A stretch of 64,000 nt of DNA from Ruegeria sp. PrR005 (GTDB lineage Bacteria; Pseudomonadota; Alphaproteobacteria; Rhodobacterales; Rhodobacteraceae). Made by a program: the position numbers and the translations under genes. Below, one piece after another: positions 1 through 64,000 of the stretch (its first letter is position 1; each line of letters begins with the position of its first letter). A model generated the notes under the pieces. The model did not search any database, had not been told where the DNA came from, and saw only the letters and a program-made list of their open reading frames with translations. The DNA lies in assembly GCF_010500245.1 (NCBI RefSeq), contig NZ_JAAGOX010000054.1, positions 124,001 through 188,000 of the forward strand, given 5' to 3'.

Positions 1-287
1 CGGTCATCGCCGGGCTGCGCTGGCGGTCGATGATCCACCGCCCTGCACCCGGTCCCCTGATCCTGCGCGGCTTTGCGGGGGGCATTACTGCCTTTCTCTC
101 CTTCGGTGCCATCATGCTGGCCACAAGGCTCGACAAGGTGGGCGAGGCCGCCGTGCTGCGCGAGACCTCGACCGTGTTTGCCGCGCTTATCGGTTGGCTG
201 GTGCTGAAAGAGACGGTTGGACCCCGCCGGATTGCTCTGATGGGGTTGATCGCGGCGGGTGCGGTGATAGTTGAGTTTGGAAGCTGA
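1..287 (+). CDS. DMT/EamA family transporter, C-terminal part
   Basis: The reading frame is open from the left edge of the window, so the start lies outside. About 95 residues remain. They hold two hydrophobic segments, and between them a short basic/acidic loop with the sequence LKETVGPRR, which is typical of the last repeat of EamA drug/metabolite exporters. The closing helix ends in VEFGS. The substrate cannot be told. The gene ends 19 bases before the start of yciB on the same strand, so the two may be co-transcribed. Confidence 0.75.
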   Translation, partial: VIAGLRWRSMIHRPAPGPLILRGFAGGITAFLSFGAIMLATRLDKVGEAAVLRETSTVFAALIGWLVLKETVGPRRIALMGLIAAGAVIVEFGS

Positions 288-306
288 AAGAACGGACAAG
301 GGCAGA

Positions 307-918
307 ATGACGGCGCAAAAGGATATCAACCCGATCATCAAGCAGGTGCTGGAACTGGGCCCCACCGTGGCCTTCTTCCTGATCTACCTGCGGCTCAGGG
401 ACGACACGTTCAGCCTGGGCGGGACCGAGTATTCGGGCTTCATCGTCGCCACCCTGCTGTTCATTCCGATCCTGCTGGTGGCCATCGCCGTGCTCTGGGG
501 ACTGACGGGCAAGCTCAGCCGGATGCAGATATTCACCGCCTTCATGGTGATCTTCTTCGGCGGGCTCACCGCCTGGTTCAATGACGAACGGTTCTTCAAG
601 ATGAAGACAACGCTGGTCTATGGCGTCTTTGCCATCCTGCTGGGGATCGGCCTGATGCGCGGGCGCTCTTACCTGGCTTATGTGCTGGGCGACGTGCTGC
701 CGATGCGCGACGAGGGCTGGATGATCCTGACCCGCCGCCTCTGCGCCGCCTTCACCCTGCTGGCCCTGGCCAACGAGGCGGTCTGGCGCACGCTGTCGAC
801 CGACCTCTGGGTCAAGATCGAGACCTTTGGCTTCCCCATCGCGCTCATGGGGTTCATCATGTTGCAGTTCGGCCTGCTCCAGGAGCATATGATCGACCCG
901 GAAGAGGGCGAAAACTGA
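307..918 (+). CDS. yciB: Inner membrane-spanning protein YciB/IspZ (septation protein A family)
   Basis: A 203-residue membrane protein with about five hydrophobic helices. The N-terminal helix carries ELGPTVAFF and is followed by FMVIFFGGLTAWFNDERFFKMK, and the C-terminal part contains RRLCAAFTLLALANEAVWR; this pattern is characteristic of the YciB/IspZ family, which interacts with cell-division and elongation proteins in E. coli. I place the start at the ATG at 307, preceded by GGACAAGG, because an upstream in-frame start at 271 would overlap the preceding gene and add a non-conserved hydrophilic leader. The length fits the family (about 180-210 residues). Confidence 0.88.
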   Translation: MTAQKDINPIIKQVLELGPTVAFFLIYLRLRDDTFSLGGTEYSGFIVATLLFIPILLVAIAVLWGLTGKLSRMQIFTAFMVIFFGGLTAWFNDERFFKMKTTLVYGVFAILLGIGLMRGRSYLAYVLGDVLPMRDEGWMILTRRLCAAFTLLALANEAVWRTLSTDLWVKIETFGFPIALMGFIMLQFGLLQEHMIDPEEGEN

Positions 919-1035
919 CATTCAGGCGGGGCCGCTCGCGCCCGTCGCCGAACCACCTGCGACGCCCGGACCTGACATCACTTGATTGTGACGCCGCTGC
1001 CCCTTAGACCAAGTGGTCGAGGAGATCCGGTACCC

Positions 1036-1704
1036 ATGATATCCCTGCCCCACAGTGGTTTTCTGGCCGAAGCATCGCCCCGGCTGCGGCAGATGCTGGC
1101 CGCCCAGGCCAGCGAGGTGCGGCTTGCGCGCGGGGAAGTTCTCTTCGAGCAGGGCGATACCGGCGATGCGCTCTATGCCGTGATCGACGGGGCGATGGAG
1201 GTCTCCATCCTGTCGTTCGACGGGCGCAAGCTGTCGCTCGACCTGCTCGCACCCGGTGCCGTCTTTGGCGAGATCGCCCTGTTCGATCCGGGCACCCGCA
1301 CCGCCACGGTGACCGCCACCGAGCCCGCGCGGCTGCTGCGGGTTCTCAGCGCCGATGTCCTGCGCGAATTGCACGCTCATCCGGAACTGGCCATCGACAT
1401 GATCCGCCTGGCCGGGCAGCGGATGCGCTGGATGGGCCGGCAACTGAAGGAACAGGTGTTCCTGCCGGTTCCCACGCGGGTCGCACGCAAGCTTTTGCAT
1501 CTGGCCCCGCGCCAGGGCGCGCAGACCGGTGCGGTGCGCCTGTCCCAGGCCGAGCTGGCGGAATATGTCGGCGCCACCCGCGAAGCGGTCTCCAAGACAC
1601 TCGCGGTCTGGAAACGTCAGGGCATTGTCGACGTGACCCGTGGCCATGTCTCGATCCGGGATTTTCCGACGCTGGAAACCTTGGCCGATCCCGACCAATT
1701 CTGA
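1036..1704 (+). CDS. Crp/Fnr family transcriptional regulator
   Basis: A 222-residue protein with an N-terminal cyclic-nucleotide-binding fold (about residues 8-120, with GEVLFEQGDTGDALYAVIDG and the glycine turn PGAVFGEIALFDPGTRTATV) and a C-terminal winged helix (about 150-210, QAELAEYVGATREAVSKTLAVW). It lacks the N-terminal cysteine cluster of oxygen-sensing FNR, so it is more CRP-like. The FGEIALFDPGTRTATV stretch resembles the cAMP-binding phosphate cassette. The start at 1036 follows GAGGAGAT at good distance; an earlier in-frame ATG at 982 has no comparable ribosome site. A CRP-like palindrome lies just behind the gene (1720-1735). Confidence 0.85.
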   Translation: MISLPHSGFLAEASPRLRQMLAAQASEVRLARGEVLFEQGDTGDALYAVIDGAMEVSILSFDGRKLSLDLLAPGAVFGEIALFDPGTRTATVTATEPARLLRVLSADVLRELHAHPELAIDMIRLAGQRMRWMGRQLKEQVFLPVPTRVARKLLHLAPRQGAQTGAVRLSQAELAEYVGATREAVSKTLAVWKRQGIVDVTRGHVSIRDFPTLETLADPDQF

Positions 1705-1719
1705 AAAACCTCTGCCCGG

Positions 1720-1735
1720 TGTGACGTGGATCACA
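1720..1735. promoter_or_regulatory. CRP-like binding palindrome
   Basis: TGTGACGTGGATCACA matches TGTGA-N6-TCACA exactly in both half-sites. It begins 16 bases after the stop codon of the Crp/Fnr regulator, in a stretch between convergent genes. A site here would be pointless unless a transcript starts nearby, which suggests either a small RNA running toward the terminator at 1837 or chance. No convincing -35/-10 pair was identified by eye. Confidence 0.5.
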
Positions 1736-1836
1736 GCACCGACTCACCCCTGGCGGCCAAAGTGTCCGTGGTTACCGTCCTGAGGTTGGGGGAGCATCCC
1801 CAGTGTTCCGTCCTAAACCCACCTCTTACCTGACTT

Positions 1837-1869
1837 GAGCCATGTGCTTCGGCACATGGCTCTTTTTCT
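1837..1869. terminator. Strong Rho-independent terminator
   Basis: An 11-bp perfect stem (GAGCCATGTGC pairing with GCACATGGCTC) closed by a TTCG tetraloop and followed by TCTTTTTCTT-like T-rich sequence. It sits between the converging Crp/Fnr gene and the NTF2-like gene. The T-tract on the plus strand makes it best suited to plus-strand transcripts. A second, G-rich hairpin (GGGGGAGCATCCCC core) lies before it at about 1788-1802. Confidence 0.9.
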
Positions 1870-1876
1870 TTACCTG

Positions 1877-2248
1877 TCACTCGACCGCCGGCGTGTCCTG
1901 GCTGAACAGGTTGATCCAGCCGCCCGCGGCCTGTCGCCGCCAGATCGAGCTGACAAACATCCGTTCCTCCCGGTCGCGGCCCACCCGCCGGAACCGCGCG
2001 GCATAGCTGAGCATGGCACACTCCGGGGACAGGTCGATCACCCGTGCGTCCGACAGCTCGAAGCTGGCAACGGTCGGGCCATCCGCCAGTTGACCTGCAT
2101 GGGCGTCGCGCCCCGCAAAGCCATCGGAATAGACCCCCAGGAAATCGGGCGACAGCAATGCCGCATCCGCCGCGCCATCGCCCGATACCAGCGCCTGCCA
2201 GACCCGCGTTTCCTGCTCCAGCACTTCGTTCAGCAGATCCACCTGCAT
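1877..2248 (-). CDS. NTF2-like/DUF4440 (SnoaL-type) family protein
   Basis: A 123-residue single-domain protein. It starts with a long helix (LLNEVLEQETRVWQALVSGD), then LLSPDFLGVYSDGFAGRDAH, and ends with strands containing FRRVGRDREERMFVSSIWRR and a WINLFSQDTP tail. This cone-shaped NTF2-like layout is shared by DUF4440 and SnoaL proteins, which range from enzymes to pocket-bearing binding proteins; no catalytic set is evident here. It is followed on the same strand by open space and lies downstream of degP, separated by a terminator hairpin at 2273-2293, so it is probably transcribed on its own or by read-through. Confidence 0.75.
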   Translation of the reverse strand: MQVDLLNEVLEQETRVWQALVSGDGAADAALLSPDFLGVYSDGFAGRDAHAGQLADGPTVASFELSDARVIDLSPECAMLSYAARFRRVGRDREERMFVSSIWRRQAAGGWINLFSQDTPAVE

Positions 2249-2264
2249 CCTCTCCTCCCTTTAA

Positions 2265-2293
2265 ACGAAAGACGGCCGGGAAACTCCCGGCCG
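2265..2293 (-). terminator. Terminator behind degP
   Basis: CGGCCGGGA pairs with TCCCGGCCG around a three-base loop (2273-2293). Read on the minus strand the stem is followed by TCTTTCGTTT, a moderate T-tract. Its place 26 bases past the degP stop codon fits a Rho-independent terminator. Confidence 0.7.
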
Positions 2294-2318
2294 CCCCTGA
2301 CTTGCTTTTCCCTGTGGC

Positions 2319-3809
2319 TCAGTTGCCCAGGCCCAGCGCCACAAAGCGCGGCTCGCCACCGCGGCGCACCAGCAGCAGCAGCGACTTGCGCCCGGCCTCG
2401 CGGGCCTCGTCGATGCGCGCCTCCAGATCGGGCAGCGTGGTGACCTTCTGCTGGCCTGCCTCGGTGATCAGATCGCCCGCGCGCAGCCCCTTTTCAAATG
2501 CCTCCGAGGTCTCGTCGACATTGGTGACCACAAGTCCGGTGGCATCCTCGGCAAGGCCCAGTTCGGCGCGCATCTCGTCGGTCAACGTGCTGACGGTCAG
2601 CCCCAGGAACACTTGTTCGCTAGCTTCCGGCTTGGCCTCTTCACCACCGGTTTCGGCGGATTCCGTCCGCTCGGCATCCTCACGCCGTCCCAGCGTGACC
2701 AGCACCGTCTGTGTGGCGCCATCGCGCTGCACCACCACGCGCACCGACTTGCCGACCTCGGTCTCGCCCACGCGGCGCACCAGATCGCGGGTGTCGCTCA
2801 CCTCGGCGCCGTCAAAGCTCACGATCACGTCGCCCGCCTTCAGGCCCGCCTCTTTTGCCGGGCCATCCGGAACGTCGCTGATCAGCGCCCCACCGGCCTT
2901 GGCCAGGCCCATCGCCTCGGCCATGTCATCGGTCACGTCCTGGATGCGGACGCCCAGCCAGCCGCGACGGGTCTCGCCGTACTGGCGCAGCTGGTCCACG
3001 ACCTTGGTCACCACGTTCGAAGCCATCGAGAAACCGATGCCGATCGAGCCACCATTGGGCGACAGGATCGCGGTGTTCACTCCGATCACCTCGCCGTCCA
3101 TGTTGAACAGCGGCCCGCCCGAGTTGCCCCGGTTGATCGCCGCGTCGGTCTGGATGTAATCGTCATAGCTGCCGCTCAGCGCCCGGTTGCGGGCCGATAC
3201 GATCCCGGCGCTGACCGAGAATCCCTGGCCCAGCGGGTTGCCCATGGCGATCACCCAATCGCCCACGCGCATCGTGTCCGAATTGCCGAACTTGACGAAT
3301 TTCAGCGGACTCGACGCCTCGACCTTCAACAGGGCGATATCGGTCTTTTCATCGGTTCCGATCACCTTGGCGGGCAGTTCCTTGGCGGGCTGCCCTTCGC
3401 CAGGGAAGAACTCGATCAGGATCTCGTCGGCCTCGGCGATCACGTGATTGTTGGTGACGATATAGCCGTCCTCGGAAATCACGAACCCCGAGCCCAGCGC
3501 GGAACTGCGCCGTGGCCGGTTGCTGTCGCCGTTGCGATCCTGAAAGTCGCGAAAGAAGTCCTCGAAGGGCGAGCCTTCGGGAACGATCCCCTGCGGCCCC
3601 GACCGGCCTTCGATCAGGGTCGAGGTGGTTATATTGACCACCGCCGGGCTGACCTTGTCGGCCAGCGGCGCCAGGCTTTCGGCCCGTGCCGCAGCCATGA
3701 GCGTCTGGACCAGCACGAACAAGACGGTCAGCAACGCAAGCGCCATCAGCCTTGCGTTGGTGATCCTGTTGTCCCGCGCCACGGAAATACTGCGTGCCTT
3801 TGGCTGCAC
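2319..3809 (-). CDS. degP: Periplasmic serine protease/chaperone, DegP/HtrA (Do) family
   Basis: 496 residues. A signal-anchor segment (about 21-42) is followed by a trypsin-like domain with the catalytic triad H122 (TNNHV), D157 (KTDIALL) and S230 (GNSGGPL), then two PDZ domains (roughly 260-360 and 390-490). It would degrade or refold misfolded periplasmic proteins. I choose the GTG at 3809 because AAGGAGG lies six bases before it; the frame stays open another 45 codons to an ATG at 3944, but that extension has no ribosome site and is unlike a signal peptide. It is last in the minus-strand order hflK, hflC, secreted protein, DUF2065, degP. Confidence 0.93.
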   Translation of the reverse strand: MQPKARSISVARDNRITNARLMALALLTVLFVLVQTLMAAARAESLAPLADKVSPAVVNITTSTLIEGRSGPQGIVPEGSPFEDFFRDFQDRNGDSNRPRRSSALGSGFVISEDGYIVTNNHVIAEADEILIEFFPGEGQPAKELPAKVIGTDEKTDIALLKVEASSPLKFVKFGNSDTMRVGDWVIAMGNPLGQGFSVSAGIVSARNRALSGSYDDYIQTDAAINRGNSGGPLFNMDGEVIGVNTAILSPNGGSIGIGFSMASNVVTKVVDQLRQYGETRRGWLGVRIQDVTDDMAEAMGLAKAGGALISDVPDGPAKEAGLKAGDVIVSFDGAEVSDTRDLVRRVGETEVGKSVRVVVQRDGATQTVLVTLGRREDAERTESAETGGEEAKPEASEQVFLGLTVSTLTDEMRAELGLAEDATGLVVTNVDETSEAFEKGLRAGDLITEAGQQKVTTLPDLEARIDEAREAGRKSLLLLVRRGGEPRFVALGLGN

Positions 3810-3948
3810 TGGAGGCCTCCTTGTCACCAACCTGCATGTCGACCCTTGGGTTCGGGCCAAATCTGTTTCTCGGCCCTCAATGTAGTCGGTTTGAGACCGC
3901 CCGCAACTCGGGATCGCAGAGAAATGAACCCGTCGGTCCACCAATCGG

Positions 3949-4146
3949 TCAAAACCCGATCTGATAGGCGCCCCAAACCAGGATCAGGCCCAGAACCATG
4001 CTCAAGAGACCGGTCTGCCGCCGCGCCGCCAACGGCAGGCTGCGCAGGATCTCCAGCAGCCGTTCCACCAGCCCCGGCGCCATCGCATAAACCACGCCTT
4101 CGACGATCAGCACCAGCCCCAGTGCAAGCAGCACCAATCCGATCAT
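3949..4146 (-). CDS. DUF2065 small membrane protein
   Basis: 65 residues with two hydrophobic helices (MIGLVLLALGLVLIVEGVVY and a second one, LLSMVLGLILVWGAYQIGF) joined by an amphipathic loop with PGLVERLLEILRSLP. This is the DUF2065 (YjeT) pattern. In many proteobacteria the gene follows hflC, and it probably acts at the membrane with the HflKC complex, but the role is unknown. Here its ATG overlaps the TGA of the upstream secreted-protein gene by four bases, implying translational coupling. Confidence 0.85.
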   Translation of the reverse strand: MIGLVLLALGLVLIVEGVVYAMAPGLVERLLEILRSLPLAARRQTGLLSMVLGLILVWGAYQIGF

Positions 4147-5372
4147 TCCGTGCTCCTCCGGTCGAGGCAGGATTTGATTCCGCCCTCGCTCCGATAGCGC
4201 ATCGCATAGGTCACCAGCAATTCGGCGGCGGCCTGCGACAGCCGCCCATCGGCCGAGGTCAGGTGGTCGAGCGCGGTGAAGTATTCGCGGTCACAGGAAT
4301 AGGATGGGAACTTGCGGCTTTCGCTGACCCCCAACCCCATTTCGCGGGCCGATTGGGTGGTGATCTCGCCGCTCTCGCCGCCGCGTTCGGCATCGTCGGA
4401 GCCGGTCAGCCGGGCCGCGATCACGCCCTTGCAGCTTTCGTCCTCGTGGCTCAACCGCTCCCAGATCTCGAAGAAACGGGCACCCTCGCCGGGCAAGTCC
4501 TGCACATAGCGCAGCGCGCGCATCTGCATCCCCTTGGGATAGCTGGTGCTCTTGGAGTAAGAGGCGGTGATCTGGAACTTGGCATCAATGGCCGAGAGCA
4601 TGCCCCCCACCCCCGCCGCCAGTTCGGCACCGGCGGTCTGTTCCAGGGTGATCTCGTCGCTGCAATTCTTCTCCTCGACCAGCAGCCGTTCAAAGAAGTC
4701 GCGCGCCTCGCGAAAGCTTTGCGCGTCGATATCCAGGTCGGCGATATCCTGCGCCAGCCGGGCCAGCGCATCGCCCCGGGTCAGCGGCCGGATCGGGGCA
4801 TAGCTGGTGTCGCTGTGCAACTCGTCGGTATCGACAAAGACAAAATCGCTGTCCTCGCGCGGGATCTCAATGGTGGTCGCGACATCGAACCCCGGTTTCT
4901 GGTTTTCGGGGCCGACGGCAAGCGTCACGGTATTCTCGCTGTGATCGACCAGCTGATAGCGCTCTGAGTTGCTGTATTCCAGCACCCGCCCGTCGGTGGT
5001 CGCCACCGACCCTGGCCGCTGCGCCACGGCGATGAACCCGTCATAGCCGTCGGCCTTGAAATACCCCTTGCTGTCGGCCCGCACAAAAACGGGCAACCCG
5101 TCCTGGGTGACGGCGAAACACCACAGATCCAGCGATTTCTTGTGGCAGAGCGGGCCGCGCCCCACCAACAGGATCTTGCCCGCCGGCAGATAGGCGCGGG
5201 TGGCGCTCATGCGGGGGCGGTCCCCGGTGATGGTGGCCAGACGCACGACACTGCTGACCGAGACCCGCTTGCCATAGGTGTCATAGTTGGTATCGCCCAA
5301 CACGATCATGGGCTCCGCCAGCGCCGGGGCGCCGAGAGAAAGGGCAGTCAAACAGGCACAAATCAATCGCAT
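4143..5372 (-). CDS. Secreted protein of unknown function inserted in the hfl-degP cluster
   Basis: 409 residues from the start at 5372, which opens a good signal peptide (MRLICACLTALSLGAPALA). An in-frame ATG 14 codons upstream (5414) would give a poor, charged leader. No known domain is recognised. The first half is strand-rich (RVSVSSVVRLATITGD..., GRGPLCHKKSLDLWCFAVTQDG); the second half is helical and includes LARLAQDIADLDIDAQSFREARDFF. Five or more cysteines remain after cleavage, so disulfides are plausible in the periplasm. A terminator behind hflC (5450-5478) separates it from hflKC, while its end overlaps DUF2065. The function is not known. Confidence 0.8.
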   Translation of the reverse strand: MRLICACLTALSLGAPALAEPMIVLGDTNYDTYGKRVSVSSVVRLATITGDRPRMSATRAYLPAGKILLVGRGPLCHKKSLDLWCFAVTQDGLPVFVRADSKGYFKADGYDGFIAVAQRPGSVATTDGRVLEYSNSERYQLVDHSENTVTLAVGPENQKPGFDVATTIEIPREDSDFVFVDTDELHSDTSYAPIRPLTRGDALARLAQDIADLDIDAQSFREARDFFERLLVEEKNCSDEITLEQTAGAELAAGVGGMLSAIDAKFQITASYSKSTSYPKGMQMRALRYVQDLPGEGARFFEIWERLSHEDESCKGVIAARLTGSDDAERGGESGEITTQSAREMGLGVSESRKFPSYSCDREYFTALDHLTSADGRLSQAAAELLVTYAMRYRSEGGIKSCLDRRSTE

Positions 5373-5447
5373 TTCAGATCCCGATTTCCGGTTCCAGCAT
5401 TTGAAGGCATTCATGCCCAGGGATCAAGACAACTGCCCGGAGAATGC

Positions 5448-5478
5448 AAAAAGGGCCGGCACATTGTACCGGCCCTTT
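5448..5478 (-). terminator. Terminator behind hflC
   Basis: AAAGGGCCGG and CCGGCCCTTT form a 10-bp stem with a nine-base loop (5450-5478). On the minus strand it is followed by TTTTTGCATT. It would end or attenuate the hflK-hflC transcript ahead of the secreted-protein gene. Confidence 0.8.
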
Positions 5479-5498
5479 CCATGTCTAACCCTTGCGGC

Positions 5499-6374
5499 CT
5501 AGTTCGAAGCGCCCGAGGGTGAGTTCAGATAGTTGAAGAACTCCGAATCCGGGCTCATCACCATCGAACTGTTGCCCCCCTGAAGCGCCTTTTCATAGGC
5601 CGAGAGCGAGCGGTAGAACTCGAAGAATTCCGGGTCCTTGCCAAAGGCGTCGGCAAAGATCGCGTTCCGCTGGGCATCAGCCTCACCTCGGGCGATCTCG
5701 GCCTCGCGGCGCGCCTCTGACACCAGCTCGACCACGGTCCGGTCGGCCTGGGCCCTGATCCGCTGCGCCGCCTCGTTACCGCGCGCCACCTCGTCGGCGG
5801 CTTCGCGTTCACGCTCGGCCCGCATCCGGGCAAAGGTGGCGTTCAGGTTGGCTTCGGGCAGGTCCGTGCGCTTCAACCGCACGTCGATCACCTCAAGTCC
5901 CAGATCGCGGGCCTCGAAGATCGCGCCGTTGCGGATGCGCAGCATCAGCGCGGCACGGTCGGAGCTGAGGATGTCGTTCGAGCTGACCGAGCCAAGGATT
6001 TCGCGCGTCTTGGCGCGCAGGATCGAATCGAGCCGCGTCTCGGCGGTTGCGATACCACCGGCACCCACGGCCTGACGGAACTGCCGCACATCGACGATGC
6101 GATAGCGGGCAAAGGCGTCGACCACCAGACGGCGGTCGTCCAGCGGGGTGACTTCCAGCGGGCCGACCTCGCGGCTCAGGATACGGTCGTCATAACGCAC
6201 CACTTCCTGAATGAGCGGGATCTTGAAGGCCAGTCCCGGCTCTTCCTTTACGTCGATCACCCGGCCGAATTGCAGCACCAGCGCCTTTTCACGCTCGTCC
6301 ACGATGAACAGCGATGACAGGCCCAGCGCAACCAGCACCACGATGATAGGCAGGAGAAAGGTCGATTTCCGCAT
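5499..6374 (-). CDS. hflC: HflC, SPFH/prohibitin-family regulator of FtsH
   Basis: 291 residues: one N-terminal membrane helix (about 5-25) and a large SPFH domain beginning VDEREKALVLQFGRVIDV, with a helical region rich in Ala/Glu/Arg (DEVARGNEAAQRIRAQADRT) and the family tail YRSLSAYEKALQ. With HflK it forms a membrane cage around the FtsH protease. Its ATG shares one base with the hflK stop codon (TGATG), so the pair is coupled. Confidence 0.95.
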   Translation of the reverse strand: MRKSTFLLPIIVVLVALGLSSLFIVDEREKALVLQFGRVIDVKEEPGLAFKIPLIQEVVRYDDRILSREVGPLEVTPLDDRRLVVDAFARYRIVDVRQFRQAVGAGGIATAETRLDSILRAKTREILGSVSSNDILSSDRAALMLRIRNGAIFEARDLGLEVIDVRLKRTDLPEANLNATFARMRAEREREAADEVARGNEAAQRIRAQADRTVVELVSEARREAEIARGEADAQRNAIFADAFGKDPEFFEFYRSLSAYEKALQGGNSSMVMSPDSEFFNYLNSPSGASN

Positions 6375-7519
6375 CAGTTGTTCTCCTTGTCGCCGGATTT
6401 GCGCAGCTCGTTGAGCGGCAGATAGGGCACCACGCCCTGGCTGCCCGCCCCGTTGCTGTCCAGGATCACCTTGTCGATATCACCCAGCACCTGTTCCATC
6501 CGTTCCAGATACAGACGTTTGCGGGTGACATCCGGTGCCTTGAGGTATTCTTCCAGAACCGCCGAGAAGCGGCTGGCCTCACCCTGGGCTTCGTTCACCA
6601 CGCGGGCGCGATAACCTTCGGCCTCTTCTAGCACCTGTGCCGCTTCACCGCGCGCACCGGCCAGAACCGTGTTGGCATAGGCATCGGCCTGTTTCTCAAG
6701 CCGGTCACGTTCCTGACCCGCCGACTGCACCTCGCGGAAGGCATCCTTGACCGGCTCTGGCGGGTCGGCCCCGTCAAAGTTGACCCGGACGATGTTGATG
6801 CCCGAGTTGTAGCTGTCCAGCGTCAGCTGGATCAGCTCTTCCAGCCGCTCGGCGATCACCGCACGGTCACGGTTGAGGATCGGCGCCAGTTCCGATTGCG
6901 CGATGATCTCGCGCATGGCCGATTCCGACACCGCCTGGATGGTCTGGCGCGGGTCGCGCAGATTGAAAAGGAAATTGGCCGGATCGGAGATGTTCCACAC
7001 CACCTGGAAGTCGATATCGACGATGTTCTCGTCCCCGGTCAGCATCAGCCCGGCATCGCTGCCGCGCCCGCCCGAGCCGATGGTCTCGGTCTGCTCGACC
7101 TTGACCGGGATCACCTCGGCGGTGACCAGCGGCCAGGGGGCAAAGTTCAGACCTTCGGTGCCGATGCCGGAAAACTCGCCCAGGAACAGCTCAACCGATT
7201 GTTCTTCGGGTTTGACGGTATAGAAGCTCGCCATGCCCCAAAGACCAACGGCCACCAACAGGCCCAGGCCCACGGTGCCCCGGGTAAAGGCCGGACCGCC
7301 GCCGCCGCCGGTGCCACGGCCATTGCCGCCCCGGCCGCTGCCGCCACGCCCGCCCATCAGCACGCGCAGCTGTTCCTGCCCCTTTTTCATCAGTTCGTCG
7401 ATCTCGGGGATCTGCGGGCCATCGCCATCGGGCGGCCTCTTGCCGCCATTGTTTCCTCTGTCGCCGCCGCCGCCGGAAGAGCCTCCGCCCCCCCAGGGGC
7501 CACCTGAGTTGCCCGCCAT
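6374..7519 (-). CDS. hflK: HflK, SPFH/prohibitin-family regulator of FtsH
   Basis: 381 residues. The first 75 are glycine-rich and disordered (GGPWGGGGSSGGGGDRG), usual for HflK. A membrane helix follows (about 82-104), then the SPFH domain (KPEEQSVELFLGEFSG...) with YRARVVNEAQGEASRF and an acidic coiled region. It is the first gene of the hflK-hflC unit on the minus strand. Function by family: partner of HflC in the FtsH-associated complex, on the periplasmic side of the inner membrane. Confidence 0.95.
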   Translation of the reverse strand: MAGNSGGPWGGGGSSGGGGDRGNNGGKRPPDGDGPQIPEIDELMKKGQEQLRVLMGGRGGSGRGGNGRGTGGGGGPAFTRGTVGLGLLVAVGLWGMASFYTVKPEEQSVELFLGEFSGIGTEGLNFAPWPLVTAEVIPVKVEQTETIGSGGRGSDAGLMLTGDENIVDIDFQVVWNISDPANFLFNLRDPRQTIQAVSESAMREIIAQSELAPILNRDRAVIAERLEELIQLTLDSYNSGINIVRVNFDGADPPEPVKDAFREVQSAGQERDRLEKQADAYANTVLAGARGEAAQVLEEAEGYRARVVNEAQGEASRFSAVLEEYLKAPDVTRKRLYLERMEQVLGDIDKVILDSNGAGSQGVVPYLPLNELRKSGDKENN

Positions 7520-7593
7520 ATGTCGTTTTTCCCCTTGTTGTTCAAACTGCCGTTACCGGCATTGCCTCTAACGTGAGCATTTTGCCCGTCAAT

Positions 7594-8952
7594 TCAAGCG
7601 CTGCGGACCGGTTGCCGCAGGGTGACCAGTTCTTCGGCCATTACGGGGTGAACCGCAACCGTCCGGTCGAAATCTTCCTTGGTCGCCCCCATTTTTACCG
7701 CGATACCGACCAACTGGATCATTTCGCCCGCGCCCGGGGCCACGATATGGCAGCCCAGGACGCGGCGGTTGGCCTTGGACACGATCAGTTTCATCAGCAC
7801 CCGCCGGCCGCGCCCGGCAAAGGCGGTCTGCATCGGCTTGAACGAGGTCGCATAGATCTCGACCGGTTCCTGCGCCGCCGCTTCCTCCTCGCTCAGCCCC
7901 ACGGTGCCCATCTCGGGTTGGGTAAAGATCGCGGTCGGGATCAGCGCGTGATCGACCGGCGTCGGCTTGCCCCGGAACACGGTGTCGACAAAGGCCATCC
8001 CCTCGCGGATCGCAACCGGGGTCAGGTTGACCCGGTCGGTCACGTCGCCGATCGCATAGATCGAGGGGACCGCCGTCTGACTGTAGTCATCCACGACGAT
8101 CTGCCCCTTGCGGCCCAACTCGACGCCCAGCCCCTCAAGCCCCAGATCGTCGGCATTGGGCACCCGGCCAGTGGCGAACATCACCTGATCGAACAGTTCT
8201 TCGTCACCATTGGTGGCCTTGACACGGATCCGGTCACCCTCTCGTTCCATCTCCAGCACATTGGTGCCCAGGTGCAGCTTGATTCCGTTCTGGCACATCT
8301 CCTCGCTGACCAGCCCGCGCGCCTCGTCATCGAAACCGCGCAGAATCTGAGCGCCGCGATAATACTGGGTCACCTCAACCCCCATGCCGTTCATGATGCC
8401 CGCGAATTCACAGGCGATGTAACCGCCGCCGACGATCAGCATCCGTTCGGGCAGCTTCTCCAGATGGAAAATCTCGTTCGAGGTGATGCCCAGATCGGCC
8501 CCCTTGATCTCGGGCTTGACCGGGCGTCCACCGGTGGCGATCAGGATATGTTTCGCGCTCTTGCGGGTGCCGTCGGACAGCTCGACCGTATGCGCATCGA
8601 CCAGCCGCGCGCGCATGTCGAAGGTCTCGACCCCGTTGTTCTTCAGGATGTTGCGATAGACACCTTCCAGCCGGTCCAGCTCGGTGTACAGCTTGCCGCG
8701 AAACACGTCCCAGTCGAACGCGCCCGGCTGGATGTCCCAGCCATAGGCCTGCGCATCCTCGACCATGCCGGCATATTCGCTGGCAAAGACCATCAACTTT
8801 TTCGGCACACATCCCCGGATCACGCAGGTGCCGCCATAGCGATCCTCTTCGGCCAGCGCCACCTTGGCCCCGGTCTCGCCCGCCGCAACCCGCGCCGCGC
8901 GCACGCCGCCCGATCCGCCGCCGATGACAAAAAGGTCGTAGTCAAAACTCAT
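7594..8952 (-). CDS. gor: Glutathione-disulfide reductase
   Basis: 452 residues with the N-terminal FAD fold (DLFVIGGGSGGVRAARVAA), the redox-active disulfide C43/C48 (GGTCVIRGCVPKK), an NAD(P)H-binding fold (MLIVGGGYIACEFAGIMN) and the dimer interface with the catalytic histidine in VAVHPVMAEE. It keeps glutathione reduced. The start at 8952 (MSFDYDLFVIGGG) follows an AGGAAAG-like site; nine more codons are open upstream but would add a basic, non-conserved leader. rpiA lies upstream on the same strand. Confidence 0.93.
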   Translation of the reverse strand: MSFDYDLFVIGGGSGGVRAARVAAGETGAKVALAEEDRYGGTCVIRGCVPKKLMVFASEYAGMVEDAQAYGWDIQPGAFDWDVFRGKLYTELDRLEGVYRNILKNNGVETFDMRARLVDAHTVELSDGTRKSAKHILIATGGRPVKPEIKGADLGITSNEIFHLEKLPERMLIVGGGYIACEFAGIMNGMGVEVTQYYRGAQILRGFDDEARGLVSEEMCQNGIKLHLGTNVLEMEREGDRIRVKATNGDEELFDQVMFATGRVPNADDLGLEGLGVELGRKGQIVVDDYSQTAVPSIYAIGDVTDRVNLTPVAIREGMAFVDTVFRGKPTPVDHALIPTAIFTQPEMGTVGLSEEEAAAQEPVEIYATSFKPMQTAFAGRGRRVLMKLIVSKANRRVLGCHIVAPGAGEMIQLVGIAVKMGATKEDFDRTVAVHPVMAEELVTLRQPVRSA

Positions 8953-9059
8953 GTGTCTGTCTCGCTTTCCTGCCGCCACCCGAAAGGCGGGGCGCCTTGT
9001 CTCTTGCGCGTCGCGGCGCGGTGAACCGTTCAGATATGACCCATGGGCCCCAAAACAAC

Positions 9060-9080
9060 ACGGCTCACGCCCGCGTGAGC
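9060..9080 (-). terminator. Possible terminator behind rpiA
   Basis: GCTCACG pairs with CGTGAGC (9063-9080) around CCCG. On the minus strand GTGTTGTTTT follows, a weak T-rich run. It lies just past the rpiA stop codon, so it could be an attenuator between rpiA and gor. Confidence 0.45.
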
Positions 9081-9086
9081 GCGTCT

Positions 9087-9875
9087 CTAGTCCGCCAGAT
9101 CGGTGAACAGGTTGTCGCTTTCGACAAAATCCAGCCGGTCATGTTCCACCGTGCCCTGGTTGATGTCGCGGATTTCCACCCGCCCGTCGCCATGGCCCAG
9201 CACCACGGTATCGCAAATGTCGATGAAGAGGCCGTTTTCCACCACGCCGGGGATCTGGTTCAGCACCAGCGCCACCTGACGGGCATTGCCAATCCGTTGC
9301 AGATGCAGGTCCAGGATATGATTTCCCTCATCGGTGATGAACGGCGTGTCGCCGTTCATCCGCAAGGTTGCCGTCCGCCCCAGCACATCCATCGAGATCA
9401 GCGTCTCCTCGATCAGCGCCTGCGTCGTCTGCCAGCCGAAGGGGATCACCTCGACCGGCAGGGGAAAGGCGCCCAGGCGGCTCACCTCCTTGCCGACATC
9501 GGCAATCACCACCATCTGGTCGGACGCGGTCGCCACGATCTTTTCCTGCAACAGCGCGCCGCCGCCGCCCTTGATCAGGTTCAGATCGCCATCGAACTCG
9601 TCGGCCCCGTCGATTGTGATATCCAGCCAGCGCGCCTCGTCCAGCGTGATGATCTCGATCCCCACTTCGCGCGCCAGTTGCGCCGTCCGGGTCGATGTCG
9701 GAACCCCGCGCATCTTCAAGCCTTCCTTGCGCACCATGTCGCCCAGGCAGCGCACCAGCCAGGCCGCGGTCGAGCCGGTGCCCAGACCCACGCGCATCCC
9801 GTCCTCGACCATGTCGGCGGCGCGTTTGGCGGCAACGAATTTCGCCTTGTCGATGGGCGAGAGTTCTCCGGTCAT
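9087..9875 (-). CDS. rpiA: Ribose-5-phosphate isomerase A
   Basis: 262 residues with the RpiA markers GLGTGSTAAWLVRCLG (phosphate loop), DITIDGADEFD (catalytic Asp/substrate loop), LIKGGGGALLQEKIVA (the KGGGGA motif with the catalytic Glu) and a C-terminal strand region. It interconverts ribose 5-phosphate and ribulose 5-phosphate in the pentose phosphate pathway. The family is usually about 220-235 residues; this copy is slightly longer at the C-terminus, ending DRLDFVESDNLFTDLAD. The ATG at 9875 directly precedes TGELSPIDKAKF, a usual N-terminus. Confidence 0.94.
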   Translation of the reverse strand: MTGELSPIDKAKFVAAKRAADMVEDGMRVGLGTGSTAAWLVRCLGDMVRKEGLKMRGVPTSTRTAQLAREVGIEIITLDEARWLDITIDGADEFDGDLNLIKGGGGALLQEKIVATASDQMVVIADVGKEVSRLGAFPLPVEVIPFGWQTTQALIEETLISMDVLGRTATLRMNGDTPFITDEGNHILDLHLQRIGNARQVALVLNQIPGVVENGLFIDICDTVVLGHGDGRVEIRDINQGTVEHDRLDFVESDNLFTDLAD

Positions 9876-9968
9876 GGCAGCATCCCCTGTCGATGATTGC
9901 CAGCGTTATACGCAACGCCCCGCCCGACTGCGAGACCAAATCCGGCCACCCGGGTCCAGACCCGCCCC

Positions 9969-10400
9969 TCAGCCCCGCTGCATATTGCCGATCACCCGGC
10001 GCATCAGTGCGGTGAATGTCGCGCGCTCTGCCTCGTCCAGCCCCGCCAGCGCCTGCGCGTTCTGCGCCCCTGCCGCCGCCTTGGCCTCTGCCTCGAGCGC
10101 GCGGGCGCGGTCGGTCAGATGGATCAGCCGGGCGCGGCGATCCTCCTCGGACGGCAAGCGCCGGATCAGCCCGTCCCGCTCCATCCGCTTGAGCGTATTG
10201 GCCATGGTCGCCTGCTCTACATCCAGCGCCGCGGTCAGGTCGGCCTGCGTGCGTCCGTCGCTGTGCCACAGCTCCAGCAGCACCATGAACTGCGCCGGAG
10301 CGAGCCCCAGTGGCTGGATGCGCCGCGCCAGCCCCGCCGCAAAGAGCCGCGCCATGTGATTGGCCAGATACCCGGCCGAGTTGTGCTGAAACTGATCCAT
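9969..10400 (-). CDS. MarR family transcriptional regulator
   Basis: 143 residues with the MarR layout: N-terminal dimer helix, winged helix (LAPAQFMVLLELWHSDGRTQADLTAALDVEQATMANTLKRMERDGLIRR) and the wing EEDRRARLIHLTDRAR. It is divergent from the small membrane protein at 10476. Two near-identical palindromes in the gap (ATAGC-N2-GCTAT cores) are probably its operators, so it likely represses itself and its neighbour. The ligand is unknown. Confidence 0.9.
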   Translation of the reverse strand: MDQFQHNSAGYLANHMARLFAAGLARRIQPLGLAPAQFMVLLELWHSDGRTQADLTAALDVEQATMANTLKRMERDGLIRRLPSEEDRRARLIHLTDRARALEAEAKAAAGAQNAQALAGLDEAERATFTALMRRVIGNMQRG

Positions 10401-10416
10401 GCCTGCGACCTACCCC

Positions 10417-10436
10417 TTGCATAGCGTGCTATGCAA
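10417..10436. promoter_or_regulatory. MarR operator 1 (palindrome)
   Basis: TTGCATAGCGTGCTATGCAA is a perfect 9-bp inverted repeat around a two-base centre. Its left end is 17 bases from the marR start codon, so binding would cover the marR promoter or leader. It shares the ATAGC-N2-GCTAT core with operator 2. Confidence 0.8.
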
Positions 10437-10444
10437 CATTATTT

Positions 10445-10460
10445 ACATAGCACGCTATTT
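10445..10460. promoter_or_regulatory. MarR operator 2 (palindrome)
   Basis: The core ATAGCACGCTAT (10447-10458) repeats the half-sites of operator 1, with its centre 26 bases away. It ends 16 bases before the start of the divergent membrane-protein gene. Two copies of one palindrome in a divergent gap is the usual arrangement for a MarR regulator. Confidence 0.75.
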
Positions 10461-10475
10461 AATTGGAGACCCAGG

Positions 10476-10922
10476 ATGAAACTCAAACTGCACGCGTTCG
10501 GCGGTGCCATCGCCCTGCTCACCATCGCTTGTTTCTGGACCTCGACCGCGCTGGTCGAGCTGTTCGGTACCCATGCCCAGATCGCGCAGGTCAAGACTGC
10601 GATCCTCTACGGCATGGCGCTGCTGATCCCGGCCATGGCCACCGCTGGCGCCACCGGTGCCGCATTGGGCAAGGGCTGGCGCCTGCCCGAGGTCGCCGCC
10701 AAATCCGCCCGGATGAAGATGATCGCCGCCAACGGGTTGCTGATCCTGCTGCCCAGCGCCGTGTTCCTCGCGATCCGCGCCAATGCGGGCCAGTTCGACA
10801 CGCTTTTCTATGTCGTGCAGGCGCTGGAACTTCTGGCGGGCGCCACCAACATCACCCTGCTGACACTGAACCTGCGCGCCGGTCTGGCCTTGCGCCGCCG
10901 CCGCACCGCGCGTGGCAGGTGA
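10476..10922 (+). CDS. Four-helix membrane protein controlled by the divergent MarR gene
   Basis: 148 residues, with four hydrophobic segments: LHAFGGAIALLTIACFWTSTA; a second around AILYGMALLIPAMATAGAT; a third around ANGLLILLPSAVFLAI; and a fourth around FYVVQALELLAGATNITLLTLNL. A basic tail (RRRRTARGR) follows. No family is assigned with certainty. The start at 10476 has GGAGACCCAGG before it; an open extension of 15 codons upstream would run through the operator. Being opposite marR and sharing its operators, it is the likely regulatory target, perhaps in stress or solute export. Confidence 0.75.
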   Translation: MKLKLHAFGGAIALLTIACFWTSTALVELFGTHAQIAQVKTAILYGMALLIPAMATAGATGAALGKGWRLPEVAAKSARMKMIAANGLLILLPSAVFLAIRANAGQFDTLFYVVQALELLAGATNITLLTLNLRAGLALRRRRTARGR

Positions 10923-11003
10923 ACCTGTCGGAACACCCCCCGATTCCCGCCCCGCGCCCTTTCCATGCTATGATCGCACAGGACAGAAGCGGGGACAGGG
11001 CAC

Positions 11004-11780
11004 ATGCTGCAATTCGACGAAGACACAGCCCGCGTTCTGGAAGATGCCTATCAGGGCGCCGATATCACCCGCCGCCGCCGTGCCAGCTTCGACGCGCTGG
11101 CGCCATCGCCGGGCGACCGGCTGCTGGATCTGGGCTGCGGTACAGGGATGCTGACACTCGACCTGTCCCGCGCCGTGGGCGACACCGGCCATGTGCTGGG
11201 CCTCGATCCCAGCGCCGACATGCTCGACCTCGCGCGGACCCGCTGCGCGGGTCGCTCCAATGTCGAGGTCCTCAAGGGCCGTGCCGAGGCCCTGCCCTGC
11301 GCCGACGAGAGCCTCGACGGCGCGGTCTCGCTTCAGGTGTTCGAGTATTTCGACGACATGCGCCCGCCGCTCGGCGCACTCTTTCGCGCGCTGAAACCCG
11401 GTGGACGGCTGGTGATCGGCGACATGCACTGGGATACGCTGACCTGGCACAGCGACCGACCCGCGCGCATGGTCGAGATGTGCCGCATCTGGGACCGCCA
11501 CATCGCCTGCCGCGATGTTCCGGCGCGCCTCCCGGCGCTGCTGGCCGAGGCCGGGTTTCGCGCGATCAGCACGACGCCGCTGGCCTTTTGCGACACGCAA
11601 CTGCGCCCGGACGGGCTGGCGGCGATGTTGATCCGCCTGATGACCGCCTATGCCATTCAAACCGGAGCCTTGGCGGAACCGGAGGCCCGTGCCTGGGCAC
11701 AGGAACAGCAGGACCTGGCACGCGCAGGGCGGTTCTTCTTTTCCCTGACCCATTTCGTCTGCCAGGCGCAGAAACCGTGA
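11004..11780 (+). CDS. Class I SAM-dependent methyltransferase
   Basis: 258 residues. The SAM-binding core runs from about 36 to 145: motif I LLDLGCGTGMLTLDLS, acidic motif II VLGLDPSADMLDLAR, and LPCADESLDGAVSLQVFEYFDD followed by ALKPGGRLVIGD. This matches the Methyltransf_11/UbiE-like family. The substrate is unknown; the C-terminal third (WDRHIACRDVPARL, LIRLMTAYAIQTG) would form the substrate cap. It sits alone between the membrane protein and the GST on the plus strand. Confidence 0.85.
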   Translation: MLQFDEDTARVLEDAYQGADITRRRRASFDALAPSPGDRLLDLGCGTGMLTLDLSRAVGDTGHVLGLDPSADMLDLARTRCAGRSNVEVLKGRAEALPCADESLDGAVSLQVFEYFDDMRPPLGALFRALKPGGRLVIGDMHWDTLTWHSDRPARMVEMCRIWDRHIACRDVPARLPALLAEAGFRAISTTPLAFCDTQLRPDGLAAMLIRLMTAYAIQTGALAEPEARAWAQEQQDLARAGRFFFSLTHFVCQAQKP

Positions 11781-11862
11781 CTCGCGACAAGCTTACGCGT
11801 TTCCGATGGGAAACGTCGCAATCGGTGAATGCAGAATCGCCCATGCATCTTATATCGGGGGC

Positions 11863-12564
11863 ATGACCGCGCCCTATCGCCTCCACTATGCCCCCGACAA
11901 CGCCTCGCTGGTGATCCGGCTGGCGCTGGAGGATATGGGCCTGCCCTATGAAACCATGCTGGTGAACCGCGCAACCCGGGCCCAGGACAGCGCCGCCTAT
12001 CGCGCGCTCAACCCCGCCGGGCGGATCCCGGTGCTGGAAACCCCGCAAGGCCCGATTTTCGAAACCGCCGCCATCCTGCTCTGGCTTGCCGATACCCATG
12101 GCCGTCTGGCCCCGGCCCCCGCCGATCCGGCGCGCGGCGCATTCCTGAAATGGCTGTTCTTCGCCTCGAACACGCTGCATGCGGATATGCGGATGCTGTT
12201 CTATCCCGACAAGTACATCGCCGAGGCGCAGGCCGAGACCCTGCGCGCGGGCCTGCGCCCGCGCCTGCGCACCCATCTGGCTCTGCTCGACGCGGTGGCC
12301 GCCGAGGCGCCGGACTGGCTGTCGCCCGCCACCCCGTCCATCCTGAGCTGGTATCTGGCCTGCCTGATGCGCTGGCTGGCGCTCTATCCTCAGGACAGCG
12401 ACCGTTCCTGGTTCGCCGCCACCGGCACGCCGCATCTGCACCACATCCTCGCGGCGCTGGAAACCCGCCCCGCCACCCGAGCCGCGCAAGCGGCCGAGGG
12501 GCTGGGCGACACCCCGTTCACCGCCCCCCATCACGCAAACCCGCCAGAAGGTTCGGCTACCTGA
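11863..12564 (+). CDS. Glutathione S-transferase family protein
   Basis: 233 residues. The N-terminal thioredoxin-like domain starts YRLHYAPDNASLVIRLALEDMGLPYE and contains the conserved cis-proline strand NPAGRIPVLETPQGPIFETAAILLWLAD that binds glutathione. The C-terminal part is all-helical. There is no obvious catalytic Ser/Cys in the usual N-terminal place (a Ser at NASLV is the best candidate). The chosen start is the ATG at 11863; an upstream in-frame ATG (11806) adds 19 unconserved residues. The stop is one base before sda. Confidence 0.82.
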   Translation: MTAPYRLHYAPDNASLVIRLALEDMGLPYETMLVNRATRAQDSAAYRALNPAGRIPVLETPQGPIFETAAILLWLADTHGRLAPAPADPARGAFLKWLFFASNTLHADMRMLFYPDKYIAEAQAETLRAGLRPRLRTHLALLDAVAAEAPDWLSPATPSILSWYLACLMRWLALYPQDSDRSWFAATGTPHLHHILAALETRPATRAAQAAEGLGDTPFTAPHHANPPEGSAT

Positions 12565-12565
12565 T

Positions 12566-13939
12566 ATGTTCCTCTCCGTCTTCGACATGTTCAAAGTGGG
12601 CATCGGCCCGTCCTCGTCGCACACCATGGGGCCGATGGTGGCCGCCGCGCGCTTCCTCGACATGATGCGCGCCTCGCCTTTTGCCTTCCACGGGGTCAAG
12701 GGCTCGCTGCATGGCTCGCTGGCCTTTACCGGTGTGGGTCACGCCACCGACCGCGCCACCATCCTCGGCCTCGCGGGTTTTGTCCCCGACAGCTATGACA
12801 ACGACAAGGCCGAAGCCGCGCTGGCCGCGATCCACGCCACCCATACGGTAACGCCCGAGGGGCTGCCGGTGCTGGCCTTCGACCCCAGGCGCGACCTGAT
12901 CTTCGACTATGACCACGCCCTGCCGGGCCATGCCAACGGCATGATCCTGATGGCCACCGACGCACAGGGCGACGTGATCCTACGGCAGGTGTTCTATTCC
13001 GTCGGCGGCGGCTTTGTCCTGACCGAAGAGGAACTGGCCCAGGGCAAGGACAGCAATGACGGCCCGCCGGTCCCCTACCCGTTCAAATCCGCAGCCGAGA
13101 TGCTGGAGATGGCGGCCGCCTCGGGCAATTCTATCGCGCAGATGAAACGCGCCAACGAGATCGCGCGCGGTTGCGAGACCTCCTTTGCCAAGGGCACAGC
13201 GCGGCTCTGGGAGGTGATGAACAACTGTATCGAACGCGGGCTGGCCACCGACGGCATCCTGCCCGGCGGCCTCAATGTGCGCCGCCGCGCCAAGGGGATC
13301 CATGACGCTCTGGTGGCCGAACGCGGCATGAACCTGAACGCGCCGCACACGATCAACGACTGGATGAGCGTCTATGCGATGGCGGTGAACGAGGAAAACG
13401 CCGCCGGTGGCCAGGTGGTGACCGCCCCCACCAACGGCGCGGCGGGCACCCTGCCCGCGGTGCTGCGCTACTACCTCGACCATGTGCCGGGCGCCGCCCC
13501 CAGCCATGTCGAGGATTTCCTGCTGACCGCCGCCGCCATCGGCGGGCTGGTCAAGTACAACGCCTCGATCTCGGGCGCCGAGGCCGGATGCCAGGCCGAG
13601 GTCGGCAGCGCCGCCGCCATGGCGGCGGCGGGCCTCTGCGCGGTGATGGGCGGCACGCCCGAACAGGTGGAAAACGCGGCCGAGATCGCGCTGGAACATC
13701 ACCTCGGCATGACCTGCGACCCGGTCAAAGGTCTGGTGCAGGTGCCCTGTATCGAACGCAACGGTCTGGCCGCGATCAAGGCGGTCTCGGCCGCCAGCCT
13801 CGCCCTGCGCGGCGACGGAAAGCATTTCGTGCCGCTCGATGCGGTGATCGAGACCATGCGCCAGACCGGCGCCGACATGCACGAGAAATACAAGGAGACC
13901 TCGCTGGGCGGGCTCGCGGTCAACGTGCCCAACTGTTAA
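12566..13939 (+). CDS. sdaA: L-serine ammonia-lyase, iron-sulfur type
   Basis: 457 residues, the single-chain form with a small regulatory half ([20 protein letters not shown] at the N-terminus) and a larger catalytic half. Cysteines in [25 protein letters not shown] and QVPCIERN are the usual [4Fe-4S] ligands. The enzyme converts L-serine to pyruvate and ammonia. The stop codon lies in the loop of the first of four consecutive perfect hairpins (13925-14017). Confidence 0.95.
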
Positions 13940-14017
13940 GTTGGGCACCATTTTCTGACACAGAAAATGTCCCAGAAAATCTGAGATTTTCTGTTTCGGA
14001 ATTTTGGGAAAATTCCG
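13925..14017. repeat. Four back-to-back perfect hairpins behind sdaA
   Basis: Four successive inverted repeats: GTGCCCAACT/AGTTGGGCAC (13925-13948, loop GTTA), CATTTTCTG/CAGAAAATG (13949-13969, loop ACA), CAGAAAATC/GATTTTCTG (13973-13993, loop TGA) and CGGAATTTT/AAAATTCCG (13997-14017, loop GGG). All arms pair without mismatch and gaps between them are 0-3 bases. None is followed by a T-tract. The first contains the sdaA stop codon in its loop. Similar runs occur at 38081-38135 and 50577-50625. Confidence 0.85.
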
Positions 14018-14072
14018 GCACCTGGACAGGACAGCGCTTGTACCTCCTCATGCGGAAAACTAGCGTGGCGCA

Positions 14073-14987
14073 ATGACCGCCGACCGCCCCCTTCTCGGCA
14101 TCTTCCTGATGCTCGGTTTCTGTGTGCTCGCCCCGATGGGCGATGCGCTGGCCAAACTGTTGGGCGGCACCATGCCCACCATGCAGCTCCTGCTGGTGCG
14201 CTTCGGCATTCAGGCGGTGATTCTGATCCCACTGGTCCAGGCCACCGGACGCCCCTGGCAACTGCGCGGGCGGCTCCTGCGCCTGACTGCCCTGCGCACC
14301 CTGCTGCATATCGTGGGCATCTGGGCCATGTTCACCGCGCTGCAATACCTGCCGCTTGCCGATGCGGTTGCCATCGCCTTTGTCATGCCCTTCATCATGC
14401 TGTTGCTGGGCAAATACGTTCTGGGAGAGGAAGTCGGCCCGCGCCGCCTTGGCGCCTGTATCGTGGGGTTCATCGGCACGCTTCTGGTGATCCAGCCCAG
14501 CTTTGCCGAGGTCGGCCTGCCCGCGCTTCTGCCGCTTGTGGTCGCCGTGGTCTTTGCCCTCTTCATGCTGGTCACAAGGCAACTGGCCAAGGACACCGAC
14601 CCGATCGCGCTTCAGGCGGTGTCGGGCGTCATGGCCAGCCTGGTGCTGGCCCCTGTCCTGCTGTTCGGTCACCTGGCAGGGATCGACGCGCTGACCTTCG
14701 TCGCGCCCTCGGGGGAAACGCTCTGGCTGCTTCTGTCCATCGGCGTGCTGGGCACGGCGGCGCATCTGTTGATGACCTGGTCACTGCGCTATGCGCCCTC
14801 GGCCACGCTGGCACCGATGCAGTATCTGGAAATCCCCGTCGCCACCGCCATCGGCTGGCTGATCTTCCGCGACCTGCCCAACGGGCTGGCGGCGCTCGGC
14901 ATCCTGATCACTATGGCCGCGGGCCTCTACGTCATCCTGCGCGAGCAGGCCACCGCCCGCAGCGCGGCGACAGGAACCAGCGGATAA
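14073..14987 (+). CDS. DMT/EamA family transporter
   Basis: 304 residues with ten hydrophobic segments arranged as two EamA repeats: first repeat LGIFLMLGFCVLAPMGDALAK... YLPLADAVAIAFVMPFIMLLLGKYVLGE, second VVAVVFALFMLVTRQLAK... MQYLEIPVATAIGWLIF. It is probably an exporter of small metabolites at the inner membrane. The substrate is unknown. Its 3' end overlaps the end of the convergent thiN gene by 56 bases, an unusually deep overlap for two conserved genes. Confidence 0.88.
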   Translation: MTADRPLLGIFLMLGFCVLAPMGDALAKLLGGTMPTMQLLLVRFGIQAVILIPLVQATGRPWQLRGRLLRLTALRTLLHIVGIWAMFTALQYLPLADAVAIAFVMPFIMLLLGKYVLGEEVGPRRLGACIVGFIGTLLVIQPSFAEVGLPALLPLVVAVVFALFMLVTRQLAKDTDPIALQAVSGVMASLVLAPVLLFGHLAGIDALTFVAPSGETLWLLLSIGVLGTAAHLLMTWSLRYAPSATLAPMQYLEIPVATAIGWLIFRDLPNGLAALGILITMAAGLYVILREQATARSAATGTSG

Positions 14988-15624
14988 CCCCGTCCAGCGC
15001 CCCGCGCGGCACCATCGCCAGCAACCCCGGCCCCGCCGCCTCGATCGCCACCGGCCCGGTCGCCCGGTTCGAGGTACCGATCTGGCCGTCGGGCGCCATC
15101 CTCAGCCCTTCCAGCGGCCAGAACAGTCCCGCGGACCGCGCCGTCACCGGCGCCAGCGGAAACAAGGACACAACATCGCCGGGCACCAGGTCCAGCTCCA
15201 GCCGGGGCGGCAGATGAAAGACCACCTCGACCGCGCCGATCAGCAGACAAGGGCGATCCGCATGCCGCACCAGCGCATTGAACGTCGCCAGTTGGTGATC
15301 CACGCGCCCCCCCAGAAAACCGACCCCCAGCACCAAAGGCGCCGTGATATGGCGCAGCGCCTTGTCGAAATCGGTGCTGTCCTGCTCGGCCACCCGGTGC
15401 AACCGCTCCTCGGGAATATGCACCCGGTGCAGCGCCGGCAGGCTGTCCATGTCCCCGATCACGGCGTCGGGCAGCCGCCCTTGCGCCAGTGCCGCCAGCG
15501 CGCCACTATCGGCGGCGACCAGCACACTGGCGCGCTCCAGCGCCAGATCCAGGTCCCCGGAACCGACCTCACCGCCGCCAACCAGGGTTACTGGTTCCGA
15601 TGCTTCAACAATCGCGGTTTTCAT
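14932..15624 (-). CDS. thiN: Thiamine pyrophosphokinase
   Basis: 230 residues, single-domain thiamine pyrophosphokinase. Signals are VTLVGGGEVGSGDLD, LVAADSGALAAL, the metal/ATP motif DAVIGDMDSLPA, EQDSTDFDKAL and LGVGFLGGRVDHQLATFNAL, and a C-terminal beta domain ending GLRMAPDGQIGTSNRATGP where thiamine is bound. It makes thiamine diphosphate from thiamine and ATP. The ATG at 15624 is chosen; 15 upstream codons are open but unlike the family. It overlaps the EamA gene at its 3' end and diverges from the acidic protein at 15764. Confidence 0.9.
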   Translation of the reverse strand: MKTAIVEASEPVTLVGGGEVGSGDLDLALERASVLVAADSGALAALAQGRLPDAVIGDMDSLPALHRVHIPEERLHRVAEQDSTDFDKALRHITAPLVLGVGFLGGRVDHQLATFNALVRHADRPCLLIGAVEVVFHLPPRLELDLVPGDVVSLFPLAPVTARSAGLFWPLEGLRMAPDGQIGTSNRATGPVAIEAAGPGLLAMVPRGALDGVIRWFLSPRCGRWPARAG

Positions 15625-15763
15625 GGCGGGATTGTCGCCCTCTCTGGAAACAGGACATATTGTAGTCACAAAATGATACGCTCATTTGCACAGAATCGGG
15701 CCGAAATTGACGCCCAAGGGATGGTAAACGCTTAGGCACAACTATGTAGAGGACGAGCATCCC

Positions 15764-17770
15764 ATGGTACAGAACAACAAGGTCTTGACCGTCTCCTATG
15801 GGACGTTCTCCTGTACCCTCGAAGGGTTCGAGGATTCCTTCGATACGATGAAGGCCATTGCCGAGTACTTCAGGGACCTGGCCGCCGACGACCGCTATTT
15901 CGGGGCCGAACCGCCGCAACCCGATGCCGAGATGCTGGCGCGAATCGCTCAGCGCGAGATCGCCCGCCAGGTCGAGGCGCGGCGCGACGCGACCGGCATT
16001 GTCCTGCGCGCCGCCGAGCCTGCGGCCGCAGTCGTCGCTCCGGCAGCAGCAACTGCCGCAGCCGCTGAACCCGCCCCCGTGGCCCAGGCCGAAGCGCCCG
16101 CCGCGCCGGTGGTCGAGGAAGCACCGGTCGCAGAGACCAAAGCCGAACCGGCGCCCCAAGCGGAAGCCACCGTGGAAGAGGCCGCCGCCGAGGACATGAC
16201 CGAAGAGGTCGCAGCCGAAAAGCCCGCCGCCGAGCCGGTCGCAGCCATGGCCGCCGCTGCCGTCGAAGATGAAGCGGAAGAAGACGACACGGCTGACATC
16301 CTGGCCAGCGTCGCCGCCCATGTCATCGAAGAGGACGAGCCGCAGGACACCGCCACGGAAGAGGCCGAAATCGCCGAATGGGCCGAGCCCGAGACCTTCG
16401 AGGCCGAGCCGGTCGAGGCAGAGGCTTTCGAGGCCGAGCCGGTGGAACAGACCCCGCCTGCCGCCGATTCGATTGCCGCCAAGCTCCAGCGCATCCGCGC
16501 CGTGGTTTCGCGCAACGAACAGGCCGCCCGCAGCGACGAGGACTTCTCGGAAGACGAGCACGCCGATGCCGTATCGGCCGAGGTCACCGTGTCCGAGGCT
16601 GTCGCGGATATCACCGCCGCGATCGAGGCCGATGCCGACTACGACGCGTTCTATGACGAGGATCAGGACGAGGCCGTCGCCCCTGACGCCGACATGATCG
16701 CCGAAGAGATCGCAGAAGAAGACGCAGCGGAAGAGGCCATCATCGACGAACCGGTCATCACCCCGGCGCCGAGCGCAACCATCCGCGTGACCAAGATCAG
16801 ACGCACCGAAATCGAACAGCCCGTGGCCGCGGAGCAATCCGAAAGCCTGGGGTCGCTGTCTCCCGAAGACGAAGAAGACCTGCTGCGCGAGCTTGCGGCT
16901 GTCGAAGCGGAGTATTTCGCGGGCCAGGACGAGGACGAAGACGAGGATCAGGACGCCGGTGACCGCGATTCGATCTTTGCCGAGGCCGACGAAGCCGACG
17001 AGACCGAGGACGACGCCCGGTTCGAGGAGGACGAAGCCTCCATCTTCGGCGGCGATGACGACGAGGACCTGATCGCCGATATCGACGACGAGGACGAGAA
17101 CGCCGATGAGGACGACATCTCGCGCCTGATGGCCCGCGCCGACGAAAAGCTGGGCGATCCCGATTTGTCGAGCAGCCGCGAAACATACTCGCAGATGCGC
17201 GGCGCGATTGCCGCGGCCCAGGCCGAAAAGTCCGCCGGGGGCACCTTTGGCACCCGCACCGACGACAACGCCTATCGCACCGATCTGGCCGAGGTCGTTC
17301 GCCCGCGCCGCCCGGTGGCCGCAGGCCAGACCCCGCGCAGCCGCGAGGAGGCGCGCCCGGCACCGCTGAAACTGGTGGCCGAACAGCGCATCGACACGCC
17401 GCGCGCGAGCGCAACGCGTGGCCCGGTTCTGCCCCGCCGCGTCGCCAGCCTCGTGTCCGAGGACGCCCCCGCCACGGCGGTCGAAGGCAGCTTTGCGGAA
17501 TTCGTCGCCGAAACCGGAGCCAGCGGATTGCACGAACTGCTCGAAGCGGCAGCCGCCTATATGTCCTTTGTCGAGAATCGCGACCATTTCTCGCGTCCGC
17601 AGCTGATGAACAAGGTGCGCCAGCTCGACGATCAGGAGTTCAACCGCGAGGACGGCTTGCGCTCCTTCGGCCAGCTCCTGCGCGAGGGCAAGCTGAAGAA
17701 GACCTCCAATGGCCTCTTTACCGCCTCGGGGCAGATCGGCTTCCGCCCCGACAAACGCGCCGCCGGATAA
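15764..17770 (+). CDS. Large acidic protein of unknown function with conserved ends
   Basis: 668 residues in three parts. Residues 1-85 look folded (KVLTVSYGTFSCTLEGFEDSFDTMK, then EYFRDLAADDRYFGAEPP and an amphipathic helix). Residues about 90-480 are low-complexity, dominated by Ala, Glu, Asp and Pro (runs such as EDEDEDQDAGDRD), so strongly negative and probably disordered. The last 90 residues look like a winged-helix domain (GLHELLEAAAAYMSFVENRD, RPQLMNKVRQLDDQEFNRED). No catalytic motif or membrane segment is seen. I believe related proteins exist in other Rhodobacterales. The layout would suit a scaffold or nucleic-acid-associated factor, but that is a guess. Confidence 0.85.
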   Translation: MVQNNKVLTVSYGTFSCTLEGFEDSFDTMKAIAEYFRDLAADDRYFGAEPPQPDAEMLARIAQREIARQVEARRDATGIVLRAAEPAAAVVAPAAATAAAAEPAPVAQAEAPAAPVVEEAPVAETKAEPAPQAEATVEEAAAEDMTEEVAAEKPAAEPVAAMAAAAVEDEAEEDDTADILASVAAHVIEEDEPQDTATEEAEIAEWAEPETFEAEPVEAEAFEAEPVEQTPPAADSIAAKLQRIRAVVSRNEQAARSDEDFSEDEHADAVSAEVTVSEAVADITAAIEADADYDAFYDEDQDEAVAPDADMIAEEIAEEDAAEEAIIDEPVITPAPSATIRVTKIRRTEIEQPVAAEQSESLGSLSPEDEEDLLRELAAVEAEYFAGQDEDEDEDQDAGDRDSIFAEADEADETEDDARFEEDEASIFGGDDDEDLIADIDDEDENADEDDISRLMARADEKLGDPDLSSSRETYSQMRGAIAAAQAEKSAGGTFGTRTDDNAYRTDLAEVVRPRRPVAAGQTPRSREEARPAPLKLVAEQRIDTPRASATRGPVLPRRVASLVSEDAPATAVEGSFAEFVAETGASGLHELLEAAAAYMSFVENRDHFSRPQLMNKVRQLDDQEFNREDGLRSFGQLLREGKLKKTSNGLFTASGQIGFRPDKRAAG

Positions 17771-17787
17771 CCACCCCGGCAGAAACG

Positions 17788-17820
17788 CAAAACGGCGCCC
17801 ATTGGGCGCCGTTTTTCTTT
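17788..17820 (+). terminator. Rho-independent terminator behind the acidic-protein gene
   Basis: ACGGCGCCC/GGGCGCCGT with a three-base loop (17792-17812), extended by an A-run and T-run on the two sides, then TTTTCTTT. A textbook terminator 18 bases after the stop codon; being flanked by A and T runs it could also act on the minus strand. Confidence 0.92.
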
Positions 17821-17874
17821 GCGCGATCACCGCGACGCCATCATGTCCTTTGCGGAAACGCCGCAGCAACAGCC

Positions 17875-18270
17875 TTATTCGTCAACATCGTCCACATCCG
17901 CCTGCCCGGCGAGCGCCCGGCGCACATGGCTCCAGCTCAGGCCGACCCCCAGCACGATCGACAGCGCCAGGATGCCCAGCCAGACATTCGCGGTGTTGTT
18001 GTCCAGATGCAGCAGGCCGAAATCGAACAGCACCCACAACAGCGACGCCACCAGCGACAGCACCAGCGCCATGCCGAACGGCCCGATCGAGCGCAACGTG
18101 GCGCGAATATAGATGATATACCCGATCGCAAGCACCAGCCCCATGAACACGGCCACCGAAAGATGGGTCTGATAATGCTCGTAAGTCCAATGTACGAAGT
18201 TGAGTTCCGTCGGGTTGTAGGTCAGCGCCAACAACGCAAAGGCAAACAACCACCTCAGGAAAACGCCCAT
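17875..18270 (-). CDS. Small inner-membrane protein, DUF6524-like
   Basis: 131 residues from the ATG at 18270, with four helices: GVFLRWLFAFALLALTYNPT, VAVFMGLVLAIGYIIYIRAT, FGMALVLSLVASLLWVLF and VWLGILALSIVLGVGLSWS. The TYNPTELNFVHW stretch after helix 1 is a conserved-looking signature that I associate with DUF6524; this naming is from memory. AAGGCGG lies before the chosen start; a frame-open extension to 18315 adds 15 mostly basic residues. It ends in an acidic tail (DVDDVDE). The role is unknown. Confidence 0.75.
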   Translation of the reverse strand: MGVFLRWLFAFALLALTYNPTELNFVHWTYEHYQTHLSVAVFMGLVLAIGYIIYIRATLRSIGPFGMALVLSLVASLLWVLFDFGLLHLDNNTANVWLGILALSIVLGVGLSWSHVRRALAGQADVDDVDE

Positions 18271-18332
18271 ATGTCCATACCGCCTTCTTCTTTTTTGCCG
18301 CAAAGAATCGCTCAAATGCGCGAATCTGTCCA

Positions 18333-18346
18333 GTGATTCAGATCAC
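18333..18346. promoter_or_regulatory. CRP/FNR-type palindrome between the DUF6524-like gene and purA
   Basis: GTGATTCAGATCAC is a perfect 5-bp inverted repeat around four bases, equal to GTGA-N6-TCAC; with flanks it reads AGTGA-N6-TCACA, one base from the CRP consensus. It is 63 bases before the divergent DUF6524-like start and 81 before purA. It resembles the site at 1720-1735 and may answer to the same type of regulator. Confidence 0.45.
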
Positions 18347-18426
18347 ATGCGTCGAAAATGCGGTTTCCCTGCCGCGCGCGCACCGGTATATGGGCGCGGG
18401 TTTGTAACACCAGCAAAGGACCAAAT

Positions 18427-19719
18427 ATGGCCAATGTCGTCGTTGTCGGCGCCCAGTGGGGCGACGAGGGAAAGGGCAAGATCGTGGACTGGCTCAGCGA
18501 GCGCGCCGATGTGATCGCGCGCTTTCAGGGCGGCCATAACGCCGGCCATACGCTGGTGATCGACGGCCAGGTCTACAAGCTGCACGCACTGCCCTCGGGC
18601 GTGGTGCGCGGCGGCAAGCTTTCGGTCATCGGCAACGGCGTGGTTCTGGACCCCTGGCATCTGGTCAAGGAGATCGCCACGATCCGCGACCAGGGCATCG
18701 AGATCACCCCTGAAACCCTGATGATCGCCGAGAACACGCCGCTCATCCTGCCCTTCCACGGCGAGCTTGACCGCGCCCGCGAAAGCCAGAACTCGGTGGC
18801 CAAGATCGGCACCACCGGGCGTGGCATCGGCCCCGCTTACGAGGACAAGGTTGGCCGCCGCGTGATCCGCGTCGCCGACCTGGCCGATGCCGCAACGCTG
18901 GAACTGCGCGTCGACCGTGCACTGGTGCATCACAACGCGCTGCGCTCGGGTCTGGGTCTGGACCCGATCGACCGCGACGCGCTGCTGGCCGCGCTGCGCG
19001 AGATCGCACCGCAGATCCTGCCCTTTGCCGCCCCGGTCTGGAAGGTACTCAACGAAAAACGCAAGGCCGGAAAGCGGATCCTGTTCGAAGGCGCCCAGGG
19101 CGCGCTTCTGGATATCGACTTCGGCACCTATCCCTTTGTCACCTCCTCGAACGTGATCGCCGGTCAGGCCGCAACCGGTGTCGGCATCGGCCCCGGCGCG
19201 ATCAACTACGTGCTGGGCATCGTCAAGGCCTATACCACTCGCGTCGGCGAAGGCCCCTTCCCGACCGAGCTGCATGACGACGATGGCGAGCGGTTGGGCA
19301 CCCGTGGCCATGAATTCGGCACCACCACCGGGCGCAAGCGGCGCTGTGGCTGGTTCGATGCTGCGCTGCTGCGCCAGACCTGCGCCACCAGTGGCATCAA
19401 CGGCATCGCGCTGACCAAGCTCGACGTGCTGGACGGGTTCGAGACGCTGAAAATCTGCGTCGGCTACGATCTGGACGGCACCCGGCTCGATTACCTGCCC
19501 ACCGCCGCCGACCAACAGGCACGCTGCACGCCGATCTACGAGGAAATGCCCGGCTGGTCCGAATCCACCGAAGGCGCGCGCAGCTGGGCCGACCTGCCCG
19601 CCAATGCGATCAAATACGTCCGCCGCGTCGAGGAACTGATCGACTGCCCGGTCGCCATGGTCTCCACCAGCCCGGAGCGGGAGGACACCATCCTGGTGAC
19701 CGACCCGTTCGCCGACTGA
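18427..19719 (+). CDS. purA: Adenylosuccinate synthetase
   Basis: 430 residues beginning [22 protein letters not shown], which holds the P-loop-like GDEGKGK with the catalytic Asp, and [13 protein letters not shown] with the catalytic His. Further family motifs are [27 protein letters not shown](F)[10 protein letters not shown] and KLDVLDGF. It joins IMP and aspartate with GTP in AMP synthesis. AAAGGA precedes the ATG. The stop codon shares one base with the DUF2842 start. Confidence 0.97.
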
Positions 19720-19952
19720 TGGCGCTCAGCTACAAGGCCCGCCGCCGCTGGGCATTGGTGATTCTGCTCGTGGGGCTGCCGCTCTACGTGGTGGTGGCCG
19801 TGACCCTGACCGACTGGCTGCGCGCCCGGTTCGACGGGTTGCCGATGCTGGTGGAACTTGCGGTGTTCGTGGGTCTCGGCATCCTTTGGGCGCTGCCGTT
19901 CAAGGCCGTGTTTCGCGGGGTCGGTCAGGCCGACCCCGACGACAAGGGCTGA
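19719..19952 (+). CDS. DUF2842 membrane protein
   Basis: 77 residues, two hydrophobic helices (ALVILLVGLPLYVVVAVTLTDWL and LVELAVFVGLGILWALPFKAVF), which is the DUF2842 pattern known in alphaproteobacteria. It overlaps purA by one base (TGATG), so it is translated with it. It ends exactly where the convergent nitrile hydratase operon ends: the two stop codons abut with no spacer. A GGGGTCGG/CCGACCCC hairpin (19917-19937) sits in its last codons. Function unknown. Confidence 0.85.
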   Translation: MALSYKARRRWALVILLVGLPLYVVVAVTLTDWLRARFDGLPMLVELAVFVGLGILWALPFKAVFRGVGQADPDDKG

Positions 19953-20285
19953 TCACTCGGCCAGCCGCACCGGCTGGCCATGCGGCGTCGACAGATAGGC
20001 GCGCTCCCAGGCCGCGCGTATCCGCGCGCGCTCCTCGGGCACGGCCTCTCCCGCCTCGCCCAGCAGGGCCTCCAGCGTTTCCAGCCAGGCGTTGAAGTAA
20101 TCCTCGCCTCCGTCCAGGTCGCGCGACAGCCCGTGCCGTTTGAGCATGGCGGAAAACCGGTCGACCCACTCGGCCCAGGTGAACCGCCCCGCCTCGTTCA
20201 GATGCACCGTCAGGGCAAAGACCTGCGCATGCCAGGGCTCGGCAAAGACCGGCTCGGGGGCCGCGATATCGGGACAGTCGCTCAT
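19953..20285 (-). CDS. Nitrile hydratase accessory/activator protein
   Basis: 110 residues. The sequence PVFAEPWHAQVFALTVHLNEAGRFTWAEWVDRFSAML resembles the N-terminal half of the nitrile hydratase beta subunit, as expected for the small activator (P14K/NhlE-type) that helps insert cobalt into the alpha subunit. ALDVSRS-like or redox motifs are absent. It is third in the operon after alpha and beta, with a four-base ATGA overlap with nthB. Confidence 0.85.
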   Translation of the reverse strand: MSDCPDIAAPEPVFAEPWHAQVFALTVHLNEAGRFTWAEWVDRFSAMLKRHGLSRDLDGGEDYFNAWLETLEALLGEAGEAVPEERARIRAAWERAYLSTPHGQPVRLAE

Positions 20286-20956
20286 GCCGGCTCCAGATAG
20301 CTTTGCCAGAGATCCAGCACCACCTCATCGCCCGGTGCCTCCGGATCGGCCCAAAGCTCCGAGGCCGGAAAGGCCACCGCATACAGCGGCTCGGGCGCCT
20401 CGCCCAGCCGGTGGGCGCTGCTGTCGGGCAACACATGGCTGCCGTGTTTCAGCACGATCCGCCCGCGCGCGCCCGCCGCATAGGCGGGCAGCCGCGTATG
20501 GCCGCCATCGACCAGTCGGTTGGCCGCCGGGCGCAGGGTGCGAACCGCCTGCCCCACCTCAAAGCGCGCCGCCACGTTCGACGGGCGGTCCGCCGGACCG
20601 CCACGCGCCAGCACGCCCGCGACCGCCTCGGCCTTCATCGCGCGCCCGGCCAGCGGGTGAACCCCTGCCGCGCCACCTCCGCGCAGGTCTTCCTCGGTCA
20701 GCACCCCTGTCTCGACCAGCAGATCGGCCAGCGCCGCGATCCATTTCTCGAAATAGCTGAAGCGGCCATAATCCGCCGGTGACAGCCGCTCGCGCGCATG
20801 GCGCGAGACGTCGATGTTCCACTGTCCCAGAGACCCCGTCGCCAGGGTCAGCGCCAAGGCCCGCGCCTGCCAGTCGCCCAAGCGCGGGATACCATCGGCC
20901 TCGGGCGTGATAGCGCCATCGCCGAACCGCCCGCCCATGTCATGCACCCGCGTCAT
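20282..20956 (-). CDS. nthB: Nitrile hydratase beta subunit
   Basis: 224 residues starting [16 protein letters not shown], the conserved N-terminus of the beta subunit. Other family features are [22 protein letters not shown] and the C-terminal SH3-like part with [10 protein letters not shown] and [26 protein letters not shown]. It pairs with the alpha subunit to hydrate nitriles to amides. The start at 20956 is fixed by the four-base overlap with nthA and the conserved N-terminus; the frame itself is open further upstream. Confidence 0.93.
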
Positions 20957-21567
20957 GCCGGCACCCGCGCCAGCCCGGTGCCGATCATGCTGTCGCGCGT
21001 CACCAGAGCGGCCAGCGCCTCCTCGTCCAGACCCTCGCTCCCCTCGGGCCGCATCGGCAGCACCAGATAGCGGATCTCGGCCGTCGAATCCCACACCCGC
21101 ACGGCGGTCCCCTCGGGCAGGACCACCCCGAACTCGGCCAGCACCTTGCGCGGCTCGCGCACCGCGCGCGAGCGATAGGCGTCGGACTTGTACCAGCCCG
21201 GCGGAATGCCCAACAGCGGCCAAGGATAGCAACTGCACAGGGTGCAGACGACCATGTTATGGGTCTCGGGCGTGTTCTCGACCACGACCATGTGTTCACC
21301 CTGCCGTCCGTAGTACCCCAGCTTGGTCAACAAAGGCATCGGGTCGGCCAACAGCGCCGCCTTGAACGCCGGATCGGCCCAGGCGCGGGCGACGACACGC
21401 GCCCCGTTCTGCGGCCCGATGCGATTCTGGTAAGTGTCGATGATCTCGTCCAGAGCGGCCGGATCGATCAGCCCCTTGCGGGTCAGGATCGTCTCCAAAG
21501 CCTTGACGCGCAGCGCCGGGTCCGGGGGGAGAAGGGAATGCGGGTGGTCGTGATGGTCATGTGGCAT
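20953..21567 (-). CDS. nthA: Nitrile hydratase alpha subunit, cobalt type
   Basis: 204 residues. The metal site is [14 protein letters not shown], with ligands C108, C111 and C113; the Thr after the first Cys marks the cobalt class (the iron class has Ser). It opens with a His/Asp-rich [10 protein letters not shown] tail. By family, the second and third cysteines become sulfinic and sulfenic acids. It is the first gene of the nthA-nthB-activator operon. No amidase or cobalt transporter is next to it in the window, so the amide product must be used elsewhere. Confidence 0.95.
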
Positions 21568-21717
21568 ACGGCGAAGACTGCCGCGCGCGTCCGAGCCTGT
21601 CCAGCCTCTTTACCGTGATGAAGGGTATTACCAAAGGTGATCCAAACTCGCGGCTTGCCCCTGCGGGCAAACTTGCATAGATACCACGCGATACTCGCCA
21701 CCGGCCGCAGGAACACC

Positions 21718-22077
21718 ATGGAAAACGTCGTCCTTATCATTCACCTTCTCCTGGCTCTGGGCCTGATCGCCGTCGTCCTGATGCAGCGGTCCGAAGGCGG
21801 CGGCCTGGGCATGGGTGGCGGCGGCGTGATGACCGGCCGCGCAGCCGCAACCGCGCTCAGCAAGGTCACCTGGGTTCTGGCGGTGGCCTTCATCGCGACC
21901 TCGATCACCCTGACCGTGATCGCGGCACAAAAAGCGGCGGGCACCTCGGTCATCGACCGTCTTGGCGTTCCGGCGCCAGAGTCATCGGCACCGGTCACGC
22001 CCGGCGTTCCGGCAGGCAGCGACCTGTTGCCGCCCGGCGCGGGCGACAATACACCCCTGGTGCCCAAGGCCGACTGA
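21718..22077 (+). CDS. secG: Protein translocase subunit SecG
   Basis: 119 residues with two membrane helices (NVVLIIHLLLALGLIAVVLMQ and WVLAVAFIATSITLTVIAAQK) around the conserved cytoplasmic loop RSEGGGLGMGGGG. The C-terminal 40 residues are Pro/Ala/Ser-rich, an extension often seen in alphaproteobacteria. It is a small auxiliary subunit of the SecYEG channel. The ATG at 21718 opens the conserved ENVVLIIH; 27 upstream codons are open but unlike SecG. Confidence 0.93.
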   Translation: MENVVLIIHLLLALGLIAVVLMQRSEGGGLGMGGGGVMTGRAAATALSKVTWVLAVAFIATSITLTVIAAQKAAGTSVIDRLGVPAPESSAPVTPGVPAGSDLLPPGAGDNTPLVPKAD

Positions 22078-22103
22078 TCCACAACAGTTTGCATCCCTGG
22101 TAA

Positions 22104-22132
22104 GAACCGCAACAGCATCTTGCGGTTCTCTT
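22104..22132 (+). terminator. Hairpin behind secG
   Basis: GAACCGCA/TGCGGTTC with a nine-base loop (22104-22128), followed by TCTTG. A weak T-tract makes it a plausible but leaky terminator between secG and pyrG. Confidence 0.55.
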
Positions 22133-22164
22133 GCGCAATTGGCGCGAATCCTTTATACGTGAAG

Positions 22165-22228
22165 TCCCGTGATGCTGCGGTTTTTCCAAAACCGCCGGGC
22201 AGCTGAATTCTGACTTCTCACGGGGGCA
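22165..22228 (+). promoter_or_regulatory. Structured leader of pyrG
   Basis: Upstream of pyrG, CCCGTGA (from about 22167) can pair with TCACGGG (to about 22225), enclosing a second stem GCGGTTTT/AAAACCGC (22177-22195) that can be extended by GCTGC/GCAGC. A TTGCGC ... TATACG pair 17 bases apart ends just before it (about 22131-22159) and could be the promoter. The outer stem reaches to 15 bases from the start codon and could affect ribosome access. A regulatory role is inferred only. Confidence 0.4.
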
Positions 22229-22239
22229 GCCGAACACTC

Positions 22240-23883
22240 ATGGCGCGTTTCATCTTCATCACCGGCGGTGTCGTTTCTTCGCTTGGCAAGGGTCTGGCCT
22301 CGGCCGCATTGGGGGCACTGCTGCAAGCGCGCGGATTTTCCGTCCGCCTGCGCAAGCTCGACCCCTATCTGAACGTCGATCCGGGCACCATGTCGCCCTT
22401 TGAACATGGCGAGGTCTTCGTCACCGACGACGGCGCCGAGACCGACCTGGACCTCGGCCATTACGAACGCTTCACCGGGGTGGCCGCGCGCAAGACGGAC
22501 TCGGTCAGCTCGGGGCGGATCTATTCCAACGTGCTGGAGAAGGAACGCCGCGGCGACTACCTGGGCAAGACCATCCAGGTCATTCCCCACGTCACCAACG
22601 AGATCAAGGACTTCATCTCGATCGGCGAGGACGAGGTCGATTTCATGCTCTGCGAGATCGGCGGCACCGTCGGCGATATCGAGGGCTTGCCCTTCTTCGA
22701 GGCGATCCGCCAGTTTTCCCAGGACAAGCCGCGCGGCCAGTGCATCTTCATGCACCTGACGCTGCTGCCCTATATCAAGGCCAGCGGCGAGCTCAAAACC
22801 AAGCCCACCCAGCACTCGGTCAAGGAACTGCGCTCCATCGGCATCGCACCCGATATCCTGGTCTGCCGCTCCGAAGGGCCGATCCCGCAGAAAGAACGCG
22901 AGAAACTGGCGCTCTTCTGCAACGTCCGCCCCGAGGCGGTGATCGCCGCGCAGGATCTGTCGACCATCTACGACGCGCCGCTGGCCTATCATGCCGAGGG
23001 GCTCGATCAGGCGGTGCTGGACGCGTTCCAGATCAGCCCGGCGCCCAAACCCGACCTGACAAAATGGGAAGACGTCAGCGACCGCATCCACAACCCCGAG
23101 GGCGAGGTCAAGGTCGCCATCGTCGGCAAGTACACCCAGCTGGAAGACGCCTATAAATCCATCGCCGAGGCGCTGACCCACGGCGGCATGGCCAACCGGG
23201 TCAAGGTCAGGATCGAATGGGTCGATGCCGAGATCTTCGACCGCGAGGATCCCGCGCCCTATCTCGAAGGCTTCCATGCCATCCTGGTGCCCGGCGGCTT
23301 TGGCGAACGCGGCACCGAGGGCAAGATCAAGGCAGCACAATATGCCCGCGAACACCAGGTGCCCTATCTGGGCATCTGCCTCGGCATGCAGATGGCGGTG
23401 ATCGAGGCGGCGCGCAACGTAGCCGGCATGGCCAGCGCCGGATCCGAGGAGTTCGACCACGAGGCCGGCGCCAAACGGTTCGAGCCGGTGGTCTATCACC
23501 TCAAGGAATGGGTGCAGGGCAACTACAAGGTCAGCCGCAAGGTCGACGACGACAAGGGCGGCACCATGCGGCTCGGCGCCTATGACGCGGTGCTGGCCGA
23601 AGGTTCGAAAGTGGCCGAGGTCTATGGCGCCTGCAACATCGAGGAACGCCACCGCCACCGCTACGAGGTGGATATCAAGTACCGCGACAAGCTGGAAAAG
23701 GCGGGGCTGCGGTTCTCTGGCATGTCGCCCGACGGTCGCTTGCCCGAAATCGTGGAATGGACCGATCATCCGTGGTTCATCGGGGTTCAGTACCACCCCG
23801 AGCTGAAATCGAAACCCTTCGCGCCGCATCCCTTGTTCGCCGATTTCGTGCGCGCGGCCAAGGAAAGCTCGCGCCTGGTCTGA
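22240..23883 (+). CDS. pyrG: CTP synthase
   Basis: 547 residues. The N-terminal amidoligase domain starts [21 protein letters not shown] (P-loop) and includes [13 protein letters not shown] and HVTNEIKD. The C-terminal glutaminase domain has the nucleophile C380 in [10 protein letters not shown] and the His/Glu pair H519/E521 in QYHPEL. It aminates UTP to CTP with glutamine. Length and motifs are standard. The gene is followed by an array of palindromic repeats before the convergent dipeptidase. Confidence 0.97.
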
Positions 23884-23886
23884 GCG

Positions 23887-24063
23887 GGGGGGTGGGGGCT
23901 CTGCCCCCGTCGCCTTCGGCGCCTCCCCCGGGATATTTTCAGCAAGAGGAAAGCACAGGACGCAATCCTGCTTCTTTCTGGTTCGAAATACTCCGGAGCG
24001 CGAGGCAGCGCCTCGCATCCCGCGCCGCAGGCGCCAAAACAGGTGAGCGCGCCGCAGGCGCAC
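23887..24063. repeat. Cluster of G/C-rich palindromic repeat units
   Basis: Between convergent pyrG and the dipeptidase. The first unit (23887-23955) has GGGGGC-TCT-GCCCCC, then CGCC-TTC-GGCG, CTCCCCCGGGATATTTTC and an AGAGGAAAGC tail; I recall this pattern as a common intergenic element in roseobacters. It is followed by GCGAGGC-AGC-GCCTCGC (24000-24016) and by two copies of GCGCC-GCA-GGCGC (about 24022-24034 and 24049-24061). No gene is seen here. It may end transcription from both sides. Confidence 0.8.
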
Positions 24064-24070
24064 CTTGTAA

Positions 24071-25114
24071 TCAGGGCCGGGTTTCGCGCCAGACCTCCGA
24101 CAGCACCCGCATCCAGTTGCCCCAGCAGATCCGCTCGATCCGAGCAGGCGGATAGCCATGCTGCTCCATCACCTGGACCAGGGCCGGCAGCTTGTCGACC
24201 GAGTTCAGCCATTTGGGCGGCGTGCAGCCGTCGAAATCCGAGCCCAGCCCGACGCCTTCCTCGCCCAGCCGGTCGATCAGGTGATCGAGCTGTGCCAGCA
24301 GGAAGGCGGGCGGAATGTCGTCATCCGGCCGCCCGTCCGGCCGCACGAAGGTGGATTCGAAGTTCAGCCCGGCCAGGCCACCGCTGTCGGCCATGATCCG
24401 CAGCTGTTCGTCGGTCAGATTGCGGGCATGCGGCACCACCGCATGGGCATTGGAATGGGTTGCAACCAGCGGGCGTTTCGAGATCGCCGCCACATCGCGG
24501 AACCCGGCCAGGTTCAGGTGGCTGAGATCGACGAGAATGCCCAATTCCTCGCAGCGCGCGATCAGCCCGCGGCCGCGCTCGGTCAGGCCCGGCCCGATAT
24601 CGGGGCCCGAAGGATAGCGGAACGGCACACCGTGGCCAAAGACATTGGGCCGGCTCCAGACCGGCCCGAGCGAGCGCAGGCCCAGCGCGTAGAGTTCCTC
24701 GAGTTCATAGAAATCGGGGCCGATTCCCTCGGCCCCCTCCAGATGCAGGATCGCCGACAGCACGCCATCGGCCCGGGCGCGGGCGATCTGGGTGGTGCTG
24801 GTGCAGATGCGCAGCGCGCCCAGCTCCTCCAGCGCCACCAGCGTGTCCGCCTGCGCCCGGATCATCTCCCAGGCCTGCGCATCCGGCACCGGATCGGGCA
24901 GCGGCACGTCGTATTCGGCGCCAAGCGTGCTGAAATCGGTAAACCCATCCGACCGGGACCAGAGCGCGAAGAACCCGCCGCCGAACCCGCCGGCCTGCGC
25001 CCGCGGCAGGTCCATCTGGCCGGGCAACCCGGTCAGGTACCCCGGCGCCGCGGCCCGCCCGCCGACCCGGCTCAGCTCGGTGAGCACGTCGTTATGTCCG
25101 TCAAAGATCAGCAT
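24071..25114 (-). CDS. Membrane-dipeptidase family (peptidase M19) protein
   Basis: 347 residues beginning MLIFDGHNDVL, where HxD gives the first zinc ligands. Other M19 landmarks are HLEGAEGI (bridging Glu), LVDLSHL, PLVATHSNAHAV (zinc His residues) and GLGSDFDGCTPP (catalytic-region Asp). The family hydrolyses dipeptides, often with a D- or dehydro-residue. No signal peptide or lipobox is seen, so this copy is probably cytoplasmic. The chosen start at 25114 is the conserved N-terminus; the frame extends 59 codons upstream without support. Confidence 0.92.
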   Translation of the reverse strand: MLIFDGHNDVLTELSRVGGRAAAPGYLTGLPGQMDLPRAQAGGFGGGFFALWSRSDGFTDFSTLGAEYDVPLPDPVPDAQAWEMIRAQADTLVALEELGALRICTSTTQIARARADGVLSAILHLEGAEGIGPDFYELEELYALGLRSLGPVWSRPNVFGHGVPFRYPSGPDIGPGLTERGRGLIARCEELGILVDLSHLNLAGFRDVAAISKRPLVATHSNAHAVVPHARNLTDEQLRIMADSGGLAGLNFESTFVRPDGRPDDDIPPAFLLAQLDHLIDRLGEEGVGLGSDFDGCTPPKWLNSVDKLPALVQVMEQHGYPPARIERICWGNWMRVLSEVWRETRP

Positions 25115-25209
25115 CCTGTCCCACTTTGCCGAAATCGCCGCACCGCACAAGCGGGATTGCGCAGCCGCGCGTTCCCCGGCAGGTTGACCGCACAATGAAG
25201 GAGCGAAAG

Positions 25210-25503
25210 ATGACCAAGGGATACTGGGTCGCCCATGTGGATGTGGACGATATCGAAACCTACAAGACCTACATCGCCGCCAATGCCGCACCCTTTGCCG
25301 AGTATGGCGCCCGCTTCCTGGTGCGCGGCGGCGCCTATGAACAGACCGAAGGCCATTGCCGCGCCCGCACCGTGGTGATCGAATTTCCCAGTTACGAGGC
25401 CGCGCTCGCCTGCTACCGCAGCCCGGGCTACCAGGCCGCCAAGGCGTTGCGCGATCCGGTCTCGACCGGCGACATGGTGATCATCCAGGGCTATGACGGG
25501 TAG
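25210..25503 (+). CDS. DUF1330 family protein
   Basis: 97 residues: GYWVAHVDVDDIETYKTYIAANAAPFAEYGARFLVRGG, then GHCRARTVVIEFPSYEAALACYRSPGYQAAKALR. This is the ferredoxin-like DUF1330 fold (dimeric alpha/beta-barrel group), function unknown. AAGGAG lies before the region; the ATG at 25210 gives the conserved MTKGYW start, and another in-frame ATG at 25195 is possible. It diverges from the dipeptidase. Confidence 0.88.
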   Translation: MTKGYWVAHVDVDDIETYKTYIAANAAPFAEYGARFLVRGGAYEQTEGHCRARTVVIEFPSYEAALACYRSPGYQAAKALRDPVSTGDMVIIQGYDG

Positions 25504-25545
25504 TTCGCGCTTGGCGACCCGCTAGATATGGGGTAAATTCCCGCC

Positions 25546-25992
25546 ATGCTTAAAAAGTTGTTCCAGGCCTTCCGGCCACCCGCGCCCACACAACTGCCCG
25601 ATCCCGACGCCGAACTGGCGCTCGGCGCGCTGCTGGTGCGCGTGGCCAAGGCGGATCGCGACTATCAGGTCGAAGAGATCAGCCTGATCGACCGCATCCT
25701 GGCGCGCCTCTACCAGCATAACGCGATCGAGGCCGCCAAGGTCCGCGCCACCTGCGAGAAACTGCATGCCGCAGCCCCCGAAACCGACACGTTCGGTCGG
25801 CTGATCCGCGAGACCACCGGGCTCGAAGAACGCCTGGCCGCGCTCGACGCGCTGTGGGAGGTGGTCCTGGCCGACAACGAGGAACGTGAAGGCGAGGTCA
25901 AGATCGTCGAGGAGGCGCGCATCGCGATGGGTCTCAGCCGCAAGGACAGCGACGACGCCCGCGCCCGGATTCTGGCCCGCCGCAACGGCTGA
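25546..25992 (+). CDS. TerB-family (tellurite resistance/co-chaperone DjlA N-terminal-like) protein, copy 1
   Basis: 148 residues, nearly all helical. The features DAELALGALLVRVAKADRDYQVEEISLIDRIL and ALDALWEVVLADNEEREGEVKIVEEARIAMGLS are the paired acidic metal-binding helices of TerB. The name comes from tellurite resistance, but most chromosomal copies have no proven role. It is followed 37 bases later by a paralogue, so the two arose by tandem duplication. Confidence 0.82.
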   Translation: MLKKLFQAFRPPAPTQLPDPDAELALGALLVRVAKADRDYQVEEISLIDRILARLYQHNAIEAAKVRATCEKLHAAAPETDTFGRLIRETTGLEERLAALDALWEVVLADNEEREGEVKIVEEARIAMGLSRKDSDDARARILARRNG

Positions 25993-26029
25993 TCTTGGCG
26001 CGGCCAACATCCCGCCCTATAGCTTGAAC

Positions 26030-26467
26030 ATGTTTCGCGATTTCCTGAACCGGCTGTCCCAGCCGCAGCCCGACCCCCTGACCGAAGACGACGCCCGCCT
26101 GGCGCTGACCGCGCTCTTGGTCCGCATCGCCCGGTCCGACAACGACTATGCCCCGGCCGAGGTGGCCCGGATCGACCGGATCACCGCCCGGCGCTATGGC
26201 CTTTCGCCGTTCGAGGCCACCGCCTTGCGCGCCCGCGCCGAAACGCTTGAATCCGAGGCGCCCGATACCGTCCGCTTCACCCGCGCCATCAAGGATGCGG
26301 TCGCCTACGAAGACCGCCGCGCCGTGGTCGAAGCCGCCTGGTCGGTGGCGCTGGCCGACGGCCAGCGCAGCGGCGAGGAGGATGCGCTGATGCGGCTGGT
26401 GGCCAGCCTGCTGGGCGTCAACGACCTGGATTCGGCGCTCGCCCGGCAAAAGGCGGCGCAGCAATGA
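26030..26467 (+). CDS. TerB-family protein, copy 2
   Basis: 145 residues, homologous to the gene before it: DDARLALTALLVRIARSDNDYAPAEVARIDRITARRYG and AAWSVALADGQRSGEEDALMRLVASLLGV align with copy 1. The two share the start MxxxxFLxxFxxP-like leader and spacing but differ in most surface residues, so the duplication is not recent. Its stop codon overlaps the start of the PhnD-like gene (ATGA). The start at 26030 follows TTGAAC with no good ribosome site. Confidence 0.82.
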   Translation: MFRDFLNRLSQPQPDPLTEDDARLALTALLVRIARSDNDYAPAEVARIDRITARRYGLSPFEATALRARAETLESEAPDTVRFTRAIKDAVAYEDRRAVVEAAWSVALADGQRSGEEDALMRLVASLLGVNDLDSALARQKAAQQ

Positions 26468-27216
26468 CCGCGATGCTCGGCATGTATGACATGCCCGCCA
26501 TCCAGGACGCCAATGACCGGTTCTGGTCGCTGATTCGCACCGAACTGGGCACTGGCCCCGACCGGCTCGACCGTGACCGGGATGTCTGGGAGATCTGGCA
26601 GGACCCCGCGCTGGTGCTGGCGCAGACCTGCGGCATGCCCTTTCGCACCCGCCTGCACCAAACCGTGCAACTGGTGGGAACGCCGGATTACGGCCTGCCC
26701 GGCTGTCCGCCCGGGCATTACTGCTCGGTCTTCGTGGCGCGCGCCGGGGATGACCGCGATCTGGCGGCGCTGGCCGAGGGGGTCTTTGCCTATAACGAGG
26801 CGCTGTCGCAATCGGGCTGGGCCGCGCCCGTCAGCCATCTTCTGGCGCTTGGCCTGCGTCCCGGACATCTGCAACAAACCGGCGCCCATGCCCTGTCGGC
26901 CCGGAGGGTGGCGGACGGGTCCGCCGACCTGGCGGCGCTCGATGCGCTGACCTGGGAGCTGCTGCGCGAACATACCGACCTAGGCCCGCGCCTGCGCGAG
27001 GTGGCCCGCACCGCGCCCACGCCGACCCTGCCCTATATCACCGCACCGGGCCGCGACGCCCCGGCCATTGCCCGCGCGGTGCGTGCGGCAATCGCGAATC
27101 TGGCCCCCGCCGACCGCGCCGCCCTGCATCTCAGGGGGCTGGTCGACATCCCCGCGGCCGCCTATCTGGCGGTCCCCAACCCGCCCGCACCGGACGCATT
27201 TCGCCCCCAAGACTGA
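26464..27216 (+). CDS. PhnD-like (phosphate/phosphonate-binding type) protein without signal peptide
   Basis: 250 residues. Features fit the periplasmic PhnD-like binding fold: MYDMPAIQDANDRFWSLIR at the start, VWEIWQDPALVLAQTCGMPF, GHYCSVFVARAGDDRD, FAYNEALSQSGWAAP, GAHALSARRVADGSADLAALDALTWELL. But no signal peptide or lipobox precedes it, so it would stay in the cytoplasm, and no permease or ATPase is adjacent. It is coupled by ATGA overlap to TerB copy 2. It could be a repurposed binding domain or sensor; the ligand is unknown. Confidence 0.75.
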   Translation: MTAMLGMYDMPAIQDANDRFWSLIRTELGTGPDRLDRDRDVWEIWQDPALVLAQTCGMPFRTRLHQTVQLVGTPDYGLPGCPPGHYCSVFVARAGDDRDLAALAEGVFAYNEALSQSGWAAPVSHLLALGLRPGHLQQTGAHALSARRVADGSADLAALDALTWELLREHTDLGPRLREVARTAPTPTLPYITAPGRDAPAIARAVRAAIANLAPADRAALHLRGLVDIPAAAYLAVPNPPAPDAFRPQD

Positions 27217-27325
27217 CCATTTCGGCAGCTTCACTGCGCAAACCGTCGTTTTGAACGTTGCAATATGCCGAAAATTCGGACCTAGTTACGCTCTGACAAC
27301 AAGAACAAAAGCACCGGGACACCAC

Positions 27326-28102
27326 GTGACAGACAATCCCCCCGTCATCCAGATCAAGGACCTTCACAAGGCATTTGGCCAGCTCGAAGTACTCAAGGGC
27401 GTCGACATCACCGCCCGTCGCGGCGACGTCGTGTCGTTGATCGGATCGTCCGGTTCGGGGAAATCCACGCTGCTCCGCTGCTGCAACCTGCTCGAGGACA
27501 GCCAGCAGGGCGAGATCATCTTCAACGGTGAACCCGTCCACTGGGTCGGCCAGGGCTCCAACCGCCGCCCGGCGGACCCCAAACAGGTGCTGCGCATCCG
27601 CACCAACCTCAGCATGGTGTTCCAGCAGTTCAACCTGTGGGCCCATATGACCATCCTGCAAAACGTGATGGAGGCGCCGCTGCACGTGCTGGGCCGCGAC
27701 CGGCGCGAGGTCGAGGACAGCGCCCGCCGCTATCTCGACAAGGTCGGCATCGGCGACAAATGCGACAACTACCCGGCGCAGCTCTCGGGCGGCCAGCAAC
27801 AGCGCGCCGCCATCGCGCGCGGCCTGTGCATGGAGCCGCAGGCGCTCTTGTTCGACGAACCGACCTCGGCGCTCGACCCCGAGCTGGAGCAGGAGGTGAT
27901 CCGCGTGATCAAGGACCTCGCCGCCGAGGGCCGCACCATGATCATCGTCACCCATGACATGAAGATGGCCGCAGATATCTCGTCCCACGTGGTGTTTCTC
28001 CACCAGGGACTGATCGAGGAAGAAGGCTCTGCCGAAGAGATTTTCGGCGCGGCCCGATCCGAACGCCTGCGGGGCTTCCTTTCCGCCACCCAGGCCGCAT
28101 AA
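27326..28102 (+). CDS. Amino-acid ABC transporter ATP-binding protein (HisP/GlnQ type)
   Basis: 258 residues with Walker A GSSGSGKST, Q-loop FQQFNLWAHMTILQNV, signature LSGGQQQRAAIARGL, Walker B ALLFDEPTSALDPE and H-loop IIVTHDM. The RCCNLLEDSQQGEI and ADISSHVVFLHQGLIEEEG regions are typical of polar amino-acid importers. The start is the GTG at 27326 (VTDNPPVIQIKDLHKAFG); the frame is open well upstream but overlaps the PhnD-like gene. It begins a four-gene transporter operon. Confidence 0.92.
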   Translation: MTDNPPVIQIKDLHKAFGQLEVLKGVDITARRGDVVSLIGSSGSGKSTLLRCCNLLEDSQQGEIIFNGEPVHWVGQGSNRRPADPKQVLRIRTNLSMVFQQFNLWAHMTILQNVMEAPLHVLGRDRREVEDSARRYLDKVGIGDKCDNYPAQLSGGQQQRAAIARGLCMEPQALLFDEPTSALDPELEQEVIRVIKDLAAEGRTMIIVTHDMKMAADISSHVVFLHQGLIEEEGSAEEIFGAARSERLRGFLSATQAA

Positions 28103-28139
28103 ACTCAAAAACACCAAACTCTAAGGGGAGTGTCTCACA

Positions 28140-28862
28140 ATGAAAAAACTGATTCTGACCGCCGCCGCCCTGGCGCTCACCGCCGGCATGGGCATGGCCC
28201 AGACCGTGCGCATGGGGACCGAGGGCGCCTACCCTCCGTACAACTTCATCAACGACAAGGGCGAAGTTGACGGCTTCGAGCGCGAACTGGGCGACGAGCT
28301 CTGCAAGCGCGCCGAACTGACCTGCGAATGGGTTAAGAACGACTGGGATTCGATCATCCCGAACCTGGTGTCGGGCAACTACGACACCATCATCGCCGGC
28401 ATGTCGATCACCGACGAGCGCGATGAGGTGATCGACTTCACCCAGAACTACCTGCCGCCGACCGCCTCGGCCTATGTCGCCACTTCCGAAGGCGCCGACC
28501 TGTCGGGCGTCGTCTCGGCTCAGACCGCCACCATCCAGGCCGGTTACATCGCCGAAAGCGGCGCCACCCTGGTCGAGTTCGCAACGCCCGAGGAAACCAT
28601 CGCCGCCGTCCGCAACGGCGAGGCCGATGCCGTGTTTGCCGACAAGGACTACCTGGTGCCGCTGGTCGAGGAATCGGGCGGCGAACTGATGTTCGTGGGC
28701 GATGACGTGCCGCTGGGCGGCGGTGTCGGCATGGGCCTGCGCGAAAGCGACGGCGAGCTGCGCGGCAAGTTCGACGCGGCCATCACCTCGATGAAAGAGG
28801 ACGGCACGCTGAACGCGATGATCAAGAAGTGGTTCGGCGAAAACGCCGCCATCTACGAATAA
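28140..28862 (+). CDS. Family-3 extracellular solute-binding protein of the ABC transporter
   Basis: 240 residues. A clear signal peptide (KKLILTAAALALTAGMGMAQ) ends at about residue 20. The mature part starts VRMGTEGAYPPYNFINDKGEVDGFERELGDELCKRA and includes WDSIIPNLVSGNYDTIIAGMSITDERDEVIDFTQ, the classic family-3 pattern (HisJ/ArgT-like). The ligand is probably a basic or polar amino acid or amine. AGGGGAG precedes the start. A 17-bp perfect hairpin follows its stop codon (28871-28907). Confidence 0.93.
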   Translation: MKKLILTAAALALTAGMGMAQTVRMGTEGAYPPYNFINDKGEVDGFERELGDELCKRAELTCEWVKNDWDSIIPNLVSGNYDTIIAGMSITDERDEVIDFTQNYLPPTASAYVATSEGADLSGVVSAQTATIQAGYIAESGATLVEFATPEETIAAVRNGEADAVFADKDYLVPLVEESGGELMFVGDDVPLGGGVGMGLRESDGELRGKFDAAITSMKEDGTLNAMIKKWFGENAAIYE

Positions 28863-28870
28863 TCCCGTCA

Positions 28871-28907
28871 GGGGCGGGGCGGCCTTCGTCGAAGGCCGCC
28901 CCGCCCC
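28871..28907 (+). promoter_or_regulatory. Very stable intercistronic hairpin
   Basis: A 17-bp perfect inverted repeat (GGGGCGGGGCGGCCTTC pairing with GAAGGCCGCCCCGCCCC) with a three-base loop. It lies 8 bases after the binding-protein stop codon and 41 before the first permease. With no T-run it is not a normal terminator; such hairpins typically shield the 3' end of the upstream message, so binding protein would be made in excess of permeases. Confidence 0.85.
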
Positions 28908-28948
28908 CCGCGCGCCATCGCCGCGCCACGCCCCGCAAAGGCTCTCCG

Positions 28949-29836
28949 ATGTTTTCCTACTGCGCTGATCCCGACACGCTTGGCACCTTCCGCTGGTTCT
29001 CGTGCTACCTGACCAACGGCGTGCACCTGTCGTTCTACATGTCCTTCATCAAGGTGCTGCTGCTGCTGTTCATCACCGCGCCCGTGGCGCTGGCGGTGGG
29101 TTTTGGCGGCGCCATGGCCACCCGGGCGCACTTGGCCCCGGTCCGCTGGCTGGGCGAGGGCTATATCGCGATCATGCGCGGCGTTCCCGATATCGCCTTC
29201 TTCCTGTTCTTCGTGATCGCGCTCGACCAGGCCTTTGAATGGACCCGCCACCAGGTCCTGTGCCCCGAATGGACCGACCCGATCCGTCAGGGCAACGACT
29301 TCCTCGTCTGCCCCGCCGCCAAGCTGCCGCTTGGCACCGCGCCCGAATGGGTGCATCAGAGCTATTCCTTCTTCCTCGCCGTCATCACCTTTGCCATCGT
29401 CTTCGGCGCCTTTGCCGCCAATGTGCTGCGCGGCGGCATGCGCGCCGTGCCGCATGCCCAGTTGGAGACCGCCGCCGCCTATGGCATGTCCCGGCGCCAG
29501 ACCTTCTGGCGCATCCTCGTCCCGCAGATGTGGATCTATGCCCTGCCCGGCCTGTCGAACCTCTGGCTCATCCTGATCAAGGCAACCCCGCTGCTGTTCC
29601 TGCTGGGGATCGAGGATATCGTCTATTGGGCGCGCGAGATCGGCGGCACCAAGACCTCGAAATTCACCAGCTATCCGCATGACGACTGGCGCATGTGGTA
29701 CTTCCTGTTCCTGCTGGTCTTCTATCTCAGCTTCACCCGCATCTCTGAAATCCTGCTGGAAAAACTGACCGTGCGCCTCAGCCACGGCCAGGCCACCACC
29801 GGCGGCGAGGCCCTGCGCAAGGAGGCCGCGGCATGA
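28949..29836 (+). CDS. Amino-acid ABC transporter permease 1
   Basis: 295 residues with membrane helices from about 30 on (FIKVLLLLFITAPVALAVGFGG ...) and the EAA loop ETAAAYGMSRRQTFWRILVPQ that contacts the ATPase. It is longer than HisQ/HisM permeases (about 230-240) because of an extra hydrophilic loop around WTRHQVLCPEWTDPIRQGNDFLVCPAAK. Start at 28949 (MFSYCADPD). The stop overlaps the second permease by four bases. Confidence 0.88.
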   Translation: MFSYCADPDTLGTFRWFSCYLTNGVHLSFYMSFIKVLLLLFITAPVALAVGFGGAMATRAHLAPVRWLGEGYIAIMRGVPDIAFFLFFVIALDQAFEWTRHQVLCPEWTDPIRQGNDFLVCPAAKLPLGTAPEWVHQSYSFFLAVITFAIVFGAFAANVLRGGMRAVPHAQLETAAAYGMSRRQTFWRILVPQMWIYALPGLSNLWLILIKATPLLFLLGIEDIVYWAREIGGTKTSKFTSYPHDDWRMWYFLFLLVFYLSFTRISEILLEKLTVRLSHGQATTGGEALRKEAAA

Positions 29837-30642
29837 AATCCTGCATCGACACCATCCAGGACTATGGCCTGCGCTCGATCGGCATCGGCGAACGGCTCTT
29901 GCCGAAATCCGACTTCACGCTCTGTGAACAGTTCACCCTGATCGGCTCGGGCATGATCTGGAACATCTATTTCGGCCTGATGGCGCTGGTCACCGGCTAT
30001 TTCCTGGCCGTCACCCTGGCGCTCGGCAAAAGCTCGTCGAACCGCTGGGCGCGCAAACCGGCGGAATGGTTCATCTTCGTCTTCCGCGGCTCGCCCCTCT
30101 TCATCCAGTTCTTCTTTGCCTATTTCTTCTTCCTGTCGCTGAAGAAGAGCTATCCGATGTTCGATATGCTGACCTCGGCCTGGGCCGGGGCGCTGATCGT
30201 GCTGTTCATGAACACCGCCGCCTATTCGGCCGAGATCTTCTATGGCGCGCTGCGCACGATCCCCAAGGGCGATGTCGAGGCCGCCGACGCCTATGGCATG
30301 AGCGGCTGGCCCCGCTTCCGCCGCATCGTCTGGCCCACCATGATGCGGCTGGCCTGGCCCGCCTACACGAACGAGGCGATCTTTCTCTTTCACGCCACAA
30401 CGCTGGTCTTCTTCTCGGCCTTCCCGGCCTGGCAACAGCGCGGCGATGCGCTTTATTACGCCAGCTATTTCGCCGACAAGACCTTCAACCCCTTCGTCCC
30501 CTACCCGATCCTGGCCTTCTACTTCATCCTGCTGACGCTGACCGTGGTGGGCGTGTTCGGCGTGATCAACACCAGGCTCAACCGTCACCTTCCGGCGGAA
30601 CGGCGTGCAAAGATGCGCTTCCGCCTCACTCTCGCCCGCTGA
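29833..30642 (+). CDS. Amino-acid ABC transporter permease 2
   Basis: 269 residues, about five helices (MIWNIYFGLMALVTGYFLAVTLAL ... FILLTLTVVGVFGVIN) and the EAA loop EAADAYGMSGWPRFRRIVWPTM. The N-terminal 35 residues are hydrophilic. It would form the channel with permease 1. It is coupled to permease 1 by an ATGA overlap and is followed after eight bases by the FAD oxidoreductase, so the enzyme is in the transporter operon. Confidence 0.9.
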   Translation: MKSCIDTIQDYGLRSIGIGERLLPKSDFTLCEQFTLIGSGMIWNIYFGLMALVTGYFLAVTLALGKSSSNRWARKPAEWFIFVFRGSPLFIQFFFAYFFFLSLKKSYPMFDMLTSAWAGALIVLFMNTAAYSAEIFYGALRTIPKGDVEAADAYGMSGWPRFRRIVWPTMMRLAWPAYTNEAIFLFHATTLVFFSAFPAWQQRGDALYYASYFADKTFNPFVPYPILAFYFILLTLTVVGVFGVINTRLNRHLPAERRAKMRFRLTLAR

Positions 30643-30650
30643 GGTCCCGC

Positions 30651-31709
30651 ATGCATGTCGTGGTGATCGGCGCCGGGATTGTCGGCGCCTCCATTGCCGA
30701 TCAGCTCGCCGCGCGCGGCGCGCGCGTTACCGTGATCGACCGCGCGGGTCCCGGCGCCGGGGCCTCGGGCATGTCATTCGGCTGGATCAACGCCGCCGCG
30801 TCAGAGAGCGACAGCTACTTCCGTTTCCGGCTCGCGGCGGTCGCGCGTTTTCGCACGCTCTGCGACACGCTCGACCTGTCGGACGCGGTCACCTGGAACG
30901 GCTGTATCTGGTGGGAGGACGAAGGCGAAGCCTTCGAGACCCATCTCGATGCGATGGCGCGCTGGGGCTACGACGTCTCGCTGATCGGCCCGGACGAGTT
31001 CACCCGGCTGGAACCCAATGTCGCCAACCCGCCCGAACGGGCGATCTGGTGCCCTTCCGAAGGGGCGGCCGAACCCGACAAGGTGGCACGAGCCCTGCTG
31101 CGCCGGGCAACCGCTAATGGCGCCCGCCTGATCCTGGGGCGCGAGGTGACCGGGCTCACGCGCACCGGCGACCGGGTGACGGGGATCGAAACCGACCTCG
31201 GCCCGATGTCCGCCGATCTCGTGGTCGTCGCCGCCGGCATCCGCTCGGGCCTGCTGACCGGCCTGCCGATGAGCAACCGCCCTGGCCTGATTCTGCGCAC
31301 CGCCCCCATTGCCCCGGTGATCAGCCGCATCGTCATGTCCTCGGACATCCATTTCCGTCAGGCCAGCGACGGCCGTCTCTACCTGGGAGAGATCTTCTCG
31401 GGTGGCATCGCCACCGAGACGCTCGATTTCGCCAGCGGCCTGATCGACGAGCTGATGACCCGCCTGCGCCGCCGCCTGCCCGGCGTCGCGGACTTGCATC
31501 TGGAACAGGCCGCCCTGGGCACCCGCCCGGTCCCCGCCGACGGCTTTCCCGCCATCGGTCCCGTGCCCGGCCAAGATGGGCTCTACCTTGCCACCATGCA
31601 CAGCGGCGTCACCCTCGGCCCTCTGGTGGGCGAGCTTGTCGCGCGCGAGGTGGTGGAGCAGGACAGCGACCCGCTGCTGGCCTCCTACCGCCCGGAACGG
31701 TTCTTCTGA
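30651..31709 (+). CDS. FAD-dependent oxidoreductase (DAO family)
   Basis: 352 residues. The Rossmann FAD motif HVVVIGAGIVGASIADQLAARGARVTVID opens it, with GAGASGMSFGWINA and a C-terminal FAD/substrate region PADGFPAIGPVPGQDGLYLATMHSGVTLGPLVGELVA. This is the D-amino-acid oxidase/glycine oxidase-like family, which also includes the gamma-glutamylputrescine oxidase PuuB. It probably oxidises a compound taken up by the transporter encoded just upstream or made by the ligases downstream. The exact substrate is not evident. Confidence 0.88.
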   Translation: MHVVVIGAGIVGASIADQLAARGARVTVIDRAGPGAGASGMSFGWINAAASESDSYFRFRLAAVARFRTLCDTLDLSDAVTWNGCIWWEDEGEAFETHLDAMARWGYDVSLIGPDEFTRLEPNVANPPERAIWCPSEGAAEPDKVARALLRRATANGARLILGREVTGLTRTGDRVTGIETDLGPMSADLVVVAAGIRSGLLTGLPMSNRPGLILRTAPIAPVISRIVMSSDIHFRQASDGRLYLGEIFSGGIATETLDFASGLIDELMTRLRRRLPGVADLHLEQAALGTRPVPADGFPAIGPVPGQDGLYLATMHSGVTLGPLVGELVAREVVEQDSDPLLASYRPERFF

Positions 31710-31724
31710 GAACCTGAAACCCCG

Positions 31725-31775
31725 GTACAAAACGGTCAATTCCCCCCTGATAGGCCGTACAAAACGGTCAATTCC
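31725..31775. repeat. 19-base direct repeat upstream of the ligase operon
   Basis: GTACAAAACGGTCAATTCC occurs at 31725-31743 and again at 31757-31775, identical in all 19 bases. Starts are 32 bases apart, close to three helical turns, as for tandem protein-binding sites on one DNA face. The pair lies 124-174 bases before the GS-like gene at 31899. It could be an activator site or a trace of duplication. Confidence 0.8.
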
Positions 31776-31859
31776 GGTGCGTTTCGCGAACCTCCAGCAG
31801 CGGCCAATTCAAAAGGACGGGAAATAGAGCTTGCCAGACCCCCCGGACTGGTAGTAGGA

Positions 31860-31871
31860 ATTTGATCAAAT
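31860..31871. promoter_or_regulatory. 12-bp palindrome before the GS-like gene
   Basis: ATTTGATCAAAT is a perfect palindrome, ending 27 bases before the ATG at 31899. It is AT-rich against a GC-rich background. It could be an operator or part of a promoter. Confidence 0.5.
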
Positions 31872-31898
31872 CTAACAGACATCGCATGAGAAGGTCCC

Positions 31899-33239
31899 AT
31901 GCAAGCCAAGAACTGGCTGCGGAAGAACCCGCAGGTAAGAACAATTCGTGTTGCCGCCGCCGATCTGAATGGCCAGCCACGCGGCAAGCGCGTGCCCGGT
32001 CGGTTCGCCGAAAAGGCGATCGAAGGCGGTACCCGCTTTCCGATGTCGGTAATGAATCTCGACATCTGGGGCGAGGATATCGAAAACAGCCCCCTGGTGC
32101 TGGCCTCGGGCGACCGCGATGGCGTCTTGCAGCCGACCGAACGCGGTTTCATGCCAATGCCTTGGCTCGATACGCCCACCGGCCTGTTGCCGATCTGGAT
32201 GTTCCACGAGGACGGCCGCCCCTACGAGGGCGACCCGCGCCACGCGCTGAATACGGTGGTGAAACGCTATAAGGCGCGCGGCCTGAAACCGGTGGTCGCG
32301 GTCGAGTTGGAGTTCTTCCTGATCGACGACAGCGGCCGTCACCTGCAAATCCCGCAATCGCCCCGTTCGGGCAAGCGGCGCAAGGCGGGCGAGATCCTGT
32401 CGGTGCGCGCGCTCGACCAGTTTGATCATTTTTTCACCGAGCTTTACGACGCCTGCGAGGTCATGGACATCCCCGCCGACACAGCCATCTCGGAAGCGGG
32501 TGTAGGCCAGTTCGAAATCAACCTGATGCACCAGGACGACGCCTTGCGCGCCGCCGACGATGCGTGGCTTTTCAAGATGTTAGTCAAAGGTCTGGCCCGT
32601 AAACACGGCTTCGCCGCCAGCTTCATGGCAAAGCCCTACGAGGACTATGCAGGCTCGGGCATGCACATGCATTTCTCGGTCCTCGACGAGGACGGCAACA
32701 ATGTCTTCGACGATGGCACCGAGCGCGGCAGCGATACGTTGCTGCACGCCGTGCGCGGCTGTCTGGACGCGATGCGGGGCAGCACTTTGATCTTTGCGCC
32801 ACATGACAACAGCTATGCCCGTCTGGTGCCCAACGCCCATGCGCCGACCGGCGTTGCATGGGCCTACGAGAACCGCACCGCGGCCATCCGCATCCCCTCG
32901 GGCAGCCCGGCCGCGCGCAGGATCGAACACCGGGTTGCCGGTGGCGACGTCAATCCTTACCTGATGATCGCAGCGGTTCTGGGTGCCGCGCTGAACGGGA
33001 TCGAGGACGGAAAGATGCCGCCGCCCGCAGTGTCGGGCAACGCCTATGACGTCGACCTGCCGCAGATCCCCGACAGTTGGGAAGCGGCCATCGAGGCCTT
33101 CGAAACCGATCCGGCAGTCGCCCGGATCTTTGCACCCGAGCTGATCCGCAACTATGTCATGACCAAGCGGCAGGAGTATCGCTACATTCAGGAGTTGACG
33201 GATCAGGAAAAGATCGAAGTCTATCTCGATACGGTCTGA
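31899..33239 (+). CDS. Glutamine synthetase-like gamma-glutamyl ligase 1
   Basis: 446 residues with the GS catalytic domain: VAVELEFFLID (metal-binding Glu), VGQFEINLMHQDDALRAAD, GSGMHMHFSVLDEDGNNVF (metal His) and the NPYLMIAA stretch. The N-terminal beta-grasp segment is short (VRVAAADLNGQPRGKR), as in the PuuA/GlnT-type ligases that attach glutamate to amines rather than ammonia. GAAGG precedes the start. It opens a three-gene set with an amidotransferase and a second ligase. Confidence 0.85.
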   Translation: MQAKNWLRKNPQVRTIRVAAADLNGQPRGKRVPGRFAEKAIEGGTRFPMSVMNLDIWGEDIENSPLVLASGDRDGVLQPTERGFMPMPWLDTPTGLLPIWMFHEDGRPYEGDPRHALNTVVKRYKARGLKPVVAVELEFFLIDDSGRHLQIPQSPRSGKRRKAGEILSVRALDQFDHFFTELYDACEVMDIPADTAISEAGVGQFEINLMHQDDALRAADDAWLFKMLVKGLARKHGFAASFMAKPYEDYAGSGMHMHFSVLDEDGNNVFDDGTERGSDTLLHAVRGCLDAMRGSTLIFAPHDNSYARLVPNAHAPTGVAWAYENRTAAIRIPSGSPAARRIEHRVAGGDVNPYLMIAAVLGAALNGIEDGKMPPPAVSGNAYDVDLPQIPDSWEAAIEAFETDPAVARIFAPELIRNYVMTKRQEYRYIQELTDQEKIEVYLDTV

Positions 33240-33279
33240 ATCGCTCAGGCGACGGGCAATGCCGGGGCCCCGATCCGGC

Positions 33280-33291
33280 AATTGTACAATT
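33280..33291. promoter_or_regulatory. 12-bp palindrome before the amidotransferase gene
   Basis: AATTGTACAATT is a perfect palindrome ten bases before the ATG at 33301. It falls where the ribosome site would be, so it may lie over a promoter or act as an operator for the second half of the cluster. Confidence 0.45.
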
Positions 33292-33300
33292 TGGTGATAC

Positions 33301-33981
33301 ATGAAAATTGGCATCCTTCTGACCGGCCACGCCCCCGACGCCCTGATAGGCGCAACCGGCGACTATGACAGGTTCTTCCAACGCCTGCTTGGCCCTCAGA
33401 ATTTTGAATTCGTGACCTTCGCGGTGGTGGACGGACAGTTTCCCGACAGCGCCGACGCGGCCGATGGCTGGCTGATCACCGGCTCGCGCCACGGGGTCTA
33501 CGAAGACCACCCCTGGATCCCCCCGCTCGAAGCGCTGATCCGCGATATCCGCGACAAGGGTCAGCCGTTGATCGGCGTGTGTTTCGGCCACCAGATCATC
33601 GCCCAGGCCCTGGGCGGCAAGGTGGAGAAGTTCAAGGGCGGCTGGGCCGTCGGCCCTACCGAATACGACCTGGATGGCGAGCGCGTTACCGTGAACGCCT
33701 GGCACCAGGATCAGGTGGTGGCCCTTCCCGAAGGAGCCCGGGTCCTGGGCTCCAACGCGTTCTGCCAGAACGCGATGGTCGCTTATGGCGACAACATCTG
33801 GACCATTCAGGCGCATCCTGAATACGACAATACCTTCATAGACGGGCTGATCCGCACCCGCGGACGCGGCGTGGTACCGGACACGGTACTGAACGATGCG
33901 ACCCGCCGGCTGGAAACGGCGCTGGACAGCCCCGCCATCGGTCAACGGATGGTGGACTTCTACAAGAAAGCGAGGGCCTGA
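33301..33981 (+). CDS. Class I glutamine amidotransferase-like hydrolase
   Basis: 226 residues with the class I catalytic triad: C94 in GVCFGHQIIAQALGG, H172 and E174 in QAHPEYD. The oxyanion/glycine strand ADGWLITGSRHGVYEDHPW fits the GMP-synthase-like branch. With ligases on both sides, it may act like PuuD and release glutamate from a gamma-glutamylated product. It is followed by the second ligase one base after its stop codon. Confidence 0.88.
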   Translation: MKIGILLTGHAPDALIGATGDYDRFFQRLLGPQNFEFVTFAVVDGQFPDSADAADGWLITGSRHGVYEDHPWIPPLEALIRDIRDKGQPLIGVCFGHQIIAQALGGKVEKFKGGWAVGPTEYDLDGERVTVNAWHQDQVVALPEGARVLGSNAFCQNAMVAYGDNIWTIQAHPEYDNTFIDGLIRTRGRGVVPDTVLNDATRRLETALDSPAIGQRMVDFYKKARA

Positions 33982-33982
33982 T

Positions 33983-35341
33983 ATGGCCGACTGGACTGAC
34001 AACCTCCCCGATGCCGCAAAGGCATACCTGGAAAACCGCCGCCTGGACGAGGTGGAATGCATCATCTCGGACTTGCCCGGCATTGCCCGTGGCAAGGCGG
34101 TTCCCGCCAGCAAATTCGCGCGGCAGGACTATTTCCACCTGCCCGACAGCATCTTTTATCAAACCATCACCGGCGACTGGGGCGATGCCGCGGGCGAAGA
34201 GGGCTTTATCGAGCGCGACATGATCCTGCGCCCCGATTACTCGACCGCCACCGCCGCGCCCTGGACCGGCGACTGGACGCTTCAGGTGATCCATGACGCC
34301 TATGACCGCGACGGTGACCCGATTCCGTTCAGCCCGCGCAACGTGCTGAAGCATGTGGTCTCGCTCTATCACGCGCAGGGCTGGAAACCGGTCGTGGCGC
34401 CCGAGATGGAATTCTATCTGGTGGCCCGCAACCTGGACCCGGCCAAGGAGATCGAGCCGATGATGGGCCGCTCGGGCCGCCCGGCGGCGGCACGGCAGGC
34501 CTATTCGATGACCGCGGTCGACGAATTCGGCCCGGTGATCGACGACATCTATGATTTCGCCGAGGCGCAGGGATTCGAGATCGACGGCATCACCCAGGAA
34601 GGCGGCGCCGGTCAGCTGGAAATCAACCTGCGCCATGGCAGCCCGGTCAAGCTGGCCGACGAAGTGTTCTACTTCAAACGGCTGATCCGCGAGGCGGCGC
34701 TGCGCCACAATTGTTTCGCCACCTTCATGGCCAAGCCGATCGAGGACGAACCCGGCAGCGCCATGCATATCCACCATTCGATCGTGGACATGGAAACCGG
34801 CGAGAACATCTTCTCAGGCCCGCAGGGCGGCGAAACCGATGCCTTCTATCACTTCATTGCCGGTTTGCAGAACCACCTGCCCTCGGGCCTGGCGGTGATG
34901 GCACCTTATGTGAACTCGTACCGCCGCTATGTGAAGGATCACGCCGCGCCCATCAACCTGGAATGGGGCCGTGACAACCGCACCACCGGCATTCGCGTGC
35001 CGCTGTCCGGCCCATCCGCGCGCCGGATCGAGAACCGGCTGGCGGGCATGGACTGTAACCCCTACCTGGGTATCGCCATGTCGCTGGCCTGCGGCTATCT
35101 CGGCCTGATGGAAGAGAAACGCCCGCGCAAGCAGTTCAAGGGCGATGCCTATGACGGCGAAGGCGATATCCCGCAGGTGATGGGCGATGCGCTTGATATG
35201 TTCGACGAGGCCAAGGACCTGCACGATGTGCTCGGGCCGGAGTTCGCCCGCGTCTACAGCATCGTCAAACGCGCCGAATACAACGAGTTCCTTCAGGTGA
35301 TTTCACCCTGGGAACGCGAGCATCTGCTGCTGAACGTCTGA
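33983..35341 (+). CDS. Glutamine synthetase-like gamma-glutamyl ligase 2
   Basis: 452 residues. GS motifs are VVAPEMEFYLV, GAGQLEINLRHGSP, DEPGSAMHIHHSIVD and NPYLGIAMSLACG. It is a clear paralogue of ligase 1 but diverged in most surface regions, and its N-terminus (MADWTDNLPDAAKAYLENRRLDEVECIISDLPGIARGKAVP) is longer. The start at 33983 is one base after the amidotransferase stop. Having two ligases suggests two amine substrates or two steps. A terminator follows. Confidence 0.85.
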   Translation: MADWTDNLPDAAKAYLENRRLDEVECIISDLPGIARGKAVPASKFARQDYFHLPDSIFYQTITGDWGDAAGEEGFIERDMILRPDYSTATAAPWTGDWTLQVIHDAYDRDGDPIPFSPRNVLKHVVSLYHAQGWKPVVAPEMEFYLVARNLDPAKEIEPMMGRSGRPAAARQAYSMTAVDEFGPVIDDIYDFAEAQGFEIDGITQEGGAGQLEINLRHGSPVKLADEVFYFKRLIREAALRHNCFATFMAKPIEDEPGSAMHIHHSIVDMETGENIFSGPQGGETDAFYHFIAGLQNHLPSGLAVMAPYVNSYRRYVKDHAAPINLEWGRDNRTTGIRVPLSGPSARRIENRLAGMDCNPYLGIAMSLACGYLGLMEEKRPRKQFKGDAYDGEGDIPQVMGDALDMFDEAKDLHDVLGPEFARVYSIVKRAEYNEFLQVISPWEREHLLLNV

Positions 35342-35369
35342 TCAGCGGCAGATTGTTCTCCCTGTGATG

Positions 35370-35402
35370 CGGGAAGGGCTTGCCCTTCCCGTTTCCTTTT
35401 TG
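35370..35402 (+). terminator. Rho-independent terminator of the ligase operon
   Basis: CGGGAAGGGC/GCCCTTCCCG (35370-35391) with a TT apex, followed by TTTCCTTTTT. It is 28 bases after the ligase 2 stop codon. Confidence 0.9.
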
Positions 35403-35737
35403 GCAGCGTCCGCGCATCGTGTTGGTCCGGTTCGAGCCCGGTGCGGTCGCTCATCGGGTTTACACGCAATCATCGTGCAGTGCACTGGCGCTCAAAGTCG
35501 ACGCGCGCTCGGCATAAGAACAGACCACTTCGCGAGTGCCGGGAAAATCGTTGACTTGCGCAACCAAAGTGGGCCTCATGACCCGACCCGAAAAAAAGGC
35601 GTAAACTCGCGCCGACACTAGGCAGTTGCGGGTTTTCCGATGTCATGGGTAGCCCTCATTTCCCCGACCAGCGCAGCCTTGCGTCGATCCCGAACTTTTC
35701 TTGTCTCACTCGTTCTCCAGGAAAGAACAACGGAGGC
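35403..35737. other. Gap with no convincing gene
   Basis: About 335 bases without a supported gene. Two short open frames lack ribosome sites and family resemblance. The only shape noticed is a CCGG-TTCGAGC-CCGG stem-loop near 35430-35444 that looks like a tRNA T-arm, but no tRNA body is present. This is the left edge of the AT-richer stretch. Confidence 0.5.
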
Positions 35738-35740
35738 ATG

Positions 35741-35848
35741 ATGTTGCCCCAAGCCAAAGTTCTCAGAAAGATCGTAGGCGCTGCGGCATTGCTGACATTA
35801 GCTGGCTGCGCCGGTCCGCCCATCTCGCCCGACAATCCGGGACAATAG
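35741..35848 (+). CDS. Very small lipoprotein
   Basis: 35 residues: KVLRKIVGAAALLTLAGCAGPPISPDNPGQ, with a lipobox (LAGC) and just 13 residues after it starting at the modified Cys. GGAGG sits 4 bases before the ATG at 35741 (an ATG directly before it, at 35738, is also possible). Either a genuine small lipoprotein or the intact start of a longer broken gene; the next frames downstream do not continue a lipoprotein. It lies in AT-richer DNA, so it may be foreign. Confidence 0.55.
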   Translation: MLPQAKVLRKIVGAAALLTLAGCAGPPISPDNPGQ

Positions 35849-35994
35849 ATGTGTAGATCATTGCCGGCGATTCAAAGAACTCTTGTGTGAGGCTTATCGG
35901 AGTACGACTTATGAAGGAAATCGGTATATTGAGATCATGTTTTCGTCTCCGGGAACGTTTCTTGTCCGAGCCAAAGCGTCGCTTGGGCAAAGAG

Positions 35995-36654
35995 ATGGTG
36001 ACCTGTTCTATATTGATTGCAACAGTACTGGGGCTCGCTGCTGGCGCCGCAGATGCAGAAGCTTTTGGTATCAAGCTGAAAGATAAGTCGACGGTGGCCG
36101 TCGCGACGCCTTACGGCTGCAAGGTCGAGCGTATCGGCGATGTGACGCATTGCATCGATGTACAGAGTTCAATTGAGAATGGAGGTCAAAGGTCCACCTC
36201 ACTGGATGCGCGGTACCTGACTCCCAACCAGATATTGGGCTCGAGCTTCAAGCGAGAGCCGGATGCCAACGAAAAATCCGCACTTGGGACGGTTGTAGCA
36301 TTGATTGTCGCAAGCACCGCAAACAAGAACCTGGCCTCGAACAGGAATGTGAAAGTGCTCGATCAAGGCGCAGTCAACATGCTGAAGTCCGATGTGCCGG
36401 ATGGTTTTGATGGCTGCGCGACCTTCGATATCGACTTGTTGCAAACGGAAAGCAAGCCGGGGCATCAGACCAGGGTCGACAGGTCCGGGGCCGTGTGCGT
36501 GAAATACGACGCGCGGCAGAAACGGTACATTGTGGTGTTCGTCAACGTCAACGTCCTTCGCGTGACCAAGGGCACAGGCAGCCAGTTTCCAAAGCGCGCT
36601 GCGGGTCTCTCCCGCGATGCCCAACGAGTTCTGGCATCGCTGCGAAATTACTGA
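35995..36654 (+). CDS. Orphan secreted protein of unknown function
   Basis: 219 residues from the ATG at 35995, giving a signal peptide (VTCSILIATVLGLAAGAADA). The frame is open to 35887 and another ATG (35911) would place 28 basic residues before it, which is unusual but cannot be excluded. Mature part: KDKSTVAVATPYGCKVERIGDVTHCIDV, then GTVVALIVASTANKNLASNRNVKVLD and a closing region with FVNVNVLRVTKGTGS. Four cysteines could pair. No family is recognised. DNA is clearly AT-richer than the flanks (28 of 60 bases G/C at 36121-36180), suggesting transfer. Confidence 0.65.
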   Translation: MVTCSILIATVLGLAAGAADAEAFGIKLKDKSTVAVATPYGCKVERIGDVTHCIDVQSSIENGGQRSTSLDARYLTPNQILGSSFKREPDANEKSALGTVVALIVASTANKNLASNRNVKVLDQGAVNMLKSDVPDGFDGCATFDIDLLQTESKPGHQTRVDRSGAVCVKYDARQKRYIVVFVNVNVLRVTKGTGSQFPKRAAGLSRDAQRVLASLRNY

Positions 36655-36859
36655 AAAACTATTGGCTGAAACTGATGCGCCATTGAGAGCTATAGTCGTC
36701 AACTTGGCAGCGTCCGCTACGTCCGCATTGCGGACCAACACGATCTGCGGAACCGATTTCCCCCACTCGGCGGATTTCTGTATGTCCGTTCAGGATTTTC
36801 TTGGCTCTGTTACACAACTGATTTACAATTTTGAAAGGTTGAATTCAGGAATCTCAAAT

Positions 36860-38074
36860 ATGATGCTGCCACCCAACGTTCACGACGCCGAACCCATTCC
36901 CGCCGCCGCGCGCGAAGCCATCGACGCGCTGATGCAATCGGGTGATCTGTTCCGCTATACCGCGCCGCAGGATGCGCCGGTGGCCCTGCTCGAGGCAGAG
37001 TTCGCCGCGCTGCTCGGGTCGAAATACGCGCTGGCGGTGTCCTCCTGCTCGGCGGCGCTGTTCCTGTCTCTCAAGGCGCTGGGCCTGCCGCGCGATGCGC
37101 GGGTGCTGATCCCGGGCTTTACCTTTGCCGCCGTACCCTCGTCCATCGTGCACGCCGACTGCATTCCGGTCCTGTGCGAGGTCGGCGCCAATTACCGGAT
37201 CGACATGGGCGACTTTGCGGCCAAGCTGGAGGGCGTGCAGGCCGTGATCATCAGCCATATGCGCGGCCATACCTCGGACATGGACAGGGTCATGGCGCTC
37301 TGCGATGCGCGCGGTATCCCGGTGATCGAGGACGCGGCGCATTCTTTGGGGACCACATGGCACGGGCGCAATATCGGCACCATCGGCCGGGTCGGCTGTT
37401 TCTCGTTCCAGTCCTACAAGATGATCAACGCGGGCGAAGGCGGCATTCTGGTCACCGACGACGCCGATCTGGTGGCGCGCGCGGTGATCATGTCTGGCGC
37501 CTACGAGCATAACTGGAAGAAACACAAGGGGCCGGAGGGACAGAATTCGCCGGAACTGGCCGAGGCCTTTGCCCGCTGGCAGAACAAGCTGCCGCTTTAC
37601 AATCTGCGCATGTCGAACCTGAGCGCGGCGGTGATCCGCCCGCAAATCCCCGAACTGGCACGCCGGGTGCGCGACGGGCTGGTCAATCACGACTATGTGG
37701 CGGGTCGCCTGAACACGTCCCCCTTCATCGACGTCCCTGCCCCGTTGGCGCCGGAACGGCGCGCCCCGGATTCGATCCAGTTCAACCTGATCGGGCTGGA
37801 CGAGGCGGAAACCCGCGCCTTTGCCGCCGCCGCCGAGCGGCGTGGGGTCAAGGTGCAGGTCTTTGGCCTGAGCGAGGATAATGCCCGCGCCTTCTGGAAC
37901 TGGCAGTTCCTGGGCGATGTACCCGACCTGCCGCAGACCCGCGCCATGCTGATGCGCGCCTGCGACGTGCGCCTGCCGGTGCGGCTAAGCCGGGCTGAGT
38001 TGGACGTGGTCGCCGATATCCTGCTGGCTGCAATGGCCGAGGTGACCGGCCCCGCCCGGGCCTATGGGACCTGA
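36860..38074 (+). CDS. DegT/DnrJ/EryC1/StrS family PLP-dependent aminotransferase
   Basis: 404 residues. The family core is visible: YALAVSSCSAALFLSLKALGLPRDARVLIPGFTFAAVPSSIVHADCIPVL, then VIEDAAHSLGTTWHGRNIGTIGRVGCFSFQSYKMINAGEGG with the PLP lysine in SYKM. Relatives act on keto-sugars for surface polysaccharides, but no sugar genes are near, so the substrate is unclear. An ATG at 36860 begins the conserved part; upstream codons lie in AT-richer DNA and have no match. Two hairpins follow (38081-38135). Confidence 0.88.
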   Translation: MMLPPNVHDAEPIPAAAREAIDALMQSGDLFRYTAPQDAPVALLEAEFAALLGSKYALAVSSCSAALFLSLKALGLPRDARVLIPGFTFAAVPSSIVHADCIPVLCEVGANYRIDMGDFAAKLEGVQAVIISHMRGHTSDMDRVMALCDARGIPVIEDAAHSLGTTWHGRNIGTIGRVGCFSFQSYKMINAGEGGILVTDDADLVARAVIMSGAYEHNWKKHKGPEGQNSPELAEAFARWQNKLPLYNLRMSNLSAAVIRPQIPELARRVRDGLVNHDYVAGRLNTSPFIDVPAPLAPERRAPDSIQFNLIGLDEAETRAFAAAAERRGVKVQVFGLSEDNARAFWNWQFLGDVPDLPQTRAMLMRACDVRLPVRLSRAELDVVADILLAAMAEVTGPARAYGT

Positions 38075-38080
38075 GGCATA

Positions 38081-38135
38081 GATTTTCCTAGGAAAATCGC
38101 CGCCGTTTTGTTGGAATGGGTTTGCCCGTTCCAAC
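38081..38135. repeat. Two back-to-back hairpins before the adenylate cyclase gene
   Basis: GATTTTCC TAGGAAAATC is a perfect 18-bp palindrome (38081-38098). Then GTTGGAATGGG/CCCGTTCCAAC (38110-38135) pairs with one G-T wobble. The second ends 13 bases before the cyclase start and covers an alternative in-frame ATG at 38116. The arrangement matches the runs at 13925 and 50577. Confidence 0.8.
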
Positions 38136-38148
38136 AGAGCAGACCCCG

Positions 38149-39864
38149 ATGACCCGACGCCTGACCGCTATTCTTGCTGCCGATGTCGTCGGGTTTTCCG
38201 CGATGATGGGCCGGGACGAGGCCGGCACGCTGGCCCGCCTGATCGACATGCGCAAGACCGTGTTCGACCCGGAAGTAGCGCGCACCGGCGGCCGGATCGT
38301 CAAACTGATGGGCGACGGCGCGCTGGTCGAGTTTTCCAGCGTCGCCAATGCGGTGTCCTGCGCCATCGCGGTGCAGGAAAGGCTGGCCTCAGATCCAACG
38401 CTGAAACTGCGGATCGGGATCAATCTGGGCGACGTGATCCTTCAAGGGTCCGATCTTTACGGCGACGGTGTGAACATCGCCGCGCGGCTCGAGGCGCTGG
38501 CCGAACCCGGCGGTATCTGCGTTTCTGGCCCGGTTGCCGACAGCCTGGGCAGCCGACTGGACCCGCGTTTTGCCGATACCGGATTGCAGCAGCTCAAGAA
38601 CATCGAAAAACCTGTCCGGGTGTTGCGCTGGTTGCCGGACATGGAGCCCGCAGCAGCCCTGGCCGAACCGGGGTTCGACCGGCCAGGCATTGCGGTTCTG
38701 GCCTTTGACAACATGTCCGCCGACCCCGAGCAGGAGTATTTCTCGGACGGGATCGCCGAGGACATCATCACCGCCCTGTCGCATTTCCGCGAATTCAAGG
38801 TCATCGCCCGCAACACGACCTTCACCTACAAGGGCAAGGCCGTTCGCGTCGATCAGGTCTGCCGGGATCTCGGCGTGCGTTATCTGCTCGAAGGCAGCGT
38901 CCGCAAGGCGGGCAACAAGGTTCGTGTCACGGGACAGCTGATCGACGGCGAGACCGGTGCCCATCTCTGGGCGGACCGCTACGACCGCTCGATCGACGAC
39001 ATCTTTGCGGTTCAGGACGAGATCACCCAGGCCATTGTCGAGGCGGTGGCGCCCGAGACCATGAACGCCGAGTTCAAACGCGCCCGCAGCCGGCCCGAAA
39101 GCCTGTCATCCTGGGACAAGGTCCTGCGCGCGCGCTGGCATCTGGGTAAGTTCTTGCAGCCCGACAACGAAGAGGCGCGCGCCCTGCTGAGCCAGATTGT
39201 CGCCAGTGACCCCAACATGAGCGAAGCGCATGCCGGGATCGCGCTCTGCGATCTGATGGCCATGCTGCATGTCTGGCGCACCGACACGGGGGCTGCGATC
39301 CAATCGGCCAAGGCGTCGGCGGAAAAAGCGGTCGAACAGGACGACAACAACGCCAATGCCCATGCCATTTTGGGCATGGCCTGCAACTTTGCCCGCGATT
39401 TCGAAGAGGGAGAAACCCATCTGATGCGTGCGATCCGGCTCAACCCCAACCTGGCGGTCGGATACGGGAACTGCGCCGCGCTCTACGGTGTCTCCGGCCA
39501 GTACCCCGAGGCAAAGGCGGCCTATGAACGGGCCGCGGCGCTCAGCCCACGGGATCCTCTGAAACCTTTCTGGCGGGGTGGTTTCGGCATCGGAGCCTAT
39601 GTCGCCGCGGATTACGAAACCTGCCTCAACAATGCGCAGGCAGGCCTGCGGGAAACACCGGGATATGCCTCGCTGATGCGGCAGGAAGCTGCCGCACTGG
39701 CAATGCTGGGAAGACAAGAAGAGGCGCACGCCTCGGTCGGCAGGCTGCTGGACAAAATGCCCGGCCTGACCGTGACACGCGTCCGCGCAATCGTTCCGGT
39801 CCGGCACGAGGATGATTGGGAGCGCTGGCTGGAGGGGCTGTGCCGGGCCGGTTTGCCGGAGTAA
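38149..39864 (+). CDS. Class III adenylate cyclase with TolB-like and TPR regions
   Basis: 571 residues. The N-terminal cyclase domain (about 1-170) has both metal Asp residues: ILAADVVGFSAMMGRDEAGT and IVKLMGDGALVEFSS, plus INLGDVILQGSDLYGDGVNIAARLEALAEPGGI. A TolB/FlgO-like segment follows (about 180-300: IAVLAFDNMSADPEQEYFSDGIAEDIITALS), then TPR helices to the end. It has no membrane segment. It makes cAMP, which could act on CRP-like regulators such as the one at 1036. The ATG at 38149 is used; an upstream ATG lies in a hairpin. Confidence 0.92.
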   Translation: MTRRLTAILAADVVGFSAMMGRDEAGTLARLIDMRKTVFDPEVARTGGRIVKLMGDGALVEFSSVANAVSCAIAVQERLASDPTLKLRIGINLGDVILQGSDLYGDGVNIAARLEALAEPGGICVSGPVADSLGSRLDPRFADTGLQQLKNIEKPVRVLRWLPDMEPAAALAEPGFDRPGIAVLAFDNMSADPEQEYFSDGIAEDIITALSHFREFKVIARNTTFTYKGKAVRVDQVCRDLGVRYLLEGSVRKAGNKVRVTGQLIDGETGAHLWADRYDRSIDDIFAVQDEITQAIVEAVAPETMNAEFKRARSRPESLSSWDKVLRARWHLGKFLQPDNEEARALLSQIVASDPNMSEAHAGIALCDLMAMLHVWRTDTGAAIQSAKASAEKAVEQDDNNANAHAILGMACNFARDFEEGETHLMRAIRLNPNLAVGYGNCAALYGVSGQYPEAKAAYERAAALSPRDPLKPFWRGGFGIGAYVAADYETCLNNAQAGLRETPGYASLMRQEAAALAMLGRQEEAHASVGRLLDKMPGLTVTRVRAIVPVRHEDDWERWLEGLCRAGLPE

Positions 39865-39906
39865 GCACCGCGCTACGAGAGCGATGTTCACGCGGACTTG
39901 CGGCCT

Positions 39907-40677
39907 TCACTCTTGGTTCAGGTCGAACATCGCCACTGGCAGGAAAAGAACCGAAACGCCTTCGGCCGTTGGCGCGATACGGGACACGATCGCCGCTACA
40001 GCAGGCTGCTCAGGCGAGCCGGACAACAGCGGCGCACCGGAATCGCCCCGCATCACCGGGCAAATCCCGCGTAGCGCTCCATCCGTCCCCCGGGATACCG
40101 GGCATTCCCCTGTCACGCTCAGCACATGCGGGCGCAATCCGCTGTATCCCGCAACGAAACCGGATTCTCCAGGCAAGGTAACCGGCAGCATACCGATCGA
40201 CCGGCCCAAGGGCTGAACCAGTTCCAGCACCGCCCAATCGAGCGCTAGATCAGGGTGAAACCCGCCGCCGACACCCTGTTTCGGATCGAGCCGATAACGG
40301 CGCACGGGCGAACTCGCCGTTGCCTCGCCCCGCTGGTATCCCGCCACGAATTGCACCGCCCCCGGAGGAATCCAGCGTTTGCGCGCCTGATTGTACAGAC
40401 AATGGGCTGCCGTCAGCACCAACCGCTCGGCGACCAGAACACCGGTGCAATGGAGCCGGGTCTCGGGACCGGCAAAGTTCACACGGCCGATGGCGCGCCA
40501 AGGGGCTTGCGCCGCGTCCGCGATCCGGCGCGCCCGGATGTCCGCACATCCGGTATCGGATTGGCGACCCAATCCGCAGATTCCGTCATAGTCGGGCGTC
40601 AGCACACCCTGCGCCTGCCCTGCACCGATCGGCAGCAGGGCCAGCAAAGCCAGCAGCCAAAGCCGCGCTAAGATCAA
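39907..40677 (-). CDS. Secreted trypsin-like serine protease (S1 family)
   Basis: 256 residues. A signal peptide (ARLWLLALLALLPIGAGQAQG) is followed by an S1 domain with H92 (TAAHC), D147 (LALDWAVLEL) and S213 (GDSGAP). Six cysteines fit three disulfides. It is probably exported. The start is the TTG at 40677, which overlaps the phaR stop codon; no in-frame ATG or GTG is available before the signal peptide, so the start is uncertain. It follows phaR and may be co-transcribed, with no obvious functional link. Confidence 0.85.
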   Translation of the reverse strand: MILARLWLLALLALLPIGAGQAQGVLTPDYDGICGLGRQSDTGCADIRARRIADAAQAPWRAIGRVNFAGPETRLHCTGVLVAERLVLTAAHCLYNQARKRWIPPGAVQFVAGYQRGEATASSPVRRYRLDPKQGVGGGFHPDLALDWAVLELVQPLGRSIGMLPVTLPGESGFVAGYSGLRPHVLSVTGECPVSRGTDGALRGICPVMRGDSGAPLLSGSPEQPAVAAIVSRIAPTAEGVSVLFLPVAMFDLNQE

Positions 40678-41234
40678 CTCAGCTTGGAAAGCTTGCGCTG
40701 CAACTCGGCCAGTTGTTTCTTGATATCGTCCAGATCCTCGCCCGAGTCCGACGTACCGGCTTCATCCTGCTTGCGCCCGGGGCCGCTCCAATTGCCGCCA
40801 AGCCCGCCGGTCATGGCGCGAATGAATGCCTCCTGCTGGGCCTTGAGCGCCTCGAACCCCGGTATCTGGGCCATCGGGTTCATCGCGTTCATGTTCTCCA
40901 TCAGCTTGGACTGGCTGTCGCGCAGCATGTCGAACGAGCTTTGCAGGAACTGGGGCATCATGCCGCCGCCCGGCAACATGTAGCTGCGCACGAGGTCGTT
41001 GAGCACGTTCACCGGCAGCACGTTTTCACCGCGGCTTTCATGCTCGGCAATGATCTGAAGCAGGTATTGCCGCGTCAGGTCGTCGCCGGATTTCAGGTCG
41101 ACGATCTGCACCTCGCGCCCGGCGCGGATGAACCCGGCGATATCTTCCAGCGTCACGTAATCGCTGGTCTCGGTATTATAAAGGCGCCGGCTGGCATAAC
41201 GCTTGATCAGCAGCGGCTTGTCTCCATCGCCCAA
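40674..41234 (-). CDS. phaR: PHA synthesis repressor PhaR
   Basis: 186 residues starting from a TTG at 41234, supported by GGGGAGG eight bases upstream and the absence of any in-frame ATG/GTG. It opens with the conserved DNA-binding part KPLLIKRYASRRLYNTETSDYVTLEDIAGFIRAGREVQIVDLKSGDDLTRQYLLQII and continues with the PHB-granule-binding half. PhaR binds TGC-rich operators and is released when polyester granules bind it. Sites with CTGC-N3-GCAG are found at the phasin promoter and in the phaC-phaZ gap. Confidence 0.92.
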   Translation of the reverse strand: MGDGDKPLLIKRYASRRLYNTETSDYVTLEDIAGFIRAGREVQIVDLKSGDDLTRQYLLQIIAEHESRGENVLPVNVLNDLVRSYMLPGGGMMPQFLQSSFDMLRDSQSKLMENMNAMNPMAQIPGFEALKAQQEAFIRAMTGGLGGNWSGPGRKQDEAGTSDSGEDLDDIKKQLAELQRKLSKLS

Positions 41235-41299
41235 GGCGAACCCTCCCCATTTTTATCGCGCTGCGGCAAAGCCTATGCGAGCGCAGCACAAAAGAAAAG

Positions 41300-41326
41300 A
41301 GAAAGGGCAGGTCTTTCGACCTGCCC
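41300..41326 (-). terminator. Terminator of the phasin gene
   Basis: GGGCAGGTC/GACCTGCCC with loop TTTC (41305-41326); on the minus strand it is followed by TTTCTCTTTTCTTTTGTG. Standard Rho-independent form, about 54 bases past the phasin stop codon. Confidence 0.9.
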
Positions 41327-41379
41327 AGCGGGTGTGCACCTAAGGGGGGAGGAGAGAGGGTGCGCCCCCGCGCTTTCGC

Positions 41380-41826
41380 TTACTTTGCAGCTGCGGCTTT
41401 CTTTGCAGCGGCGGTCACGTCGTTGGTGGCCTTCTTGACCGCTGCGGTCGCATCTTCGGTGATGTCCTTGCCGGCAGCCATCAGCAGCTCGACGGTGTCC
41501 ATCTGCACTTTCTTCGCAACTTCGGCGAAGGCGGCCATGTTCTCGGCGGCAACTTCAGCCGACGCGCTGGCGAAATCGGTCATCGCCTTGGCATAGTCTG
41601 CCGGCTCTGCCTTTGCTTTCGACATGTCGCTCAGCTTGGCCAGGGTTTCCTTGGTCCACTTGCTGGAAATCTCGGCCGATTTCTCGGCGGCTTCCAGAGC
41701 GACGCCCGACAGTTTCTCGTTCAGGGCTGCGGTCGACTTGAACGCGTCTTCCATTGCCTTGGTATCAACCGGGAATGCACCCATCATGTCTTTCATGACG
41801 GCGGAAAAATCTTGGGTCTTTGCCAT
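41380..41826 (-). CDS. phaP: Phasin (PHA granule-associated protein)
   Basis: 148 residues, highly helical, rich in Ala/Lys/Glu/Met with no Cys: MKDMMGAFPVDTKAMEDAFKSTAALNEKLSGVALEAAEKSAEIS and repeated AAKKA at the C-terminus. This is the phasin pattern; it coats polyhydroxyalkanoate granules. The start at 41826 follows AAAGAGGATTG. Two facing CTGC-N3-GCAG sites upstream indicate PhaR control. Confidence 0.9.
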   Translation of the reverse strand: MAKTQDFSAVMKDMMGAFPVDTKAMEDAFKSTAALNEKLSGVALEAAEKSAEISSKWTKETLAKLSDMSKAKAEPADYAKAMTDFASASAEVAAENMAAFAEVAKKVQMDTVELLMAAGKDITEDATAAVKKATNDVTAAAKKAAAAK

Positions 41827-41890
41827 TGTCTCAATCCTCTTTGCCGGGTCCGGGCCCACCCCGTTTCCTTCGGCTTGAGAGGAATATGCT

Positions 41891-41934
41891 TTCTGCGGTG
41901 CAGCATTTCAAGTTTTTTTTGCTGCACCGCAGAA
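41891..41934. promoter_or_regulatory. Paired PhaR operators at the phasin promoter
   Basis: TTCTGCGGTGCAGCA (41891-41905) and its exact reverse complement TGCTGCACCGCAGAA (41920-41934) face each other 14 bases apart. Each contains CTGC-N3-GCAG, the type of TGC-rich site reported for PhaR in Paracoccus. They lie 65-108 bases before the phasin ATG. A T-run sits between them. Confidence 0.85.
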
Positions 41935-41957
41935 TATTTTCACCTAAGCCCAAGAAA

Positions 41958-43760
41958 TCAATGACTTGCCTTGGCAACCACATAGGTGCCGGGCGCCGGG
42001 CACAGGCGGGGGTGATCCGAATCACCGGTGTCCCGGGCGGGAACCTGCTTGCCCGAGCGCTTTTGCATCCAGGCATCCCACATCGGCCACCAGGAGCCTT
42101 CGTTGAAATCGGCCTCTGCCATCCACGCATCGGCATCCAGCTTCAGGTCGGGGTTGGTGTAGTGGCCGTATTTCTTCTTGGACGGCGGGTTCACGATCCC
42201 GGCGATATGACCGGATTCCGACACCACAAACGTCTTGGACTTCGATCCCATCTGCTGCACGCCGCGATAGCAATCCTTCCAGGCCGCGATGTGGTCTGTC
42301 TCGCAGGTGATCGCCATCAGCGGCACGTCCACATCGCGCACATGCAGCGTGTGGCCCATCAGGTCGAACCCTTCTCCGGCGAACTGGTTGCGCTGGCACA
42401 GGCCACGCAGATATTGCTTGGCCATCTTGCCGGGCAGGTTCGCGCCGTCGCCGTTCCAGTACAGCAGGTCGAACGCCGGCGGCGTCTCTCCCAACATGTA
42501 GCTGCGGATCGCCGGGGAATAGACCAGGTCGTTTGACCGCAGATAAGAGAAGGTGCGCGCCATGATCCAGGACCGCAGCACGCCGTCCTTGTCGACCTGG
42601 TCTTCGATCCCGTCGATGAAATCGTCCTGAAGGAAGGGGGTGAACTCGCCCTGGTCCGAAAAATCGGTGAGTGCGGTGAAGAAGGTCGCCGATTTCACCG
42701 ACTTGTCGCCGGTCTGCTTCATCAGCGACAGCGTCAGGCTCAGCGTGGTGCCCGCGATGCAATAGCCCACCGCATTGACCTGCTTGACCTTGCAGATCTT
42801 CTTGACCTCGTCGATGGCGGCCAGGAAACCGTCCTGAACGTAATCCTCCATCCCCACATCGGCATAGCTGGCATCCGGGTTGATCCAGCTGACGACAAAG
42901 ATGGTATAGCCCTGCTCGGTCACCCATTTGATGAAACTGTTCTGCGCCTTCAGGTCGAGGATGTAGAACTTGTTGATCCAGGGCGGGAACAGCACGATCG
43001 GCGTTTCATAGACAGTCTCGGTGACCGGCTTGTACTGGATCAGCTCCATCATCCGGTTGCGATACACGACATCGCCCGGCGTGGTGGCAATATTGCCGCC
43101 AACCTCAAAGGCGCTCTCGTCCGCCAGCTTGACCACCAGTTCGCCGCCATTGGCCTCGAGATCCCGGATCAGGTTCTCCAGCCCTTGCAGCAGCGACCGC
43201 CCCTCGGTTTCCACCGCCCGTTCCAGCGCGTCGGGGTTGGTGCCCAGGAAATTGGTCGGCGCCATCAGGTCGATGATCTGCTGCGAGAAGTACTTGAGCC
43301 GCTTGCGGTCCTTGTCCGGCAGATCCTCGACCGAGGCGACCGCCTGCGCCAGCGCGGCGGCGTTGGTCTGGTACTGCTGCTTGACGAAGCGGAAATAGGG
43401 GTTGGTTTCCCAAAGCGGGTTGGCAAAGCGACGATCCTTGGGCGCCCCTTCCCCTTCTTCGACCTCGCCGGTCAGCAGAGCCTGTTGCGCTTCGGCGAAA
43501 TTCATCACCGACTTGCCCCAGAATTCCAGCTGCTGCTCCAGCAACTTGGCGGGATTTTGCCAGGCTTCGGTCCAATAGGCCGTTGCTGCCTTTGCAAAAA
43601 GCTCTTGATTCGGGGAATCCAGCGCGGGCGTATGCGGCTTTTTCCCGGCCATGAGTTCGACCAGCCGTTTGGACAGCTGTTCGACTTTGGCCATATTTTC
43701 CTTGAGCTGTTCAAAGTGTTCGCCGGTCAATTCCGGCGTATTCCCGTCACTTGTTGTCAT
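41958..43760 (-). CDS. phaC: Class I polyhydroxyalkanoate synthase
   Basis: 600 residues. The catalytic cysteine is C334 in VGYCIAGTTL; the partner Asp and His are in the C-terminal part (for example SESGHIAGIVNP). Family features include PPWINKFYILDL and SWINPDASYADVGMEDYV. It polymerises 3-hydroxyacyl-CoA. It diverges from phaZ across a 111-base gap that contains another CTGC-N3-GCAG site. phaP and phaR follow on the same strand. Confidence 0.96.
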   Translation of the reverse strand: MTTSDGNTPELTGEHFEQLKENMAKVEQLSKRLVELMAGKKPHTPALDSPNQELFAKAATAYWTEAWQNPAKLLEQQLEFWGKSVMNFAEAQQALLTGEVEEGEGAPKDRRFANPLWETNPYFRFVKQQYQTNAAALAQAVASVEDLPDKDRKRLKYFSQQIIDLMAPTNFLGTNPDALERAVETEGRSLLQGLENLIRDLEANGGELVVKLADESAFEVGGNIATTPGDVVYRNRMMELIQYKPVTETVYETPIVLFPPWINKFYILDLKAQNSFIKWVTEQGYTIFVVSWINPDASYADVGMEDYVQDGFLAAIDEVKKICKVKQVNAVGYCIAGTTLSLTLSLMKQTGDKSVKSATFFTALTDFSDQGEFTPFLQDDFIDGIEDQVDKDGVLRSWIMARTFSYLRSNDLVYSPAIRSYMLGETPPAFDLLYWNGDGANLPGKMAKQYLRGLCQRNQFAGEGFDLMGHTLHVRDVDVPLMAITCETDHIAAWKDCYRGVQQMGSKSKTFVVSESGHIAGIVNPPSKKKYGHYTNPDLKLDADAWMAEADFNEGSWWPMWDAWMQKRSGKQVPARDTGDSDHPRLCPAPGTYVVAKASH

Positions 43761-43761
43761 T

Positions 43762-43795
43762 TTAAGGAATCCCCCTTAACGTCGCTGCTATGCAG
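43762..43795. promoter_or_regulatory. PhaR-like site and inverted repeat between phaC and phaZ
   Basis: CTGCTATGCAG (43785-43795) matches CTGC-N3-GCAG. Beside it TTAAGG/CCTTAA (43762-43779) is a six-base inverted repeat. Together they occupy the first third of the divergent gap, nearest to phaC. They suggest that PhaR also controls phaC or phaZ. Confidence 0.65.
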
Positions 43796-43871
43796 AATAC
43801 CGTCGTGGGTGTCGGGGGGCAAAGCGACGAATGGTCCAAACTCTATGGGTGTGGCTTAGGAGGCCCATTTC

Positions 43872-45146
43872 ATGCGCTACATGATGACCTACGATTTGAT
43901 GGAAACCGTTCGGAACACCAACCAGTGGCTTGGGGCGACTGCCAGCGCGATGGCATCCTATCCCGCCTTCTCGATGGTTCCCAACCCCATGTTCAACTGG
44001 ATGGCCGCCTGGGGCGAGGTGACCGAACGCACCTTCCAGCGCATGGTCGTGAAACCCGACTGGGGGATCCGCACCTTTACCTGTGAGGACGGCAAGGATC
44101 ACCTGGTCGAAATCACCACCGTGGTCGAGCGGGACTTCGGCGATCTCGTCCACTTCAACGTCGCCGGCCGAGAGACCCAGCCGCGCAAGGTGCTGATCGT
44201 GGCCCCGATGTCGGGACACTATGCAACGCTCTTGCGTTCGACCGTGAAGAGCCTACTGGTCAATTGCGAGGTCTATATCACCGACTGGCACAATGCCCGC
44301 GACATCCCGGTGTCCGCAGGCAAGTTCGATGTCGAGGATTACACGCTTTACCTTGTTGATTTCATGCGCGAACTTGGCCCCGATACCCATGTGGTGGCGG
44401 TTTGCCAGCCGGCGCCCCTGACCCTGGCCGCGACCGCCTATCTGGCGGAACTGGACCCCAAGGCACAGCCCAGCACGCTGACCCTGATCGGCGGCCCCGT
44501 CGACCCCGACGCCACTCCGACCGAGGTCACCGATTTCGGCCGCCGCGTCACCATGGGCCAGTTGGAACAATCGATGATCCAGCGCGTCGGGTTCAAGTAT
44601 CAGGGCGTTGGCCGGATGGTCTATCCCGGCCTGCTTCAATTGGCCTCCTTCATGTCGATGAACGGCGACCGTCATTCCAAGGCGTTCACGGACCAGATCT
44701 ATCGCGTGATGCGTGACGAGGCATCCGACCACGATGCACACAACCGGTTCTATGACGAATATCTGGCGGTCATGGACATGACGGCGGAATTCTACCTGTC
44801 GACGGTCGAGCGGGTCTTCAAGAAACGCGAAATTGCCAGGAACCAGTTCGTGGTCGACGGCCACAAGGTGGATATCTCGAAAATCACCAATGTTGCGGTA
44901 ATGACCGTCGAGGGCGCGAATGACGATATCTCGGCCCCGGGCCAGTGTATCGCCGCGCTCGACCTGTGTACCAGCCTGCCGGACAGCAAGAAGGCCAGCC
45001 ATCTTGAGCCCGAGGCCGGTCATTACGGTATCTTTGCCGGCCGCAGCTGGCGCGACAACATCCGCCCGCTGGTGATCGAGTTCATGAACAACAACGCCCG
45101 CAAGGATAACAAGATCAAGGTCGCCAACACGAATTCGGCGGCCTGA
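43872..45146 (+). CDS. phaZ: Intracellular PHB depolymerase
   Basis: 424 residues. VVAVCQPAPLTLA carries the nucleophilic C178 in place of a lipase serine, typical of PhaZ1-type intracellular depolymerases. Other features are WMAAWGEVTERTFQRMVVKPDWGI and LEPEAGHYGIFAGRSWRD with the catalytic His. It mobilises stored polyester. AGGAGG precedes the start. It is divergent from phaC. Confidence 0.93.
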   Translation: MRYMMTYDLMETVRNTNQWLGATASAMASYPAFSMVPNPMFNWMAAWGEVTERTFQRMVVKPDWGIRTFTCEDGKDHLVEITTVVERDFGDLVHFNVAGRETQPRKVLIVAPMSGHYATLLRSTVKSLLVNCEVYITDWHNARDIPVSAGKFDVEDYTLYLVDFMRELGPDTHVVAVCQPAPLTLAATAYLAELDPKAQPSTLTLIGGPVDPDATPTEVTDFGRRVTMGQLEQSMIQRVGFKYQGVGRMVYPGLLQLASFMSMNGDRHSKAFTDQIYRVMRDEASDHDAHNRFYDEYLAVMDMTAEFYLSTVERVFKKREIARNQFVVDGHKVDISKITNVAVMTVEGANDDISAPGQCIAALDLCTSLPDSKKASHLEPEAGHYGIFAGRSWRDNIRPLVIEFMNNNARKDNKIKVANTNSAA

Positions 45147-45148
45147 CA

Positions 45149-45733
45149 ATGCCAAAGCGCCCCGCACAACCGCTGGCTTTCGCCTGCGCCTGCGGGGCGC
45201 TGTCCGGCCATCTGACTCCGGCAGCGGTGCAATCCGGCACCCATGTGGTCTGCTATTGCGCGGATTGCCGGGCGGGCGAGCTTTACTTCAACCAACCCGA
45301 TCCGGCGCCCGGCCCGGTGAACATTTTCCAGCTCTGCCCCGATGGAATCGTGATCGAAAAGGGGCGCGAGCAGCTTGCGCTGATGCGCCTGTCGCCCAAG
45401 GGCTTGTTCCGCTGGTACGCCAAGTGTTGCAACACCCCGATCGCAACCACCCTGAAATCGGCCAAGACCCCTTTTGCCGGGTTCAACACACGGCGACTGG
45501 CCGATACGACCGCATTGGGGCCGGTGCGCACGCAAGGATTCGTGCCGCGGCCCGGCGGCGGCACCAAACACATCAACGCCGCACCGGCGGTTTACGGGTT
45601 GTTGTCCCGGATGCTCGCTGCACGGCTGTCGGGCCGCTGGCGGGAAACCCCGTTCTTTGATCCGACCACCGGCGATCCGGTGGCGGACCCCCATATCCTG
45701 ACCAAGGACGAACGCCGGGCGCTCTACCCCTGA
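45149..45733 (+). CDS. GFA/DUF6151-like cysteine-rich protein
   Basis: 194 residues. [10 protein letters not shown], then [15 protein letters not shown] and [12 protein letters not shown] give the zinc-binding Cys pattern of the GFA/Mss4-like fold; I assign it to DUF6151 from memory. No enzyme activity is established. It begins two bases after the phaZ stop codon and is likely co-transcribed, and it ends three bases from the convergent hydrolase. Confidence 0.8.
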
Positions 45734-45736
45734 CGG

Positions 45737-46432
45737 TCAGGCCGCCAGCCAGCCGCGCAGATGCTCCGTCACCGTTTCGGGAGTTTCCAGCGTTGGCAGG
45801 TGGCCCGCATCCTCGATCACCTTCAACTCGGCTCCACTGATCAGCTCCGCTAGGAACGTATGCCGCCGGACCGAGGTCATGCGGTCATGCGCGCCGCACA
45901 GGATGAGGGTCGGCACCTTGATCTTGCGCAGGGTGCCCTGCTGATCGGGGCGCCGTTGCAGCGCCTTCATCTGCCGCACAAAGACATCCGGGCCCAGCCC
46001 TACCCCCATGTCGCGCACCAGATCCAGCAGCGCCATCCGCCCTGGCCCCGGCGCCAGCGTCTCGGGCCGCATCATCTGGGCCAGGGCCTGGTCCAGCTTG
46101 CCCACCCGTGCGCTGATCATCAGCGGCTCGCGTCCGGCGGCGATCTGCGGCGTATCGGTTGTCGCGTCGGTGGACATCAGGCACAGCCGCGTGATCCGCT
46201 CGGGTGCCCGCCGCATCAGCTCCATCGCCACGATCCCGCCCATGCTGAGCCCCGCCAATGCAAACCGCGCCGGAAGCTGCGGCAGGATCGCCTTGGCGAT
46301 CTCCTCGATGCGCTCGGCCTGGGTGATCGGACAGAAGGTGACGGCCCGGTCAGCCGACAAATGGCGGATCTGATGATCGAAAAGCCGCGCGTCACAGGCC
46401 ATGCCCGGCAGCAAAACCAGGGGTTCGGTCAT
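45737..46432 (-). CDS. Alpha/beta hydrolase
   Basis: 231 residues. LVLLPGMACDARLFDHQIRHL (oxyanion region), nucleophile elbow LAGLSMGGIVAMEL, then VPTLILCGAHDRMTS with the Asp and EDAGHLPTLETPE with the His complete the triad. The start at 46432 is chosen because GGAAGG stands seven bases before it; two more in-frame ATGs lie slightly upstream. Substrate unknown. Confidence 0.85.
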   Translation of the reverse strand: MTEPLVLLPGMACDARLFDHQIRHLSADRAVTFCPITQAERIEEIAKAILPQLPARFALAGLSMGGIVAMELMRRAPERITRLCLMSTDATTDTPQIAAGREPLMISARVGKLDQALAQMMRPETLAPGPGRMALLDLVRDMGVGLGPDVFVRQMKALQRRPDQQGTLRKIKVPTLILCGAHDRMTSVRRHTFLAELISGAELKVIEDAGHLPTLETPETVTEHLRGWLAA

Positions 46433-46502
46433 TGTCATCCCTTCCGCCACTCACCTCAACTGGCGGCAGAATGGGCATTTTCGGGCGACCGGACAAGCCC
46501 TC

Positions 46503-47135
46503 TCAGGGGTACCGGATGCCACGGAAGGGTGGAAAATCGGCATAGGCCGCCTGCCGCTTGTCCAGCGGCACCGGCGGCTCTTCTCCTGCCACCACCAGCC
46601 GCCCGCGCGGCGCGATATAGCTGTCGATCCGGCGCAGCGGCACGGGCCGCCACACCAGGTTGAAAGCGCAGAGTTTGGGAAAGAACCAGATCTCGGAATA
46701 GTCCAGGTGATCGTGCAGCCACCAGGCCAGATCGCGCCAGTCGCGCCCCTGCGCATAGCGGTCCGCGAACCAGGGGATCACCACCGAGGCCCCGGCGATG
46801 CGCGCCTCTCCTCGGCCCCGGTCCCAGATATGGCATTCCAGCGGATGATCGTTGCGGGCACAGTTCAGCCGGTTCTCGTTGCCGAACCGGTTGAGTGCCG
46901 CCGAGCGATAACCCGAGCGCACCGCGATACGGCCGAATGTCTCCTCCAGCGGGTCCAACAGCGTCTCGCAAAAGGCCCGCCCGGTCTCGATCGCCAGATC
47001 CGGATCGTCGGGAATGTTCTGCTGCGCATGAAAATTGCCGATCTCGGAATAAAGGAAATCGCGCATGAAGAAATGCCGCGACAGGCGCACGCGGCCCAGG
47101 GTTTCCAGGCTCCACATGCTGCCCGGGCGGCGCAT
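46503..47135 (-). CDS. Peptidase M15-like protein
   Basis: 210 residues. FGRIAVRSGYRSAALNRFGNENRLNCARNDHPLECHIWDR resembles the D-Ala-D-Ala carboxypeptidase M15A region (SGYRS, zinc His and Asp), and HDHLDYSEIWFFPKLCAFNLVWR could supply the second His. No signal peptide is seen, and the catalytic set is not certain. Its ATG shares a base with the stop codon of the VOC gene (TGATG), so it is the last coupled gene of this operon. Confidence 0.7.
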   Translation of the reverse strand: MRRPGSMWSLETLGRVRLSRHFFMRDFLYSEIGNFHAQQNIPDDPDLAIETGRAFCETLLDPLEETFGRIAVRSGYRSAALNRFGNENRLNCARNDHPLECHIWDRGRGEARIAGASVVIPWFADRYAQGRDWRDLAWWLHDHLDYSEIWFFPKLCAFNLVWRPVPLRRIDSYIAPRGRLVVAGEEPPVPLDKRQAAYADFPPFRGIRYP

Positions 47136-47563
47136 CAACCGTACCCGTTCCAGCGAAACTCGCCATTGGGTCCCAGCGCCGAAAACGGGTTATGGGCGAT
47201 CTCCCAGATGCTGCCATCCGGCGCGCGGAAGTAGCCGTGATAGCCGCCCCAAAACACCTCGGACGCAGGTTTGAGGATCTCGGCCCCCGCCGCTTGCGCC
47301 CGGTCGAGCAGCGCATCGACCGTTTCCCGGTCGCGGCAATTGTGGCTCAGCGTCATTGCCCCCTGCCCCAGCGCGCCCACCGGCAGGCCGATATCTTTGG
47401 CCAACGCGTCCAGCGGGTAAAGGCCCAGCACCTGCCCGATCAGGTCAAAGGCGATCACCCCGTCCGGGGTCTCGACCCGGCGCCATCCCAGCGCCTCGTA
47501 AAAAGATGCCGCCGCCTCGATATCCTCGGCGCCGACGGTGATCAGGCTCACCCGCTGGTCCAT
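47135..47563 (-). CDS. VOC family (glyoxalase-like) protein
   Basis: 142 residues with two beta-alpha-beta-beta-beta repeats: RVSLITVGAEDIEAAASFYEALGWRRVETPDGVIAFDLIGQVLGLYPLD and GAMTLSHNCRDRETVDALLDRAQAAGAEILKP, ending YFRAPDGSIWEIAHNP. Usual metal positions are only partly kept. An in-frame GTG one codon upstream (47566) is also possible. Coupled to both neighbours by 1-base overlaps. Confidence 0.85.
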   Translation of the reverse strand: MDQRVSLITVGAEDIEAAASFYEALGWRRVETPDGVIAFDLIGQVLGLYPLDALAKDIGLPVGALGQGAMTLSHNCRDRETVDALLDRAQAAGAEILKPASEVFWGGYHGYFRAPDGSIWEIAHNPFSALGPNGEFRWNGYG

Positions 47564-48555
47564 CACTCTATTCCCTGTTCCCGCAGCCAGGCGAGCATGC
47601 CCGCGACCGCGATATCGGTCTGCCCCGGCGACATGATATCGCCCGCGATCACATGCGAGGACGGGTCGTCGCCCGGCCCCATGGTGACAGTGCGCATCTC
47701 GGCCGGTCCGCCCCAGCGCTTGGCGACCTCGCCCGTCAGATCGGGGCGCACCACCTTGTCGTCGGGCGAAAACCAGAACAGGGCCGGCACCCGGGCCTGC
47801 CCGAAATCAAGCGCCATCACCGTCTTGACCAAAGCCGCCATCGGCACCAGCGCCGACCAGCTGTAACGGGTGGTCCAATAGGTGTTTTTCTCCGGATCGG
47901 GGCTGCTGGCATCCCGCTCGCCGCCCATGACCGAGGGCAACCAATAGCGCGCGCCCGGCAGGGTCGGAACAAAGGCCAGCGGATCGTTCACTCCGAAATT
48001 GGGCGAGACAAGGATCATCGCAGCCACATCAGCCGACATGCCGGGGTCAAGCGCCGCCGCCGCCGCCAGAGTGCCGCCGGTCGAGGTGGACAGGACGATC
48101 ACCTTTTCACCAACCGCCCGGCCCGCCGCCAGCGCCTCGGCCGCGTCTCTCATCCAGCCGGACGCCGTGCCTTCGGTCATTGCCGCGCTGCCGCGCCCAT
48201 GCCCCTGCAACCGGGTATAGACCAGATTGGCGCCCAGCGCCTGGGCGATGCGGTCGGGCACCGGGCGGATTTCCTCCGAGGTGGCCGAGAACCCGTGCAG
48301 GTAGACCAGCGCATAGGGCGTCCTCCGCTCGTACCCGTCGGGTGCCCAGATCACGCGTTTCGCCACGCCCGGGGTGATATCGGCAAAGCGGGATTCGATG
48401 CTCTCGAAATAGACCTGCACGCCCTCGCCGAACTTGCGCGGGTCGAACCCGGCCTTCAGATCGACGTTTTCATAGGGGCCGAACCACCAGGCCAGCCCCC
48501 CCGCCAGCGCAAGCACCGCAAGAGCACGCCCCAGAAACTTTCCAAACCGCCGCAT
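47563..48555 (-). CDS. Membrane-anchored alpha/beta hydrolase
   Basis: 330 residues. One N-terminal hydrophobic anchor (FLGRALAVLALAGGLAWWFG) faces the enzyme to the periplasm. The hydrolase domain has LVYLHGFSATSEEIRPVPDRIAQAL, the elbow VIVLSTSTGGTLAAAAA, FWFSPDDKVVRPDLT and GDDPSSHVIAG. The elbow is S-T-S-T-G rather than the usual G-x-S-x-G. Coupled to the gene before it by TGATG. Confidence 0.83.
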   Translation of the reverse strand: MRRFGKFLGRALAVLALAGGLAWWFGPYENVDLKAGFDPRKFGEGVQVYFESIESRFADITPGVAKRVIWAPDGYERRTPYALVYLHGFSATSEEIRPVPDRIAQALGANLVYTRLQGHGRGSAAMTEGTASGWMRDAAEALAAGRAVGEKVIVLSTSTGGTLAAAAALDPGMSADVAAMILVSPNFGVNDPLAFVPTLPGARYWLPSVMGGERDASSPDPEKNTYWTTRYSWSALVPMAALVKTVMALDFGQARVPALFWFSPDDKVVRPDLTGEVAKRWGGPAEMRTVTMGPGDDPSSHVIAGDIMSPGQTDIAVAGMLAWLREQGIE

Positions 48556-49298
48556 CAGCCACCCCCCCGGACGTCGATCACGGCATCCTCGATGATCTTC
48601 AGACAGGTCTCGTCCGAGAACCGGTGATCGGCGTCCTTGACCAGCAACAACCGCATGTCAGGCCCCGTCGCCTGTTGCAAAAGCCGCACCGCAGTATCGA
48701 CCGACACCGCCGTATCGGCGGTGCCTTGCAGGAAACGCACCGGAAACGGCAGGTGCAGCGGCGCGCGCAGCACCAGGTGGTTCCGCCCGTCCTCGATCAT
48801 GCGGCGGGTAACGATATAGGGTTCCATATAGTCCGAGGGCAGCTCTACCCGGCCCTCGGCGGCCAGCTGCGCCCTTTGGCCCGCGTCAAACCCGGCCCAC
48901 CAGCCATCTTCGGTGAAATCCGGCGCGGCGGCAACGGTGACCATGCCCGCGATCCGCCCGGGCCGCGCCCGCGCCAGCAACAGCGCCTGCCAGCCCCCCA
49001 TCGACGAGCCGACCACGATCAGCGGTCCGTCGGTCAGGGTATCGACAACAGCCAGCGTATCCTCGTGCCAATCCCCGATCGCGCCTTCGTCGAATATGCC
49101 TGAGCTTTCGCCATGCCCGGAGTAATCGAACCGCAGAAACGCATGCCCCCGCGCCCGCGCCCAGGCCTCCAGATGCACCGCCTTTGTGCCCTCCATATCC
49201 GATTTCAACCCGCCCAGAAACACAATGCAGGGGCCGTCGCCCGGGGTGAGGTGATAGGCGAGGCTGCGCCCCTGGTCGGTTGTCAGAGTGTCGCTCAC
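48555..49298 (-). CDS. Alpha/beta hydrolase
   Basis: 247 residues from a GTG at 49298 with AAAGGAA eight bases before it; an ATG at 49364 is open but would lie over the promoter of the divergent ArsR gene. Motifs: CIVFLGGLKSDMEGTKA, FLRFDYSGHGESSG, elbow VVGSSMGGWQALLLA, Asp in LQGTADTAV and His in DADHRFSD. It is the first of four overlapping minus-strand genes. Confidence 0.85.
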   Translation of the reverse strand: MSDTLTTDQGRSLAYHLTPGDGPCIVFLGGLKSDMEGTKAVHLEAWARARGHAFLRFDYSGHGESSGIFDEGAIGDWHEDTLAVVDTLTDGPLIVVGSSMGGWQALLLARARPGRIAGMVTVAAAPDFTEDGWWAGFDAGQRAQLAAEGRVELPSDYMEPYIVTRRMIEDGRNHLVLRAPLHLPFPVRFLQGTADTAVSVDTAVRLLQQATGPDMRLLLVKDADHRFSDETCLKIIEDAVIDVRGGG

Positions 49299-49412
49299 CG
49301 GGCTTTTCCTTTGCTGGTCGTTTTCCCGAGCCTCCAATGCTTTGGCGGCAGGTGCAAGAGCCATTACGTTACCATATTGTCACGTGACTATAGAATCACA
49401 TATACTGATTCC

Positions 49413-50156
49413 ATGGACACGCTCTTCAAAGCTCTCAACGACCCCGCCCGCCGCGCCATTCTGGACCAGTTGCGCCAGAAGGACGGGCAAAGCCTGAGCG
49501 AGCTGGAAAGCAAGTTCGACATGACCCGGTTCGGGGTCATGAAACACCTCAAGCTGCTGGAGGAGGCGCATCTGGTCCTCACCCGGCGCGAGGGGCGGTT
49601 CAAATACCATTACCTCAACCCCCTGCCCTTGCAGGACATGATCAACCGCTGGGTGGCGCCCTTCCTGCAACCGCAGGCACAGGGGCTGGCCGCGCTGAAA
49701 GACAAATTGGAAACGGAGAACAGAATGGGAAAGCCCGATTTCATGATGCAGACATTCATCCGCTGCACGCAGGACGCGCTCTGGGCGGCGCTGACCGAGA
49801 CCGAACAGATGGCGGCCTATCACTTCCTCTGCAACGAGGTGCGCGGTGCCGTCTCGCCCGGCGAGACGGTCGAATTCATCACCCCAGCCGGGGGCGCCAT
49901 GCTGCGACAGGTAACCCGGCGGCTGGACCCGAAATCGCGCATCGAGATGAGTTTCGAGCCGCTTTTCATGGGACCGGGTGCCATGGCCTCTGAAATGGTC
50001 TATCTGATCGAGCCGCAGGGCGAGATCTGCAAGCTGACCATCGAGCACTACAACCTTGCCGCCGGGCAAGAGGGCATCGGCGAAGGCTGGGCGCGACTGG
50101 CCGCCTCGCTCAAGAGTTATCTGGAGACCGGAACCGCGTTGAAAGGGGCCGCATGA
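49413..50156 (+). CDS. ArsR-type regulator fused to a SRPBCC/AHSA1 domain
   Basis: 247 residues in two domains. Residues 1-90 form an ArsR winged helix (LFKALNDPARRAILDQLRQKDGQSLSELESKFDMTRFGVMKHLKLLEEAHLV). From about 110 on there is an AHSA1-like SRPBCC domain (FMMQTFIRCTQDALWAALTETEQMAAYHFLCNEVRG ... WARLAASLKSYLETG) that could bind a hydrophobic ligand. No metal-binding Cys pair is seen. So a one-protein ligand sensor is plausible. Coupled to the MAPEG gene by an ATGA overlap. Confidence 0.87.
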   Translation: MDTLFKALNDPARRAILDQLRQKDGQSLSELESKFDMTRFGVMKHLKLLEEAHLVLTRREGRFKYHYLNPLPLQDMINRWVAPFLQPQAQGLAALKDKLETENRMGKPDFMMQTFIRCTQDALWAALTETEQMAAYHFLCNEVRGAVSPGETVEFITPAGGAMLRQVTRRLDPKSRIEMSFEPLFMGPGAMASEMVYLIEPQGEICKLTIEHYNLAAGQEGIGEGWARLAASLKSYLETGTALKGAA

Positions 50157-50566
50157 TGGAGAGCTTTCCCACCGAACTGGGCATCCTCACCTGCCTGATG
50201 ATCCTCGCTGCCTCGCTCTGGATACCCTACGTCGTCGGCATCGCAACCGACCCCTCGCACGAAGAGGCCTTCGCCCGGCCCGCGCAGATCTCCAATCTGC
50301 GCCCCTGGGTACAGCGCGCCCACCGGGCACATCTGAACCTGTTGGAACAGGCGATGCCCTTTGCGGTACTGGTGCTGATCCTGGCGCTGATGAACGGGTT
50401 CTCGACGCTGACCTACTGGACTGCGATCGCCTTCTTCTGGATCCGGGTGCTGCACGCGGCGGGCATGATCTCGGGCTATGCCCGGATGCCACTGCGCCCG
50501 ATCCTGTTCAGCGCGGGATGGGTATGCACCCTGCTGATGGCCTATGCCATCTTTGCCGCGCGCTAA
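50153..50566 (+). CDS. MAPEG family membrane protein
   Basis: 137 residues, four hydrophobic segments: LGILTCLMILAASLWIPYVVG, LEQAMPFAVLVLILALMNGFS, LTYWTAIAFFWIRVLHAAGM and PILFSAGWVCTLLMAYAIFA. RAHLNLLEQAMPFA matches the glutathione-binding helix of MAPEG proteins. Likely a small membrane enzyme in glutathione or lipid metabolism; the specific reaction is not known. Regulated with the ArsR-SRPBCC protein before it. Confidence 0.85.
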   Translation: MMESFPTELGILTCLMILAASLWIPYVVGIATDPSHEEAFARPAQISNLRPWVQRAHRAHLNLLEQAMPFAVLVLILALMNGFSTLTYWTAIAFFWIRVLHAAGMISGYARMPLRPILFSAGWVCTLLMAYAIFAAR

Positions 50567-50576
50567 GCGTGTGGCC

Positions 50577-50625
50577 TACCCAAAGTTTCACGAAACTTTG
50601 GGTACAGACTTTCAGTGAAAGTCTG
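50577..50625. repeat. Two back-to-back perfect hairpins between the MAPEG gene and thrS
   Basis: TACCCAAAGTTT/AAACTTTGGGTA (50577-50604, loop CACG, 12 bp) then CAGACTTTC/GAAAGTCTG (50605-50625, loop AGT, 9 bp), adjoining each other without a gap. The first starts 11 bases after the MAPEG stop codon. No T-tract follows. Same architecture as the runs at 13925 and 38081, different sequence. Confidence 0.85.
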
Positions 50626-50724
50626 CTGCCTTGACTTCGTCTGCGGCCCCTGCCAAATCGGGCGGACACCATAACCCGCAACCGGGCGTTCAGTGGGCGC
50701 CAAACCGACGAGGAGCCGCCAGCC

Positions 50725-52671
50725 ATGGCCCAGATCTCTCTCACCTTTCCCGATGGCAATGCACGATCCTATGACGCAGGTGTCACGCCCGCGCAGGTCG
50801 CCGCCGACATCTCCACCTCGCTGGCGAAAAAGGCCATCTCGGCCACTGTCGACGGCAAGCATTGGGACCTGCAATGGCCGATCGCGGGTGACGCGCAGAT
50901 TGCCATTCACACCATGGCCGACGAGGCGCAGGCCAACGAGCTGGTCCGCCACGATCTGGCCCATATCATGGCCCGCGCTGTGCAGGAGATCTGGCCCGCC
51001 ACCAAGGTCACCATCGGCCCCGTCATCGAGAACGGCTGGTATTACGACTTCGACCGCGCCGAACCCTTCACCCCCGAAGATCTCGGCCTGATCGAGAAAA
51101 AGATGAAGGAAATCATCAACAAGCGCGAGCCCGTGACCACCGAGGTCTGGGAACGCACGCGTGCGATCGAATTCTACAAGGCTAATAACGAACCCTACAA
51201 GGTCGAGCTGATCGAGGCCATTCCCGGCACCGAGCCGATCCGTATGTACTGGCACGGCCACTGGCAGGACCTCTGCCGTGGCCCGCACCTGCAACACACC
51301 GGCCAGGTCCCCGGCGACGCGTTCAAGCTGATGTCCATCGCGGGCGCCTATTGGCGCGGCGACAGCAATCGCCCGATGCTGCAACGCATCTACGGCGTGG
51401 CCTTTACCGGCAAGGAAAAGCTGAAAGCCCACCTGCACATGCTGGAAGAGGCCGCCAAGCGCGACCACCGCAAGCTGGGCCGCGAGATGGACCTGTTCCA
51501 CATGCAGGAAGAGGCCCCAGGCCAGGTGTTCTGGCACCCCAACGGCTGGACGATCTATACCGAGTTGCAGGACTATATGCGTCGCCAGCAGCGCAAGGGC
51601 GGCTATGTCGAGGTGAACACGCCCCAGGTCGTCGACCGCAAGCTGTGGGAGCGCTCGGGCCATTGGGAAAAATACCAGGAGAACATGTTCATCGTCGAAG
51701 TGGACGAGGAACACGCCCGCGAAAAGGCGGTCAATGCGCTCAAGCCGATGAACTGCCCCTGCCACGTGGAAATCTTCAAGGTCGGGCTGAAATCCTATCG
51801 CGACCTGCCACTCCGGATGGCCGAGTTCGGCTCGTGCAACCGCTACGAGCCCTCGGGCGCGCTGCATGGCATCATGCGGGTGCGCGGGTTTACCCAGGAT
51901 GATGCGCATATCTTCTCGACCGAAGAGCAGATCGAGGCCGAAACAGCGGAATTCATCCGTTTCCTCAGCGCGATCTACAAGGACCTCGGTTTCGAAAGCT
52001 TCAAGGTCAAGTTCTCGGACCGGCCCGACACCCGCGCCGGGTCCGACGCGGTCTGGGACAAGGCCGAAAGCGCCCTCTTGTCTGCCACCCGCGCCGCCGG
52101 GATCGAACCCGAACTCAATCCGGGCGAAGGCGCCTTCTATGGGCCGAAACTGGAATTTGTGCTGACGGACGCCATCGGGCGCGACTGGCAATGCGGCACC
52201 TTCCAGGTCGATTTCGTGCTGCCCGAGCGGCTGGACGCCACCTATATCGGCGCCGACGGGGCCAAGCATCGCCCGGTCATGCTGCACCGCGCGACGCTGG
52301 GCTCGTTCGAGCGGTTCATCGGCATCCTGATCGAGGAACACGCGGGCAAGCTGCCCTTCTGGCTGGCCCCGCGCCAGGTGGTGGTCGCCTCGATCACCTC
52401 GGAGGCGGATGACTATGTGAATCAGGTGGTGGCCGAACTGCGCGCCGCAGGCGTCCGGGCCGAGGCCGACACCCGCAACGAAAAGATCAACTACAAGGTT
52501 CGCGAACATTCGGTGGGCAAGGTGCCGGTGATCCTTGCCGTCGGTCAGCGCGAAGTCGAGGAACGCACCGTCAGCGTCCGTCGCCTGGGCGAAAAGGAAA
52601 CCCGCGTGCAGCCGCTCGCGGATGTTACAAAAGAGCTGGCGCGCGCCGCGACACCGCCCGACCTGCTGTAA
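50725..52671 (+). CDS. thrS: Threonine--tRNA ligase
   Basis: 648 residues. An N-terminal TGS domain ([28 protein letters not shown]), an editing domain ([28 protein letters not shown], zinc-like HxxxH...), the class II core with [11 protein letters not shown] (zinc Cys) and [34 protein letters not shown], and an anticodon-binding domain at the end. Standard length. It is followed by a terminator. Confidence 0.97.
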
Positions 52672-52691
52672 CAATTCTCACAAAAGACGTG

Positions 52692-52730
52692 CAGGCCAGC
52701 CTCCTCACCGGGGGCTGGCCTGTAACATTT
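52692..52730 (+). terminator. Terminator of thrS
   Basis: CAGGCCAGCC/GGCTGGCCTG around an 11-base loop (52692-52722), followed by TAACATTT. A weak T-run, so termination may be partial. Confidence 0.65.
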
Positions 52731-52892
52731 CGGGGGGTTGTCAAAAGAATCCCTTTGTTTACGGCGTGACTTGCCCAAGAATTCTGACAGGAATGTGAGA
52801 CACGGGGTCGTGAATTCAAACACGCATCCACCCACACTACCTTTGACTTGTCCAAGACGAAAACATCACACGATCATGAAGGGATGAACGAG

Positions 52893-53198
52893 ATGTCGAA
52901 CACCACGAAGACCCTGGCCATCGCGGGCGCCGTAGCTGCCGCGCTTTCCGCAGCCACTGTCACCACTGCCAGCGCCCAGGCCAAGGAAAAGTGCTATGGC
53001 GTATCGCTGGCCGGCAAGAACGACTGCGCCGCAGGCCCCGGCACCACCTGCGCCGGCACTTCGACCGTGGATTACCAGGGCAACGCCTGGACACTGGTTG
53101 ACGCTGGCACCTGTGCTACCATCGAACTGCCCGCACAGGCCGATGGCTCGGCACGCAAGGGCTCGCTCGAAGCGCTGACCCGCGACCTGCCCGCATAA
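52893..53198 (+). CDS. bufA1: BufA1-family bufferin precursor (DUF2282)
   Basis: 101 residues. A signal peptide ([25 protein letters not shown]) is followed by a core with four cysteines at 34, 45, 53 and 74: [26 protein letters not shown], then [15 protein letters not shown]. This is the bufferin-1 pattern. By family, MNIO enzymes convert Cys residues to thiooxazoles and the exported product binds copper. The ATG at 52893 is used; an ATG three codons upstream is possible. It is followed by a terminator-like hairpin and bufB, bufC, doxX. Confidence 0.93.
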
Positions 53199-53214
53199 GA
53201 CCCAACACCTTCAG

Positions 53215-53247
53215 GGGGCGGGCCGCCCACCGGCCCGCCCCTTTTCC
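53215..53247 (+). terminator. Attenuator-like hairpin between bufA1 and bufB
   Basis: GGGGCGGGCC/GGCCCGCCCC around seven bases (53215-53241), followed by TTTTCC. It would let the precursor peptide be made in greater amount than the modification enzymes behind it. Confidence 0.75.
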
Positions 53248-53279
53248 TACCCCGCCGGGATTGCCGAAAGGACGATGTC

Positions 53280-54137
53280 ATGCTGGATGCTTCTCGCGCC
53301 CCGAACGGCCTGCCGTCCGTACCCGGCGTCGGCTACAAGCCACAGCATTTCGCCGAGATCCTCGATGCGCCCGGTCCGGTCGGCTGGCTGGAAATCCATG
53401 CCGAGAACTACATGGGCGACGGCGGCCGCCCGCTGGCGCAGCTGCGCCATCTGTCCGAGCGGTTCCCGATCTCGGTGCATGGCGTCGGCCTGTCCATCGG
53501 TGGCGCGGGTCCGCTCGACCCTGATCACCTGGCCCGGCTGAAACACCTCGTAAGCTGGCTGAACCCGGCCAGTTTCTCGGAACATCTGGCCTGGTCCACC
53601 CATGACAGCCATTTTCTCAATGACTTGCTGCCGCTGCCCTATACCGATGCCACCCTGATCCGCCTCTGCGATCACATCGACCAGGTGCAGGACGTGGTTG
53701 GCCGCCGGATGCTGCTGGAAAACCCCTCCTCCTACCTCGCCTTTGCCGAAAGCACCTGGTCCGAGCCCGATTTCCTGCGCGAAATCTCCCGGCGCACCGG
53801 CTGCGGATTGCTCCTCGACGTCAACAACGTCTTTGTCTCGGCCACCAATCTCGATTTCTCGCCACAGGGCTATATCGACGCCTATCCGCTGGAACACGTG
53901 GGCGAAATTCACCTGGGCGGCCATGACGAGGATCATGACGACCACGGTCGCCCGCTCTTGATCGACAGCCACGGGCGCGAGGTGGTGGACCCGGTCTGGT
54001 CCCTGCTCGATTTCGTGCTCGACCGATCAGGCCCGAAACCGATCCTGATCGAGTGGGACACCGACGTGCCCGACTGGCCCGTTCTGCGGGCCGAGGCCGC
54101 GCGCGCCCAAACCGCGCTGGAGCGCTTACCGGCATGA
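53280..54137 (+). CDS. bufB: MNIO-family bufferin maturase (DUF692)
   Basis: 285 residues with a TIM-barrel metal-binding pattern: [22 protein letters not shown] (H67), SEHLAW (E101/H102), LLENPSSYL (E147), [12 protein letters not shown] (D180), [15 protein letters not shown] and LIEWDTD. MNIOs use a multinuclear iron centre to modify Cys of RiPP precursors. Its stop overlaps the bufC start by four bases. Start at 53280. Confidence 0.93.
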
Positions 54138-54916
54138 CCGTGACACAGGATGATTTCCATGCCGCTCTGCTCGATCCGGGCCGAGCGATCCCGGAGGGTC
54201 TGTGCGACGCCGACGCGCATCCGGCAGGCCGCCGGTTCAACGTCTACCGCAACAATGTCGCTGTGTCGCTGACCGAGGCGATGCACCAGGCCTTTCCGGT
54301 CATCGCCAAGCTGCTGGGCGCGCAGAACATGGACGGGCTCGCGGGACTCTTCCTTCGGCGCCATCCGCCGTCGACGCCGCTGATGATGTTCTACGGCGAG
54401 GCGTTTCCCGACTTCCTCGCCGGGATGGAACAGCTGTCGCACCTGGGTTACCTGCCCGATGTGGCGCGGCTCGAACTGGCGATACGCCAGTCCTACCATG
54501 CCGCCGACAGCACCCCGCTCGACCCAAAGGCGCTGTCCATCGACCCCGAGGCGCTGATGTCCGCGCGGCTGGACTTCGCCCCGGCCATGCGGCTGATCCG
54601 GTCGCCCTGGCCGATTCATGCGATCTGGCGGTTCAATACCGAGGACGGCGCGCCGAAGCCGCAACCGGGCGGTCAGGATGTGTTGATCACCCGGCCCGAA
54701 TACGACCCGATCCCACAGCCGCTGCCCCCCGGCGGCGGCGACTGGATCGAAGCCCTGCAAGCCGGTGCGACCATCGGCGCGGCCTATGAAGCCGCCGCCG
54801 AAACGACACCCGATTTCGACCTGGGCGCCACATTGGCCCTGCTCCTCCAGGGGGGCGCCCTCACCTCACTCACAGAGGAAGGACAAGAGCATGAACCCAC
54901 TCGTCTCGATCCATGA
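54134..54916 (+). CDS. bufC: BufC, partner of the bufferin maturase (DUF2063)
   Basis: 260 residues. The N-terminal half is the DUF2063 region: [69 protein letters not shown]. The C-terminal half is a beta-rich region with [24 protein letters not shown]. It delivers the precursor to BufB by family. Coupled to bufB by ATGA; it overlaps doxX by 26 bases. Confidence 0.9.
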
Positions 54917-55457
54917 CAAGGTCTTTGGCCTTGTCGAAACCGCCGGAACCTGGCTCTTGCCGCTGCTGGCCCGGTTCACCTTTGCCGCCGTGCTGCTGAT
55001 CTATTACTGGAACTCGGGCCTGACCAAGCTCGGCGATGGCATCCTTGGCCTGTTTAGCCCCTCGATCGGCGCCTACAGCCAGATCTTTCCCAAACAGCTG
55101 GAGGCGGTCGGCTATGACGTTTCGCAACTGGGCCTGTACCACTGGGCCGTGGTCATGGCGGGTACCTATGCCGAGTTCATCCTGCCGCCGCTGATCGTGA
55201 TCGGCCTGTTCACCCGGCTGGCCGCCCTCGGCATGATCGGCTTTGTGGTGGTGCAGTCGCTGACCGATGTCTACGGCCATGGCGCCACCGATCTGGCCAC
55301 GCTGGGCGCCTGGTTCGACAACCAGTCCGGCAGCGTGATCATGGACCAGCGCCTGTTCTGGGTTTTCACCCTTGGTATCCTGGTGATCCGGGGCGCGGGC
55401 GCCCTGTCGGTCGACGCGCTGCTGCGCAACCGCGCCCAAAGCACCGCCATGGCCTGA
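54891..55457 (+). CDS. DoxX-family membrane protein of the bufferin operon
   Basis: 188 residues with four helices: WLLPLLARFTFAAVLLIYYWNSGLTKLG, YHWAVVMAGTYAEFILPPLIVIGLFTRLAALGMIGFVVVQ, FWVFTLGILVIRGAGALSVD. The DoxX motif YWNSGLTKLGDG is present. DoxX genes regularly close bufferin operons. GAAGGACAAGAG precedes the ATG, which lies inside bufC. Confidence 0.88.
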   Translation: MNPLVSIHDKVFGLVETAGTWLLPLLARFTFAAVLLIYYWNSGLTKLGDGILGLFSPSIGAYSQIFPKQLEAVGYDVSQLGLYHWAVVMAGTYAEFILPPLIVIGLFTRLAALGMIGFVVVQSLTDVYGHGATDLATLGAWFDNQSGSVIMDQRLFWVFTLGILVIRGAGALSVDALLRNRAQSTAMA

Positions 55458-55469
55458 CCCGCAAGGATC

Positions 55470-55491
55470 GGCCCGCGCATTGCGGGCCCTT
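55470..55491. terminator. Hairpin between doxX and the convergent membrane-protein gene
   Basis: GGCCCGC/GCGGGCC with loop GCATT (55470-55488), followed by CTTCC. It lies between two convergent stop codons (55457 and 55498). Confidence 0.6.
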
Positions 55492-55497
55492 CCCTGC

Positions 55498-55866
55498 TCA
55501 GAAATGCGCCTTTTCCTCGTCCGGCTTGCCGGCTGCCACCGCCAGAACACCGGCCACCCCGGCAAAGGCGATGGGGAACATCGTGAACACGTTGAAGCCA
55601 AAGGCATGGTACATGCCCGCCGCCGAGATCAGCAGCAGCACACCGCCCCACAGCGCCCGCGCCCGCGCCATCGCCCCGCCCGCAATCGCCAGCATCGGCG
55701 CGATGACCGAAGTCATCTGCACCAGATCGGTATTGGCCACCTGTTCGGCCACGCCCTCGATCTCGCCGAAATACTCCACCGCCTCGACATAGCCAAAGCT
55801 GACAAAGCCGACGAGCATACCGATCAAACCGGCAATGATACCAAGGACAAGCGCCGCATTGCGCAT
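55498..55866 (-). CDS. Small membrane protein of unknown function
   Basis: 122 residues, three to four helices: AALVLGIIAGLIGMLVGFVSFGY, MTSVIAPMLAIAGGAMARA, LWGGVLLLISAAGMYHAFGF and FPIAFAGVAGVLAVAAG. A short acidic stretch (EAVEYFGEIEGVAEQVANTD) sits between helices 1 and 2. No family is assigned. It follows the ArsC-like gene on the minus strand by 44 bases, perhaps in one transcript. Confidence 0.75.
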   Translation of the reverse strand: MRNAALVLGIIAGLIGMLVGFVSFGYVEAVEYFGEIEGVAEQVANTDLVQMTSVIAPMLAIAGGAMARARALWGGVLLLISAAGMYHAFGFNVFTMFPIAFAGVAGVLAVAAGKPDEEKAHF

Positions 55867-55910
55867 TGGGTGACCTCCAATTCAGATACCGGGTTCACAT
55901 AGGCCCCCAT

Positions 55911-56228
55911 TCAGTCCACGCCAAGGGCGCGCCGGGTGTCAGGGGTCCAACCCAGGTAAAATTCCCCCCCGGCCTCGATCAGCGGCCGCTTCATCAACGC
56001 CGGGTGCCCGGCGATCAGGTCCAGCGGGTCGCGCGCCCGCTCTGCCTCGTCCAGCCCCCGCCATGTGGTCGAACGGGTGTTGAGCAGCGCTGCGCCGAAT
56101 TCCGCCCATGCGCGTGCCAGAACCTCCTTGCCGATCCCATCGTCGCGAACATCGACCAGACGCGCATTCGGCAATGCTTTCAGAGCCTTGCGGCACGTGT
56201 CACAGTTCTTCAACCCGTAGATCAGCAT
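55911..56228 (-). CDS. ArsC/Spx-family thioredoxin-fold protein
   Basis: 105 residues: MLIYGLKNCDTCRKALKALPNARLVDVRDDGI with CxxC (C9/C12), then STTWRGLDEAERARDPLDLIAGHPALMKRPLIEAGGEFYLGW. RPL(I) is the usual ArsC/Spx landmark. It could be an arsenate reductase-like or redox protein; no arsenic genes are near. The ATG at 56228 follows GGAGG; the frame is open upstream without sense. Confidence 0.87.
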   Translation of the reverse strand: MLIYGLKNCDTCRKALKALPNARLVDVRDDGIGKEVLARAWAEFGAALLNTRSTTWRGLDEAERARDPLDLIAGHPALMKRPLIEAGGEFYLGWTPDTRRALGVD

Positions 56229-56443
56229 GAAACCTCCATCCTTTCCGCCCAAATATCGTGCAAAATGAACCGGGCACAGTCCCTTTTTCTTGATTTTTGG
56301 CGGCACCGTGCAATCTTGAGGCCGGATCCGGTGTTTACCACCCTCTGACCCGGCACAAGGGGAAGAGCCCGGTCGCCACCGGCCACCCGCCCATGGCCCC
56401 GCATATTCGGGGACGATTTGAATGTCAGAAGGAGACACGGGAC

Positions 56444-56650
56444 ATGCCTACCGGCACCGTGAAATGGTTTAACGCAACTAAAGGTTATGGGTTTATTGCC
56501 CCCGACGGCGGCGGCAAGGATGTTTTTGTCCACATTTCGGCTGTCGAGCGGTCCGGTTTGACCGGTCTGGCCGACAATCAGAAAGTGTCGTTCGAGTTGC
56601 AAGACGGCCGCGACGGCCGTCAGATGGCCGCAGACATCAAGCCGTTGTAA
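56444..56650 (+). CDS. Cold-shock domain protein
   Basis: 68 residues: TGTVKWFNATKGYGFIAPDGGGKDVFVHISAVERSGLTGL, with the two RNA-binding motifs (KGYGFI and DVFVHIS). It binds single-stranded RNA. GAAGGAGACACGGGAC precedes the ATG. About 215 bases separate it from the divergent ArsC-like gene, so a long leader is possible. Confidence 0.95.
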   Translation: MPTGTVKWFNATKGYGFIAPDGGGKDVFVHISAVERSGLTGLADNQKVSFELQDGRDGRQMAADIKPL

Positions 56651-56677
56651 ATCCACGGCAGAATCACGTCAGGGGTT

Positions 56678-56706
56678 CGGCGGCCAGCGGCCGCCGGCCT
56701 GTTTTT
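56678..56706 (+). terminator. Terminator of the cold-shock gene
   Basis: CGGCGGCC/GGCCGCCG with loop AGC (56678-56696), followed by GCCTGTTTTT. It lies between the cold-shock gene and the convergent thyX. Confidence 0.85.
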
Positions 56707-56751
56707 ATGTCCTGAAACCCGGCTGGACCGTGTCAACCGGTCGCTCCGCTA

Positions 56752-57663
56752 TCACGACCGGCCGATGACGTCCTGGAACTCGCGCCATTCGCGCGCCGAC
56801 AGGCCCGAGTTCTCCTGCGTGACCGTTTCCCCCGCCAGCATCCGGCGCAGGCTGTCGACCATCTGCGCCGACAGGTTTACCGCGCCCAGCCGGTAATCCT
56901 CGAACGCCTTGTAGGCGAACGGCACCCAGTCGGCGACGATCCGGCACATGGTTTCGGCATAGACCCGGATCTCGTACTGGGCATGCGCGTCGGCACGCAG
57001 CCGCAGGAAATGGAACAGGTTGTGCAGGTCCACCTTCCAGTACCACTGAGTATAGATACTCGCAGGCAGGTTCATCCGCGCCAGTTCGCGCGCCAGCCCC
57101 TGCTGGCCCTCCTGCCCGATCATCGCCTCGTAATTATCATAGCAGCGGGCGCTGTCGGCCTTGAGGATCTCCAGAACCCGCGCCGCCTCGGCGCCTTCCA
57201 GCGTGTCGCCACGCCCCTGATTGTTGACCGCAGATTGCGCCGCCACATGTTCCGGCGCCGGGATATAGAACTCGCGGTCCAGGATCGAATAGCGCGCCGA
57301 ATATTCGTTCACATTCGCGGTCCGGTGCCGGATCCACTGCCGCGCGACAAACACCGGCAGCTTCACATGCAGCTTGATTTCACACATCTCGAACGGGGTC
57401 GAATGCCAGTGCCGCATCAGATAGCGGATCAGCCCCTCGTCGTTCTGCACCGATTTGGTGCCCTTGCCATAGCTGACCCGCGCCGCCTGGCAGATCGCCG
57501 CATCGTCGCCCATATAGTCGATCACCCGAACAAAGCCATGGTCCAGCACCGGGTGCGCGGTATAGAGATGCTCTTCCATGCCCGGCGAAACCACTCGCCG
57601 CGTCGTCGCTGTCTGCGCCCGCTGGGCATCGATCTCGGCCAATTGCTCAGGCGATAGCGGCAT
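56752..57663 (-). CDS. thyX: Flavin-dependent thymidylate synthase
   Basis: 303 residues. The ThyX motif [18 protein letters not shown] (RHRxxS type with extra residues) is present, plus [24 protein letters not shown] and [18 protein letters not shown]. It makes dTMP with FAD and methylene-THF. The start at 57663 follows AAAGGA; the frame is open a further 60 codons upstream without support. Confidence 0.95.
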
Positions 57664-57862
57664 CGGGGGTCCTTTCACTAGATGAGTCGCCACAATACTA
57701 TATCTTGCATTATTAGCCACCGAAACCGCGACATAAGGTATGGCTTTTTGGGCACCCTCTGGGGACAAACCCAAGCCCTGCACTCGAACCATTTGACTTT
57801 CCACAACCAAAGCCAGACTATGACTGAAAAATCTCTCTAACAAAGAGCAGAGGCAGGCAGTG

Positions 57863-58921
57863 ATGAGACCCTATTTCGTTGCACTGGCAACGTTCGTTGC
57901 GTTGTCCGCATGTGGCGGATCGGATGCAGTTTTCGGAACAGACGACGGCACCGATACCGGATCAGGCAGCGGCAGCGGCGGCGGTACGGATACCGGCAAT
58001 CCAATCAACAGCGATCGCACGGTACCGCCCGGCACCGCATCGCCCTCGCCTGCCGTCGCCATCTTCCGGTCCGAACCGACCAGCACCGACGGAACCTATG
58101 ACGGCAACGGTTTCGCTCGCGACATCAGCTATAATTCCGCCAACGACACCTTCACGGTGGACAATCTCGGCTTTGATGGCGACAACACCTATTCCCGCGG
58201 CACCGCCGTCAGCAGCCTCGGGCCCTTCGCCGTGTACGAGGCGGACGCCCAATACCTTGACAGCTTCGATGGCACCCCGATCAACCAGTTCACCCACCGG
58301 GCCATCTACGGCGTGTCCACCTCGGGCAATACTCAATTCGCCATCGTCCGCACGGGCGCCTATGCCGGCTATGGCTTCGGCGGTTTCATCTACCAGCGCG
58401 ACAATAACGTGACCTTGCCAACCACCGGTCAGGCAGAGTTCAACGGAAAGATCTCCGGCTTGCGCGACTACAACGGGGCGGCCCGCCTTGAATACACCAC
58501 AGGCGATATCGAGATCGCCATCGACTTTGACGATTTCAATGATTCCACCGGCACGCGCGGCGACGCGGTCCGCGGCGTCATCAGCAATCGCCGCATCTAT
58601 GACATCGACGGCAATGAAGTGACGTCAGACGTGCTGGCCCGCGTGAACGCTAAAAACAACATCACGCTGTCCAGCATTCCGGCCGCGACCTTTGCCGTAG
58701 GCCCGGGCGTCATGGACGATAACGGCGAAATCATCGGCACCCTGCAAAGCTACTATGTCGACTCGAACGGCCAGACACAGACCTTCGAGGAAGGCAATTA
58801 CTACGCCATCGTGTCCGGCGCCAATGTCGACGAAATCGTCGGCGTGGTCGTGCTGGAATCTACCAAGGATTCGATAGCGTCTACCGTTCGCGAGACCAGC
58901 GGCTTCATCGTCTACAACTGA
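57863..58921 (+). CDS. Slam-dependent TbpB-like surface lipoprotein
   Basis: 352 residues. Lipobox LSAC with C17, then a Gly/Ser/Thr/Asp-rich linker (to about residue 50). The rest is strand-rich: [51 protein letters not shown] and [24 protein letters not shown], like the beta-barrel lobe of TbpB-type lipoproteins. It is followed by a Slam gene 8 bases later, so it is the probable client, displayed on the outer surface. The ligand is unknown. ATG at 57863 is used; the codon before it (GTG) is possible. Confidence 0.82.
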
Positions 58922-58929
58922 GGCGCATC

Positions 58930-60318
58930 ATGCCGGTCCGCCTCAGGACATTGCTGACCGCCCTGCCCGCGGCCTTGATGCTGCTGGCAGGGTCGCCCGC
59001 GACCAGCGAACAGCTGACCGCCGATCAGCTGCGCGCAACCGCGCATCAGGCCCTGCGCGTCGGCGCACCCGAGCGGGCCTATGCCTTTTCCCGGGCCCTG
59101 CTGCACCGCGATCCGAACGACCGGCAGGCGCTCCTGATCCATTCCAGCGCGGCTCGCACCTTGGGCCGGTTCGACGAGGCGAAATCGGCCGCGAAATCGG
59201 CCTGGGCGCTGTCCACCACCGACGATCAGAAATTCGCCAGCTCCATGCTGATGGCACAGGCCCTGTCCTCTGCCGGGCAACGCACCATGGCGCAATGGTG
59301 GCTGCGGCGGGCCGTGGAACATGCGCCCAACGACGACATGACCCGCATTGCGATCCGCGATTTCAAATATGTCCGCGCCCGCAACCCATGGCTGACGCGG
59401 CTGTCGTTCTCCATCACCCCGGACAGCAACATCAACAATGGCTCGTCGCAAAGATCCTCTTTCCTGAACTATCGCCTGTCCGAGGCGATTTATGGCCAGC
59501 CGGTGGAATACCAGCTGGGCGGCACCGCCCTGGCGCTGTCCGGTGTCGAATACTCGCTTGGCCTGACCACGCGCTACCGGTTCCGCGAAACCCCGACCCG
59601 CGCCCATGACCTGATCTTCACCACCGATCTGCGCGCCTATACGCTCTCGTCCGAGGCAAAGACCCTCGCCCCCACCGCCAAAGCCAGCGATTTCGCCTTT
59701 GCCTCGTACACGCTGGGCTACGGCCAGCGCGGCATGAACTTCGACCGCCGCGGCGAATACCGGTTCGTCGTCGACCTGGGGCAGAGCTGGTATGGCGGCG
59801 ACGAATACGCACGCTTCGCCCGGCTCAGCCTGGGCCAGACCTATCAGCTCAAACAAGGCCGCCAGATCAACGCCCGGATCGCCGGGGAGCGCCAGTGGGG
59901 CGTGACCCGCAGCGACCAGGACACCGTACGCGCCGATCTGTCCTATACCCTGCCCCTGGGCGGCGGAACCATCCTGTGGACCAACCTGACCGGCGCCGTC
60001 GCCACTTCGAGCGTGGCCGCCGACGAATTCACCGAGCTTGGCCTGCGCGCGCAGCTGGTGTTTGCCAAACCGGTATTCGGCGCCACCGCGCAACTGGGCC
60101 TCTGGGCGCGCAACCGCGACTACGACGTGTCGCCGCACAGCCGGAATGGACGGCAAGAGGACAAGATCGAGGCTGATTTCACTCTTATCTTCAATGAGAT
60201 AGACTATTACGGCTTTAACCCGACCATGCGGATTTCCGCCTCGCGCACCGACAGCAACATCGCGCTTTATGACGCCAAGCGGTTTGGCGTGAACTTTGGC
60301 ATTCAGTCGGCCTTCTGA
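58930..60318 (+). CDS. Surface lipoprotein assembly modifier (Slam, DUF560)
   Basis: 462 residues. A signal peptide (LLTALPAALMLLAGSPATS) is followed by a TPR-like helical domain (about 30-150: ATAHQALRVGAPERAYAFSRALLHRDPNDRQALL) and an outer-membrane beta-barrel (about 155-462) that starts SITPDSNINNGS and ends with an aromatic residue (FGIQSAF). These are DUF560/Slam features. It moves lipoproteins across the outer membrane. It lies right after its probable client. Confidence 0.88.
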   Translation: MPVRLRTLLTALPAALMLLAGSPATSEQLTADQLRATAHQALRVGAPERAYAFSRALLHRDPNDRQALLIHSSAARTLGRFDEAKSAAKSAWALSTTDDQKFASSMLMAQALSSAGQRTMAQWWLRRAVEHAPNDDMTRIAIRDFKYVRARNPWLTRLSFSITPDSNINNGSSQRSSFLNYRLSEAIYGQPVEYQLGGTALALSGVEYSLGLTTRYRFRETPTRAHDLIFTTDLRAYTLSSEAKTLAPTAKASDFAFASYTLGYGQRGMNFDRRGEYRFVVDLGQSWYGGDEYARFARLSLGQTYQLKQGRQINARIAGERQWGVTRSDQDTVRADLSYTLPLGGGTILWTNLTGAVATSSVAADEFTELGLRAQLVFAKPVFGATAQLGLWARNRDYDVSPHSRNGRQEDKIEADFTLIFNEIDYYGFNPTMRISASRTDSNIALYDAKRFGVNFGIQSAF

Positions 60319-60385
60319 TCGCGCTCTCGACATCGCCGCTCACTGCGCTAGGCTCCGACCCGGAACAATCTGAGGATGGCACGCG

Positions 60386-60814
60386 ATGGCGCTGAAATAT
60401 CTCCATGTCATGGTCCGGGTGAAGGATCTTGAAAAATCCATGGCCTTTTACGAACTGCTCGGCCTGCGCGAAATCCGCCGCTATGAAAGCGAGCAGGGCC
60501 GGTTCACCCTGGTCTATCTGGCCGCGCCGGGGCAGGACGAGACGCCGCTGGAACTGACCTACAACTGGGATGGCGACGAGGGGCTGCCTTCGGACAGCCG
60601 TCATTTCGGCCACCTCGCCTATGGTGTCGACAACATCTACGAGACGTGCGCCATGCTGCAAGAGAACGGGGTCACTATCAACCGGCCGCCACGAGACGGG
60701 CGCATGGCCTTTGTCCGCTCGCCAGACAACATCTCGATCGAGCTGTTGCAGAACGGCGAGGCGCTGGCGCCGGCAGAACCCTGGGCCAGCATGGAAAGCA
60801 CCGGCCACTGGTGA
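60386..60814 (+). CDS. gloA: Lactoylglutathione lyase (glyoxalase I)
   Basis: 142 residues. The metal ligands are visible: H8 in LHVMVRVKDLEKSMAFYE, Glu in PLELTYNWDGDEG, His in RHFGHLAYGVDNI and Glu in SIELLQNG. It isomerises methylglyoxal-glutathione. It overlaps the DUF1194 gene by four bases (GTGA). Confidence 0.93.
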   Translation: MALKYLHVMVRVKDLEKSMAFYELLGLREIRRYESEQGRFTLVYLAAPGQDETPLELTYNWDGDEGLPSDSRHFGHLAYGVDNIYETCAMLQENGVTINRPPRDGRMAFVRSPDNISIELLQNGEALAPAEPWASMESTGHW

Positions 60815-61515
60815 CCGGGGCCGGGCGGGCGGCGCTGTGCGCCGCGATCCTGCCGTGGTTTCCGGGTGCGGCGGCGGCATCCGACTGCCGGCTCGCGCTG
60901 GCGCTGGCGCTTGATGTCTCGCGCTCGGTCGACGCGCGCGAACACGCGCTTCAACGCGGCGGCCTGATCGCCGCGCTCCGCGCCCCCCAGGTGCGCCGCG
61001 CCTTTTTTGCCGTACCCCTGCCCGTGGCGTTGGCGGTCTATGAATGGAGCGGTCCGGCAGAGCAGCACCTGTTGCTGGACTGGACCCTGATCCGGGCGCC
61101 CGGAGATCTGGACGGGGTGGCAGACCGGCTCGCCCGCGCCCCCCGCAACGGCACCGAGGCGCCCACCGCCATGGGGCAGGCCCTGCTCTATGGCGCGGCG
61201 CTGATGGCGCGCGGCCCGGACTGCCTGTTTCGCACCATCGACATCTCGGGCGATGGCGAGAACAACGAAGGCCCGGGTCCGCAAGATGTCTATGCCCTGC
61301 CGGATTTCGCCGCAATTACGGTCAATGGCCTGCCGATCAATGGCGCGGAATACGAGACCGAGATCCAGCTCATTCCCTGGTTCCTGGACAATGTGCGCAA
61401 CGGTCCCGGTGCTTTTATCGAGGTGGCCCAGGGGTTTGCAGATTTCGAACGCGCCATGACCGCCAAGCTCGAACGCGAGCTGTCAGGCCTCGTGATCGGC
61501 GCGGTCGTCCCATGA
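60811..61515 (+). CDS. DUF1194 family vWA-like secreted protein, copy 1
   Basis: 234 residues from a GTG at 60811. The signal segment (GRAALCAAILPWFPGAAAAS) is followed by LALALDVSRSVDAREHALQRGG with a DxSxS metal-binding motif, VYEWSG, and DISGDGENNEGP. The C-terminal part continues with ITVNGLPINGAEYETEIQLIPWFLDNVRNGPGAF. DUF1194 proteins are of unknown role. Coupled to gloA and to a second copy downstream (ATGA). Confidence 0.9.
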   Translation: MTGAGRAALCAAILPWFPGAAAASDCRLALALALDVSRSVDAREHALQRGGLIAALRAPQVRRAFFAVPLPVALAVYEWSGPAEQHLLLDWTLIRAPGDLDGVADRLARAPRNGTEAPTAMGQALLYGAALMARGPDCLFRTIDISGDGENNEGPGPQDVYALPDFAAITVNGLPINGAEYETEIQLIPWFLDNVRNGPGAFIEVAQGFADFERAMTAKLERELSGLVIGAVVP

Positions 61516-62219
61516 TCCGGCTGTTCGCCCTTCTTCTCTACCTCAGCGCCGCGCCGCTTCACGCCGCCTGCCGGCAAGCCCTCGCCCTTGGGCTCGACGT
61601 ATCCGGCTCGGTCGACGCCACCGAATACCGCCTGCAACTCGACGGGCTGGCGGCGGCGCTCCTGGCGCCCGAGGTGCAGCAAAGGCTCCTGGCCATGCCC
61701 TCGGCGCCGCTGCGGCTCGCGGTCTTTGAATGGAGCGAGCCGGGGCATCAGCGCCTGATCCTCGCCTGGCGCGAGATCCGCACCGCCGCGGATATCGCCG
61801 CGATCGCCGCCCAGCTCAGCCAAACCCGCCGCGCCCCCGCGCCACCCGGCACCGCCATCGGCCCCGCCATGGCGCATGGCGCGGCTTTGCTGGGGCAACA
61901 GACGGAATGCTGGAAACGTACGCTCGATCTGTCGGGCGATGGCAAACACAACATGGGTCCGCACCCCCGCGACATGCGCGCGGCCCTGTCACACAGGGGG
62001 ATCACCATCAATGGTCTGGTGATCGGGGCCGACAGCACCACCGCAACCGACCGCCGCCAGGTGCAGATCGGTGAATTGTCCGCCTATTACCGCGCCTGGG
62101 TGCTGACCGGACCCGATGCCTTTGTCGAGGTTGCCCTGGGATACGACGACTATCAGCGCGCGATGGAACGCAAACTGCTGCGCGAACTCGAAGGGCTGGT
62201 CCTGTCCGCCCTGCCCTGA
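61512..62219 (+). CDS. DUF1194 family vWA-like secreted protein, copy 2
   Basis: 235 residues. The signal peptide is FALLLYLSAAPLHA, followed by LALGLDVSGSVDATEYRLQLDG (DxSxS), VFEWSEPGHQRLIL, LDLSGDGKHNMGP and ITINGLVIGADSTTATDRRQ ... VLTGPDAFVEVALGYDDYQRAMERKLLREL. It aligns along its length with copy 1, so it is a tandem paralogue, well diverged. Start overlaps copy 1 by four bases. Confidence 0.9.
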   Translation: MIRLFALLLYLSAAPLHAACRQALALGLDVSGSVDATEYRLQLDGLAAALLAPEVQQRLLAMPSAPLRLAVFEWSEPGHQRLILAWREIRTAADIAAIAAQLSQTRRAPAPPGTAIGPAMAHGAALLGQQTECWKRTLDLSGDGKHNMGPHPRDMRAALSHRGITINGLVIGADSTTATDRRQVQIGELSAYYRAWVLTGPDAFVEVALGYDDYQRAMERKLLRELEGLVLSALP

Positions 62220-62330
62220 GCCCGCGCAACCGCGCCCCGTCCCCGGCGGCACCTGGTACAACAAACGCCCCTTACCGGGGCGGCACCTGCCACGCCTGCC
62301 CCGGCCAGCTCGCCCCTTCGGTATAGCCGC

Positions 62331-62828
62331 TCAATAGATGTAGCGGATCTGGTCGGTCCAATAGCGTTCAACCCGCTTCAACGCGCTGGTGATCTCCATC
62401 ACCCCTTCGGGCCCCAGCACGCCGCGCCCCTGCAACCCCTCGGCATGGCGCTGGAACAGATCGGTGACCACATCCCTGATGTCGCGCCCCTTCTGGGTCA
62501 GCCGCACCCGCACCGAGCGCCTGTCGATCTCGCAGCGCTGATGATGCATATAGCCCATGTCGACCAGCTTCTTCAGGTTATAGCTCACGTTGCTGCCCTG
62601 ATAGTAGCCGCGGCTCTTCAACTCGCCCGCCGTCACCTCGTTGTCGCCGATATTGAACAACAACAGCGCCTGCACGGCGTTGATCTCCAGCACGCCGACC
62701 CGCTCGAACTCATCCTTGATCACGTCCAGCAGCAACCGGTGCAGACGCTCGACCAGCGACAGTGCCTCCAGATAGCCCGACATAAAGCTTTTGCCGCCGG
62801 CCGTCGCAACCTGCATTTCCATACTCAT
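62331..62828 (-). CDS. MarR-like winged-helix regulator
   Basis: 165 residues from 62828. LHRLLLDVIKDEFERVGVLEINAVQALLLFNIGDNEVTAGELKSRGYYQGSNVSYNLKKLVDMGYMHHQRCEIDRRSVRVRLTQKG is a MarR-type winged helix, and the C-terminal helix YWTDQIRYIY closes it. The regulator resembles the alphaproteobacterial LdtR group. GGAGAGACGG precedes the chosen start; an ATG at 62849 is another option. Confidence 0.85.
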   Translation of the reverse strand: MSMEMQVATAGGKSFMSGYLEALSLVERLHRLLLDVIKDEFERVGVLEINAVQALLLFNIGDNEVTAGELKSRGYYQGSNVSYNLKKLVDMGYMHHQRCEIDRRSVRVRLTQKGRDIRDVVTDLFQRHAEGLQGRGVLGPEGVMEITSALKRVERYWTDQIRYIY

Positions 62829-62905
62829 CCGTCTCTCCGACTCGCCCATGCCTGCAAGACACTCTGGGCAGAAAAGCCAAAGATTCAGTTAAGTCGGAAT
62901 CTGTG

Positions 62906-63163
62906 TTATTTTTGAAACGTTTGCGAGATATCCTGGATCAGATCGCCAAACCGCTCAGGCGCCGGGACCTGCCCGGTGACCCATTGGTACAGGTCCTGGT
63001 CGTTTTCGTGCAGCAGCGCGTCATAGAGATCCAGCGCCGCGACATCCATACCGGCCAGATTACGTTCGGCATAGGCCGACAGGATCAGGTCCATTTCCTT
63101 GATCCCGCGTCGCATCGACCGCATCTGCATCCGCTTGATGCGGTTTTCCCGGGTTTCGTTCAC
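62906..63163 (-). CDS. sdhE: Succinate dehydrogenase assembly factor 2 (SdhE)
   Basis: 85 residues: RMQMRSMRRGIKEMDLILSAYAERNLAGMDVAALDLYDALLHENDQDLYQWVTGQVP. RGIKE holds the conserved RGxxE motif needed for flavinylation of SdhA. The start is the GTG at 63163 with GGAGG seven bases upstream, and it overlaps the XRE gene stop by four bases (GTGA). Confidence 0.93.
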   Translation of the reverse strand: MNETRENRIKRMQMRSMRRGIKEMDLILSAYAERNLAGMDVAALDLYDALLHENDQDLYQWVTGQVPAPERFGDLIQDISQTFQK

Positions 63164-63552
63164 GCGTCAACCTCCATCCTCCGGCGCACCGCCTTTTCCA
63201 GCTTGGCCACCCGCCCGGCCGAGGCCTGCAACTGCGTGCGCAGCTCGCGCAGCTCCGACAGCCACGTCGCCATATCGCGGTTGCTGTCGTCTTCCCCGTC
63301 GGTCATCTCCGTCCCCTGGCCTTCGCCAGTGATCAGCCACATGATCGACACGTTCAGCATTCCCGCCACCATTTGCAAGCGGTTGGCGCGCGGTTCGGAC
63401 AAATCCTCTTCCCAGCTCGCGATAGTCGACTTTTTCACCCCCAGCCTGCGGGCCAGTTGCGCCTGTGTCATGTCCGCCGCTTCGCGCGCTGCCGCCAGGC
63501 GGTCGCCAAAGGTTGCCGAGTCCTGTCCGTAATAGTCGGTCATGTCGCTCAT
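63160..63552 (-). CDS. XRE family transcriptional regulator
   Basis: 130 residues. The helix-turn-helix is FGDRLAAAREAADMTQAQLARRLGVKKSTIASWEEDLSEPRANRLQMVAGMLNVSIMWLITGEG, followed by a linker and a coiled-coil-like C-terminus (LSELRELRTQLQASAGRVAKLEKAVRRRM). The start at 63552 follows AAGGACCAGGACG; an ATG three codons on (63543) is possible. The regulator is coupled to sdhE and diverges from the aminotransferase. Confidence 0.9.
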   Translation of the reverse strand: MSDMTDYYGQDSATFGDRLAAAREAADMTQAQLARRLGVKKSTIASWEEDLSEPRANRLQMVAGMLNVSIMWLITGEGQGTEMTDGEDDSNRDMATWLSELRELRTQLQASAGRVAKLEKAVRRRMEVDA

Positions 63553-63610
63553 CGTCCTGGTCCTTCCGGGTCTGCATACGGCTTGATCGCCGCTCGGGCG
63601 CACCCTATGA

Positions 63611-64000
<390 letters not shown>

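Follow-up and report, generated by a model that had tools for sequence, protein, structure and literature searches.

The bufferins, copper-binding peptides that were described recently, form a large family, and in the accessible parts of the literature the regulators found for them are sigma factors. An operon of this family was recognised in the initial annotation at 52,893–55,457 of a 64,000-nucleotide stretch of Ruegeria sp. PrR005 DNA (the window), and it raises the question of which regulator switches such an operon on in this organism, and together with which other functions. The operon itself is a plain member of the Buf1 kind, with its genes as first read, and is in that respect ordinary. 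The new finding is the promoter element in front of it, which was missed in the initial annotation. It suggests that the operon and the repair of methionine sulfoxide in the periplasm have an envelope-stress regulator in common, and does not point to a dedicated metal sensor.

The operon and its conservation

The profile searches that had been proposed for DUF2282, MNIO and DUF2063 all returned matches, and the four gene calls are borne out by the family models (Table 1). The precursor has four cysteines and matched the DUF2282 model with an E value of 1.7e-24 and 85.9 bits (cut-off 22.4); read by eye, its N-terminus shows a hydrophobic stretch up to TASA-QA, a putative Sec signal. The MNIO-type enzyme reached 344 bits with the Pfam model and 372.6 bits with the NCBIfam equivalog (NF050167; cut-off 310), and is the one MNIO match in the whole genome. 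The DUF2063 partner (E 1.3e-24, 86.7 bits against 27.2) and the DoxX protein closing the operon (E 1.4e-6, 29.3 bits against 23.6) passed their Pfam models, while scoring under the cut-offs of the NCBIfam equivalogs HvfC (46.9 against 142) and HvfX (24.5 against 80), respectively. Among solved chains, bufC had no match at E values up to 1, and bufA1 had two alone, both unconvincing (0.72 and 0.85). The coordinates also confirm a single strand and the coupled arrangement behind the precursor: bufC starts inside the MNIO stop and doxX inside the end of bufC, and translation may therefore be coupled.

Table 1. Genes and predicted elements of the bufferin locus, with positions in the window
Feature	Position	Strand	Basis
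Dyad A, TGAC-N6-GTGA, CenR-type site (predicted)	52785..52798	+	conserved core in the alignment of 78 upstream regions
Dyad B, ACAC-N6-GTGA, immediately ahead of the -35-like box	52800..52813	+	78-region alignment
Promoter-like pair: -35-like TTCAAA (52815-52820), 17 nt, -10-like TACCTT (52838-52843)	52815..52843	+	alignment columns T, T, A and TAnnTT, conserved in part
bufA1, DUF2282 bufferin precursor, 101 aa, four Cys	52893..53198	+	PF10048
Intergenic hairpin bufA1–bufB, perhaps a partial terminator or attenuator	53213..53243	+	fold, stem conservation
bufB, MNIO enzyme, 285 aa	53280..54137	+	PF05114, NCBIfam MNIO_BufB equivalog; nearest solved chain 3bww
bufC, DUF2063 partner protein, 260 aa	54134..54916	+	PF09836
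doxX, DoxX-family membrane protein, 188 aa	54891..55457	+	PF07681
Hairpin after doxX, probable operon end	55470..55488	+	fold z -3.97

Related loci were compared as the best 80 of a longer list, mostly from Ruegeria and other Rhodobacteraceae. A DUF2282-type frame, found by pattern, precedes the MNIO gene in 78 of the 80, which together with the family models upholds the naming as a Buf1 bufferin operon. In 79 loci the operon is preceded, on its own strand, by a match to the C-terminus of thrS, the remaining one (L049) being too short to show it, and bufB, bufC and doxX clusters were present in all 56 loci that were clustered; the gene order thrS, bufABC, doxX is thus an old one that the group has kept. 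In the clusters printed for these 56 of the 80 loci, inspection by eye revealed no gene for a regulator next to the operon. Convergent with doxX, at 55,498–55,866 on the minus strand of the window, lies the gene of a small, probably membrane-bound protein with no Pfam match, whose relatives stand behind the operon in 42 of the 56 loci.

A hairpin behind the precursor gene

The stretch following bufA1 folds into a hairpin of 13 pairs (−32.4 kcal/mol for the folded stretch, z −2.55), described in the initial annotation as terminator-like. The stem part of that description is well supported: 73 of 79 loci have, in the interval from bufA to bufB, a stem with 10 pairs or more in an unbroken row, as compared with 62 of 395 Markov-resampled controls, and the printed hairpins differ in sequence while the stem stays, which supports a function in RNA. 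However, its terminator character is uneven. A T-rich tail of at least four T was seen in 44 of the 79 loci, the fold energy fell below z −2 in just 19, and the terminator scan did not list the hairpin of the window. A partial terminator is likely at some loci, with protection of the bufA1 RNA possible at others. Since the hairpin is conserved as a stem, an attenuator that would set the precursor above the enzymes is a reasonable reading. Another, very stable hairpin (z −6.76) occupies 52,690–52,725 of the window, behind thrS and just upstream of the bufferin promoter, and is perhaps the thrS terminator.

A double dyad upstream of bufA1

Alignment of 78 upstream regions, i.e. the window and 77 related loci, revealed one conserved block, reading TnAC, N6, TnAC, N6, GTGA, NN, CAC, N6, GTGA and followed by -35-like and -10-like boxes about 17 bases apart. 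All 78 regions carried 13–17 of the 17 fixed bases, 49 of them the full 17. In the controls, three of 390 Markov-resampled regions reached 13, and the reversed pattern scored at most 12 on the real regions. The sigma-70 scan did not list the promoter-like pair of the window, so the pair appears weak on its own. Within this genome, bufA1 is the one place that has the exact double element, and copies with two mismatches number five, which is the control level. A CTTG-yC-CAAG repeat upstream of bufA1 was also considered as an operator and rejected as chance, its ten-base form recurring, beyond the two copies of the window, just in L004 among the 78 regions.

The exact form TnAC-N6-GTGA-NN-CAC-N6-GTGA was then located in 72 of 295 Rhodobacteraceae genomes, the reversed control giving none; the 73 rows obtained correspond to 72 distinct places, one of which is palindromic, and as the compared regions come from related bacteria, these counts are not independent events. 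Sixty-seven of the 72 places precede bufA or bufB (39 by position, one read on the opposite strand and 27 after fetching of the region). Read frame by frame, the other five comprised four places before an MsrA with a signal-like N-terminus and one before an L,D-transpeptidase. Of the four msrA loci found by this pattern, two (L118 and L124) have the exact match on the strand that does not carry the gene; the element itself is almost a palindrome. MNIO genes were present in 210 of the 295 genomes and the exact pattern was missing from 223, so the exact form covers a minority, the others having weaker forms or none.

Individual loci add some detail. The L,D-transpeptidase is a YkuD-domain protein preceded by the double element at 1845–1817 of L122, on the minus strand; an L,D-transpeptidase is among the CenR targets of R. 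sphaeroides. The genome of L120 (G236) has two MNIO matches, and its bufferin locus on a second contig also has the promoter element. A sequence profile of the bufA operator was also run on 149 genomes: among 20 fetched regions, hand-chosen mainly away from listed MNIO genes, seven belonged to bufferin operons, one to msrA and 12 to neither. Eight were read frame by frame, and several of these matches fell inside frames, so weak profile matches were not used.

The dyad recurs before msrA

Relatives of the MsrA of this genome, which has a signal-like N-terminus, were found in 99 of 149 genomes at 100 places. Ninety of these were examined, none of them among the four loci found by the pattern. 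The full two-dyad matrix fitted few msrA promoters, with five of 94 regions scoring at least 5 bits, four of these five already found by the pattern (controls 1/282 and 0/140), and a single-dyad test with gap controls took its place. The exact TCAC-N6-GTGA was present upstream of 60 of the 90 msrA genes, compared with 0–1 of 90 at each of the gaps 2–5 and 7–12 and a Markov mean of 0.5; within one mismatch the figure rose to 84 of 90, against 7–29 at other gaps. The exact sites start 163–232 bases before the end of the extracted region, which places them very roughly 60–130 bases before the gene. Before the msrA of this genome the dyad reads TCAA-N6-GTGA, with one mismatch. Most msrA promoters have one clear dyad and not the full double element.

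A 16-bp tandem-dyad search that was blind to genes led to the same gene: it returned places in 16 of 295 genomes (control 0), 15 of the 16 standing in front of msrA and the remaining one in front of an aminotransferase-like gene, of a kind adjoining msrA in 27 of 46 loci. Outside the family, the tandem dyad was found at four places in 380 genomes of the class, with one hit in the control. Two of the four precede an msrB–msrA pair, and the other two appear to lie inside reading frames without msr genes. At the two former places (L279 and L280, around position 1500), which belong to another family of the class, the tandem dyad is followed by msrB (SelR domain) and then msrA, both with signal-like N-termini, and this suggests the same control beyond the Rhodobacteraceae. 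Some msrA promoters carry several tandem 15-bp GTGA-type units, as if sites had multiplied (L121 at 1696–1750, L160 at about 1648). Among the clusters printed, no regulator gene was recognised by eye around the 46 msrA loci or beside the msrB–msrA pair outside the family.

These results bear on the simplest account of the upstream conservation, namely that it is a core-promoter feature of an ordinary bufferin operon under constitutive control or control of the sigF–NrsF type. Caulobacter bufferin operons are reported to be sigF-dependent (PMC3511200), and bufferin clusters can carry sigma and NrsF genes, according to a further report (PMC12452194). However, an NrsF search of this genome gave no match at E ≤ 0.001 while the Caulobacter control was detected. 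Likewise, the sigF consensus GTAACC-N16-CGAA was not found within two mismatches at 52,623–52,892, between thrS and bufA1, and its matches over the window as a whole were near chance (44 against a mean of 34). Caulobacter-type sigF–NrsF control is thus unlikely, and a core promoter would not explain a dyad that recurs before msrA at one fixed gap. Taken as a whole, we regard this account as very improbable.

A CenR-like response regulator

A motif of the same form has been described for the OmpR-type regulator CenR of R. sphaeroides, for which the site TGA-N8-TGA was reported, with 28 of 31 sites just upstream of a -35 box (PMC9275681). TnAC-N6-GTGA is TnA-N8-TGA with the inner C and G fixed, and at bufA1 a TGA-N8-TGA-type site was likewise found just upstream of the predicted -35 box. 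The targets described include cenR, msrA and an L,D-transpeptidase, all three shared with the loci found here, and msrA sites were reported in four further alphaproteobacteria; the published table names no bufferin gene (PMC9275681). In the present case, the element before bufA1 is double. The R. sphaeroides msrA is marked in that table as lacking a signal peptide. In the accessible text of two CenKR papers, copper appears as grid material alone, and CenR is reported to be essential in R. sphaeroides.

For the 31 published CenR sites the average score was 2.81 under the dyad-A matrix and −1.54 under the dyad-B one, compared with −27.6 and −27.3 for letter permutations, a control that shows a common motif form and not which protein binds, as another OmpR-type protein could share the site. 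Five of the 31 have exact TnAC/nCAC-N6-GTGA. The genome of strain PrR005 gave 13 hits to the OmpR-type DNA-binding domain, 12 of them above the cut-off, and a dyad match was present at three of the loci. That of L293 falls within the coding frame, and in L296, a sub-cut-off hit seemingly without a receiver domain, it lies about 90–130 nt before the gene on the other strand. L290 is the one locus with the match in promoter position and orientation. Its promoter site is identical to the R. sphaeroides cenR site at 14 of 15 positions, and the protein has an Asp at position 56, the number given for the CenR phospho-acceptor in the source. Relatives of L290 were present in 94 of 100 genomes, and in all 30 loci fetched for examination but one the gene was preceded by CAC-N6-GTGA (29/30; other gaps 0–3/30). 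No NCBIfam equivalog reached its cut-off for L290 among the 25 of 99 families listed, and an Asp five residues before the phospho-acceptor, tried as a mark of CenR, did not single CenR out among the 7 of 13 regulators parsed. L290 is a CenR-like regulator and the candidate CenR of this genome.

The dyads could be bound by a different regulator with a CenR-like site, OmpR-type or other, for instance one that senses copper or oxidants; bufferin and msrA would still form one small regulon. The double element gives this some substance, being in its full form almost confined to bufferin and msrA promoters and so narrower than the 31 published CenR units, as does the number of OmpR-type domains in the genome. 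However, the published CenR sites match the same matrices, msrA, the L,D-transpeptidase and cenR are targets in common, and among the 13 loci L290 alone has its match where a promoter site would be expected. We consider a regulator other than CenR rather unlikely.

Proposed mechanism and comparison with known systems

From the genes, the element, its distribution and its match to the published CenR sites, we infer the course of events from binding and activation through the inducing signal to chemistry and physiology as follows. CenR, as part of the CenKR envelope system, most likely activates the bufA1 promoter by binding the two dyads upstream of the -35 box. Through the hairpin behind bufA1, the precursor mRNA may come to exceed that of the enzymes. 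By analogy with characterised bufferins, BufB and BufC probably convert the two inner cysteines of BufA1 to thiooxazoles, and the peptide would be exported by Sec and bind copper in the periplasm. As this dyad is also found in front of the apparently secreted MsrA and of cenR itself, damage to the envelope would lead to joint production of bufferin and MsrA. Their work would be divided, the bufferin withholding the copper that drives oxidation and MsrA repairing oxidised methionines. We consider this joint reading, a Buf1 operon for a copper-binding peptide that is activated by CenR together with MsrA under envelope damage, to be probable.

YedY proteins are the methionine-sulfoxide reductase MsrP. 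The Buf1 operons of the Caulobacter gig/sigF type, for which the class name captophorins has been proposed, have the same order of four-cysteine DUF2282 precursor, MNIO, DUF2063 and DoxX genes; they differ from the present system, where NrsF had no match in the genome and the promoter element is another, CenR-like one. Caulobacter sigF is reported to control two bufferin operons together with the YedY-type gene CC2748, the latter just partly sigF-dependent, and msrA homologues were unchanged in the sigF mutant (PMC3511200). In Haemophilus, an operon for a periplasmic protein, UPF0276, DUF2063 and DoxX is described as co-controlled with msrAB by RpoE2, and for SigE of Neisseria control over a similar set is reported (PMC7907618). 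There, in contrast to the response regulator proposed here, the regulator is an ECF sigma factor, and the precursor is of another type. In E. coli, copper induces MsrPQ via CusSR (PMC9302797), which ties a copper response to periplasmic methionine-sulfoxide repair as proposed here; reductase and regulator differ, and the abstract of that report does not name a bufferin. In combination, these cases show a coupling of copper with oxidised methionine that is not confined to one bacterium. No link of a bufferin to CenR or to a methionine-sulfoxide reductase was found in titles and abstract openings of open-licence PMC articles, among the matches listed.

That the product of this operon protects against copper, as the initial annotation had supposed with another metal as the alternative, is inferred by carrying over copper protection as reported for characterised bufferins (PMC12452194, PMC13097082). 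The operon might instead serve mainly gold, zinc or chromium, or answer an oxidant such as hypochlorite directly. The Legionella GIG operon is reported to respond to gold as well as copper (PMC5413113), dichromate induction was reported in Caulobacter (PMC3511200), and hypochlorite induces the related DoxX/UPF0276/DUF2063 operon of Haemophilus, with msrAB, via RpoE2 (PMC7907618). Conversely, copper binding is described for several bufferins (PMC12452194, PMC13097082); the present data separate no metals. We assign a low probability to a main role for another metal or a direct answer to an oxidant.

If the probable reading of copper-binding peptide and MsrA under CenR is extended to the family, the bufferin operon of the Rhodobacteraceae would be a direct, perhaps the strongest, target of CenKR, and would constitute one copper-and-methionine envelope defence with the periplasmic MsrA. 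Regulators unrelated to one another would then have come to control this pairing: in Caulobacter sigF, where the partner is the YedY-type CC2748; in Neisseria and Haemophilus SigE/RpoE2, where it is msrAB; and in the present case CenR. We see this wider proposal as evenly poised between right and wrong. A shared, highly specific element ties the bufferins of one bacterial family to the repair of oxidised periplasmic methionines; it names a likely and testable regulator, and gives a clue to the signal of CenKR. Should the wider proposal be true, the protection of periplasmic methionines would be a shared purpose of bufferin-type peptides.
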